Shown here piece after piece: positions 1-44,653 of a stretch of 44,653 nucleotides of DNA (positions are counted from its first letter, which is position 1; the number at the start of each line of letters is the position of its first letter). Below the pieces are notes generated by a model. The model worked only from the letters and a program-made list of their open reading frames with translations, searched no databases and was not told where the DNA came from. A program made the position numbers and the translations under genes. The stretch is from a virus. The stretch spans positions 1 to 44,653 of the IMG/VR virus record IMGVR_UViG_3300035666_000045; one strand, written 5' to 3'.

Positions 1-2658
1 GAAAATCCTGCTCTGGTACGAGTACCAAGGAAAAACCGCCTTCAGCAGATTTTTCTCCATCCCGGAAAGTGATGCGTAATCGACGTGGGCGCGCTTCATC
101 GCCGCCGCCGCAGCCATCGGATCGTATCCCTGCTTGAGCAGCGACAGGTATCCGGTGAGGCGGTTGACGCCATCGGTCAGCGAGTTCATCCGCTCGCCGG
201 CACGGAGCAGCGGATTGGTCTGCTCGGCCATCGGCTTGAGTTTGGATCGCCAGTTGAGGAAGTCCTGCGGGTTCCAGCCCTTGCCCAGTTCACGGCCGAT
301 GGACGCCATGCTGATCGGGTCGGCTCCAACGATGTTGTCCAGTGCCCGCTGGCCCGTGACGCTGGCGCTCAAGTCGCTGACTGATCCGCCGCTGACGAGG
401 CCGGTGCTGGACAGGTCGGCGTAGAACTGGGCCAGCCCGTCGTCGTTGGCGTAGCGGGGAATGGACGCCAGCGTGCTGCGGAACTTCTCGCTGTCTGGCC
501 CCTCCATGACCAGTGCCTTTGCGGCCCGGACGGAATCCCAGTCCAGGGCTCCCTCCAGCCAATTACTGATCGCCCCAGAATACAGGTCACGCACTGCCCG
601 CGAGGGCCATGCCAAGATCGAGCCACGCCACGCCTGCGTGTAGTGGTCGAGGTACTTCATCAGCGCGCCAGACGCTTCGCCCGTGCTGTACAGGTCTTTG
701 GCACGAGTCAGCCGGGTGATGTGTTCTTCCGGGATGGAGAACTGATTGAGGTTGATCTCGTCCGGGTCTTTGCCGAGCAACTTGGCGAGCCGCTCTCGCA
801 TCTGCTGTGCGGCTCCAACCTGCGGCGTGATGTCGGACAGTTTGCCGCCCGCCGACAGGTCGAACACCTGATCGGTTGCGTCGTCGTACGTCTTGAGCCC
901 GAGACGCTTGAGCGCTGTTGGCAGCGCGACGTGCCTGCCGCGACCTGCGGTGTCTACCAAGTTGTAGGGCCGATCTACAGCAAACGTCGCTAGTGAGTCG
1001 AGGAGCGTTGTGCCGGTGCCCAATGCCTCGCCCGTGTTGCGGACGTACGACCCAATCATTTCCGTTGGGTGCTGCCCGAACAGCGGCATCTTCTGCACCA
1101 CTTCGTCTGGCAGTGCGTTGAGGACGCGGGCGATCCTGCGAGCCTTCTGCATCGTGACGGTTGGCTGGCCGGAAGCCACGAGTGCATTGAGTTTGTTGCG
1201 AATGTAGTCGGCCGCTGCCTCGTCGATCTTCAGTGTCCGCTTCGGCCCTGAGACATTGGTGTCTTTCGACAAGTCAATGATGGTCTGCCGGCCACCAGGA
1301 ACGGACATGGCGTCTGTGCGGCGCAGGGCGTCGCTCGTCATGAACGACAACTCGCTGCCTAGTTTGCGATTGGCACGAGCCTCCATCTCCAGGGCGGGGT
1401 CGGCCCGTCGCGGAAGGTAGTCGATGCCGTACTTGTCCCGGAGCGGCTCGCCATTGAGCCCAAGTTCTCGCCGCTCGCCCAGCGACGTGTCGCGCTTGGT
1501 GGCCCACCAGTCGGCGTACTCCTTCAAGGCCGGGCGGCTGGTGACGTACTGCACGTCTTCCGGAGTGCGAACAGCGGCGCCCTCAAGGTAGCGACCGAGC
1601 CGCTCGTTGCCCTCCGGAGAGAACGCATCCGGGTGGGCTGCTCGGAGGCGAGCCAGTTGCAGGGTGTGTTCGGCCGTTGCCGCCCCACCGCCTACCTTCC
1701 TGGCCTGCCAGTCAGCGATGTTGGTGATCTGTTGCTCGGCGTCGAGCGCTCCGCCGACGCGGCCGTCGAAGCCTGCCGCCAGCCCTCGACCCAATGGGCT
1801 CCAGCGGTACGCTTGGCCGATGCTGTCCAGCACGTCGGCGTACTGGTCGCCAAACCCCTTCCCCAGCCAGTCACCCACGACCAACGGGTCGCCCAGCGGC
1901 AGGCCCAGCCCGAAGGACTTGGCAAGCGGCTGGTTGCGAATCTGGGCAAGTTGAGCATCCCCGAGCAACTGGCGGGCAGACTCCTCCGCCGCATCCGGGT
2001 TGTCGGCGTACTTGATGAGGTCGTCCAGCGTCCCTGCCCTGCGGGCCGTCCGTCCACCGTACAGCGGCCGACCGACGGTGGCTGGGTCGAATGTGCTGAT
2101 CGTCCGTCCAGTGGCCTCCAGAGCCTTCTTGGTGCGTCTGGCGACGGACGGCAGGAGGTCGTCGGACATCCCGGTCGAGATCGCCTTCCGGGTGAGGGCT
2201 GTGGGGGCCGTGTCCAGCAGGCTCCCGGTCGGCCCCGCCAACTTGGCCGCCGCCTTCCCGGCAGGCGTGAGAGCCTTCATCGGCCCGCTGAGCATGGACA
2301 ACGGATCGGTGACGAGTTCGGTCGCGAGCCCGCCCGCGAAGTTCAGCCAGTTGTCCTCCGGCCCGGCCAGCCCGGCCATCCGGTTCAGTTCACGGCCCGT
2401 GACCCGCTCGCCAGTCTTGCCAGCGATGGCGCCTCGCAGGTAGTCGCCGGGAGCCGCAAGGGCGTCACCGACGCGGGACAGTGTGCCGCCAGTTACGGCA
2501 CCAATCTCGGCCAAAACCGAGTTCCGCTCCTGCGGCGTGACGACATCCTCCTCGACCGGCTCGTCGGCCAGCAAGGCGTCATCGAACAGCGGGATGTAGC
2601 CTGCGGGCCGCTTGCGTTTCCGCTCGTCCTCAAACAGCCCGCCTTCAAAGAGGTTCAT
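1..2658 (-). CDS. Large virion-associated protein, probable internal/ejection protein (3' end beyond window)
   Basis: The frame is open for 886 codons from the ATG at 2658 to the first base, so the C-terminus is missing. The start overlaps the stop of the upstream gene as ATGA. The N-terminus is MNLFEGGLFEDERKRKRPAGY. The rest is helix-rich, with a stretch resembling TDPLSMLSGP near residue 115. The last visible part reads HVDYASLSGMEKNLLKAVFPWYSYQSR. From memory, the segment 'DY..L...EK......FPWYSY' recurs in large structural proteins of tailed phages whose exact role is unknown. Its size, its place at the distal end of the late operon, and two other very large proteins just upstream suggest an internal virion protein ejected with the DNA. 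No catalytic motif was recognised. Confidence is high for the gene and moderate for the role. Confidence 0.7.
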   Translation of the reverse strand, partial: MNLFEGGLFEDERKRKRPAGYIPLFDDALLADEPVEEDVVTPQERNSVLAEIGAVTGGTLSRVGDALAAPGDYLRGAIAGKTGERVTGRELNRMAGLAGPEDNWLNFAGGLATELVTDPLSMLSGPMKALTPAGKAAAKLAGPTGSLLDTAPTALTRKAISTGMSDDLLPSVARRTKKALEATGRTISTFDPATVGRPLYGGRTARRAGTLDDLIKYADNPDAAEESARQLLGDAQLAQIRNQPLAKSFGLGLPLGDPLVVGDWLGKGFGDQYADVLDSIGQAYRWSPLGRGLAAGFDGRVGGALDAEQQITNIADWQARKVGGGAATAEHTLQLARLRAAHPDAFSPEGNERLGRYLEGAAVRTPEDVQYVTSRPALKEYADWWATKRDTSLGERRELGLNGEPLRDKYGIDYLPRRADPALEMEARANRKLGSELSFMTSDALRRTDAMSVPGGRQTIIDLSKDTNVSGPKRTLKIDEAAADYIRNKLNALVASGQPTVTMQKARRIARVLNALPDEVVQKMPLFGQHPTEMIGSYVRNTGEALGTGTTLLDSLATFAVDRPYNLVDTAGRGRHVALPTALKRLGLKTYDDATDQVFDLSAGGKLSDITPQVGAAQQMRERLAKLLGKDPDEINLNQFSIPEEHITRLTRAKDLYSTGEASGALMKYLDHYTQAWRGSILAWPSRAVRDLYSGAISNWLEGALDWDSVRAAKALVMEGPDSEKFRSTLASIPRYANDDGLAQFYADLSSTGLVSGGSVSDLSASVTGQRALDNIVGADPISMASIGRELGKGWNPQDFLNWRSKLKPMAEQTNPLLRAGERMNSLTDGVNRLTGYLSLLKQGYDPMAAAAAMKRAHVDYASLSGMEKNLLKAVFPWYSYQSRIF

Positions 2659-4670
2659 TTTCCTGGTGCCGGAGCGCCGACCATGCCACGAAAGAAGTTC
2701 GCCACGCCGCCCCAGGCGTAGCCCGGCACGCCGCCGACCGCCTGCCCGGCCGCGTGGGCGCTCCAGCCCGGCGCGGCGGTGCTATACATCTGCTCGGCCT
2801 GCTCCGGCGACAGCAACAACTGTTCGCGGACAAACTGAATGAACGCCGGCTTGTTGCCACGCAGCGATTGCAGGTGCGACTGGACGGCAGGGTCTTGCGG
2901 ATTCGCACGCGCCAGGTGGGACGCGATGATGCCTCTGGCGCGGGCGGCTACCTGATCGGGCGTGAGGCTCTGGTTGGCGGGATTGCGGGCGATGATCGTC
3001 CGCACTGCCTCCTCCCGCTGAGCCTTATCGCTGATGGCGAGGGCCGCCGAGAACTCGTCACCCAACTGCTGGCCCAACGACTTCGGGCCGTTGCCGCTCG
3101 CCGCCTGCGCAGCCATCTCGGCCTGTGCCAACGCAGCCGCACCGGCACGCTCGCTCATCGCCAAGTCCATCGCACGCTGGGCACCACGCGGGTTCCCGGC
3201 GATGTCATTGACGGTGGCAAGCATGACGGGATCGCCCGACCGCACAGCGTCGATCAACGTCCGGACGGCCAAGCCTGGAGCGAGGTTCGGGTTCCGCATG
3301 TCAGTCGTCATGCGGAAGTTGGCCTGACGGTCCTGCCATGCCTGCGCCCCCTTGTCCGCCAACTCCATCCGCTTCATCTGGTTCAGTTCCCGGAGGCGGG
3401 TGAAGCCATCCGGAGTCTGGACGTAGGTGGAGATGTTGGCACGGTCCTGGTCGGACAGCATGCGGCCGTACCGCTGCAAGATCGTGCGGGCGAACTCCAT
3501 CTTCCGCTCGGGGCTCATCTTCGCCTCATTGTCGAGGCGGGCCTGTGCCATCTTCTCGGGGTTGGCGGCATAGCGAGTGCCGCCCATCGGCGTGGTCGCC
3601 ACGTCATACTTGGATGCCAGTGCGTCGTGGCGGGCCTTCTCCCGCATCACGTCGGCTCGCAGGAGGTCGAGGTCGTTCCCGTACTGCTTGGCGTCGATGC
3701 CATACGCCTGCGCCAGCGCAACCACATGACTCGGGGAACCGTCGCCTTGCTCCTTCGCGATGGCTTCCGCTTGGGCCGTCGCGGCCGTCGTGGGAGCACG
3801 CGACGACATGGAGCCATCGGCGTCGAGCGTGAACGTGCCGCCGAACTGCGTCATCGGCACTTCGGGGTTGTGGACGTTGCGGGCCATCGTGCGCCGCTGG
3901 CCGGGCGAGTATTGTCCCGGCTCGCGGCCTTCCGGAAGCGGCTTACCTGCGGCGAGGCGGGCCTCTGCCAGCGGGCTGTTGGTGCCCGGCGGCAGGGACG
4001 TATCGCGGCCAATCGACATGCGTGGCGTGCCAGCAGCAGAGGACCGCATCTCGGCGGCACGATCCTGCGGCGGGAGGTCTCCGAAATTGGAAGACAGCCA
4101 TTCGTCAAAATCCATGGCATCGGCGTGCCCGCCCGTCTCAAACTTCTGACGCAGGGAAGTCTGATCGGCGGGGCTGAGTTGCTGCCAGGTGTCTCGGCTG
4201 GTGACCTGTTCTTCGCCAGGGAGGATGCCAGACGGATTGGCCGGCCAGACCGGCGCCCAACTATCCACCTTCCGCCTGCGCTCCGCAAACGACTGGGCGT
4301 TCTGCTGTGCCGCCCTCCGGCCTGCGGGGCCAGCCTGAGCGTCACGCTGACGGCGCAGTGCGTCACGGGCGTTCTCTACCATGCCGGGAGTCACCACTCG
4401 CGGCTCCGGATCGCCAATCCGCATCACGGGAGGGCGAGTGCCGAGCGAGTGCAGTTCCGGAGATGGAGGAATCGCGCTCGTGCCACCGACGTACGCCACG
4501 CTTGGGGCCGGCATGCGAGCCTCAAGTTCCCGGCGTTCGGCCTGCGCCGCATCGTACTGTTGATCGAGTGACGACGGGCCGCCATCGCCCTCCGGCATCG
4601 CCATGGCGGCAGGACGCTCGCCACGCACCCGTGCCAGCAGTCGCGCCACGTCATCCGCACTGGTCGCCAT
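2655..4670 (-). CDS. Large hypothetical virion protein (671 aa)
   Basis: I do not recognise this family. The ATG at 4670 was preferred to a GTG one codon upstream because GGAAGG lies six bases before it, inside the end of the preceding gene. The N-terminal third is low in complexity and rich in Pro, Arg and Ala. The middle and C-terminal parts are alpha-helical with many Gln, Arg and Met residues (for example NQMKRMELADKGAQAWQDRQ). The C-terminus is Gly-rich and weakly hydrophobic (AAGQAVGGVPGYAWGGVANF), which might contact a membrane. It is flanked by two other giant proteins with overlapping or abutting ends, so the three are probably translated together. The ejection-protein role is inferred from context only. 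Confidence 0.65.
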   Translation of the reverse strand: MATSADDVARLLARVRGERPAAMAMPEGDGGPSSLDQQYDAAQAERRELEARMPAPSVAYVGGTSAIPPSPELHSLGTRPPVMRIGDPEPRVVTPGMVENARDALRRQRDAQAGPAGRRAAQQNAQSFAERRRKVDSWAPVWPANPSGILPGEEQVTSRDTWQQLSPADQTSLRQKFETGGHADAMDFDEWLSSNFGDLPPQDRAAEMRSSAAGTPRMSIGRDTSLPPGTNSPLAEARLAAGKPLPEGREPGQYSPGQRRTMARNVHNPEVPMTQFGGTFTLDADGSMSSRAPTTAATAQAEAIAKEQGDGSPSHVVALAQAYGIDAKQYGNDLDLLRADVMREKARHDALASKYDVATTPMGGTRYAANPEKMAQARLDNEAKMSPERKMEFARTILQRYGRMLSDQDRANISTYVQTPDGFTRLRELNQMKRMELADKGAQAWQDRQANFRMTTDMRNPNLAPGLAVRTLIDAVRSGDPVMLATVNDIAGNPRGAQRAMDLAMSERAGAAALAQAEMAAQAASGNGPKSLGQQLGDEFSAALAISDKAQREEAVRTIIARNPANQSLTPDQVAARARGIIASHLARANPQDPAVQSHLQSLRGNKPAFIQFVREQLLLSPEQAEQMYSTAAPGWSAHAAGQAVGGVPGYAWGGVANFFRGMVGAPAPGK

Positions 4671-4673
4671 CAC

Positions 4674-7600
4674 TCACCTTCCAATCGTGTAGTTCTGCAA
4701 GGTCTGGTAGGACTGCGGCCCGCCAGCACGAGCGCCGCGAATCCTGTCGAGCGCCCGCTGGATGGCCGCCTCTTGGGCAAGGGTGTCGCCCATCAACGCA
4801 GCACCGTCCGTGTTCACCGGAATGGGGTAGAAGTCTCCACCGCCCGGCCCACCACGTCCGCCGCCGCCCGGTGGGATCGGGATGTCGATGCTGCCGCCGC
4901 CTCCGCTGTTGATCCGGGCCAGAGTCCCCAGACCACCAACAGCGGCAGCCGTGCCAGCGATCCATGGCAACCGACCCCACCCCTTCTTCTTGTCCGCAGC
5001 AGGCGGCTGCTGAGGCTTCTCGTCGCTGGACGGCGTGGCCTTCGGCTTGTCTTCGGCAGCGGCCGGGAGGTCGATCTGGTCCTCTTCGGCAAGCCGCACG
5101 GGCCGGGAGGCGTCACCATCCACGCTCTCGATGGGATCACTGGGGGGCGTAGCCCCTTGCGGCGGCGTGCTGCTGTCGGCAGCGGCCTCCTGCGGGGGTT
5201 GCTTCTTGCGACCGCCGCCCCGCCGACGACCGGTCGGCTTGGCTTCCTCTGCGCCTGACGGTGGGGCGGCAGGGGTAGGATCGCCGGTCACGGGCTTGAT
5301 GCGAATGGCGGTCTGGTCGGCAACGTGCTTGTTGCGTGCAGCACGAGCCTCCGACGCTGCCTCATTGGCATCCATTCCGCTGTCGATGTTGTTGCGGTAC
5401 TCCTCGTCGTAAATCTGCTGGCCTTCCTGCTCGATCTCGGCCAGGATTTCGTCGCGGTTGCCGGGCGTGGCGGGTGCGGAATCGCCCTGCACATCGGAGA
5501 TGTCGGTGTCGGATGCGTCCAGTTTGGCGTCTTCGGCGGTGGCGGCCTTTTTGCGACTGCGGCGGGACGGCTTCTCGGGAGCAACAGCAGGCAGGTCTTG
5601 CGACGTGCCGTCCTGGATTTCGCCAGCCTTCGTGCTGGTCTGCGTGGGGGCAGACGCCATTTCTTCCGCCAGCAGTTGCCTGCCGGTGTCGGAGCGGGCG
5701 GAGGTGTTCAGACTGTTGGGGCCGTAGGAGTCGTTGATGGCGTTGGCGAGTTTCTCGCGGGCATAGTCCCACGACGCCGTGCCGGGCTTGAAGATGGTCT
5801 GCCTGGAGAGCAGGTCGTCGGCTGCCTCTTCCGCCGTGCGGAACACGGGGAACGGCCCCAACTCCGGACCTTCGCCCGGCGTGGCAAGGCCCAGCGGATT
5901 GCTGTCGCCGTACAGGCTACGGATGGCGCCCTGCACGCGGCTCTGCTGCTGCGTGCTGCCCATGCGGCCAGGCTTGCCTCGCTTCCCAAGCCCGACCACC
6001 TCGTCCTCCGGCGACTCCGGCAGCAAGTCAATCACGTCCTGCTCACCCAGTCGGTCAGCAGCGTCCGCATTGAGGACGGCCCGCTCTCGCGGTGACAGGT
6101 CAGGGCTGGATCGGTCGAGGCGTGGCTGTGCCTTCGGGCGACCGCCAACCACGCTGACGATGAGGTTGTCGAGAGTCTCCTGCTGACCAGCCGCATTGAG
6201 CCTGCCATCGGCCCGAGCCGCACGACCGCCAGGGAACGCACGGGCAAGTTCAGCATCGGCCGCATCGAGCCGCTGCCGGGCACGAGCCATCTCGCCGGCG
6301 TTGGAGGCCGCGTTGAAGTCGTCCAACGCCTCCTGCCTCGCCTGCTCCAGCAGTCGCACCTTTTCAATCGCCGCCTCGTCCGACGTATCGGATAACCGCG
6401 ATCCGGCGGAGCGAGACTCTAGCGGATTGGCCGTATCGTCTCCCTTGAAGGCCAACGGCAGGTCTTCCAGCGTGTTGGTCTTCGTGTCATCGACAGCCCG
6501 GCCAGTACGCTGGAAGATGTTGAGCCGCTGCTGTGATGTCAGCCCGCCGCCAGGGACTCGCTTTTCCAGCATCTCCTGCCGCTCGCGTTCCATGGCCCGT
6601 GCAACATCGTAGGCAGACGGCAGTTGGGCGCGGTCGAGGTCTTCGGCCGCCACGATGGGCGTGCGGGCTCCAGGAGCGATACCCGGTCGCGGTGCAGGAA
6701 GCACGGCAGCGCCAAGCATCCGCTCTTGTTCAGCAACGTACATCGGGTCAGTTCCGATGATGGCATTGCGAAGTTCAGAGGCGGCCTGCTGTCGCTGCAA
6801 GAATGACTGCTTGGCGGCATCCAGCAGCGCCGCCCGCTCGTCTTCCGGCATGGGCCGCGTCTGAATGTCCATCACGGTGTCACGAGCCGCCTCAATCGCA
6901 GCCTCGTCGCCGGAGCGCATGGCGGCATCCAAGCGAATCAGTGCGTCCTCGACCTCGTTGACGCCCCGCGTCAACTGCGCCTGAGCGTTGGGCGTGAACG
7001 TCGGGTCGCCAGTGCTGTTGTCCAGCATGCCTGCCAGCGAGCGTGACGAGGGCATGCGTGCCAGAACAGCGGCCTTGCGTTCGGCCGGGAGGGCGTTGAA
7101 AGCCGCCGTCAGCGAACCCCAGTCGCCTTCCGGGAGCGACTCATCAAGCCGTTGTCGAGCCGCAGCCACGTCAGCCGCAGCCGCTTGGCCGCCCGCCGCC
7201 GGCTGTCGCGGGGCCGCCGCAGTGTCGCGGGCACTGGCAGCGGCACGCACCTGTCCAGCAGCCCGGTCGGAGGCACGCACTTCAGCCATCTGAGCAAGGG
7301 CGGCAAGCCGGGCCTCTGCGTTGGCAATCGCCGCCTGACGGGCCTCCGGGTTGCGCTTGGCAGCGACAGACTCGATGCCCTCTGCCAGCATGGGGTGCGA
7401 GCGCAGTGCTTCCAACTCCGCCGGGCTGAGAGAGGTCACTTCCCGCTGGAGTCGTGCAAGGCCCGCAATCGGTTCGTCGTTCGCCTGAGCAGTCGCCTGC
7501 CGGATTCGCTCGGCAAGGCTGTCCACCTTGTCCTGACGAACGACGTTGGGCGTGAGGTTGTTGGACGGGTCGGTGGCGTCGGTGTCGATGGGCGTAGCGG

Positions 7601-8348
7601 AGTTCTCCAGGTCGTCCGCAACAGCCGACACGTCCGTCAGGTCGCCGGGCGCAGACCCAATGACGTTGCCTTCCACGTCCACGACGGTGCCGTCCGGGTA
7701 CTGAAACCGCTCGTCGTCAAGCCGCACGACCGGGCTTCCGTCGTCGCCAACTAGAGCCTTGCCCTGCTGCGAGAACGGCCTTGCGGGGGCGTCTTGCGGC
7801 ACGCTCACAGCCGGAGGTGCGGCAGCAGGTGCAGTGACCTCCGGAGTGCCGATAGTCCGACGCAGGCCCGCGATCTCCTGCGGGGTGAGCGATTCGATGC
7901 CTTGATTGGCGACCTTGCGGAGAATCGCCTGCACCTGCGACTGCGGGACAGGCCCGGCCATTGCGAGGTCGAGGTCGGCACCGGCACGCACCAGGGCCAG
8001 CACTTCCTCCGGCAGCATGGCGTTCGGGCCTTCGTTGCCCAACTTTTGCAGCAGCCGGTACATATCCGGCACGTCTTCGGGGGCGATCTCGCTGAACCGT
8101 GCCACGTCGTCGGCGGGCATCGGCGGGGCGTCACTCATCCCCACGCCAGCCGGGCCACGCGGCCCCTCGCCAGCAGACGGGTCCATGTGCAGCGGAGCGC
8201 CTTCCACCGGGACAGCACGGGGCTTCGGGAGACTCCGCTGCCGGCCGGCTACGAGCGCAGCCTCCTGCATGGCGGCACGGACAGCGGCTTCCTTCGCCGC
8301 CGCAGCCTGCTGAAGTTGACGCAGCCGAAGTGCGGATGGAGTCGCCAT
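4674..8348 (-). CDS. Giant Ala/Asp-rich hypothetical protein (1224 aa), probable ejection protein
   Basis: This is the longest intact protein of the distal late cassette. Its start overlaps the upstream stop as TAATG. The first half is Ala/Arg/Glu-rich and predicted to be coiled or helical (LRLRQLQQAAAAKEAAVRAA at the start). The region around residues 880-1110 is disordered, with alternating acidic and Lys/Arg/Pro-rich patches (PSRRSRKKAATAEDAK, RRRGGGRKKQPP). Near residue 1130 there is one candidate membrane segment (LPWIAGTAAAVGGLGTLARI), followed by a Gly-rich stretch. A long helical protein with a late hydrophobic segment fits a phage internal core or ejection protein, but no homologous domain was recognised. 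The stop is followed at once by the next gene. Confidence 0.65.
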   Translation of the reverse strand: MATPSALRLRQLQQAAAAKEAAVRAAMQEAALVAGRQRSLPKPRAVPVEGAPLHMDPSAGEGPRGPAGVGMSDAPPMPADDVARFSEIAPEDVPDMYRLLQKLGNEGPNAMLPEEVLALVRAGADLDLAMAGPVPQSQVQAILRKVANQGIESLTPQEIAGLRRTIGTPEVTAPAAAPPAVSVPQDAPARPFSQQGKALVGDDGSPVVRLDDERFQYPDGTVVDVEGNVIGSAPGDLTDVSAVADDLENSATPIDTDATDPSNNLTPNVVRQDKVDSLAERIRQATAQANDEPIAGLARLQREVTSLSPAELEALRSHPMLAEGIESVAAKRNPEARQAAIANAEARLAALAQMAEVRASDRAAGQVRAAASARDTAAAPRQPAAGGQAAAADVAAARQRLDESLPEGDWGSLTAAFNALPAERKAAVLARMPSSRSLAGMLDNSTGDPTFTPNAQAQLTRGVNEVEDALIRLDAAMRSGDEAAIEAARDTVMDIQTRPMPEDERAALLDAAKQSFLQRQQAASELRNAIIGTDPMYVAEQERMLGAAVLPAPRPGIAPGARTPIVAAEDLDRAQLPSAYDVARAMERERQEMLEKRVPGGGLTSQQRLNIFQRTGRAVDDTKTNTLEDLPLAFKGDDTANPLESRSAGSRLSDTSDEAAIEKVRLLEQARQEALDDFNAASNAGEMARARQRLDAADAELARAFPGGRAARADGRLNAAGQQETLDNLIVSVVGGRPKAQPRLDRSSPDLSPRERAVLNADAADRLGEQDVIDLLPESPEDEVVGLGKRGKPGRMGSTQQQSRVQGAIRSLYGDSNPLGLATPGEGPELGPFPVFRTAEEAADDLLSRQTIFKPGTASWDYAREKLANAINDSYGPNSLNTSARSDTGRQLLAEEMASAPTQTSTKAGEIQDGTSQDLPAVAPEKPSRRSRKKAATAEDAKLDASDTDISDVQGDSAPATPGNRDEILAEIEQEGQQIYDEEYRNNIDSGMDANEAASEARAARNKHVADQTAIRIKPVTGDPTPAAPPSGAEEAKPTGRRRGGGRKKQPPQEAAADSSTPPQGATPPSDPIESVDGDASRPVRLAEEDQIDLPAAAEDKPKATPSSDEKPQQPPAADKKKGWGRLPWIAGTAAAVGGLGTLARINSGGGGSIDIPIPPGGGGRGGPGGGDFYPIPVNTDGAALMGDTLAQEAAIQRALDRIRGARAGGPQSYQTLQNYTIGR

Positions 8349-8638
8349 TACTTGCCCTTCTTCTTGGCGGGCTTCTCGTCGTCCGCGTCTTCGTCGTCAG
8401 ACTCTTCGTCCTCGTCGTCCTGCGAGAGTTCCGGAGGCAGGTCTTCCTCCGTCACGGGGATAGGCGTGGGCTTGCCCTTCTGCTCCTCGTGGAGATCGGT
8501 GAGCGCTTCACGCTCCTCGTCCGCCTTCTCGGCGTCCTTGCCCTCCGGCTTCTTGCCAGCCTTCGCCAGCATGCCCTTGATGAGTTTGCGAAGCGCCTTC
8601 GGCGGAAGGTCTTCCAGGTCGAGTTCAGCGGCGTCCAT
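8348..8638 (-). CDS. Acidic small hypothetical protein (96 aa)
   Basis: The reading frame opens at 8653 in an ATGA overlap. The fifth codon after that ATG is followed by a second ATG at 8638 with AAGGAG six bases before it, so 8638 is taken as the start (MDAAELDLEDLPPKALRKL). The N-terminus looks like a short helix. The C-terminal half is extremely acidic (DDEDEESDDEDADDE) and ends in a Lys-rich tail (KPAKKKGK). Such charge-segregated proteins can be chaperones or scaffolds for virion components, but this is only a thought. It lies between the 177-residue helical protein and the giant 1224-residue protein. Confidence 0.6.
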   Translation of the reverse strand: MDAAELDLEDLPPKALRKLIKGMLAKAGKKPEGKDAEKADEEREALTDLHEEQKGKPTPIPVTEEDLPPELSQDDEDEESDDEDADDEKPAKKKGK

Positions 8639-8649
8639 GCCTTGCTCCT

Positions 8650-9183
8650 TCATTCAAAAAGACCATTCAGTAGCGGCGTGTAGTCGAGTTGCTGCTGGTC
8701 TAAACCGAACCGCCCCCTGCGGATAGCCTCATACAAGTCCTGCTGCCAGCCGCGCCGTTGCAGTCGCTCCATCGCCTGCGTGTTGCGAAGACCCTCCAGC
8801 AAGCCCGCATTGGCGAGCCGCTCGTTCGCCTGCATGCTTTCCGCAGCCTGCCTCGCTCGCGCGTTGGTGTCGGCGGCGGCCATCTCCGTCTGCACGGCAC
8901 CGGCACTGGCTTTGGCGTCTGCGGCTTCCTGAGCCATCTGGGCGGCGTACTGCTGGCCCTTGCCGCGAGAAATGCCGCCCCTGTCGCCGGCCGACAGGGC
9001 AGACTCACGAGCGCCGTAGCCCGCCGCCCTCTGGTTGTTGACCGCTGCCTGCACGGCCGAGTCGGCAATCGCAGGCGGTCGCATCGCGTACTGCGGCGTA
9101 GCGGCCTGCATGGGAGCCTGCGGCTTCGCCCGCAACACAGGGGCGGAGGTCTTGGGCAGCGCCGAATCAAAGCCGACGGCCAT
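8650..9183 (-). CDS. Helical internal-virion-like protein (177 aa)
   Basis: The start ATG shares one base with the upstream stop (TGATG), with GAGGGA a few bases earlier. The protein is rich in Ala, Gln and Arg and predicted to be helical from about residue 40 to 140 (MAQEAADAKASAGAVQTEM, then QAAESMQANERLANAGLL). The C-terminus resembles a capping segment (GRFGLDQQQLDYTPLLNGLFE). Small Ala/Gln-rich helical proteins placed before giant ones are typical of the internal core or ejection modules of short-tailed phages. No specific family match can be claimed. Confidence 0.6.
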   Translation of the reverse strand: MAVGFDSALPKTSAPVLRAKPQAPMQAATPQYAMRPPAIADSAVQAAVNNQRAAGYGARESALSAGDRGGISRGKGQQYAAQMAQEAADAKASAGAVQTEMAAADTNARARQAAESMQANERLANAGLLEGLRNTQAMERLQRRGWQQDLYEAIRRGRFGLDQQQLDYTPLLNGLFE

Positions 9184-9545
9184 CAGAAGTCCCTCGCCAT
9201 GCCGTTGAGGAGCGCCTGCTGGAGATTGAGACTCCGCCGCTTTTGCAACGCCGCGTAGTCAAAGCCCATCCCCACGTCGAATACGCTTGCCCGACTCTGG
9301 GCGGCCCCTGCGCCGAGCCGCTCCTGCGAGGCGTTGGACGCCTGCTGGGCGGAATTGCGGGATGCGGCGAGACGCTGCTGGCTCTCGTCCTGCATCTGCT
9401 TGAGGGACAAGTCCTGGTTCTTCTGCTCGCGATCCATGTTGAGCGCAGACGCATCCTGCATGGCAAGCCCCTTCGCCATCGGGCTGGCCTTGCTGGACAG
9501 ACCAGACAGGAGCCTGGAGCCGGGATTGAATCCGATGGCGTTCAC
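9183..9545 (-). CDS. Small helical virion-module protein (120 aa)
   Basis: A TTG at 9551 opens the frame. The GTG at 9545 has GAGGAG exactly six bases upstream, overlapping the stop of the previous gene, so it is preferred (MNAIGFNPGSRLLSGLSSKA). The centre is a Gln/Glu/Asp-rich helix (LKQMQDESQQRLAASRNSAQ). The C-terminal part (RASVFDVGMGFDYAALQKRR) is rich in aromatic and basic residues. Function is unknown. Tight packing with its neighbours places it in the same probable internal-protein operon. Confidence 0.6.
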   Translation of the reverse strand: MNAIGFNPGSRLLSGLSSKASPMAKGLAMQDASALNMDREQKNQDLSLKQMQDESQQRLAASRNSAQQASNASQERLGAGAAQSRASVFDVGMGFDYAALQKRRSLNLQQALLNGMARDF

Positions 9546-9547
9546 GT

Positions 9548-9883
9548 TCAACTCCTCGTGAACTGGCCGGTCTTTCCGACGCTAATCCCAAACGGCTGCA
9601 TGCCGCCGCCAAAGCCGCCGCCCATTCCGCTGACGAGGCCGGAGAGGACGCCGTACTTGCGCTCCTGCGACTGACGGGCAGTCTGCGAGTCGTACATGCG
9701 GCGCTGCTGCTCCTGTTGCTGGAGGCTGCGCTCGTACATCTCCCGTTGGCCTTCGGGCGACTCGTAGTAATCGCTGCGTGCGCGGATGTTGGCCCAATGA
9801 TCCTCGTACGGTTGGCGGGTGCGCGTTTCGCCAGGAGGCGACACGCCCGCATTTCCCCCATACACCAGTCCGGTATACGCCAT
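9548..9883 (-). CDS. Small Gln/Gly-rich hypothetical protein (111 aa)
   Basis: The ATG has AAGGAG seven bases upstream, overlapping the TAA stop of the preceding gene, so the start is well supported. The N-terminus is Tyr/Gly-rich (MAYTGLVYGGNAGVSPPGE). A Gln/Arg-rich helix spans roughly residues 45-78 (SLQQQEQQRRMYDSQTARQ). A Gly/Met-rich hydrophobic turn follows (SGLVSGMGGGFGGGMQPFG). This could be a small membrane-active or internal virion peptide, but no family was recognised. Confidence 0.58.
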   Translation of the reverse strand: MAYTGLVYGGNAGVSPPGETRTRQPYEDHWANIRARSDYYESPEGQREMYERSLQQQEQQRRMYDSQTARQSQERKYGVLSGLVSGMGGGFGGGMQPFGISVGKTGQFTRS

Positions 9884-9894
9884 CGGTAGACTCC

Positions 9895-10518
9895 TTACGC
9901 CATTGGGAAACGAAGACGGCGCTCGATGCCGTCAGGCACGGTCGGGGCGTCACTGACATCAACGTCAATGTCAACCTCGTTGGCGATTTCACGCAGGCGG
10001 TTTTCGACAGCCGTCTGCGGGTAAAGACCGACGTCCGTCAGCGGGGGCGGCTTCGGCCCGGCTGGGCGGCGAGCAGCCGGAGGTCTATTGGCAGGTGGCC
10101 GCCGACCCGGCGGCGGAGCCATTGGCGGGATGGCGACATTGCCACCCATCCGCTGCTCACCGCCGCCATGCTCTTCCGCGATCCCACCGCCGCCGGTGTC
10201 GGTGCTGTTGGAGGTGCTCCTGGACGCCACTCGCACGAGCGGCGACAGCGACGGGCCAGGATCACGCTCCGTCGCCCCTGGCAAGTGTTCCCGGACAGAC
10301 TGGAGGAGATCGCGAATCTTGTTGCCGGCCGTGACGGCGCTGGGGTCGCCCTTGAAATTGGCCTCAAACTTGGCGTCCCGCAGCGACCGGAGGGCGCCCT
10401 GCTTCTGGGTGAGGTCGTCCAGCCCGCTGTAGTCGTAGGTCTCACTCAGGCTGGAACTGGCATCCGCACGCGGCGCCGTGTATTGCCTGGAAAAGTGAGG
10501 GAACCGTAAGTCCGCCAT
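9895..10518 (-). CDS. Hypothetical protein with proline-rich linker (207 aa)
   Basis: The start has AGAGG six bases upstream. The N-terminal region (MADLRFPHFSRQYTAPR) is followed by a probable helical segment (SLSETYDYSGLDDLTQKQGA). After that comes a long Gly/Pro-rich linker at about residues 110-155 (PPMAPPPGRRPPANRPPAA). A short acidic C-terminal part (EVDIDVDVSDAPTVPDG) closes the protein. The gene opens the internal-protein cassette and is separated by a 36-base gap from the Cys/His-rich gene upstream. No function is assigned. Confidence 0.58.
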   Translation of the reverse strand: MADLRFPHFSRQYTAPRADASSSLSETYDYSGLDDLTQKQGALRSLRDAKFEANFKGDPSAVTAGNKIRDLLQSVREHLPGATERDPGPSLSPLVRVASRSTSNSTDTGGGGIAEEHGGGEQRMGGNVAIPPMAPPPGRRPPANRPPAARRPAGPKPPPLTDVGLYPQTAVENRLREIANEVDIDVDVSDAPTVPDGIERRLRFPMA

Positions 10519-10554
10519 GCGTAGCCTCTCTACGGATTTATGTCCGCAGATTGG

Positions 10555-10962
10555 CTACTGAGCGGCGGCCTTTCTGGCCCGGCGGATTGCCAGCCGCACC
10601 ACCTGCCGGGCTACGGTTGCCGAGAACAGCAGGTGGCGGTCCCTGGCCTCCCCCTCCAGCCAGCCCACGATCTCGTCCAGCCGCCGCTCGCACTCGTCCG
10701 CACCCCAAGCATCCATCTGAACGGCATGGGCGTTGCAGGAGCAGGTGGACGTGGCGGTGATGCCGATCATCCCCAAGAGTTTCTTGAGTTCGGTTCCCGG
10801 CCCGGCCCCAGACGCCTTCGGCCGAGACGGGAACGCAGGGTGCGTCTCGTCCACGACGATCCTGTCGCCGTTCTGCGACACGACGCACGCCAGCACCTCG
10901 TCAAGCGTGTAGCCACGCTCTCGGCAGCGGGCCTCCAGATGGTGCAGGTGGCACTCAATCAT
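10555..10962 (-). CDS. Cys/His-rich conserved phage protein of unknown function (135 aa)
   Basis: The start (MIECHLHHLEARCRERGYTL) was chosen because its ATG overlaps the previous stop as ATGA; a longer frame to 11013 is not needed. Two regions stand out. The N-terminal part carries Cys and His in close spacing. A later CSCNA motif (about residue 75) is followed by MDAWGADECERRLDEIVGWL and a basic helix (ARQVVRLAIRRARKAAAQ). From memory, the pairing of a 'C.C.A' motif with 'DEIVGWL' recurs in small proteins of many phages, usually near tail or lysis genes and with no known role. Metal binding is plausible but unproven. Confidence 0.65.
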   Translation of the reverse strand: MIECHLHHLEARCRERGYTLDEVLACVVSQNGDRIVVDETHPAFPSRPKASGAGPGTELKKLLGMIGITATSTCSCNAHAVQMDAWGADECERRLDEIVGWLEGEARDRHLLFSATVARQVVRLAIRRARKAAAQ

Positions 10963-11408
10963 GGCAGTGGGTTTCCGGTGCTGAAGCAAATGGCTAGGGT
11001 GCCGTGCGCGCAAGACCCGAAACTGTCTACGGCACCAAGGCGAAACCCTGCTTCTTCCGCCGCAAGCGTAAACGTCATGTTTACGTCGCCGCCCGGGCGG
11101 CAGTTTCCAAGCACGTTGCCGTTCACGGCGATGCTGTCGTCAAACAATCCGGTTATCGTGACGGTCGTTCGTTTCCCGGAAAATGCGTCCGGCTTGGATA
11201 TCACTTGCTCACTCAACACCACGTCGCATCCCAAGAACGGCACGTAGGGTGGAAAGCACTCAGTGGGAGGAAACGGAGTAGCGCCCACATCCCAGACGGG
11301 ATACTGGTATCGCACATACACGCACTGCTCGGGTATGTCGCAGCAGCAGGACGTTGCCAGTGTGCCGTCTACCCTAAGCAACTCCCCTCCCAGACGGGCC
11401 AGTGGCAT
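10959..11408 (-). CDS. Cys-containing hypothetical protein (149 aa)
   Basis: The protein is beta-rich and carries a CCC cluster near residue 21 (ATSCCCDIPEQCVYVRYQY). It has several Pro/aromatic turns and a C-terminal region that could form a small beta sandwich (RTTVTITGLFDDSIAVNGN, then VNMTFTLAAEEAGFRLG). It follows the 271-residue gene after eight bases and overlaps the next gene by four. It is probably a minor tail or particle-surface protein because it sits directly after the nozzle genes. The family is not recognised. Confidence 0.55.
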   Translation of the reverse strand: MPLARLGGELLRVDGTLATSCCCDIPEQCVYVRYQYPVWDVGATPFPPTECFPPYVPFLGCDVVLSEQVISKPDAFSGKRTTVTITGLFDDSIAVNGNVLGNCRPGGDVNMTFTLAAEEAGFRLGAVDSFGSCAHGTLAICFSTGNPLP

Positions 11409-11416
11409 AGCAGCGC

Positions 11417-12232
11417 CTAGCAGGTGGTGGTGGCAATGGTGTCAGACCCCACTGACTTGTCCTGGAACACAAGCACCTCTTGCTTGTCGATCACGATATC
11501 ACCGGCATCCCGCACGGCCTTCACGACCGTCACGGGGGTGGCCGGAATGATGAAGGTGGCGGATTCATTTTCGGCCCGCAGGACAGTGATCTGCCGAGTG
11601 GTGACCTCCAGACCTTTGTCCTGCACCCACTTAAGGCCAGTCACGACCGTGATCGCGGCGTCGTTGTTGCCGCCACGCGGCGCAGCCTGGGCAACCTGCG
11701 CCCTCCATACAACTTCCTGGCCGTTCTCAACGATGTCCAACCGCAGTGTGTCCGAGTTGCTCTCGGCCCGAAACGTCTTGCCGACCAGCGAGTTCGACGG
11801 TGGATCAAAGACCGGCATCCGGCCCGGACCGCTGGTGCGGAGATTGACCTGCACGGAATCGCCCAAGCCTCTGGCTTCCGTGTAGGCACCGCCCTCAACG
11901 CGAAACGTCGCGAGCGTCTCGGCTGGAGATTGCTCTGTCTGGACGGCGGGCTCGGGCGCCGGCCGCCGCCTCTCCTCGCTGGACGGCACACGGCGTTCGC
12001 GATGATCCGGGTCGGCGGGCAGAAAGTCCAGGTTCTTGAACTGGTGGGTCCGAGCGCCCGGCGTAATCATCCGCATGCCGGGTCGCGTGGTGTCGATAAT
12101 GCGCTCTCCAGAGAGCCGCATCTGCTGGGCGCCGTTGGCAAGAATGTTGGCCAACTGCGTGGCGAGGTCCGCCGGAAACCCCTGCGCCACCAGCACGCCG
12201 CGAATCTGGCCGTTTTGCAGGGCGTAACTCAT
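11417..12232 (-). CDS. Hypothetical tail-region protein (271 aa)
   Basis: The start overlaps the stop of the nozzle gene as ATGA. The N-terminal 50 residues look helical (YALQNGQIRGVLVAQGFPAD), followed by RIIDTTRPGMRMITPGART. A charged disordered linker covers about residues 75-105. The C-terminal half is beta-rich with short repeated strands (ITVVTGLKWVQDKGLEVTTR), suggesting an oligomeric surface domain. Translational coupling to the nozzle suggests a tail accessory role. I do not recognise a family. Confidence 0.55.
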   Translation of the reverse strand: MSYALQNGQIRGVLVAQGFPADLATQLANILANGAQQMRLSGERIIDTTRPGMRMITPGARTHQFKNLDFLPADPDHRERRVPSSEERRRPAPEPAVQTEQSPAETLATFRVEGGAYTEARGLGDSVQVNLRTSGPGRMPVFDPPSNSLVGKTFRAESNSDTLRLDIVENGQEVVWRAQVAQAAPRGGNNDAAITVVTGLKWVQDKGLEVTTRQITVLRAENESATFIIPATPVTVVKAVRDAGDIVIDKQEVLVFQDKSVGSDTIATTTC

Positions 12233-15159
12233 TGCGGTCCGCCTCGCTGATCCAACTGATAGAAGACGACGGGCGAGCCTGTCTTGCGGGCACCGGCCAG
12301 TTCGACAGCGACATGCCTGTCAGTCGAAGACAGGTCATCGGCAGACCTGCCAGACAGCATGGCGGACGAGACGCCAGACTCCGCCACCGCCCCGCCCATG
12401 TCGAGCCGAAACCCGCTGTCCACCGTGTCGGCCGTAAACCCCACCCCTCTGTTGCGAGCGGCGATGTTGCGGCGGGGGTGCGTGGCGTTGTTGTAGTACA
12501 GCCGCATCGCTACCTCGCACGACCCTGGTTGCGGGGCGTACAGCAGCGAGATGTCCCTGGTGGTCGGCAGGTTGCGAGGTGCCGTCGCGTCGGTGGCGTA
12601 CTCCATGCAGCCACTCTTGAATCGGTACACGGGGTAGAGCGGCGTGTCGGCGGACAGGGGGCACGCCACGAACGACGCCGTTGCTTGCACGCCGGCAACC
12701 GATGGATCGTTCGGTGGGCCGATGAACAGCGATCCGCTGGTGTATCCGTAGCCGGGATTCACGATCCAGATGCCTGTCAGCGCCCCCTCGCCGTTGACGG
12801 TCGCCCGCAGTACGGCGCCCACACCGCCAGTCGCCGTGACCTGCGGCGGAGTCGTGTAGCCGCGACCGCCGGCGGTAAGCGTGACGTGCGTGATGGCGCC
12901 CCGACCAAGATCGGCAGGCCCGTCTCCCAGCAGGTAATGCCCGCCCGCAGCGCCGTACAAGCACCGCGTGTCTCCATTGCTGAGGCGAGCCGTAGTCGCA
13001 CTGTGGATACGCTGCGGATAGGTTTCCATCCACCATGTCTTGCTCGGGATGTGGCAGCACATGGCGCGGGTGGGGAACCCATCCGAGCCGTCGTCCCGGA
13101 ACGCCACGAACGCCCGCAGCACTTGCGTCATCGCGTCCACGACTAGGAACGCCCATGTGTTCTTGCCGAAGTCGATGCGATCCCGAAACAGGTCTCCGAT
13201 TGCGTCCGACAGGCTCTCGACGTTCCCCGACTGGGAGATGGCGTACACGCCGCTCTGGTCCAGCACGTAGCAGACGCCTTCGTAGATGTCCCACGAGCGC
13301 TGATTGAGTGCCCCGCGATTCGCGATTGGGCTCACCTGTGCGTCAAGCAGTGGGTTCCTGGAGAACGTCAGGGCGTAGGCGTGCTGCGACTGCATGGCAA
13401 GCAGCGTCGGCCCAAACGGAATCAACGCCCGCACTGTGTCTGCGTCTCGGGCGTTCTGCTGCAACACGATCTCGTTGATCTCCGGAACGCTCTCCGGCTC
13501 GTCCACTTCGGAGTACAGCAGCGAATTGCCCTGCTTGCCACTCGTGTCCACCGCATACCAGAATCGGTCTTGGAATCGCACCACCACCGCCTTGTCGCGG
13601 GGCGGAGGCGTGAATCGGTTGGCGTTGAGGAAGCCGTTCGGTAGGACGATGGGCATGGCGGCATACCCAGCACGATCCGGGTCACGGACCTCCTCGTCGG
13701 TGAGGTCGTCCGTGAACGTAGTGCCTGTCCCGGAGTACACGCGGTACAGGAGCGTGGCTTGGCTGCCCGTCGTGCGCCACAACTCCACCTTCTCGGCTCG
13801 GCCCGACACTGCCGGGATACTCCACGTCATCGACGCGGCACCCTCGCCGGCGTCAACCTCTGCGACCGGAGACAGGTTGCTGGGGATAGGCCCGCCGCGA
13901 TCCTCTGGCGTGCCGTCTACGAATCTGGCGTAGCACTGGTACTTGCCTCGCAGGTGCGGCCGGCTGACCGCAAACGCTTCCGCCCCGCCGGATACGACGA
14001 TCACCTGCGGGGGCGTCTTGTATCCGGCGCCGCCGTTCTCCAGTGTCACGGTGTCGATCTTGCCGTCCTTGACCGTGCAGGTGGCGTACGCCCCGAAGCC
14101 GCTCTCGGAGATGATCTTGATCTCCGGTGCGACCAGATAACCGCTGCCGCGATCCTGTATCGCAATTTGCGAAATGGAATAGCCTTCGGCGGCAGCGTTC
14201 TTGGGGTTCCCGGCGGTGTAGCCCTCAATGATGATGTCGCGAGACGGGTCGCCCGATCCCGACTTGATGCGAACAGTGACGGTCTTGGAGGCGCTGTACC
14301 CCTTGCCGAGTTTTTCGACGCTCACGCTGCGAAGCACACGGGCGCCGCGAAACACCGTGTAGCCGCCGCTGGACGTGGAGGCGCTGGCACACGACCACTC
14401 GCCTTCCGAAAACGACAGACGCAGCGAAGCGCCCACGCCATCCGCATTGGTCACCGTGTACTCAAATCCCGTGCGGTACATCGCCGAGCAAAAGATCATG
14501 CCGCTCCACAGGCCGCCCGCCGGGATGCCCAAGCGGTATCCCGGAGTTGGCGGCAGACTCGTCCCCGACGTGGCCGGGATCGTCGTGTTGCCGTTGAAGG
14601 CGTAGTACCACGTCTTGCCGTCATCCACGAGCGACTCGTCCAGGTACGGAGGCGCCTGAATGATCCGCCACTCACTGATGCCGGTATAGGGATCGTTGTC
14701 GGGATCTTCGTTCGTGCCGCCCGACGACAGCACCGCTTGCAGCACAGCGCCCTTGCCGTGCGAGTCGCTCAGGCTCACGGGTGGCGGCTCGGGGTAATAC
14801 TTGCCGCCGTCGTCCACGACTGCCTCAGACACGGCCGATTGGCTCAGGTACGCTTTGGCCTTCGCGACACGCCCACCAAGAGACGCAGGGGACACGGACG
14901 ACGTAAACGTCACGTCGGGAGGCGAGTAATAGCACGCCCCTGGCTTGTGAATGTCCACGCGGGCGATGTAGTAGCGGAGCGTAGAGTCCAGCGTGATCTG
15001 GGGCTGCACGGATGGCGGGTCCATGCCAGCGTCAACGCCAGCACCATCGCCCGTCCATCGCACTGGGCGCACGCCGTTGCCCTGCACGACGATCATCTCG
15101 CCGTGCCGGCCTTGCGCTGCACTGATCGGGCGGGCGGCAGAGAAGCGGTTGGTAATCAT
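12229..15159 (-). CDS. Tail nozzle-like protein, main part (976 aa)
   Basis: The start (MITNRFSAARPISAAQGR) is the ATG overlapping the stop of the smaller upstream gene; the frame extends further but is not needed. The middle and C-terminal parts read like the beta-propeller of podovirus nozzle or stabilisation proteins: LLAMQSQHAYALT, RSWDIYEGVCYVLDQSGVYA, CHIPSKTWWMETYPQRIHSA, GGHYLLGDGPADLG. At least four copies of a short beta repeat of the form 'G-x-GY-xxxP-x-V...G-x-GA' are inserted (around residues 70, 275-385 and 735-800). The preceding 189-residue protein supplies what looks like the usual N-terminus of this family, so the nozzle seems to be encoded by two genes. The assignment rests on family resemblance and position after the adaptor. 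Confidence 0.6.
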   Translation of the reverse strand: MITNRFSAARPISAAQGRHGEMIVVQGNGVRPVRWTGDGAGVDAGMDPPSVQPQITLDSTLRYYIARVDIHKPGACYYSPPDVTFTSSVSPASLGGRVAKAKAYLSQSAVSEAVVDDGGKYYPEPPPVSLSDSHGKGAVLQAVLSSGGTNEDPDNDPYTGISEWRIIQAPPYLDESLVDDGKTWYYAFNGNTTIPATSGTSLPPTPGYRLGIPAGGLWSGMIFCSAMYRTGFEYTVTNADGVGASLRLSFSEGEWSCASASTSSGGYTVFRGARVLRSVSVEKLGKGYSASKTVTVRIKSGSGDPSRDIIIEGYTAGNPKNAAAEGYSISQIAIQDRGSGYLVAPEIKIISESGFGAYATCTVKDGKIDTVTLENGGAGYKTPPQVIVVSGGAEAFAVSRPHLRGKYQCYARFVDGTPEDRGGPIPSNLSPVAEVDAGEGAASMTWSIPAVSGRAEKVELWRTTGSQATLLYRVYSGTGTTFTDDLTDEEVRDPDRAGYAAMPIVLPNGFLNANRFTPPPRDKAVVVRFQDRFWYAVDTSGKQGNSLLYSEVDEPESVPEINEIVLQQNARDADTVRALIPFGPTLLAMQSQHAYALTFSRNPLLDAQVSPIANRGALNQRSWDIYEGVCYVLDQSGVYAISQSGNVESLSDAIGDLFRDRIDFGKNTWAFLVVDAMTQVLRAFVAFRDDGSDGFPTRAMCCHIPSKTWWMETYPQRIHSATTARLSNGDTRCLYGAAGGHYLLGDGPADLGRGAITHVTLTAGGRGYTTPPQVTATGGVGAVLRATVNGEGALTGIWIVNPGYGYTSGSLFIGPPNDPSVAGVQATASFVACPLSADTPLYPVYRFKSGCMEYATDATAPRNLPTTRDISLLYAPQPGSCEVAMRLYYNNATHPRRNIAARNRGVGFTADTVDSGFRLDMGGAVAESGVSSAMLSGRSADDLSSTDRHVAVELAGARKTGSPVVFYQLDQRGGPQ

Positions 15160-15725
15160 GGCACGCACATATTGGCGGGGGTCAGCGCCGGCGGAACCTC
15201 CGACGTGGCGGCATTGCCACCCGTGAACGCAGTTGTCTTGGACTCGCCTGCGCACAGGTCATTGGCGTTGATCTTGTAGGGCCAGGATGCCGTGCTGGCC
15301 TGCCCGCCATGCAGGCGGCCAAACCGCGACTCGGACGCTGGCGGCGGCGGCACCGGGTCAGTAACGGAACCGCCGGTGCTCCGGAGATACCGCTGCGTGT
15401 ACGACGTGGCCGTTTGGCCGGCTTGCACGGACAGTTGCGGCTCGGATGGCGTGGCCGTCTTGGGGCCGTAGGCAGGGCTTTCGGAGGCGATGAGTTCGCC
15501 GGCCGCCGTCAGAGACAGCAGGAACACCTTGCCGCCAAACTCGTAGGAGCAGCAGTCCATGACGCCCTGCACGGCGGGCTGGCACGCAACCGCCCTCATG
15601 CCACTGCGGGACGTGAGTTGACCGGGAATCGACGTGCCGAGATTGACCTGCTCGACCGCCGCCCCTGCCGGGATGGCGAACGGACTGGCCTGTGTGACAA
15701 GCCCCTTCCAGGAATCGGTGCGCAT
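15156..15725 (-). CDS. Nozzle-like N-terminal fragment protein (189 aa)
   Basis: Residues 5-45 (WKGLVTQASPFAIPAGAAVE, then NLGTSIPGQLTSRSGM) match the usual opening of podovirus nozzle-type proteins: a short strand, a Pro-Gly turn, then 'G-x-L-x-x-R-x-G'. Residues 45-80 continue with strands (CSYEFGGKVFLLSLTAAGEL). The C-terminal third is low in complexity, with a Pro run and a Thr/Ala/Asn-rich tail ending in Cys-Val-Pro. A GGAG motif lies nine bases before the ATG. It is followed, with a four-base overlap, by the 976-residue propeller protein. The two could assemble as halves of one nozzle subunit, or result from an ancient split of one gene. Confidence 0.55.
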   Translation of the reverse strand: MRTDSWKGLVTQASPFAIPAGAAVEQVNLGTSIPGQLTSRSGMRAVACQPAVQGVMDCCSYEFGGKVFLLSLTAAGELIASESPAYGPKTATPSEPQLSVQAGQTATSYTQRYLRSTGGSVTDPVPPPPASESRFGRLHGGQASTASWPYKINANDLCAGESKTTAFTGGNAATSEVPPALTPANMCVP

Positions 15726-15728
15726 CGG

Positions 15729-16649
15729 TCACGCTCCCGTATCTGGGCCGCTTGGGCCGTAGTAGCCAAGCGCTCGTGCGGTGCCAATCGACAGCCCGCT
15801 GGACTCTGGGTATCTACCGAACCCCGCCCGGCGGCCCGACATGGGCGTCAGGTTGTCGGCCTCAAACGCCAGCCGCAGGTCGCGAGCGTAGACCGACAAC
15901 GCCCCCTCGACGTTCTTGCCCATCATCTTGGCGACCCAGACTTCCGCGCACGCCAGGATGGCCGTGTACATGCTCTCGGACGCATCCAGGAAATCGGAGA
16001 CCACCGTCTTGGCGTTCTCGGGCGGCGTCCCCACGAGACTCCCGGACAGGCCGAGAATCTCCTCCGCCACAAACGGATAGACGCCCGATGGTCCTTCGGG
16101 GAAGTTCGTCGCCGTGCCGTACCGCTTGACGCACCCAGCGGCCGTTCCGGCGGTCAGCGATCCGTCGCGGCTGCTCGGCTCGTATCCCATGCGACGGAGC
16201 GGGGGCGGTGCCCGCCGGTAGGTGATCCAGAAATTGCTCGGGTTGTCGATTGGCGAAGGCGTGCCAGCCACCTTGAGCATCCACCGATCAGGCTGCGTCG
16301 AGGATGCCGTGACCGTCCAGTACACCACATTGGAGGTGGGGAGTTGCTTGGACTCGATGTCCCGCCATTCTCGCGGCGTCACATAGGCCATGGCCTTCGT
16401 GCGCTCTACTGCGACCAACGCATCGACGTTCTTCACATTCGCGGGCAGCAGGAACAGTTTGTTGTTGCTGCCTGACACGGCCGTCGGCAACTGGGCGTCA
16501 GTCGCCAACCAGTTCCAGTCTCGGGCGTACATGACCTCGCGGTGGGCGTTGGAGGCAGCGGCCCGCAAAAGCCGATGCTCGCCGTCCTGCGCTCCGCCTC
16601 CGACGGAGTTCATCAGATACTCGATGAGGTCTTGTGCGGCGTAGTACAT
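15729..16649 (-). CDS. Head-tail adaptor (podovirus gp4/gp11-like), 306 aa
   Basis: The opening helix-turn pattern (YYAAQDLIEYLMNSVGGGAQ, then HRLLRAAASNAHREVMYARDW) is typical of the adaptor that links the portal to the nozzle in short-tailed phages; the run 'A..A.RE......DW.WL' is its hallmark. A beta-rich body follows (KLFLLPANVKNVDALVAVE, WRDIESKQLPTSNVVYWTV), then a long helix with SMYTAILACAEVWVAKMMGK. The C-terminus is Gly/Tyr-rich (ARALGYYGPSGPDTGA). The gene lies three bases after the fibre gene and directly before the nozzle genes. That is the expected neighbourhood, although the fibre normally comes after the nozzle. Confidence 0.72.
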   Translation of the reverse strand: MYYAAQDLIEYLMNSVGGGAQDGEHRLLRAAASNAHREVMYARDWNWLATDAQLPTAVSGSNNKLFLLPANVKNVDALVAVERTKAMAYVTPREWRDIESKQLPTSNVVYWTVTASSTQPDRWMLKVAGTPSPIDNPSNFWITYRRAPPPLRRMGYEPSSRDGSLTAGTAAGCVKRYGTATNFPEGPSGVYPFVAEEILGLSGSLVGTPPENAKTVVSDFLDASESMYTAILACAEVWVAKMMGKNVEGALSVYARDLRLAFEADNLTPMSGRRAGFGRYPESSGLSIGTARALGYYGPSGPDTGA

Positions 16650-16652
16650 GGC

Positions 16653-19600
16653 TTAGTTGAGCGACACGAGTCCTGTCTCGGCGCTGAACGGGCCGGTGCC
16701 GACACTGTTCCTCGCCGCCACCCGGAAGGACGCACGCAGACGACTGGCACTGCGAATGAAGGGCGTCACGGTGGCGGTCGTGCCCGACTGCGTGACCGTG
16801 TACGACCCGTACGGCAGGGTCACCCAGCCGCTCGGGAAACTGAGGGCTCCCGGCGTGGACATCTGCACGACGTATTCGGTGATGGTTGCTCCGCCGTTGA
16901 ACGACGGGGCCGTCCAAGACAGCGAGTACCGCGTGTTGGTCACCGAGCCACTCGCAGGACCGGTGGGCGTGGCCGTCAGGCCGGTCGGGGCCAGCGGTGC
17001 AGTCAGGGCTGGCGTGGCCGACGCGGTGGCGTACACGCCCGTGCCGGCACTGGTGACAGCCGCGACCCTCACGTCGTAGGAGACGCCGTTGGACAGCCCG
17101 GAAATCGTGGCACTGGTTGCGAGGGGCGTGGCGAGCGAGGCGGCTGTCCACGACGTGCCAGAGGTCAACTTGCGCTCCAGGACGTAGGACGTGATCGGCA
17201 GGCCGCCGCTGGCGAGCGGTTCCGCCCACGCCACTGCGATTGAGCCGTTCAGCGGGGTGGCGACAAAGGACTGTGGGGCCGACGGGGCGCTGGCGTTGGG
17301 CACTGTGCCCGAGAACGGCGTGCGAGCATCGAGGATGGCGACTGCTGTTTGCTGCGCCCCCGTGCCTACATCCGGCGCCGTCAGCCCAGCGACGGCCACT
17401 CGATTGGGCGACACGTAGGCCACGCCCTTGCCCTTGCGATTGGTTCGCGACGGATACAGCGGCGCGACGGTCGTCGGCAACACCCACGTGTCGGCATCTT
17501 CGGCCGGGTACAGGGCCGCCACGCCAATAGTGCGCGGCAAGTTGCCTACCCACACATCGCGAAACACACCGTCTCCAACCTGGAGCGGCTGGCCGTTCTG
17601 GACAGCACCAGACGGCTGGACGGGGTGGCTGACGACCGAATACGAGAGGCCGTTGTGGCTCAGAGAGAACGCGGCCGTGCCGGTCGTGTACTGGCTTCTG
17701 GTGACGAGCCAGCCGGCGCCGGTGCCGACAAACCAACCGCCGGCGAACGAGATGGCGCTGTCGTTCACAGCGGCCGAACTGGGCGTCACGGCACCGGTCG
17801 ATGGGTTCACGGACCCAACCAGCGCCGTGCCCTTTGGTGCCGACAGCGACCATGTGACGCCGCCCGTTGAGGTCCATGTGCCCGACCGCCCAACCACGAG
17901 ATACTTGCCGCCACCGTACGTGACGGGCGTCTCAGCGCCAAACTCTGTGGGGTTCGTGGTGGATGCCAGCGACGTGCGGCGGGTCCAGTCGATGCCGTTC
18001 GGAGATGTGTACACGCCCATCCGCGTAGCCGCCACGAACGGGATCGGGGCGCCCGGCAGGTGGTCGATGTACGCTTTGGCGACGTTGTTGTTGGCGTCTG
18101 GCAGGGCGCCAAACGGCACGTCAACTGTGGCGGACTGCCACGCCCGGCCGCGATTCGTGCTGTACGCGATAGTGCCCGTGATGGGACAGATGGCAAGCCA
18201 TGTGCTGCCGCCGCACGCTACGTCACGGTACATACCAGTCACCGGGAGCGACGCCGGCGAGAAGGACGCCCCGCTGTTCGTGGACACGTAGCAGAGCGCC
18301 GACCGCTGCGGCACAGTGGTGTCGGCCGTGACCGTCAATACGAGCCCACCGGCTCCGTCACCGGCAATCGCCATGGGCTGCAAACTGATCCCAAGCGGCT
18401 GCACCGACACGGTGCCGCTGACCGTCAGTCGCGCCGGCTCGCTTCGATAGACAAACCCAGACGAGAGCACCTTGACGACCACGCGGTACTGCGAGCCGCT
18501 GTCGCTCGGCATCGGCCGGAACACGAGCGTCTCGGCATTGCACGCAGCAAACTCGCTGCACAGACGATTGGTCCACGTCACGCCGTTGTCGCGACTGACC
18601 TCCCACCACGCCTTCGTGTTGTCGGCAGTGTTGGACCACGTGTAGGAAAACGTCACTTCTTCGCCGGAGGCAACTGTCGCGTCCTGCGGCATCGCGGCGA
18701 ATCCGCTGACGTTCTCGACGGTCAGTGTGGCTTCGTTACTGGTCGCAACCTGCGTGCCGACTCTCGCGACAGCCCGATACACCTGCCCACTGTTCGCTCG
18801 CGTCAGGCCAGTCAAGGCAAGCACGTTGGAGGTCTGGCCCGGCACAATCGCCCACGTCGCTCCGGTGGGCTGCCGAACCTCCCATCGCACCTCAGCCGTC
18901 CCGCAGGCGCCCGTAAATGACATGGAGAACATCGCCTCGCCGGCGAACGCCGTGACGCTCTCCGGCTGCTCGTCAATCGCCAGGGCCGGGACGGTGATCG
19001 TGGCGACAGTGGTGTACACCGTGCGGGTGCCAACCGTTGCCCCCGCCCGGTACTGAGCGCCGCTGTCGGTGGCAATCAGTCCCGTGAGCGTCAGAATCTT
19101 GCCGGTCGCTCCCGAGACATCGACCCACGCCGACGTTGCATTGGCCCGCCGCTGCCACTGCATTGTCACGCTGCCGCTTCCCGCGTAGGCGAAGTCAAAC
19201 GACAGCGATGCCGTGCAGGATGCCGCAACGGTATCGACCGGATTGAGCGAGATGGTCAACGGCGGGTCGGCGGCCGTAACCAGCGCCGCGCGAGAATACA
19301 CAGTCGCCCCGTCCGACGTGACGGCTGCACGGTAGAGCGTCCCCGTAAGCGGCACGTTTGGCGTGAATGTGTAGGTGGCCGCCGTCGCTGTCCCGCTGGC
19401 GACTGACCACGAAAAGCCAGAGTTCGTGCTGACCTGCCACTGATAGGTGATGGCACCTGCGGCCGTAGCCGTCACGGAAAGACTGACCGACTGCCAGACC
19501 GTCACGGCAGCGTCGGCGGGCTGCGAGGTAATGGCCAGCGAGACTGTCGTGAGCGTAGCGGCCGGGCTAGAGATCGACTCCGTTCCCGACGTGGCGCGGA

Positions 19601-20522
19601 CGCGATACTGGCGACCGTGTTCGGCGGCGGTCAGCGAGGTCAGCGACAGCGAGGAGGAGGTGGCACCGGAGACGTTCGCCCACGACTCGCCGCTGTCCGT
19701 AGACACTTCCCACTGGTAGGCAATGGAGGCCGTGCCGCCGGTGGCCGTAGCCGAAAACGACGCACTGCCAGCGGATGCAGTGGCGCTTTGCGGGACGGCC
19801 AAGAACGCCAGCGGGCTGGTGGTTGGCGTGCCGCCGTAGGTGCCTCCGGACACGGTGGACAGGCCGAGCGTAATCGTGCCCGCCTTAGCGTCGTAGGTTT
19901 CCGTAATCCCGTCGATGGTCTGGATCGCCGTCGTGATCTGACTCACGACATCCGACGCCGACAGGACGGCCAGCGTCACGGCACCCGTCTGCCCGTTGAT
20001 GCTGGTCACGCCAGCAGTACCGCCGCCGGTCTGTGCGGCAGTGCTGCTGACCGTCAGGGAGTTGGTCACGCTGTCAAACGACAGGGCGACGTTGCTGCCG
20101 GCCTTGAGTGTGCTGTTGATCGTTGAGACCACCAGGGCCGTGAGCCCCGTGATGTCGTTCGTGCTGTGCTTGTGCGGCGCACCCCGCAGTTCACCGGTCA
20201 CGTTCAGCGTGCCGCCGACGTTGGTTTCGCCCGAAACCGTCAGGGTCGTACACGACACGGCAGCAGGCAGGGCGTGCGAGTGGTCCGCCCTTGCGGCCAG
20301 CCCGCTGGTGCCGACAGCCGCAGCGCCGGTAGCAGGAGGCGCGACGCTCGCCAGCGACACGCCGGAGGTGTACGGCAGCGTGGCCCAGTTGCGAACGCCG
20401 TCGCCAATCTTGAGTTTGCCGGTGTCCGTCTCAAAGCCCGGCTCTCCGGCCAGCAGCACCGGATTGGCAGCGGTCCAGGCCGATGCGGTGTCCGAACGGA
20501 CTTGCAGTTGCACGAGCGCCAT
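16653..20522 (-). CDS. Tail fibre/adhesin with Ig-like, propeller and Fn3 domains (1289 aa)
   Basis: The start (MALVQLQVRSDTASAWTAAN) has GGAGG seven bases upstream. Residues 1-52 match the tail-fibre attachment domain of the major-tropism-determinant N-terminal type (GEPGFETDTGKLKIGDGV). Two fibre-type His motifs follow (DHSHALP, HKHSTNDITGL). Five Ig-like repeats of about 85-95 residues span roughly 240-700, each with the 'YQW.VS...G..W...SG.....L.......G..YR..' pattern. Residues 705-1010 form an apparent sialidase-like propeller (YVSTNSGASFS, AYSTNRGRAWQSA, YTSPNGIDWTRR), and two fibronectin type III domains close the protein. This is a virion surface protein, probably for receptor or polysaccharide binding. 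No catalytic residues could be pointed to. Confidence 0.82.
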   Translation of the reverse strand: MALVQLQVRSDTASAWTAANPVLLAGEPGFETDTGKLKIGDGVRNWATLPYTSGVSLASVAPPATGAAAVGTSGLAARADHSHALPAAVSCTTLTVSGETNVGGTLNVTGELRGAPHKHSTNDITGLTALVVSTINSTLKAGSNVALSFDSVTNSLTVSSTAAQTGGGTAGVTSINGQTGAVTLAVLSASDVVSQITTAIQTIDGITETYDAKAGTITLGLSTVSGGTYGGTPTTSPLAFLAVPQSATASAGSASFSATATGGTASIAYQWEVSTDSGESWANVSGATSSSLSLTSLTAAEHGRQYRVRATSGTESISSPAATLTTVSLAITSQPADAAVTVWQSVSLSVTATAAGAITYQWQVSTNSGFSWSVASGTATAATYTFTPNVPLTGTLYRAAVTSDGATVYSRAALVTAADPPLTISLNPVDTVAASCTASLSFDFAYAGSGSVTMQWQRRANATSAWVDVSGATGKILTLTGLIATDSGAQYRAGATVGTRTVYTTVATITVPALAIDEQPESVTAFAGEAMFSMSFTGACGTAEVRWEVRQPTGATWAIVPGQTSNVLALTGLTRANSGQVYRAVARVGTQVATSNEATLTVENVSGFAAMPQDATVASGEEVTFSYTWSNTADNTKAWWEVSRDNGVTWTNRLCSEFAACNAETLVFRPMPSDSGSQYRVVVKVLSSGFVYRSEPARLTVSGTVSVQPLGISLQPMAIAGDGAGGLVLTVTADTTVPQRSALCYVSTNSGASFSPASLPVTGMYRDVACGGSTWLAICPITGTIAYSTNRGRAWQSATVDVPFGALPDANNNVAKAYIDHLPGAPIPFVAATRMGVYTSPNGIDWTRRTSLASTTNPTEFGAETPVTYGGGKYLVVGRSGTWTSTGGVTWSLSAPKGTALVGSVNPSTGAVTPSSAAVNDSAISFAGGWFVGTGAGWLVTRSQYTTGTAAFSLSHNGLSYSVVSHPVQPSGAVQNGQPLQVGDGVFRDVWVGNLPRTIGVAALYPAEDADTWVLPTTVAPLYPSRTNRKGKGVAYVSPNRVAVAGLTAPDVGTGAQQTAVAILDARTPFSGTVPNASAPSAPQSFVATPLNGSIAVAWAEPLASGGLPITSYVLERKLTSGTSWTAASLATPLATSATISGLSNGVSYDVRVAAVTSAGTGVYATASATPALTAPLAPTGLTATPTGPASGSVTNTRYSLSWTAPSFNGGATITEYVVQMSTPGALSFPSGWVTLPYGSYTVTQSGTTATVTPFIRSASRLRASFRVAARNSVGTGPFSAETGLVSLN

Positions 20523-20523
20523 T

Positions 20524-20739
20524 TCAGCCTCCGGACAGCAGCGAGGCCACGTACGCCATGCGGGCCGTTTCCAACTTGGTCGGACTGTCCGATCCGGCGA
20601 TTGGGCGCACCGTTCCGTCAGCCATCTTGCTATAGAGTTTGCCGTCAGCCGTGTTGAGCGCCGGCTCGCCAATAGCCAGTTCGCTCGCCACCGGCATCAG
20701 TCCGGCAGTGGAGTTCTGCTTGAGCACGATGGTGGGCAT
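20524..20739 (-). CDS. Stand-alone fibre attachment-like domain (71 aa)
   Basis: The ATG at 20739 shares a base with the preceding stop (TGATG), with AGGAG eight bases upstream. A TTG one codon earlier is a weaker start. The sequence ASELAIGEPALNTADGKLYS is the same type of short beta motif that opens tail fibres, and it resembles residues 24-45 of the large fibre encoded next. A C-terminal helix (KLETARMAYVASLLSGG) completes it. It could be an adaptor or cap for the fibre, or a duplicated attachment domain. Confidence 0.65.
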   Translation of the reverse strand: MPTIVLKQNSTAGLMPVASELAIGEPALNTADGKLYSKMADGTVRPIAGSDSPTKLETARMAYVASLLSGG

Positions 20740-21107
20740 CAAGCAATCTCCTCGTAGACCACCACCGCCATGATGGTGTTTGCGGTTCCTGCCAGGGCGG
20801 CGAGGCTCGTGCCTTCCTCAAGGTAGAGCGGGACGTTGCGGGTGATCGGCGAGATGCGGCTGCTGGCCGGCACGCTCTCGGCCGACACGATGGCGTGCGA
20901 CGTGCCGCCTCCACTGGCCGCGTTGTGATGGTTCAGCGTCACGGTGCGAGCCGCCGTATCGACGTTCGTGAACGTCACATTCACGACCCGCAGCACTTTG
21001 CCGCTGCCTGCCGGATTCGAAAGCAGGACCGTAGACCCCGTGCCGACACTGGCACGGGCCGTGTTGCCGTAAATCGCCGTGATGAGCAGGAGATTCGGTG
21101 GAGCCAT
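20739..21107 (-). CDS. Small beta-rich virion protein (122 aa)
   Basis: The N-terminus reads NLLLITAIYGNTARASVGTG and is followed by short strands with Val/Thr alternation (GKVLRVVNVTFTNVDTAART), which is consistent with a small beta sandwich. A final strand (TANTIMAVVVYEEIA) ends the protein. From memory, proteins of this shape ('YGNTA...', '...NVD.....') occur in phage particle modules, often near fibre genes. It is probably a head or neck decoration or fibre accessory protein. It sits three bases after the 109-residue protein, which looks similar in character. Confidence 0.6.
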   Translation of the reverse strand: MAPPNLLLITAIYGNTARASVGTGSTVLLSNPAGSGKVLRVVNVTFTNVDTAARTVTLNHHNAASGGGTSHAIVSAESVPASSRISPITRNVPLYLEEGTSLAALAGTANTIMAVVVYEEIA

Positions 21108-21110
21108 GCG

Positions 21111-21440
21111 TTATCCCTTCACGCTTACGCGAAACGTCGCGGTGCCAGCATTGACGACCGCCACGATGAACGGCGCCGCGAACAGGGCATCCGGCAGCAC
21201 GTAGGCATTGCCAGCCGCAATGGTCGTGGTCACACCGGAGCCGTCCGCATTGAGCGGCACCGGCGTGAGTTCCTGCCCGAAGGCAACATGCCACGTAATC
21301 GTCGTGGCACTGGACACGGCGTCCACCATGATGACGCCACCGGCAGCGGCCCCAAACGGAATCTTGGGGCTCGTGGCAGCACTTGCAGTGGCGACGAACT
21401 GCCCGGTCACGGAGTTCAGCCGTTCGATCTTGTTCGGCAT
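21111..21440 (-). CDS. Small beta-rich virion protein (109 aa)
   Basis: The start overlaps the preceding TAA (TAATG). The protein is composed of short strands separated by Gly/Ala/Thr turns (NKIERLNSVTGQFVATASAA, VIMVDAVSSATTITWHVAFG) and ends with a strand typical of jelly-roll folds (APFIVAVVNAGTATFRVSVK). Length and composition resemble the 122-residue neighbour, so the two may be diverged partners in one complex. Location between the portal and fibre genes suggests a virion role. No family name can be given. Confidence 0.58.
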   Translation of the reverse strand: MPNKIERLNSVTGQFVATASAATSPKIPFGAAAGGVIMVDAVSSATTITWHVAFGQELTPVPLNADGSGVTTTIAAGNAYVLPDALFAAPFIVAVVNAGTATFRVSVKG

Positions 21441-21994
21441 TACTGCTTCTTCCTTTTCCAGTGAGGCACGATGCGGTCCTTCACCTTCTCGATGGCCTCG
21501 CCACGCTTGAGTTTCGGGTTCTTCTTCATCTCCTCGCGGACATGCTCACGCAGGATGCGAGGGTTGATGTCCACTTCCTTGGGCGGCGCCTTCTGCGGTG
21601 GCACGTAGTCCACAATGCCGTGAACCTCCAGGTCGCGCTTCTTGGCAACGCGGAGGATGTCGGCGGTCGAGTCCACCCACGCCTCCGGATCGCGATGGCC
21701 CCTCTTGTCCGCGATGCCGCCCATGTAGAACTTGCCGGCGGTGCTGATGCCTGCGGCTTGGGCCTGCCGGATCAGCCAGTCAGCCTGCTTTCGCGGAATG
21801 TTGTTGAGCCATTCGCCCCCCAGACGGCCCTGCATGAACGCCCGGTCGCTGCCCCGCGTTCCAGGCGGCTGACGCAGGGCACACATGGCGGCGAACCGCT
21901 CCGTCTGCCCGTCCTGGATGAGACGCAGGTAATGCGACTGCACGTCTGAGCCGGCAGCAGCGATTTCTGGCGGAAGTGTGGCTGTGGTCTTCAT
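21440..21994 (-). CDS. Conserved phage protein of unknown function (184 aa)
   Basis: The protein has a helical N-terminus (SHYLRLIQDGQTERFAAMCA) followed by the GSDRAFMQGRLGGEWLNNIP segment. A central motif reads GKFYMGGIADKRGHRDPEAW, then VDSTADILRVAKKRDLEVHG. The C-terminus is strongly basic (EEMKKNPKLKRGEAIEKVKD). From memory, 'FY.GG.......DP.AWV....D....' is a recurring motif of phage head-module proteins with no known function. It follows the portal gene after a 23-base gap with only a weak AGG-type ribosome binding site. The basic tail could contact DNA. Confidence 0.62.
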   Translation of the reverse strand: MKTTATLPPEIAAAGSDVQSHYLRLIQDGQTERFAAMCALRQPPGTRGSDRAFMQGRLGGEWLNNIPRKQADWLIRQAQAAGISTAGKFYMGGIADKRGHRDPEAWVDSTADILRVAKKRDLEVHGIVDYVPPQKAPPKEVDINPRILREHVREEMKKNPKLKRGEAIEKVKDRIVPHWKRKKQ

Positions 21995-22017
21995 GGCACC
22001 TATAGGTTCTTGTCCGC

Positions 22018-24036
22018 CTACGGCTGCATCTCGGGCGGCACTTGCGGGGGCGGGGATTCTGGCATCGGCGGTCCAGGCGGGGCGGCAGCGTCAGGCCCGG
22101 CCGGCGGGCCGGGAGGGGAGCCCGGCGGGGGCGGAGCAGGAGGCGGCGGGGGAGGCGGAAGCAGATAGGGCTTGGCGTCGATGTCCAGGCTGTCCGCCCA
22201 GTCCGAGATCAAGGCGTTCAGCGGGTCCACCATCCCCATCGGAACCAGCCCTTGCAGGATCGGCCCAAGCGTCTGGAGGGCGGCCTGCATCTGCTCCACG
22301 CGGGTCGCCTTGTTGGGCTTGCGGGCCGACCCAGACTCCACCCGGTACTCAAACTCCCGAGCGACCGATGCGGGGTCCATGCTGGCGACGTGCTGCGCCC
22401 ATGCCGCCGCCCCCAACGGGCCGACAATCGAATCGACATCCTGCGGACGCAGCAGCCACCGAGCCGCCAACGCCTCGCGGCGGGCCAGCAGGCTCATGGC
22501 GTCCTCCAGCCGGTTCGCCATGTCGTCCGGGCGTACGCTCAGTTGCTCCGCCTTCACGTTCGCCTCTGTGGCGCTCCGTATCTGGCTGGAGGACATTGCG
22601 TACGCGAGTTCCGTCAGGCCCACCCGCTTGTCGAACTGCTGGGCAACGGCCTCCACGATGCGCCACAACTCCGGAGACACCTCCGGCAACTGAAAGACGC
22701 TGATGAGGTCGTTGACGCTCCGCCCGAGCGTCTCGCTGATCTCCACGACCTTGAAGCCTTTTTCCGACTGCGCCAGGATTTGATCCTTGATGTCCTGGTC
22801 CGCCGCCTTGCTCACGCCCAGCAGCGTCTCGCAACTCGTGGCGACACGCTGGGCGATGAACGACATCGCGAAGTTGAGGAACCGAAGTTCCCCGATGCCC
22901 GGCTTGATGTGGCTGATCGGCCACACGTAGCCCGGCTTGCGGTGGAAGTCGAGATGCACGAACGGCCAACCGTTGGCCTCCGCCCAGAACGGAATCGGCC
23001 ACTGCACGGCCCGGAACATGCCGGGCGGCATGCCGGTCGCCTCATCGACCTGCTCCTCAAGAGCAGACGGCGGCATGTTCAGCGGGTACGGGATGCCCTC
23101 ACAGACGACGATGTAGCAGTTGTCGCCAACGGCGTCGAAGGTGCCGATCAGTTCCTTCGGCGTGTCCTTGAGGCGGTCGCCCAGCCCCGTCTTGCTCCAA
23201 ATCTTCCAGTAGGTGACCAGTTCGTTGGACTTGCCAGCCTTGCGGCCCTTGTATGTCTGGTCGTCCTCCGAGAAGATTTGGGCGTCCCCGCCGTCGCCAA
23301 CCGGCTTGGCCCCGTCCAGGTGGCCCTTGAGTTGCTCGCGATCCAGGCCGTACTGGCGGGCCACAACGTCAATCGGGTGCGTGCAACGCCGGGCGCACCA
23401 CGTAATGTCCTCGATCTCGGTGGCGTCCGGGTCCATCGTGAAGTTGTCCACGCTGTCCGCGAACGACCCCACGATCCCGATGTCCGATCCGGGAAGCGTG
23501 ACCATCTCGGTCCACCACACTCCCATGCCCTTGATGATTGCCTCGTCCACGACGCGGCGACTGTGCGTCTTGAGGTCGAGTTCGTTGGGCGTGTAGTTCA
23601 GATACCGCTCCATGAGCAGGGCGGCGACCTTGCGAACCTCCGTCCGCTGGATCGTGTCCTGAGCGGCCTGCTGGTACGCCATCATGGACTGGTCATCCAT
23701 GACGCCCACCACCTCCGGCGAGACGAACGGGTACTTGGCAGGCGTCACCGTCCGCACCGGATTGCGGTGGTAGATGACGGAGCCGAACAACTTGACCGCC
23801 TCAAAGACGCGATTCACCTGCATGCGAAACGCGGGCGGGGCGATGGTCCGGTTGTAGCCGTACTCGTGGCGGGCGTAGGTGTCCTTCCAGAACCAGTTGT
23901 GCGGCCCGTCAAAGAACGACATGGCCTCCCGCCCGTCCTCCGTGAAAGGACGCTTGTGCTTGAGAGACAGTTCGATCTTCTTGAGCCACCCAGTCGCCAG
24001 AGAGCGAAGGGCGTCCTCACCCGTTCTTGGTTCCAC
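22018..24036 (-). CDS. Portal protein (head-tail connector), 672 aa
   Basis: The portal is the dodecameric ring at one capsid vertex through which DNA is packaged and the tail is joined. The start is a GTG at 24036 with AAGGAAG seven bases upstream. A TTG at 24060 would give an eight-residue extension. Diagnostic parts include the N-terminal helix-rich clip region (FFDGPHNWFWKDTYARHEYG, then RMQVNRVFEAVKLFGSVIY), the DNFTMDPDATEIEDITWCAR segment, and the long C-terminal helices around RSATEANVKAEQLSVRPDDM typical of podovirus portals. The last 50 residues are an extreme Pro run with Gly/Ala, probably disordered. The gene directly follows the terminase genes. Residues matching individual portal subdomains cannot be assigned by eye. 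Confidence 0.85.
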   Translation of the reverse strand: MEPRTGEDALRSLATGWLKKIELSLKHKRPFTEDGREAMSFFDGPHNWFWKDTYARHEYGYNRTIAPPAFRMQVNRVFEAVKLFGSVIYHRNPVRTVTPAKYPFVSPEVVGVMDDQSMMAYQQAAQDTIQRTEVRKVAALLMERYLNYTPNELDLKTHSRRVVDEAIIKGMGVWWTEMVTLPGSDIGIVGSFADSVDNFTMDPDATEIEDITWCARRCTHPIDVVARQYGLDREQLKGHLDGAKPVGDGGDAQIFSEDDQTYKGRKAGKSNELVTYWKIWSKTGLGDRLKDTPKELIGTFDAVGDNCYIVVCEGIPYPLNMPPSALEEQVDEATGMPPGMFRAVQWPIPFWAEANGWPFVHLDFHRKPGYVWPISHIKPGIGELRFLNFAMSFIAQRVATSCETLLGVSKAADQDIKDQILAQSEKGFKVVEISETLGRSVNDLISVFQLPEVSPELWRIVEAVAQQFDKRVGLTELAYAMSSSQIRSATEANVKAEQLSVRPDDMANRLEDAMSLLARREALAARWLLRPQDVDSIVGPLGAAAWAQHVASMDPASVAREFEYRVESGSARKPNKATRVEQMQAALQTLGPILQGLVPMGMVDPLNALISDWADSLDIDAKPYLLPPPPPPPAPPPPGSPPGPPAGPDAAAPPGPPMPESPPPQVPPEMQP

Positions 24037-24376
24037 CGTTTTGCTTCCTTGCAAGGGCAACCTGTTCCGTCAGGTTGGCAATCTGGGACATGAGCCCGTC
24101 CAACTTTCGCAACTGGGCGGACTGCGGAGTGAAGTCCCAGCAGCCCCACTGCCGCCAGTCGGCGTTCTCCTGCAAGCCGGGATCGTCCTTGTGCCGCACG
24201 GACGGACGCTCCAGGAACCCGGTGTTCGGAGAGAAGGTCAGGATGCTGACCGTCAGGATGCCGGGACGCTCCACGATCCAGCCCAGCGTCGGCTCGTTGC
24301 AGTTGAGGGGGTCGTGATACCAGTACACGCTGTCGCCCACGCGAACCTGCGGCGGGCTAAAGGACTCGGCTTCCAT
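24017..24376 (-). CDS. Small conserved phage protein between terminase and portal (119 aa)
   Basis: The ATG overlaps the 3' end of the large terminase gene by 20 bases, and its own end overlaps the portal start by 20 bases, so the three are translationally coupled. An SH3-like opening (VRVGDSVYWYHDPLNCNEPT, then GWIVERPGILTVSILTFSPN) is followed by a heptad-like helix at the C-terminus (AQLRKLDGLMSQIANLTEQV). The 'VGD.V.WY' pattern is common in small phage proteins of unknown role. Its place suggests a link between terminase and portal, such as a packaging accessory, but this is inference. Confidence 0.65.
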   Translation of the reverse strand: MEAESFSPPQVRVGDSVYWYHDPLNCNEPTLGWIVERPGILTVSILTFSPNTGFLERPSVRHKDDPGLQENADWRQWGCWDFTPQSAQLRKLDGLMSQIANLTEQVALARKQNGGTKNG

Positions 24377-26063
24377 ACTTCGCTCCTGACTGTGGGCCTA
24401 AAAAGATGAACTCGTCGGAATCGGCTGCGAGACGCTTCTTGCGCTTCCGCATCCAATCGACGTACCAGGGATCGGGGCCGACATCGACTTTAGGCTTGTG
24501 CCAGCGAGGTCGATAGGCGCAGAGATACTCCAAACACTGGCAGGCGTGGACTTCCCCCCGCGTGTTCGGCTGGTCCGTGACCACGTAGGTGCCGCCCACC
24601 AACTGGGTTTTGTGCTTGTACCGCTTGAGTTCCCGCTCCAGGTCGGGGACGGCGTTCCGCAGCACCCGCAGCATCGGCTTGCCATCTGGGCGGATGTGGA
24701 GGTAGTTGCGGACGGCCGACATGCGGGCCTGCACGTCGTCGCACCCCGCCAGGAAACTGTGCCCCGTCGTCTCGCTCGCCACCCCCTGCGACTTGAGTTG
24801 CTCGGTGTACAGTTCCACCGGCAGGCGGCCCGAGCCGATCTCGCGGAGCCGGCCGCCGTGCATGTCGATGAGGAAGGCGTAGAAGTTCTGCCCCTTGCAC
24901 TTCTCCGCCATCTTCTCGCCAAACACGATGGCGTTGCAGTTGCGGATGTAGAGTTGGTCGTAGACCAGCATCATCGACTCGTCGGGCGGCACGGCGGCGA
25001 ACAGCACCGACGTGACGGCGTGACCAGGGTCGATGGCGGCGTACCGGCACCAGTCGTTCGGGACTGTCAGGTTCTCCAGGTCCGTCCGGTCGTAGCCGTG
25101 AACGTGCATGGCAAACGTCGGGTAGCAGAGGATCGAGTCGCTGATGAACTCGCCCTCGCTGCGCATCCGCAGCACGTCGTCGCCAAGCGCCGCCCAGCCT
25201 TCGATACGCTTCCGCTTCTCGTCATCTGGGATGTGGGGGTTGTCCAGGAATCGGAGTTGGAACTTGACGATGGTCGGATTCTCGACGCCCTCCTCCGCCA
25301 ACTTGTCGGCCCGCTCTGCAAGCGACTGAAGCGAGTCGTTCTTGCTGTGCGGCATGGCCGACCACGCGAACACGCCCCTGCGGTCAGAGAGGCGGGCCTG
25401 CATTTCCGGAACCCACGCATCACCGTTGTTCACGTCCTCGTCGATGTGGACCCTGTTCGCCTGCCAGCCCTGCGGTGGTTCGCCTTCCGACGAGAAGAAG
25501 TAGATCTGCCAGCCGTTCGTCAGCGTGCAGGACTGGATGTAGCGGGCGGACTTCAGAATCCACGACTTCTTCGCCACCATGCGGGGCGGGATCAGCGGCG
25601 GGGCCGGCTTGGCCTCCCGCTCGCGAGCCGCATCGGTCACTGGGTTGTAGGCCCGCCATTCGCCCGTCTGCTCGTCCTTGATGATCTTGAACGCCCCAGC
25701 CATGAACAGCATGGGGTAGACCACGAGGCCGATGTGCTTCCAGTCCTTGCCAACGATGGCGAGGATGCCGTCCTTCTCTGGGTACTTCCCGTGCGGGTCT
25801 TTGCCGCACACAGCCCGAGCATCTTCCACGAACGTGCAGAGCGACTTGCCGGAGCGGTTGCCGCCCAGCACGAGCATCTCACTCGACCGGGACTGGTGGA
25901 TTTCCTCCTGCTTGGGTGTCGGCCTGTAGAGCCGCAACGCCTCGATCCGGCGGCTCGCCAACTCCGCCTGCATCTCCTTGAGTTCGCTCTGCTGGAACGA
26001 CCCCAATCGCTTGACGGACGGCAGCGGCGAAATCTGCGGGGGTTTGCGGCGTGACTTCGACAT
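24357..26063 (-). CDS. terL: Terminase large subunit (568 aa)
   Basis: This is the ATP-driven DNA packaging motor and headful or cohesive-end nuclease. The ATG at 26063 has GGAGG eight bases upstream and is preferred to a GTG at 26078. Walker A is GGNRSGKS at residues 67-74 and Walker B is VHIDED around 206-210. The RNase H-fold nuclease begins at AAIDPGHA (Asp about 345), and a second acidic strand follows at FYAFLIDMHGG. The N-terminal YRPTPKQEEIHQS segment is also typical of terminases. The length is normal for the family. It overlaps the preceding small-subunit frame by 185 bases, and the small protein gene between it and the portal overlaps its 3' end. Confidence 0.92.
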   Translation of the reverse strand: MSKSRRKPPQISPLPSVKRLGSFQQSELKEMQAELASRRIEALRLYRPTPKQEEIHQSRSSEMLVLGGNRSGKSLCTFVEDARAVCGKDPHGKYPEKDGILAIVGKDWKHIGLVVYPMLFMAGAFKIIKDEQTGEWRAYNPVTDAAREREAKPAPPLIPPRMVAKKSWILKSARYIQSCTLTNGWQIYFFSSEGEPPQGWQANRVHIDEDVNNGDAWVPEMQARLSDRRGVFAWSAMPHSKNDSLQSLAERADKLAEEGVENPTIVKFQLRFLDNPHIPDDEKRKRIEGWAALGDDVLRMRSEGEFISDSILCYPTFAMHVHGYDRTDLENLTVPNDWCRYAAIDPGHAVTSVLFAAVPPDESMMLVYDQLYIRNCNAIVFGEKMAEKCKGQNFYAFLIDMHGGRLREIGSGRLPVELYTEQLKSQGVASETTGHSFLAGCDDVQARMSAVRNYLHIRPDGKPMLRVLRNAVPDLERELKRYKHKTQLVGGTYVVTDQPNTRGEVHACQCLEYLCAYRPRWHKPKVDVGPDPWYVDWMRKRKKRLAADSDEFIFLGPQSGAKYGSRVL

Positions 26064-26556
26064 TGAGGAACCCTCCACTAATGCTCATGGCAATGCGGCC
26101 GAGACGCTGATCCAACTCGTCCTCCAACTCCTCGTCGGACCACTGAGTCAGCGGCTTCTTGGCCCCGCCCAGTTCGGTGTTCTTCGTGACAAGGCGGACG
26201 ATGCCCTCCAGCAACTTGGTGCGGTGCGATCCGCCGGGAGGGGCGTCGAAATACTGCTTGACCATCATGGCGGCGAACCCGTTGGAGCCGCCGAAATACT
26301 CCATCAGCCGCTCCAGGAGTTCGCTGGAGTGCGGGATGTTCTCTCCTCCCCTGCCAGCCGCCTTCGTGAAGGCGTCGAGGGCACCATCCTCGATGGCCTT
26401 CATGTCCCGCTGCTTCTGCTTCAACTTCTTCCCGCGATTCACCTTCGCCCGGCACATGACGCAGCGCGCGTCCCACGACCCGTCCTTCTTGACGCGGTAG
26501 TGGTTTCGGGAAAGTGGAAAGGACTGGCCGCAGTCGGTGCAGGTCTTGTCGTTCAC
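25879..26556 (-). CDS. Probable terminase small subunit with zinc-finger N-terminus (225 aa)
   Basis: The start is a GTG two bases after the preceding stop. Residues 6-35 hold a four-Cys knuckle, C6-x2-C9 and C32-x2-C35 (CTDCG...CVMCRAK), with basic residues around it, resembling the zinc-binding half of HNH-type proteins. A basic helix follows (KVNRGKKLKQKQRDMKAIED). The middle is helical (LLERLMEYFGGSNGFAAMMV). The last 60 residues lie in the overlap with the large terminase gene and are rich in Gly/Pro/Ala. Position just upstream of the large subunit suggests DNA recognition in packaging. The assignment is positional, because no classical small-subunit helix-turn-helix was identified. Confidence 0.55.
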   Translation of the reverse strand: MNDKTCTDCGQSFPLSRNHYRVKKDGSWDARCVMCRAKVNRGKKLKQKQRDMKAIEDGALDAFTKAAGRGGENIPHSSELLERLMEYFGGSNGFAAMMVKQYFDAPPGGSHRTKLLEGIVRLVTKNTELGGAKKPLTQWSDEELEDELDQRLGRIAMSISGGFLNVEVTPQTPADFAAAVRQAIGVVPAERTQGDAGGVGEPPDRGVAALQADTQAGGNPPVPVE

Positions 26557-26557
26557 G

Positions 26558-26833
26558 TCAACAGTTCCACTTGCGGAGCGACTTGTTGATCCGGCTGTCC
26601 GGATCGTTGGCCGTCTCCTTGCTGGTCAACTTCTCCTTCATGCCTTCCATCCTGGCGCAGAAGGAATCACGGCGAGGGCCACCCTCCGGCTGCGGCGGCT
26701 TGAGGTTGGCGTCGTTCTCGCGGTTGTAGGCGGCACGCCCGGCGGCGTTCAGCCCGCCTTCTGGGTCTTGCCCCTCCTTGCGAGTCCACGCGGCCGACTT
26801 CAGTTTCCGCACCCGGTCACCATGCTCATCCAT
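26558..26833 (-). CDS. DUF6321-type conserved phage protein (91 aa)
   Basis: The family signature is clear: GGLNAAGRAAYNR, then LKPPQPEGGPRRDSFCARM, then DPDSRINKSLRKWNC at the C-terminus. Proteins with this pattern (a 'G-R-x-x-F/Y-N-R' helix, the 'SFCARM' segment and a closing 'W-x-C') occur widely in phages, usually in head or packaging neighbourhoods, and have no established function. The gene is close-packed between the 69-residue gene and the terminase small-subunit candidate. The two Cys may bind metal or form a disulfide. Confidence 0.82.
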   Translation of the reverse strand: MDEHGDRVRKLKSAAWTRKEGQDPEGGLNAAGRAAYNRENDANLKPPQPEGGPRRDSFCARMEGMKEKLTSKETANDPDSRINKSLRKWNC

Positions 26834-26836
26834 GCG

Positions 26837-27046
26837 TCACCTGTCAGCCTGCGGAACCGACGAGATCATCGGGGCCATGCCGTCCTTCGGGGCCGGAACG
26901 CGACCGGCACCCACCTCCCGCTTGGCCTTGAAGTCCTCCAACTCCGGGAAGTCCAGCAGCCCCGCCGTGTGCAACTGGGCCATGATCGCCTGCCGGTCAG
27001 GCTGATCGAACTGACTCATCGGACTAGGTTCGTTGGGAAGCGGCAC
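26837..27046 (-). CDS. Small hypothetical protein at head of packaging module (69 aa)
   Basis: The GTG at 27046 has GGGAG about eight bases upstream. An ATG nine codons later has no ribosome binding site, so GTG is chosen. The sequence is short and mixed (FDQPDRQAIMAQLHTAGLLD, then FPELEDFKAKREVGAGRVP) with no recognisable domain. It is the first gene after the strong hairpin at 27073-27110, so it opens the terminase transcription unit, unless readthrough from the capsid genes is the norm. Confidence 0.5.
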   Translation of the reverse strand: MPLPNEPSPMSQFDQPDRQAIMAQLHTAGLLDFPELEDFKAKREVGAGRVPAPKDGMAPMISSVPQADR

Positions 27047-27072
27047 TGTCGATACTCCCTATGCAAAGAGTA

Positions 27073-27110
27073 GGGGCCGCAGGTGGGCGTCCCTCCCCTC
27101 CTGCGGCCCC
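27073..27110 (-). terminator. Strong intergenic hairpin, probable minus-strand terminator/attenuator
   Basis: Eleven perfect base pairs (GGGGCCGCAGG with CCTGCGGCCCC), one mismatch, then three more pairs around an eight-base loop. It lies 26 bases after the decoration gene and before the packaging genes. On the minus strand the stem is followed by CTACTCTTTGC, which is only weakly U-rich, so it may pause or attenuate rather than stop transcription. A role as an RNA-processing site is an alternative. Confidence 0.6.
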
Positions 27111-27139
27111 AAAACGTCGCGACGTGTTGATGACCCGAC

Positions 27140-27676
27140 TCAGAAGCCAGCGTTCGTCCGGACCAGAATCCGGCCGGAGGTCGTGGCACTCGTCTCGATG
27201 GCGAAGCCCAGTTGGGCGTTGGCGCCCTGGGCCGCAGCCGAGCCGGCGGTGGCGGACGGGCCGTAGGAGGCACCGGCCGACACGCTGGTCGCCGTCTTCG
27301 TCACCGTCGAGGGGCCACGCACAACCAGCCAGAACACCTCGTTGTTCGGCACGCCAGCGGCCGGGAGGTACTCGTCCACGACGCCCATGAGGGTCGTGGC
27401 GGCGACCGCAAGCCCGTCCACTTCGGACAGGATGGCGGCGTCCTTGAACTTGGCGACCGCACCCGGAAGCAGAGCGCTGCCGCTCGTGTTCTTCACGGCG
27501 ATGCACTCGACCGTCCGGTTGCTCTTGAGAGCGCCGGTCTTCGGGTCTTCGTCGCGGAACACCTTGCGAGTGCCCACGACATTGGACCCGTCGCCGTTCT
27601 CGGCCTCGTACATCGTCACGGTGACGCCAAGCGTCTGGCCGCGAGCGAATCCGGGATCAGCAGTCAGCGTACTCAT
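27140..27676 (-). CDS. Capsid decoration/cement-like protein (178 aa)
   Basis: The protein follows the major capsid gene. The first 120 residues are beta-rich (LGVTVTMYEAENGDGSNVVG; RTVECIAVKNTSGSALLPGA; GLAVAATTLMGVVDEYLP). The C-terminus is Gly/Ala/Thr-rich (YGPSATAGSAAAQGANAQLG), ending FAIETSATTSGRILVRTNAG. This 'S/G-x-A...LGFAIE.......RILV' ending is typical of head decoration proteins that bind capsid hexamers. No residue-level assignment is possible. AAGGAG lies upstream of the ATG with slightly long spacing. It is probably co-transcribed with the coat protein, with the hairpin at 27073 ending the unit. Confidence 0.62.
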   Translation of the reverse strand: MSTLTADPGFARGQTLGVTVTMYEAENGDGSNVVGTRKVFRDEDPKTGALKSNRTVECIAVKNTSGSALLPGAVAKFKDAAILSEVDGLAVAATTLMGVVDEYLPAAGVPNNEVFWLVVRGPSTVTKTATSVSAGASYGPSATAGSAAAQGANAQLGFAIETSATTSGRILVRTNAGF

Positions 27677-27712
27677 CTGCGAGGACTCTCCTTCTCTGGT
27701 GGCTGTTGAGGG

Positions 27713-28831
27713 TCAGGCGAGGGCCGCGAACTTCACAAAGTTGCGGGGCGACTTCATCTTGATGTTGGCGAGGACCGACACGGCGTACCGGTACGCGGAT
27801 AGTTCCTCGTTGTAGAACGGTCCCTCCGCTTCCAGCAGGTTGCCGGTCATCACCTTCATCTCCATGTTGCCGATGGAGAGGGCATAGCCCACGCCCGGCG
27901 GCACGGCGTAGTCCGACGCGGTTTCGATGCCGTCGATTTCCACGACATCCCCGAAGCCGTAGGACTTCAGACCGTTGGTCTTCGAAACGATGGCCCGCTC
28001 GCGGCTGTCCAGCCGGTTGAGGAACTGGATGTACATCGACCGATCCAGGAGGATCATGTCGATCTGGTTCTCGCGAGTGTCGTTCCGCTTCGCGTGGTTG
28101 ACCGACTCGCGGATCGCCTCGATGCACTGATCCTTCCAGGTCGCCGTCGCACCGCCGAAGGCCGTGCTCGTGTAGTTGCACACGAGGGGCGACCAGAAGT
28201 CGTACTCCGGATCGGCCGGAACTCGGGGCCACGAACCGGTCGCCAACTGCGAGCCAGCGTACTGACCCAGACCGGTCTTCAGCCCGGCGTACTCGTCGTT
28301 CGGGAAGCCGAAGGGGTCAGCGGCGTTCGCGGCACGCTGGGCACCGGTGGCGACGTTGACCGTCCCGTTCACGGCGAACATGGACTCAAGCCCATGCCAC
28401 CGATTCTCGTTGCCGCTGGCGTAACCGTCGATGAACACCTCCTTCGCGAGATGTTCCTGCATCGACTCCGTGAGCCGGTTCGTCATCTTGCCGGCCACGT
28501 CGATCAACTGGGCCTGACCGCGATTCTCAAGCATCTCCCGCTTGCTGATCTGATCGGTGACCGAGTAGCCCCGATACGGGAGGTTGGCTCTCTGCCAGAG
28601 CGCGTGGCGTGCGAAGACTCGCGGCGACTCGCCCGTGTACGTGGACACGGGGATGTTGCGGTAACGCACCTGCCAGTCGAATCCACGACCTCCCTGATTC
28701 ATGGCGACGTTGCCGTTCGCCTGGAGGGCAGCGAAGACCTTGAACTTGCGGAAGGTCGTCTGCTCCTCTTCCTTCAAGTGAAGGGTCAGAGTCGTGCCAA
28801 TCGAACGAGCCCAGTCAACGCTCGACGCCAT
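27713..28831 (-). CDS. Major capsid protein (372 aa)
   Basis: This is the HK97-fold-type coat protein that builds the icosahedral head. Evidence is size, position directly after the scaffold gene, and composition. Parts such as QVRYRNIPVSTYTGESPRVF, FARHALWQRANLPYRGYSVT, then AKEVFIDGYASGNENRWHGL, and QIDMILLDRSMYIQFLNRLD are typical of capsid proteins that follow a scaffold. The N-terminus (SVDWARSIGTTLTLHLKEEE) is unprocessed-looking, and no obvious prohead protease site is visible. It is immediately followed by the decoration-like gene after 36 bases. Confidence 0.8.
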   Translation of the reverse strand: MASSVDWARSIGTTLTLHLKEEEQTTFRKFKVFAALQANGNVAMNQGGRGFDWQVRYRNIPVSTYTGESPRVFARHALWQRANLPYRGYSVTDQISKREMLENRGQAQLIDVAGKMTNRLTESMQEHLAKEVFIDGYASGNENRWHGLESMFAVNGTVNVATGAQRAANAADPFGFPNDEYAGLKTGLGQYAGSQLATGSWPRVPADPEYDFWSPLVCNYTSTAFGGATATWKDQCIEAIRESVNHAKRNDTRENQIDMILLDRSMYIQFLNRLDSRERAIVSKTNGLKSYGFGDVVEIDGIETASDYAVPPGVGYALSIGNMEMKVMTGNLLEAEGPFYNEELSAYRYAVSVLANIKMKSPRNFVKFAALA

Positions 28832-28844
28832 GTCGCTTTACCTT

Positions 28845-29957
28845 TCAGTTGATGCCGTCTCGTGCCAGTTGGCGAGCGAGACGCTGTTCAAAGGTCAGAG
28901 GTGATTGCGGGGTTCTCGGGTCGCTTGACCCCGCAGCCCTACTCGGATTGCGAGACGCTTCCCTTCTAAGAAAATCTATGTCCTTCTGGGCCTGAGTTGC
29001 GGCATCGGCAACCGGCGCAGATGCAGCAGCGGCGGGCATTGCAGCCGCAGCCGCTGGTGCGATGTGCTGCGGTAAAGCAGCCTCAAACGCACTTCGCTGT
29101 GCGCCCTGCGCCTGCATGCCACGCAGCCGATCAAGCAGGTCACGCTCGATCATTTTCGTAGCGTATTCCCACCGCGCCTCTGCGTTCTGGATGCCCATGC
29201 GAGAGGCTTCCTCGATGTACGTCTGGGCCGCCAAGCCCTCTGCCGTCGGCGTCTTGCCGTCCGCCTCGTACAGCCAGTCCGCGTTCTCCTTCTCCAGCCC
29301 AGAGACGTACTGGTGCTGCTGCACCTCCTGGAACTGGCTCTCCACGATCTGCTGGGCCTGCCGCTGGGCGATCTCCTGGATCATCGGCCCCAGCGCTTCC
29401 TCCGGGTTGGTGAGGAACTTCTGGGCGAAGTCGGCCTTGTACTTCTGGTACTCGTACAGGGCGTGCTTGGCGTCGAGCGGAGCGTCGGCCGAGATGACCT
29501 CCCGCCCGTTCTCGTCTTTCACGAGGTACTGCTTGTACGACTCGCGGACCTCCGGCGGGCTCCACCACTTCTTCACCGCCTCTGCGGCAGTGGTCTTCTG
29601 GACAGGCTGCTGGGGGGCGGGTTGCTCTCGCTGGGAGGAGAGCCATCGCTCAAAGGGCTCTCGGTTCTGGAGGTACTGCTGGGCGTATGGGATGTACTGC
29701 TGGTACTGCTGGAGGGCTTGAGTTGCGGCTTTCTCCCGCTCCATGGAGGCATAGAGGCGACGAGCAATCGCCAGGTCGTCCTGCCCCTTGAACTCATCGA
29801 GATTCTTGAAGGCGTCCCAGACCGACTGCTGTGGAGCCGGCGAAGCAGCCGCCGCAGGTGCAGTTTCCGGCGTCGAAGGGGCACTGGAGGTGCTTTCAGT
29901 CGAGGTGTCGGGCGTGGTGTCTACGGATTCGTCGATGACTGCTGCTTCGTCTGACAT
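28845..29957 (-). CDS. Scaffolding protein (370 aa)
   Basis: The protein is acidic and Ser/Thr/Pro-rich at its N-terminus (DTTPDTSTESTSSAPSTPET). Long Gln/Glu/Tyr-rich helices follow (ALQQYQQYIPYAQQYLQNRE; IAQRQAQQIVESQFQEVQQH). An Ala-rich, basic C-terminus (FLRREASRNPSRAAGSS, then TFEQRLARQLARDGIN) could bind the coat protein. These are the usual characters of phage scaffolds, which direct procapsid assembly and then exit or are degraded. It lies 13 bases before the major capsid gene, as expected. A fold-level match was not possible, so the call rests on composition and position. Confidence 0.75.
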   Translation of the reverse strand: MSDEAAVIDESVDTTPDTSTESTSSAPSTPETAPAAAASPAPQQSVWDAFKNLDEFKGQDDLAIARRLYASMEREKAATQALQQYQQYIPYAQQYLQNREPFERWLSSQREQPAPQQPVQKTTAAEAVKKWWSPPEVRESYKQYLVKDENGREVISADAPLDAKHALYEYQKYKADFAQKFLTNPEEALGPMIQEIAQRQAQQIVESQFQEVQQHQYVSGLEKENADWLYEADGKTPTAEGLAAQTYIEEASRMGIQNAEARWEYATKMIERDLLDRLRGMQAQGAQRSAFEAALPQHIAPAAAAAMPAAAASAPVADAATQAQKDIDFLRREASRNPSRAAGSSDPRTPQSPLTFEQRLARQLARDGIN

Positions 29958-29964
29958 GGTGGCC

Positions 29965-31365
29965 CTACTGCTTGCTGGACGAGTTCATCCTCCACTGCGG
30001 ACGCGGGTGGAGGTCACTGCCGGGCTGTGGGAGGACGCCCGTAGCGACAAGCCGGTTGTATGCCTCGCTGTCCGCTCTCGATACTCCGTCATCATCCTTG
30101 AGCCGGGCATGGAGTTGGTCGCCTGCACGTCGGGCCTGCTCGACCTCCGCGTCGGTTTTGTAGGCGAAGTCCACTCCGGGCTTTCCACCGCCCATCCAGA
30201 ACTGCCCATCAGAGCGTCCTGGTATTCCGCCAAGCGACCCCTGGATGCCGGAGCCCATCGCCTGCTCGGAGGCCATGTCCCACCCAAAGTTCGCGGCAGT
30301 CGGGCCAACGGCACTGCGGATGGCTGGAGCGGCCCATCCCGTGCCCGCAATCTTGGAGGCCATCAGCCCAGCCCTTGCGGCGTTGGTCAGTGCTCCAACT
30401 CCCTTTGCGGCAGGAATGACGACGGTCGGGTCGATCATGCTGATCGCGAAGTCTCCGGTGTCGGAGAGCCACCCTGGAGGCGTCACTCCAGTCGTGCGTT
30501 GCCACCGCTCGTCCGCAAATGGCACCCCTGCGGAGCCTACCTCAGCCTGCAATTTCGCAATCCTTTGGGAGATGTCATTGCCGCTGGCGCCTTCCGGCAA
30601 ATCCAAGATCGCGTGCGGCGATGTCAGCCGGTAGCGGTTGTTCGCCAGCCTTGCAGATTGCGCACGCCGCCACGACTCGGAAGACGTGTCAGACTCGCCG
30701 CTGCCCTGCATGCGTAAGTAATTCGGCACCGTCTCGGATGCCTGCATGTAGTTGCCAACCGGAACGTCAGGGTTGGACATGTTGTCCAATGCAGCCTGCG
30801 ACACCGTATCGAACCGCTGGTAGCCGCGCGGCATGGCGAACGGGCTGATGCCTCCGGCTCCAGACAGACGCTCGCCGTCGCTGCCCTCGTAGTGCCGGAT
30901 CGCGTTGGCGTCGAGCATGCGGCGGGGCGTCTTGAGCCGTGACGCGGCCTCTTCCTGCTGCTGCTCGCTTCCCAAAAAGTCCAGGTCACGTCCGAAGTTC
31001 TGCATGTACTGGTGGGTGCGTGGGTCGAGCAGGTGCGTGGACTCTTCCCACCGCTTGCTGACCTCCGCCGGAGTCTTGCCCTGCCGGGCGTACTCCTCCC
31101 TGGCCCTCGCCCGCTCCTCCGGATTCGCCCATGCCGACTGCTGACCGCCGTCCACGCCAAGAGCAGACCGCATCTGCGACCGCTGCTCGATCTGCTTCAT
31201 CGCTTCGGCGAGCGGCGTGTCAGGGGAGATTTTGTGCCGGCGGTAAATCTCCCCGCGAATGGCATCCGCACGCTCAAACCCCAACGCACCCGGCCGGGCG
31301 GCAGGACTCTGCTTGGGGCGTGACGCGAAGATCGCGTCGATGCCTGCTTCGTTCAGTCCAGCCAT
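29965..31365 (-). CDS. Hypothetical protein before scaffold (466 aa)
   Basis: I do not recognise this family. It is helical and Arg/Gln/Ala-rich in its first half (EAMKQIEQRSQMRSALGVDG; YARQGKTPAEVSKRWEESTH). In the middle is a weakly hydrophobic Ala/Gly/Pro segment near residues 305-345 (FAISMIDPTVVIPAAKGVGA), perhaps a membrane-interacting region. Style and composition resemble the internal-protein genes at the far end of the operon, which makes a virion-internal role possible. It begins one base after the stop of the zincin-like gene, so both are likely to be made together. Confidence 0.55.
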   Translation of the reverse strand: MAGLNEAGIDAIFASRPKQSPAARPGALGFERADAIRGEIYRRHKISPDTPLAEAMKQIEQRSQMRSALGVDGGQQSAWANPEERARAREEYARQGKTPAEVSKRWEESTHLLDPRTHQYMQNFGRDLDFLGSEQQQEEAASRLKTPRRMLDANAIRHYEGSDGERLSGAGGISPFAMPRGYQRFDTVSQAALDNMSNPDVPVGNYMQASETVPNYLRMQGSGESDTSSESWRRAQSARLANNRYRLTSPHAILDLPEGASGNDISQRIAKLQAEVGSAGVPFADERWQRTTGVTPPGWLSDTGDFAISMIDPTVVIPAAKGVGALTNAARAGLMASKIAGTGWAAPAIRSAVGPTAANFGWDMASEQAMGSGIQGSLGGIPGRSDGQFWMGGGKPGVDFAYKTDAEVEQARRAGDQLHARLKDDDGVSRADSEAYNRLVATGVLPQPGSDLHPRPQWRMNSSSKQ

Positions 31366-31366
31366 G

Positions 31367-32395
31367 TCAGCGGGTCTCCGTCAGGCCAGAAAGGACGCCG
31401 GGCTGCTGCTGCTGGGCACCTGCGCCGATGGCGAGCGGGGCGAGGACGGCCGGAATCTGCGTCATCCGCTTGAACATGATTTGCTTGGAAGAAGCGGGCA
31501 GCGCGTCGTAGGTGTCAAAATGACTTCGCATCATTGACGGCAAGTCGGTCGGCGTCGAAAGGTCTTCAAGCCACTCTCGGTTGGCCCGCCACCACTCCCA
31601 CGCGCCGGCGGCATCTTCTGGCGTCAGAACGTCCTTTCCGGTGTAGAAGGCATAGCGACGGCGCACCTCCGCAATGCGCGGATCCAGTTCTGCGCGTTGC
31701 ATGAGGTAGTTTTCGTTTTCGACAAGCGGACGCAGCCTTTTCTCTGCAAGAAAGGCGTCCGGCCCTCCGGCGCTGTACTGGGCCGCCAACTGTGGGTTCT
31801 GCGCCAGCGTGGCACTGCCGTATGCCGTGTCATCGAATCGCTGAGAGGCGTTACGCCATTCCTCCGACCCAAGCAGGCCGGGCGACCGGCCTTTGTCCAA
31901 AAGGGCGTGCGTCAACTCATGCTCGACCACCGGGTTGATGCCCTTTGGCGCGGCATCCAAAAACGCGGGATTGAGTTGCACCTCACGGCTGGCGCCTCCG
32001 TATGTTCCGCGAGCATCAAACGGGCCCAGTTTCCAGTTGACGCGCACGGGAGTTGGCTTGTCCACGTCCTCCGGCGACCAGTTCCCGTATGCCGGCGAGT
32101 TAGAGTGCGGATAGACGGCGCCATGCTCCCGGAGCGCGCGCTGCGAGTTCTCCACCGCCGCATCAAAGCCGCCGGGCACGGCCTCGTACCAGCGAGACAC
32201 GGCCTGCCGAAACGTCACCGGAACTGGCTCTGGATTGGAGGCGGCGACACCTCCCGGCTCGGCACTCTCCGCAATCCGGCCACGCGCGTCGGCTAAGGTG
32301 TCGGGAGGATTGAGCCGACGAGCCTCCTCCGCCAACTCCGCGACTTTGTTCGCGCGACCGAGCCGGGCAGCAGCAAGTGCAGCAGGTGTTGCCAT
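31367..32395 (-). CDS. Zincin-like protein with HExxH motif (342 aa)
   Basis: Residues 156-163 read VVEHELTH, a canonical HExxH zinc metallopeptidase motif (HELTH at 159-163) in a helix followed by ALLDKG. A Glu-Glu pair lies about 15 residues downstream and could supply a third ligand. The N-terminus is an amphipathic helical stretch (MATPAALAAARLGRANKVAE), and the C-terminus has a hydrophobic run (IPAVLAPLAIGAG). The gene sits directly upstream of the 466-residue protein and scaffold, where many phages carry a prohead protease, though those are usually serine proteases. It could instead digest host envelope or process internal proteins. Activity is inferred from a motif only, without a structural match. 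Confidence 0.6.
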   Translation of the reverse strand: MATPAALAAARLGRANKVAELAEEARRLNPPDTLADARGRIAESAEPGGVAASNPEPVPVTFRQAVSRWYEAVPGGFDAAVENSQRALREHGAVYPHSNSPAYGNWSPEDVDKPTPVRVNWKLGPFDARGTYGGASREVQLNPAFLDAAPKGINPVVEHELTHALLDKGRSPGLLGSEEWRNASQRFDDTAYGSATLAQNPQLAAQYSAGGPDAFLAEKRLRPLVENENYLMQRAELDPRIAEVRRRYAFYTGKDVLTPEDAAGAWEWWRANREWLEDLSTPTDLPSMMRSHFDTYDALPASSKQIMFKRMTQIPAVLAPLAIGAGAQQQQPGVLSGLTETR

Positions 32396-32423
32396 AGAAA
32401 TCCCTCACGGGATTTATGGCCGC

Positions 32424-32567
32424 CTACCTCGTCGCCAAGTACAGGCCGACGTTGGAAAAAGCGTACCCCAAATACGCGATCCCCATGCCCGTATTCCCAC
32501 GCCAGAACTGCTCGGCGGAGACGTAGGCGTAGATCAGACCGGTGAGTGCTATCAGCCAGCCGCTCAT
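32424..32567 (-). CDS. Small two-helix membrane protein (47 aa)
   Basis: The ATG overlaps the preceding stop as ATGA. The sequence has two hydrophobic segments, residues 3-17 (GWLIALTGLIYAYVS) and 27-45 (TGMGIAYLGYAFSNVGLYL), separated by the polar stretch EQFWRGN. It looks like a double-spanning membrane peptide. From memory, 'NTGMGI.YLGYAF.NVGLYL' is a recurring small protein in tailed phages. A holin-like or membrane-anchoring role is possible but unproven. Confidence 0.68.
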   Translation of the reverse strand: MSGWLIALTGLIYAYVSAEQFWRGNTGMGIAYLGYAFSNVGLYLATR

Positions 32568-32662
32568 TCGTCGTACGGGTAGCCGTCCTCCGGGTCGTCC
32601 GCGTACGGGCCGGGCTCCGCGTCCTCGTGGAACCAGGGGCGAACGTCTGGGTGGTCGCTCAT
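32564..32662 (-). CDS. Acidic micro-protein (32 aa)
   Basis: The ATG is preceded by AGGAGG at eight bases, one of the strongest ribosome binding sites in the window, and the stop overlaps the next ATG. The peptide is Pro/Asp/Glu/Tyr-rich (DVRPWFHEDAEPGPYADDPE). The strong translation signal and the coupling to the membrane peptide argue for a real gene. A leader role for the downstream protein is also possible. No known family is recognised. Confidence 0.5.
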   Translation of the reverse strand: MSDHPDVRPWFHEDAEPGPYADDPEDGYPYDE

Positions 32663-32685
32663 GTCCGCAGCCTCCTGTGTTCGAT

Positions 32686-32718
32686 GCCGCTGATCGCTGG
32701 CGTTCTGTGGCTACTTGC
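32686..32718 (-). repeat. Minus-strand stop-associated repeat, copy A
   Basis: A 33-base element running from the last codons of the 71-residue gene through its TAG into the intergenic region. It is nearly identical to the copy at 33003-33036, differing by one inserted base (CAGAACGCCAGCGATCAGCG on the minus strand). The following ribosome binding site and start (AGGAGG, then ACATGAGCGAC) are also shared with the leader of the DUF551 gene. Confidence 0.75.
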
Positions 32719-32926
32719 TCGCCCGTGCTTTCGCGTAGAGCGGAACAACAACAAGCCGCCGCTCAATCTCGTTGCATGATGCGACCTCTGCGGCCAGCCT
32801 CGTCCCGTAAACCGTTGGCTCAAACAGGCCGCATGAGTCGCGAAGCCCCCACAGCACCGGGCGCGAGGCGTGCCGTTTCTTGGCTTTCTGCGACACGTTT
32901 TTCTTACCTGTCGTCTCCCGAGTCAT
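32711..32926 (-). CDS. Small basic hypothetical protein (71 aa)
   Basis: The frame is open from a GTG at 32977, but that start lacks a ribosome binding site and lies inside a hairpin. The ATG at 32926 has GGGGG about nine bases upstream and is chosen, with some doubt. The N-terminus is Lys/Arg-rich (TGKKNVSQKAKKRHASRPVL), suggesting nucleic-acid contact. The C-terminus (ERRLVVVPLYAKARASK) resembles the 'IVPLYRQP' segment of the 183-residue gene further upstream. Upstream of the ATG the frame reads on without a stop from just after the DUF551 stop, so a stop-codon readthrough product is conceivable. Confidence 0.45.
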   Translation of the reverse strand: MTRETTGKKNVSQKAKKRHASRPVLWGLRDSCGLFEPTVYGTRLAAEVASCNEIERRLVVVPLYAKARASK

Positions 32927-32973
32927 ATCAGCCAGCCCCCGATTTTCGTCGATTTCTGAATACGTTCGATTCG

Positions 32974-33027
32974 CCACAGAACCAAGCGATGCAGCGGACA
33001 GAGCCGCTGATCGCTGGCGTTCTGTGG
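32974..33027 (-). repeat. Imperfect 24-base inverted repeat just after the DUF551 gene
   Basis: The arms are 32974-32997 and 33004-33027 around a six-base loop. They pair along most of their length (CCACAGAAC with GTTCTGTGG, GCGAT with ATCGC, CAGCGG with CCGCTG). The hairpin begins two bases after the TAG stop of the DUF551 gene and includes most of repeat copy B. It could end or attenuate the transcript, or stabilise its 3' end, but there is no U-tract. Confidence 0.6.
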
Positions 33028-33036
33028 GCTACTTGC
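33003..33036 (-). repeat. Minus-strand stop-associated repeat, copy B
   Basis: This copy covers the last codons and TAG of the DUF551 gene plus 26 bases downstream, and matches copy A with one extra base. A third, clearly diverged version sits at about 33365-33398 after the stop of the 91-residue gene and before the same style of ribosome binding site. Confidence 0.72.
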
Positions 33037-33343
33037 CGTCCGTCGGCGGTGCCGGCTCCTCAATCTCCATCCAGTGCGTGATCCCATGCAGACGCTCGCT
33101 ATTCAGCCCTTCGCGGTCGCATGATGCGCCGTATGACTGAAAGCCGTCTTCCCCCCAATATTCGCCCATTTCAACGTCAGTGCCGTCGAACACCCAGACG
33201 GTCGACCCGCGCTCCGGCAACCGCTCCGTCACGGGAATCCAATCCGGCTCGGTCGCAATCCGAATGATGTCCGCGATGCCCTTCGCCAGCACTTCGCCCA
33301 CAGAACCAGCCGATGCAACAGACCGCTCGTCAGTGTCGCTCAT
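33029..33343 (-). CDS. DUF551 domain protein (104 aa)
   Basis: The start MSDTDERS has AAAGGAGG upstream; a longer frame to 33382 is not needed. Residues 34-60 (DWIPVTERLPERGSTVWVFD) and the ending 88-98 (ITHWMEIEEPA) match the DUF551 pattern: 'W-I-x-V-x-E-R-L-P-x-x-G-x-x-V-x-V' followed by 'T-H-W-M'. These proteins are frequent in phage and prophage accessory regions and their function is unknown. The N-terminal 34 residues are an extra helical stretch. The gene belongs to a run of small accessory genes downstream of SSB. Confidence 0.8.
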   Translation of the reverse strand: MSDTDERSVASAGSVGEVLAKGIADIIRIATEPDWIPVTERLPERGSTVWVFDGTDVEMGEYWGEDGFQSYGASCDREGLNSERLHGITHWMEIEEPAPPTDGK

Positions 33344-33386
33344 GTGCGCCGCCTCCTTTGTTCGCGGCTGTTGATCGTTCACGTTC

Positions 33387-33662
33387 TCAGCCTAGTCGTT
33401 CCAGTGCCGTGTTGATAACGACCGCGATTTCCGTTCGCCCTGCGTCCTCGCAGATGCAGGCTGCCGCGCTCATCGCCTCCCGCTCCGCGCCGGTGAGCGT
33501 GCCGTCCACCGTCACCGTCACGCCGCCGTTGCACACCGATAGCGTGGCATCCTGATCCGCGAGCCGGCGGATGGCTTCTCTGAGGCGTTCGATCTCGGCC
33601 CGCTGATCCTTGATGATCTGATCCGCCTGCTCCCATGACATGATGCCCGCATCAGGACTCAT
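33387..33662 (-). CDS. Small coiled-coil accessory protein (91 aa)
   Basis: The start overlaps the preceding stop as ATGA. Residues 8-32 form a coiled coil or helix (SWEQADQIIKDQRAEIERLR). A short strand pair with VTVTVDGT follows, and then an LTGAEREAMSAAACICEDA segment similar to the tails of the next two genes (LTDEEREAIEIAI; ITAEECEAIELAA). A family of small accessory proteins with a shared C-terminal helix seems likely. Function unknown. Confidence 0.6.
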   Translation of the reverse strand: MSPDAGIMSWEQADQIIKDQRAEIERLREAIRRLADQDATLSVCNGGVTVTVDGTLTGAEREAMSAAACICEDAGRTEIAVVINTALERLG

Positions 33663-33904
33663 TTCGTCCGCTCCAGTAGGCCGCGAAGCGCCACCACTCT
33701 GCCGGGCTCAGGCCCGCCGTACCACTCGGCGTCCAACTCTCTCCCGATGGCAATCTCAATCGCCTCCCGCTCCTCGTCGGTGAGCCGCAGTCGCTCAATC
33801 GCGTCGGCCGCCTCTGTGATGCACTGCACGGCGATCCCGTCCTCGCAATGGATGTCGCGAGCGAGGACACGCAAGGCCCGAACAAGTGTGGCGGTGTCGC
33901 TCAT
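33659..33904 (-). CDS. Small accessory protein with LTDEEREA tail (81 aa)
   Basis: The ATG at 33904 overlaps the preceding stop as ATGA and is preferred over an upstream frame. The N-terminal segment reads TLVRALRVLARDIHCEDGIA, then AADAIERLRLTDEEREAIEI, and the end is VVALRGLLERTK. From memory, the arrangement 'A..I..EDG.A...I.EAAD.I..L' followed by 'LTDEEREAIE' and 'LR.LLER' recurs in small proteins of some phages. It shares its tail with both neighbours. No function is known. Confidence 0.6.
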   Translation of the reverse strand: MSDTATLVRALRVLARDIHCEDGIAVQCITEAADAIERLRLTDEEREAIEIAIGRELDAEWYGGPEPGRVVALRGLLERTK

Positions 33905-34452
33905 TTCGTCCTCGCCAGTAGCCCAAGCAACTGCTCTCGTATCCACTGCGCCCGGCCGCCAGGGTCTGGGTGGTAGAGGTGATCGTAGGCGGCCAACTCA
34001 ATCGCCTCGCACTCCTCTGCGGTGATCGCGGGCTGGCGGTAGAGCGGGACGATACCGTGATTCCCTGTCACTGCCTCGTCAATCGCCTTGGCGTCCTCTT
34101 CGATGGCATAGACATCGTAGATGCGTTCGCCGCCCGCGAGCATGACAGCCCACGCAACTGGCTCCTGTGTATCTCGCCCCCGCCCACCCGGTGCGTTGTC
34201 CCTTGTCGGGGCGCAGTCGTCTAGGGGCTCGCCTCCACCGCACTCGCTGGCCGGTGACTGCCGCTCTGGTGCGCTGCGGTTTAGCGATCCGCCGCTGCCA
34301 GAGCCGGATGGAGACACCGCGCCGTCGCAAGCCGACGCGGTTGTGCCGCCGGTGCCCGCATCGCTCTCGCGACTCCGACAGGCGGCATGATCCGCCTCCG
34401 GCAACTGGGCTCTCGCCTCCGGCGCGGCGTCATGATTCGCTGGCAATGTCAT
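33901..34452 (-). CDS. Accessory protein with disordered N-terminus and PLYRQP segment (183 aa)
   Basis: The start MTLPANHD overlaps the preceding stop as ATGA. Residues 1-95 are low in complexity, rich in Ser, Gly, Cys and Arg, and probably disordered. Residues 97-135 hold a recognisable accessory domain (PVAWAVMLAGGERIYDVYAI, then GIVPLYRQPAITAEECEAIE), and the tail ends LLGLLARTK, like its neighbour. The 'EPVAWAV...VPLY.QP' pattern is common in small phage proteins of unknown role. The Cys-rich N-terminal stretch has no clear metal motif. Confidence 0.55.
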   Translation of the reverse strand: MTLPANHDAAPEARAQLPEADHAACRSRESDAGTGGTTASACDGAVSPSGSGSGGSLNRSAPERQSPASECGGGEPLDDCAPTRDNAPGGRGRDTQEPVAWAVMLAGGERIYDVYAIEEDAKAIDEAVTGNHGIVPLYRQPAITAEECEAIELAAYDHLYHPDPGGRAQWIREQLLGLLARTK

Positions 34453-34769
34453 GGTTTCTCCCGCAAAAACTCCGCCTGCTTGGGCGGTCCCATCACCGCA
34501 TGCACGTACCCAGCCACCGCCATTCCGGCCGCAAGGCTGACCACTAGCACCCACACCACCCGCTCGGTGCGGTTGATGAGCCGTAGTTTGGCCTCCTGCT
34601 CACGGTAAACCGCGTCGGCCCGACTGGCAGCAAACTGGACTCGCCAGTCAGCCGTCGCCTGCCGCGCCTCCTTGATGGCGTCGTCAGGCGTGCCGCCAGC
34701 CACCGGAGCGGGACTCCCTTCCCACTCCGGCAACCCGGCGACGATGCGGTCCAGTTCCTCGACGCTCAT
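34449..34769 (-). CDS. Single-pass membrane protein (106 aa)
   Basis: The start MSVEELDRIVAGLPEWEGSP overlaps the SSB stop as ATGA. A helical region with heptad-like spacing (KEARQATADWRVQFAASRAD) precedes a membrane segment near residues 70-92 (VVWVLVVSLAAGMAVAGYV). A short basic end follows (GPPKQAEFLREKP). Arrangement and size suggest an inner-membrane protein with a long cytoplasmic part, possibly superinfection- or lysis-related. No family is recognised. Confidence 0.62.
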   Translation of the reverse strand: MSVEELDRIVAGLPEWEGSPAPVAGGTPDDAIKEARQATADWRVQFAASRADAVYREQEAKLRLINRTERVVWVLVVSLAAGMAVAGYVHAVMGPPKQAEFLREKP

Positions 34770-35119
34770 GCGAAGGGAATCTCGTCGTCCGCCCCCACGC
34801 CAGCCTGCTCCCGCTTGGGCCACCGCAGGCTGACGCCCACCTCGTTCGCCATCAGACGCAATGAGAAGCCCTGTGAGCCGTCCTTCTTCTCGTACGTCTC
34901 CAAGCCCGCCCGACCGGAGACAACGACTCTCTGGCCCTTCTGGAGCGTCTGGGAGCATGTCTCCGCCTGCTCGTCAAAGCAGACCACCTCCACCCACGTC
35001 GTCGGCCCGTCCTTCTTCTCCGTCGAGGCCACCGAGAAGGTCAGCATCGCCTTCCCGCTCTTGGTGATCCGGAGTTCGTTCACCTTGCCCACATTGCCAG
35101 TCACGGTCGCTTCGATCAT
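34766..35119 (-). CDS. ssb: Single-stranded DNA-binding protein (117 aa)
   Basis: An OB-fold protein that coats single-stranded DNA during replication. The start MIEATVTGNVGKVNELRITK has AGAGAGGAA upstream. A longer frame to 35284 is unnecessary. Family features are the opening strand, the LTFSVASTEKKDGPTTWVEV segment with its aromatic residue, KGQRVVVSGRAGLETYEKKD, and an acidic tip DDEIPFA close to the DDDIPF tail through which SSBs recruit partners. It is somewhat short for the family but complete. It is the first minus-strand gene beside the divergent region, consistent with early expression. Confidence 0.9.
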   Translation of the reverse strand: MIEATVTGNVGKVNELRITKSGKAMLTFSVASTEKKDGPTTWVEVVCFDEQAETCSQTLQKGQRVVVSGRAGLETYEKKDGSQGFSLRLMANEVGVSLRWPKREQAGVGADDEIPFA

Positions 35120-35157
35120 CGGTTCCTCTCTCTCATTGGGACGCTGGACAGGTGGAC

Positions 35158-35185
35158 AGCATACGCCTGGACGGGCGTTTAGCAA
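35158..35185 (-). promoter_or_regulatory. Candidate promoter for ssb and minus-strand genes
   Basis: TTGCTA (35185-35180) and TATGCT (35163-35158) on the minus strand are 16 bases apart and resemble sigma70 -35 and -10 boxes. The start codon of ssb follows at 35119. Spacing and position fit, but each box has mismatches, so this is tentative. Confidence 0.35.
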
Positions 35186-35258
35186 CCCCCTCACAGGCTG
35201 GGGTCGATCTGTTTTGGGAAAAAATCCAGGAGGGGGACGTGACTGATACGTGATGCGG

Positions 35259-35307
35259 CTGGGGGGGGCTCGGGGGCGTTCCATCTATACGCCCCCCGCA
35301 GCCCCAG
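35259..35307. repeat. GC-rich hairpin in the divergent region
   Basis: GGGGGCG (35272-35278) pairs with CGCCCCC (35290-35296) around an 11-base loop, and CTGGGG (35259-35264) pairs with CCCCAG (35302-35307). The long G run could also form other structures. It may be a regulatory or origin element; a terminator is not needed here. Confidence 0.45.
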
Positions 35308-35387
35308 TCCTTTCAAGGGCTTCCGCTTCACGCTGTCGAGGGCTGGCGTGAAGCCGGCCGCCGAAACGCTCAATCATCGCGGTCCAT

Positions 35388-35402
35388 CCGCTGCGGAGTC
35401 TG
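35388..35402 (+). repeat. Linker copy 1 (CCGCTGCGGAGTCTG)
   Basis: This copy precedes the first plus-strand gene with no gene upstream, so it is not merely a stop-associated tail. A small stem (GACGG with CCGTC, 35420-35436) lies between it and the ATG at 35461. Confidence 0.8.
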
Positions 35403-35460
35403 CCTTTTGTCGGAACGACGACGGCGTTCGACCGTCCCGTTACCGAATGGAGACTCTGCC

Positions 35461-35589
35461 ATGCACCGACTCGTTCGCCATTGCATCCGCCACTTCGATG
35501 CCCGCTACGCCGCGTTCCTCGCCATCCACAAGGGCGATGCCTGGCGTGCGCTCGAGTCGGCTTTGATTGCCAGTGTGCCGATCCGCTGA
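35461..35589 (+). CDS. Small basic micro-protein (42 aa)
   Basis: The ATG has GGAG eight bases upstream. The peptide is helical and basic at first (MHRLVRHCIRHFDARYAAFL), then AIHKGDAWRALESALIASVP. It is the first gene of the plus-strand region. The longer in-frame opening has no better ribosome binding site. A conserved linker before and after it supports its status as a gene. Function unknown. Confidence 0.6.
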   Translation: MHRLVRHCIRHFDARYAAFLAIHKGDAWRALESALIASVPIR

Positions 35590-35594
35590 TTCCG

Positions 35595-35638
35595 CCGCTG
35601 CGGAGTCTGTCTTTCGGCTGGCCGACGTTCGGCCTGCC
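35595..35638 (+). repeat. Linker copy 2 with hairpin
   Basis: The 15-mer is at 35595-35609, five bases after the stop codon. GGC-t-GGCCGA pairs with TCGGCC-t-GCC (35616-35638) around a three-base loop. No U-tract follows. Confidence 0.82.
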
Positions 35639-35666
35639 GTCCCGTCCCTCTCACCCGGAGCCTCCC

Positions 35667-35846
35667 ATGTTCTGCGTCGTGTCCATCGCCGTCACTGGCG
35701 AGCGTCGTTCCTACGTCTTTGCCAGTGAGCGGAAGGCTCGCTGGTACGTCAACGATCACGCCGATGGTGTGACGTTGTTCGTGCTCTACGACCCTGCCGG
35801 AGAGGTCGTGGTCGAGTCTCGGTTCCCGGTGCTGCTCTGCGGCTGA
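35667..35846 (+). CDS. Small hypothetical protein (59 aa)
   Basis: The ATG at 35667 follows GGAG by a few bases. The protein is beta-rich: FCVVSIAVTGERRSYVFASE, then WYVNDHADGVTLFVLYDPAG, with a short end VVESRFPVLLCG. It could be a small host-interaction protein of the type common in early phage regions. No family is recognised. Confidence 0.6.
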   Translation: MFCVVSIAVTGERRSYVFASERKARWYVNDHADGVTLFVLYDPAGEVVVESRFPVLLCG

Positions 35847-35851
35847 TTCGG

Positions 35852-35899
35852 CCGCTGCGGAGTCTGGATGGTAGCGGCATCGGCTTGTGTCGGTGCCGC
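35852..35899 (+). repeat. Linker copy 3 with hairpin
   Basis: The 15-mer is at 35852-35866, five bases after the stop. GCGGCA (35874-35879) pairs with TGCCGC (35894-35899). A second small stem (CCGC with GCGG) follows before the ATG at 35955. Confidence 0.8.
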
Positions 35900-35954
35900 C
35901 TCCACCCGCACTTCGCGGGATTGCTCGGTTGTTCCTTTCCACGAGGAGATTGCC

Positions 35955-36371
35955 ATGACGATTGCCCAAATCCAGAAGATCGCTGCCGAAGCCGTTGCCA
36001 ACGCCCTGCGGCTCACGCAGACCCAAGATGCCCCCGCACCCGCGAAGAAAGCGGGCGGCGACCTCCAGGCCAAGCGGCTGGCCGCGTTGGAGAAGGCTCG
36101 TGCCGCGAAGAAGGCAAAGGCACAGGCCAAGCCCGCCGCCGTTGTCGCGGAGCCCGTGCAGAAGCCCGCGAAGGCCAAGAAGTCTCGCCCCGCCTGGAGC
36201 GTGAAGGATCATGTCACGAAGAAGGGCGTGAAGGGCCAGATCGTGCAGATCGGACCGCTCACCGCCTGGCTCCCGGCCGGTGACAACGCCCGCAAGGCGG
36301 AGTTGTTCGCCGCGATCAACGGCGTGATCCGGAGCGACGAGATCCGCAAGGTTGCCGCCCAGATTCGCTGA
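35955..36371 (+). CDS. Lys/Ala-rich basic protein, possible nucleoid-associated protein (138 aa)
   Basis: The start MTIAQIQKIAAEAVANALRL has GAGGAG eight bases before it. Residues 30-75 are a long Lys/Ala/Pro stretch (LAALEKARAAKKAKAQAKPA) like the tails of histone- and HU-like proteins. The C-terminal half (WSVKDHVTKKGVKGQIVQIG, then GDNARKAELFAAINGVIRSD) looks folded. A DNA-binding or DNA-condensing role is likely from charge alone. The domain family is not identified. Confidence 0.6.
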   Translation: MTIAQIQKIAAEAVANALRLTQTQDAPAPAKKAGGDLQAKRLAALEKARAAKKAKAQAKPAAVVAEPVQKPAKAKKSRPAWSVKDHVTKKGVKGQIVQIGPLTAWLPAGDNARKAELFAAINGVIRSDEIRKVAAQIR

Positions 36372-36377
36372 TTCCAC

Positions 36378-36422
36378 CCGCTGTGGAGTCTGGGATGCGG
36401 GGCTGTGCTGCCAGCCAGCCCC
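36378..36422 (+). repeat. Linker copy 4 (one-base variant) with first hairpin
   Basis: The 15-mer reads CCGCTGTGGAGTCTG (36378-36392), six bases after the stop. In RNA the change keeps a G-U pair in the CCG-CUG-UGG mini-stem. GGGGCTG (36399-36405) pairs with CAGCCCC (36416-36422). Confidence 0.78.
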
Positions 36423-36442
36423 AAATCCTGCACTCGCAGGCT

Positions 36443-36479
36443 CGCCCATCGCAACTTCGCGGTGGGCGTTTGTGTTTCT
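36443..36479 (+). terminator. Rho-independent-like terminator after linker copy 4
   Basis: Ten base pairs (CGCCCATCGC with GCGGTGGGCG, one G-U) around a six-base loop, followed by TTTGTGTTTCT. Only 26 bases separate the U-rich tract from the next ATG, which leaves no room for a promoter. Confidence 0.65.
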
Positions 36480-36505
36480 AGTCCCTGTTTCACAAGGAGT
36501 TTCCC

Positions 36506-36724
36506 ATGCGTTCACCCATCCGCCAGTTCACCGGCAAGGACGGCTGCTTCTACCTCGTCAACCTCAAGAGCGACAGCCGCGTGTACGGCCCATACCTGGA
36601 CACGAAGCAGGTCCGCATGGCACGCGCCACGATTCCCGGTCACGAGCGGAGCAACGACGTTGTGCGTGCGTTCCGCGACGGCCTGCCAGCGGAGGAGGCC
36701 GACGTCAACCCGCTGACCCGGTAA
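36506..36724 (+). CDS. Small hypothetical protein (72 aa)
   Basis: The start MRSPIRQFTGKDGCFYLVNL has AAGGAG eight bases upstream. The first half looks like a short beta domain ending YGPYLDTKQVR, and the second half is helical and acidic. No family is recognised. It stands alone between two linker copies, so it is probably its own transcription unit. Confidence 0.58.
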   Translation: MRSPIRQFTGKDGCFYLVNLKSDSRVYGPYLDTKQVRMARATIPGHERSNDVVRAFRDGLPAEEADVNPLTR

Positions 36725-36728
36725 ATCA

Positions 36729-36797
36729 CCGCTGCGGAGTCTGATTTTCACACTGCGAACGGGGCCAGTCGTCACGGTGGCGGCTGGCCCCGTCGCA
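36729..36797 (+). repeat. Linker copy 5 with long hairpin
   Basis: The 15-mer is at 36729-36743, four bases after the stop. TGCG, a bulged A, then ACGGGGCCAG pair with CTGGCCCCGT-CGCA (36754-36797). The next ATG is 18 bases downstream. Confidence 0.82.
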
Positions 36798-36815
36798 TTT
36801 CACAGGAGAGTTCCC

Positions 36816-36986
36816 ATGCGCACGCATGTCACCACCACCAACCCCCGACTCATGCACTTCGTCTCGCTCGCCCGTGTGGCGCGCGAGGTGGGGGCGAAGT
36901 CGCAACGACACCTTCTGGCCGACCTCCGCACGCTCACCCATCGTGAGCGTCGTGACGTGGCCGACCTCGTGAAGCAGGAGGACTGA
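36816..36986 (+). CDS. Small basic hypothetical protein (56 aa)
   Basis: The ATG at 36816 has AGGAG seven bases upstream; the longer frame is not needed. The sequence is helical (RLMHFVSLARVAREVGAKSQ, then HLLADLRTLTHRERRDVADL) with many basic residues, consistent with a small DNA-contacting protein. It overlaps the next gene by one base (TGATG), so both are translated together. Confidence 0.6.
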   Translation: MRTHVTTTNPRLMHFVSLARVAREVGAKSQRHLLADLRTLTHRERRDVADLVKQED

Positions 36987-37114
36987 TGGGCAACAAGTGG
37001 AACGATCAGTGGTGGTCACTGGTCAAGGCTGAACGAGTCAAGGAGGAGGAGCGACTGCGAGTGGCACGCAAGCACGCCAAGCGTGCCACTCGCCGCAGGA
37101 AAAAGCAGCGGTAA
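36986..37114 (+). CDS. Very basic micro-protein (42 aa)
   Basis: The peptide begins MGNKWNDQWWSLVKAERVKE with three Trp near the N-terminus and ends with a strongly basic run (RKHAKRATRRRKKQR). Such a tail binds nucleic acids or acidic proteins readily. Its only support besides the frame is translational coupling to the 56-residue gene and a linker right after its stop. Confidence 0.55.
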   Translation: MGNKWNDQWWSLVKAERVKEEERLRVARKHAKRATRRRKKQR

Positions 37115-37118
37115 TTCG

Positions 37119-37133
37119 CCGCTGCGGAGTCTG
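37119..37133 (+). repeat. Linker copy 6
   Basis: The 15-mer begins four bases after the TAA stop. It is followed 12 bases later by the strongest terminator-like structure of the region. Confidence 0.85.
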
Positions 37134-37145
37134 GTTTTCGGCATG

Positions 37146-37178
37146 GGCCGTCCCGTCGTGGGGCGGCCTTTTCTTTTT
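37146..37178 (+). terminator. Rho-independent-like terminator after linker copy 6
   Basis: GGCCGTCCC pairs with GGGGCGGCC (one G-U) around a five-base loop, followed by TTTTCTTTTT. This is the best terminator of the window. The amidoligase start codon lies only 22 bases beyond the U-tract, and those bases are taken by its ribosome binding site. Confidence 0.75.
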
Positions 37179-37200
37179 CACCTTCGCTGAGGAGCGAGAC

Positions 37201-38430
37201 ATGAGCGACGAGAACGAAGTTCTGTACGACAACTACGGGTTCAACGATGCCACCGGCCTGCACCGCGATACAGGAACGGCGGTCGATCCCAACGGGTTCT
37301 ACCGGGATGGGATTCACCGGACCACCGAGACGGAGTTCAGCCCACTCACCCGACTCACACGCGACGGCTATGCCTACGACTCGAGGGGGTACAACTACGC
37401 GGGATACAACGATGAGGGGTACGACCGAGAGGGCTACGACTCGGACGGGTACGACCGCGACGGCCTGGACAGCGCCACCAATTCGCGGTGCGACAACGGC
37501 GAGTGCGACCGCAATTGCTCGTGCCGCGACTCCTTCGATGACCAACTGGACGGGTACGGCACGCGAGCCCCGCGTGTGCTGGGCTGGGCACCACACCCAG
37601 ACTTGGAGCCGACGTACCTGTACGCCGGCCACGAGATCGAGATGTACTCGGACGACGAGGACTTCTCTGACGTGGAGCACACGCTCCACCAGGTAAACAC
37701 CCTGTACGCGGGCCTCAATCCACTGACTCGCAACCGCCGGTGTGCCATCGCCAAGCACGACGGCTCACTGGAGGACGGCGGTTTTGAGTTGGTGACTGTG
37801 CCGCTCACGACCGAGCAGGTCTACGGCATCTTCGGCAAGATCAAGACGCTGGGGGACGGCCGCTGCTCTGCGTGGGACAGGGGCGACGACGTTGGGCACC
37901 ACATCCACCTGTCCAAGCGGGCCATCGGGCCGCTCACGCTGGGCAAGTTGCTGGTGTTCATGAACGCGGAGAGAAACCGTTCGTTCCTTGAAGCCATCGC
38001 CTGCCGCCCGGCCGGGTTCAATCACTTCTGCACCAAGAAAGTGACTGACCAGGGCAACTCCGACAGGTACGAGGTTCTCAACGTGACCGACAGCACGGTC
38101 GAGTTCCGCCTGTTCAAGAGCAACCTGTACGGGCGGGCGATCCTCAAGAACCACGAGTTCGCCGTCGCTGCCGTGCGGTTCTGCGAGCAGGTGTCGCACG
38201 GGTTCGGGGAGGTGGACAGCCACATTGACCCGCTGCACTTCGTCAACTTCCGCACGTTCGTAGCGGCCAACCGCCACACCTACCGCTACCTGCACGAGTT
38301 CTTGCTGTCTCACACCTCGCTTCGCGTCGGCTACCGCAACAACGCGGGCCTGCCCGACAGCGTGGCTAACCCGAAGGAGAAGTCGCCCGTGTTCCGGATG
38401 ATTCGCCGCACCGACATCGAAGGTGCTTGA
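37201..38430 (+). CDS. Amidoligase-like protein with Tyr/Asp/Gly repeats (409 aa)
   Basis: Residues 140-300 carry the marks of the Amidoligase_2 family (ATP-dependent COOH-NH2 ligases of the glutamine-synthetase-like fold): YAGHEIEMY (141-149), AKHDGSLEDGGFELVTVP (184-201), GHHIHLS (232-238), a helix with NAERNRS, and STVEFRLFKSNLYGR near 300. These proteins join an amine to a carboxylate, usually on a peptide. Residues 55-90 hold a tandem run of GY(D/N) units (GYDREGYDSDGYDRDG), and residues 97-108 a four-Cys cluster. GAGGAG lies just upstream of the ATG. A class II glutamine amidotransferase follows, which could supply ammonia. The substrate is unknown. Confidence 0.78.
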   Translation: MSDENEVLYDNYGFNDATGLHRDTGTAVDPNGFYRDGIHRTTETEFSPLTRLTRDGYAYDSRGYNYAGYNDEGYDREGYDSDGYDRDGLDSATNSRCDNGECDRNCSCRDSFDDQLDGYGTRAPRVLGWAPHPDLEPTYLYAGHEIEMYSDDEDFSDVEHTLHQVNTLYAGLNPLTRNRRCAIAKHDGSLEDGGFELVTVPLTTEQVYGIFGKIKTLGDGRCSAWDRGDDVGHHIHLSKRAIGPLTLGKLLVFMNAERNRSFLEAIACRPAGFNHFCTKKVTDQGNSDRYEVLNVTDSTVEFRLFKSNLYGRAILKNHEFAVAAVRFCEQVSHGFGEVDSHIDPLHFVNFRTFVAANRHTYRYLHEFLLSHTSLRVGYRNNAGLPDSVANPKEKSPVFRMIRRTDIEGA

Positions 38431-38482
38431 TCGGTTCCGTTTCTTGACCCCCTCACTTTCACACTCACAAGGAGATTCCTGC

Positions 38483-39334
38483 ATGTGCCTCGCCATCTAC
38501 AAGCCCGCCACCACCCAGCCCGACTGGTCCGCCTACCGCAACGGCTTCGCCGTGAACGACGATTCGTGGGGATTCGCCGCAGTCGTGGACGGCACGCTCG
38601 TCACCCGCTGCGGTGTCGGCACCTTTGAGGAGTTCCGCGAAGCCCTTGAACCGTACGCCGACAAGCAGGCCATCATCCACTTCCGATGGGCCACGCACGG
38701 CAAGAAGGACACGGGCAACTGCCACCCCTTCATGGTCAGCGACTCGCTGGCCGTGATCCACAACGGAATTATCTCGATCAAGTGCGATCTGGATAAAGAC
38801 CGCAGTGACACCTGGCACTTCAACGAGTTGGTCCTCAAGCCCATGCACGCCAGGGACGAGGGCTTCTACCAGCGCAGCGAGGTGGTGTACACGCAGCAAC
38901 TCGCCCACTCCGGCAGCAAGTTCGTGTTCCTGCGGGCGGACGGCGACTACTGCATCTGGAACGAGGACGCTGGCGACTGGGCCCGTGACGGGCACTGGTA
39001 CAGCAACGACTCGCACGAGGGATCGTACTACCGCAGCGTCGGCTTCGGCTTGACGGCCCGCACCAAGACGACCACCACCACCACAGAGCGGTCGTGGATC
39101 GAGGAGTCGGACGGCAAGTGGAAGTACGTGGAGGACGACAACTCCGTGTCCACGCTCCGCGATGCGTACTCCCGCATGGCAGACGAGCAGGAGGAGGAGG
39201 ACCGGGAGGATTCGTTCTACACCAGCATGCGTGTGGATGACTTGATCGCCTACGGTTTCAGCCGCAAGTGCTTGGCTGAAGTGCAAGACATGCTCGGCCA
39301 CGACGGCATCGAGTTGCTGCACGACGCCATCTGA
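38483..39334 (+). CDS. Class II glutamine amidotransferase-like protein (283 aa)
   Basis: The ATG at 38483 places Cys at position 2 (MCLAIYKP), as required for the N-terminal nucleophile. AAGGAG lies nine bases upstream; a longer frame would hide the Cys, so the short start is right. The motifs RWATHG (68-73), GNCHPF (78-83) and VIHNGII (91-97) match GATase II, which cleaves glutamine to release ammonia for an acceptor enzyme. The C-terminal half is acidic, with a Thr-rich linker (TKTTTTTTE) and a closing helical segment. It lies in one unit with the amidoligase gene, between linker copies 6 and 7, which supports a functional pair. Confidence 0.85.
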   Translation: MCLAIYKPATTQPDWSAYRNGFAVNDDSWGFAAVVDGTLVTRCGVGTFEEFREALEPYADKQAIIHFRWATHGKKDTGNCHPFMVSDSLAVIHNGIISIKCDLDKDRSDTWHFNELVLKPMHARDEGFYQRSEVVYTQQLAHSGSKFVFLRADGDYCIWNEDAGDWARDGHWYSNDSHEGSYYRSVGFGLTARTKTTTTTTERSWIEESDGKWKYVEDDNSVSTLRDAYSRMADEQEEEDREDSFYTSMRVDDLIAYGFSRKCLAEVQDMLGHDGIELLHDAI

Positions 39335-39339
39335 TTTCC

Positions 39340-39393
39340 CCGCTGCGGAGTCTGGTTTCTGCGGGGCCAGTGGCACTGGGTCACCGGCCCCGC
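39340..39393 (+). repeat. Linker copy 7 with hairpin
   Basis: The 15-mer is at 39340-39354, five bases after the stop. GCGGGGCC (39361-39368) pairs with GGCCCCGC (39386-39393), with an internal GTG/CAC pairing. TTCCCTTTCTT follows, 12 bases before the next ATG. Confidence 0.85.
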
Positions 39394-39416
39394 TTCCCTT
39401 TCTTCACGAGGTTCCC

Positions 39417-40139
39417 ATGAAAATCCCTGCGTTCATCAAGCAACTCGCCAAGTTCTGCGACCCAGAGCAAGCACGCTACGCACTCGGCTGCATCAAGTGC
39501 GTGAGCGATGGCACGACGGCCAGCATGACGGCAACCGACGGGCACATCCTCGCCAGCGTTCATTGGAAGGACGAGGACGGCATCGAACTGAACGCCCTCG
39601 CGGACGCGAAGGAGTTGTCCTCGCCGCCAGTCAAGGCGTTCTCGCATCCGCTGGGGGTGCGATTCGACGGCGAGGAGTTTCGCGGCGGCGTCAGCGGTCC
39701 CGTCACGACCATCGAGACTGGCCGGTTCCCTGACTGCGAGAGGGTGATGGCGATTCACGACAGCCCGAAGGGGTACGTGTCCGTCAAACTGGACGCCGCC
39801 CTGCTCGGCAAGTTGTGTGCCTTGTCGCACGCCATGAACGACCACAAGCACAAGGGAATCACGCTGTTCGTCAAGGACTCGCAGTCCTGCGTGTTCGCCA
39901 CCACGCTGGGTCAGGACGGGCACGTTGCCCGCTTCGCCATCATGCCACTGGCTGCGGATGACGGGACTGTGCCTGCGTACCCGCCGCGACCGGGTGCGGC
40001 AGCGACGGCCAAGCCTGCCGCTCGCTCACGTAGGGCGGCGTCACCGCCCGCCCCCGTCCCGGAACTGATGGACGACGAGCAGGTGGCAGTGGCAGTGGCG
40101 GCCGACGACTGGTCGGTCTGCCTGCCCCCCATCGGCTGA
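39417..40139 (+). CDS. Sliding-clamp-like (DnaN-related) protein (240 aa)
   Basis: Residues 14-50 (CDPEQARYALGCIKCVSDGT, then MTATDGHILASV) resemble the first domain of bacterial DNA polymerase III beta clamps, where 'ATDGH-x-L' is diagnostic. A later segment (FAIMPLAADDGTVPAYPPRP) has no clear counterpart. The length is about two thirds of DnaN, so it may hold two clamp domains or a shortened version. The C-terminal 50 residues are Pro/Ala/Arg-rich and probably disordered. It would hold a polymerase on DNA or act as a decoy for the host clamp; neither is shown. No polymerase gene is in the window. Confidence 0.6.
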   Translation: MKIPAFIKQLAKFCDPEQARYALGCIKCVSDGTTASMTATDGHILASVHWKDEDGIELNALADAKELSSPPVKAFSHPLGVRFDGEEFRGGVSGPVTTIETGRFPDCERVMAIHDSPKGYVSVKLDAALLGKLCALSHAMNDHKHKGITLFVKDSQSCVFATTLGQDGHVARFAIMPLAADDGTVPAYPPRPGAAATAKPAARSRRAASPPAPVPELMDDEQVAVAVAADDWSVCLPPIG

Positions 40140-40158
40140 CATTTTCCCCGCAATTTCC

Positions 40159-40173
40159 CCGCTGCGGAGTCTG
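40159..40173 (+). repeat. Linker copy 8
   Basis: The copy starts 19 bases after the stop. The whole stretch from the stop codon resembles copy 9 closely (GCTGAC, then TTTTCCCCGCA), so these two arose from a recent duplication. No hairpin follows; AAGGAGG and the ATG at 40201 come directly. Confidence 0.82.
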
Positions 40174-40200
40174 TTTCTACGGCAAGCAAGGAGGCAAGCC

Positions 40201-40293
40201 ATGCACCACTGGACCCATGCAGAGATCGAACTCTTTCTCGCCATGTGCTACGTCGCCATGAAGGCACTGGCACGGTGGGCGGAACTCGACTGA
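40201..40293 (+). CDS. Micro-protein (30 aa)
   Basis: The ATG has AAGGAGG six bases upstream, an excellent ribosome binding site. The peptide is amphipathic and partly hydrophobic (HAEIELFLAMCYVAMKALAR) and may associate with a membrane or a partner helix. The strong translation signal and the linker before it support a real gene. No function can be given. Confidence 0.55.
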   Translation: MHHWTHAEIELFLAMCYVAMKALARWAELD

Positions 40294-40308
40294 AAGGAGA
40301 GATGCCTA

Positions 40309-44653: not shown

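Follow-up and report, generated by a model that had tools for sequence, protein, structure and literature searches.

What do two adjacent viral genes, one encoding an amidoligase-type ligase and the other a class II glutamine amidotransferase (GATase), make together, and do they form a unit of their own? This question is raised by a viral sequence record 44,653 bases long, the whole of which was analysed and is called the window below. Over roughly the first 35 kb, most of the long frames lie on the minus strand, and several of these match structural proteins (major head protein, portal, baseplate/connector). Small genes, a DUF6744 protein, an AAA ATPase and a protein whose profile matches are clamp-like and RusA-like are encoded on the plus strand from 35 kb onwards. 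The ligase and GATase genes sit in this plus-strand region, 52 bp apart. A copy of a repeated linker stands on either side of the pair, with no further gene inside these two copies and no linker between the ligase and GATase genes. An earlier note on this DNA had claimed two open reading frames at this place, standing alone as a two-gene unit; both frames are present there, and they are indeed alone between the two linker copies. The features of the locus are as follows:

37119..37139, plus strand: linker element CCGCTGCGGAGTCTGGTTTTC upstream of the pair, with its core GCTGCGGAGTCTG at 37121
37145..37169, plus strand: GC-rich terminator-like hairpin of 11 pairs upstream of the ligase gene, tail TTTCTTTTTC
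37201..38430, plus strand: ligase gene (ATG 37201, stop 38430), amidoligase-type (GS/GCS2-fold) carboxylate-amine ligase, 409 aa
37228..37470, plus strand: YDxxG-type repeat region of the ligase, about residues 10-90, 7 units
37489..37524, plus strand: four-cysteine motif C-x4-C-x3-C-x-C of the ligase (C97, C102, C106, C108)
37633..38118, plus strand: ligase catalytic core, E145/E147 (GHEIE), K185-x-DGSL and E196, G232-H234-H236, R269, E301/R303 (VEFRLF)
38469..38474, plus strand: Shine-Dalgarno-like AAGGAG of the GATase gene
38483..39334, plus strand: GATase gene, class II glutamine amidotransferase with N-terminal Cys2 nucleophile, 283 aa
39342..39354, plus strand: linker core GCTGCGGAGTCTG downstream of the pair
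39361..39393, plus strand: GC-rich hairpin of the downstream linker, without T-run

The two proteins are probably the subunits of a split glutamine-dependent enzyme that would form an amide. This model is based on their predicted folds, their intact active sites, a near-obligate linkage in fixed order and purifying selection on both genes. Once its Met1 is removed, the GATase, with Cys2 at its N-terminus, would hydrolyse glutamine to release ammonia, while the GS-fold ligase, with ATP-Mg, would turn a carboxylate into its activated acyl phosphate and join it with the GATase-derived ammonia to yield the amide.

Predicted folds and active sites of the two proteins

Taken as single sequences, both proteins match known profiles weakly, and their family assignments therefore rest on alignments, predicted structures and relatives; with 30 relatives aligned, the case becomes strong. 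Against Pfam PF12224 (Amidoligase_2), the ligase scores 11.7 bits, below the cut-off of 22, and it is weakly matched by the phrog_2443 amidoligase (E=0.0026). The GATase reaches 21.9 bits against Pfam GATase_6, below the cut-off of 27, such a cut-off being a profile threshold and no biochemical feature, and it is matched by NCBIfam glmS profiles at 1e-13. Within the aligned ligase family, 12 of the 31 members match PF12224 at E<0.1, and a more distant phage ligase relative clears the cut-off with 45.2 bits.

In the alignment of 31 ligase sequences, E145, E147, D187, E196, H234, R269, E301 and R303 are invariant, and the remainder of the catalytic core is invariant or nearly so. The motifs E-x-E, K-x-DGSL..E, H-x-H and E-x-R are presumably active-site residues of the GS/GCS2 type. 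The predicted model of the protein (pLDDT 85) has its best matches among solved structures in YbdK/GCS2 (Z 11.4 over 221 residues, 4.0 A), followed by glutamine synthetases (Z about 10), the fold region spanning residues about 135-408; among viral models, the best matches are those named 'Amidoligase enzyme' (E 1e-18). Fold and acidic, histidine and arginine motifs are thus shared with the YbdK/GCS2 and glutamine synthetase superfamily, from which the window ligase differs by its low identity (about 10-14%), by an added N-terminal module and by having a GATase partner. We conclude that 37201-38430 encodes a GS/GCS2-fold carboxylate-amine ligase of the phage amidoligase kind, which would be active as a ligase.

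The N-terminal module is built of the YDxxG repeat and the four-cysteine motif. Seven YDxxG units were reached in none of 10000 residue shuffles, and the repeat region is modelled confidently (pLDDT about 90) yet without regular secondary structure; sequence searches for a known repeat family gave no match worth noting. The four cysteines may form a zinc-binding knuckle, and marine relatives carry at the same place a longer CxxC-rich, zinc-finger-like region. Within the ligase, this module would be the likeliest place for the binding of a substrate or of a partner.

Regarding the GATase, the ORF caller picks GTG 38423 as its start. The true start is however ATG 38483, in front of which stands the Shine-Dalgarno-like AAGGAG, and the homologous Met-Cys is the start in nearly all full-length relatives; with this start, the cysteine is residue 2. 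Across 31 aligned sequences, C2, R68, T71, G73, N94, G95 and D109 are invariant, as is the entire block SDTWHFNE (residues 108-115), which is a signature of the family. The catalytic residues align with the same residues of bona fide GlmS and with the GATase of PhiCh1: C2 falls on the C2 of GlmS, and R68, T71, D109 and the oxyanion N94-G95 fall on its R-W-A-T, TDTE and HNG motifs. The predicted model (pLDDT 81) adopts an Ntn-hydrolase fold whose best structural match is the glutaminase domain of GlmS (1xff, E 9e-8, prob 1.00), ahead of EgtC (E 2e-5) and then PurF. The likeness to the GlmS domain therefore concerns the fold and a complete glutaminase site; the window protein differs in that it is without sugar isomerase domain, has SDTWHFNE in place of TDTE and ends in a helical C-terminal tail. 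Hence, 38483-39334 encodes a class II GATase with a complete GlmS-type glutaminase site, and it likely acts as a glutaminase.

These results bear out the assignments of the earlier note, which had named an amidoligase-type ligase and a class II GATase. The GATase II marks on which it relied (Cys2, R68-W-A-T-H-G, GNCHPF and HNGII) are present and conserved and do not occur by chance. It had also proposed that a loss of catalytic residues would speak against the pair, and by alignment these residues are intact in both proteins.

Linkage of the two genes and boundaries of the pair

The same note regarded an independent distribution of the two genes as the observation that would break the unit, and their distribution was hence surveyed in both directions. 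Viral contigs searched with the ligase alignment gave 80 loci, of which 76 had enough downstream DNA to be testable; a GATase lies downstream on the same strand in all 76, within 100 bp in 70 of them. Conversely, 56 loci were retrieved with the GATase as seed; upstream DNA sufficed in 49 of them, and a ligase lies upstream in every one of the 49. At 35% identity, the ligases of the linked loci form 17 clusters; the flanking genes vary between lineages. The unit thus holds together within the family. The order ligase-GATase is also kept in four named records, namely Methylophilales MEP402 (gp06-gp07), Mycobacterium Tesla (108-109), Acinetobacter AciJM_313 (CDS_27-28) and a Manatee Spring podovirus. 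As no fused ligase-GATase form appeared in the reciprocal survey, we infer a complex of the two proteins from their linkage only.

Linkage to a GATase holds within the family of the window ligase and is not universal for phage amidoligases, since two clearly more distant phage ligases, one from a Clostridioides phage and the other from the partial record of a Microcoleus phage, have no detectable GATase in their record. In cellular genomes, only 3 confirmed matches were obtained among 84,980, all in metagenome-assembled genomes and one (L139) without ligase, and a cellular origin was rejected on this ground. When the neighbours of the pair were clustered, no third gene common across lineages emerged, whether a substrate peptide, an ATP-grasp or a GGCT gene. 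The small genes upstream of the pair were considered as a possible substrate peptide and rejected, since they are unconserved even among closely related loci (window versus locus L003: about 30% identity at 36.0-36.7 kb).

Pairwise distances of ligase and GATase are correlated (r = 0.924; reached in 0 of 2000 permutations), in part because of common phage descent. Purifying selection acts on both genes, with dN/dS well below 1 (0.29-0.50 for the ligase and 0.04-0.40 for the GATase). Closely related phages have at times exchanged the GATase without the ligase, as happened recently between L003 (4725-6849) and L005 (4042-6340): their GATases are nearly identical (dN 0.005, dS 0.10), whereas the ligases show a dS of 0.53 and the genes downstream of the GATase likewise differ strongly.

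The boundaries of the pair are marked by the linker. The element CCGCTGCGGAGTCTGGTTTTC occurs in 7 copies at 3 mismatches or fewer, with none in 100 shuffles. In the clade of the window, 14 of 15 members have the core GCTGCGGAGTCTG 69-79 bp ahead of the ligase ATG, 9 of 15 have it 9-16 bp past the GATase stop, and none of the 15 has it between the two genes. In some close relatives, nucleotide identity is about 60-95% across the pair and drops to about 30% outside its boundaries. Together with the bracketing by linkers, this drop indicates that the pair behaves as a two-gene cassette.

Across the window, the core lies on the plus strand at 35390, 35597, 35854, 36380 (1 mismatch), 36731, 37121, 39342, 40161 and 42178. 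Its layout is recurrent: a stop codon is closely followed by the core, behind which usually come a variable GC-rich hairpin and the ribosome site of the next gene. This gene-boundary linker is conserved in related contigs and separates most genes of the plus-strand region in the clade of the window. It may act as a promoter, a terminator, a site of RNA processing or a recombination joint. In a search of viral contigs for exact 14-base linker matches, which bore on a possible clade specificity of the linker, most of the matches listed were single, and the contigs with several matches among those listed were the ones already included in this analysis.

Such a linker accompanies most genes of the plus-strand region, and the hairpins are hence no peculiarity of the pair. 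The earlier note had placed the two genes between a strong terminator-like hairpin and a second linker hairpin. The upstream one proved real, with a z of -3.58 and a T-rich tail; the downstream one has no T-run and was not called a terminator by the scan. No sigma-70-like promoter was found beside the pair either, and a single terminator-bounded transcript is hence half supported.

The shared linker also bears on the most trivial explanation, in which the two genes are unrelated and adjacent by chance. Indeed, the same linker separates most genes here and neighbouring genes in the plus-strand region are often exchanged, as would be expected of casual neighbours. However, the linker never comes between ligase and GATase, and chance is ruled out by the reciprocal survey, in which linkage was complete over highly divergent phages whose flanks differ; it has practically no probability left.

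Known relatives and candidate substrates

Pairs of this sort have been reported from other phages, and that of the window joins them as a sequence-distant member with unusually clean linkage. OM43 phages MEP401 and MEP402 and over 30 related marine genomes carry an amidoligase-GATase pair (PF12224 plus PF13522; PMC10580990), adjacent and in the same order as in the window. Both of its proteins are homologous to those of the window, at about 25% (ligase) and 39% (GATase) identity, and the N-terminus of the OM43 ligase is longer. In the Mycobacterium phage Marvin group, genes 108 and 109 (Tesla numbering) have the order and strand of the window pair and are matched by profiles at 3e-35 (ligase) and 5e-30 (GATase), with 28% and 32% identity, respectively. 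Tesla gene 108 (L141 3558-4919) is annotated as a glutamine amidotransferase domain protein; it is actually the ligase, and the GATase is gene 109.

An Amidoligase_2-type ligase and a class II GATase are also what the window has in common with the 'peptidoglycan modification cassette' of the phiEco32/LUZ24/PSA-HP1 type, proposed by Iyer et al. 2009 according to papers that cite it (PMC5498523, PMC3890496). As described in the same papers, the phiEco32/LUZ24-type cassettes also hold ATP-grasp, COOH-NH2 ligase and GGCT-like genes (PMC5498523, PMC3890496). In the window record, possibly a fragment, neither a GGCT (AIG2-like) gene nor a RimK-type ATP-grasp gene, the only ATP-grasp type covered by the scan, gave a match, and both were matched in control genomes; the scan for COOH-NH2 ligase (PF14395) gave 0 matches in the window record and 0 in the control genomes alike. 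The statement of the earlier note that such pairs had been proposed from comparative genomics is hence confirmed by the OM43 phages (PMC10580990) and by what the papers citing Iyer et al. 2009 relay of phiEco32. New in detail are the clade-specific N-terminal YDxxG repeat with its four-cysteine motif and the bracketing of the pair by linkers.

As for what the pair amidates, the cell wall may be just one option, the sequence favouring neither peptide, wall nor protein. As a sub-case of the amide-forming model, with which its probability overlaps, the pair could amidate or cap carboxylates of the host peptidoglycan stem peptides during infection and so exclude other phages or tune lysis; we hold this reading as tentative. 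It fits the presence of peptidoglycan in all named hosts of phages that carry a close relative of the pair (Methylophilales, Mycobacterium, Acinetobacter). No wall-linked gene accompanies the pair in unrelated phages, however, and the undetected GGCT and RimK-type ATP-grasp genes in the window argue in the same direction. Peptidoglycan modification and superinfection exclusion have been proposed for related gene sets (PMC10580990, PMC11318856, PMC5498523), and no report of an experiment identifying the substrate of an amidoligase-GATase pair was found in the literature. A further lead against a wall-only role comes from the archaeal Natrialba virus PhiCh1 (L148 2839-4486), in which a class II GATase of the same type lies directly behind an ORF with GMEIE, HVH and IELR motifs, reminiscent of GCS2. 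The host of PhiCh1 is without peptidoglycan. This ORF, PhiCh1_200, was rejected as a proven ligase homologue and is kept as a motif-level lead, because profile comparison gave nothing and the HMM E was 1.9; its kinship to the ligase is unconfirmed. Alternatively, the pair could be a virus-restricted, glutamine-dependent amidating enzyme of two subunits whose macromolecular target is not the cell wall but a carboxylate of a host or phage protein or of a modified nucleobase, the choice of target being made by the YDxxG/Cys module. We consider this rather doubtful; if true, proteins or nucleic acids would be amidated during infection by a new route.

The main chemical rival departs from amide formation and follows from EgtC being the second structural match of the GATase: as in EgtA/EgtC of ergothioneine synthesis, the ligase would join a gamma-glutamyl group or an amino acid to a substrate, and the Ntn protein would later hydrolyse the gamma-glutamyl amide. 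The GCS2/YbdK fold of the ligase agrees with such chemistry, for which conservation of the gamma-glutamyl-binding residues is expected too. Nevertheless, the GATase is better matched by GlmS glutaminase domains and glmS profiles than by EgtC, and ammonia-producing enzymes are its best neighbours in both sequence and fold, which makes gamma-glutamyl ligation and hydrolysis unlikely. Auxiliary nitrogen metabolism, in which the pair would help the infected cell to assimilate nitrogen or make amino acids, has been speculated for Phage-ZRK32, a Planctomycetes phage with amidoligase and GATase genes (PMC10945688). Glutamine spent on an amide is however no assimilation of nitrogen, and the strict two-gene linkage and the added N-terminal module would rather point to a dedicated product, so that this role appears very improbable.

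Amidoligase-GATase pairs are widespread in phages, and the two-gene form of the window is the smallest version, no other gene travelling along. What is amidated by the putative split enzyme is hence a question that can be addressed by expressing two proteins only. Other arrangements were also seen among the viral loci, with two amidoligase-GATase pairs in a row in L102 (3149-8706) and a ligase flanked by GATase on both sides in L088 and L128.
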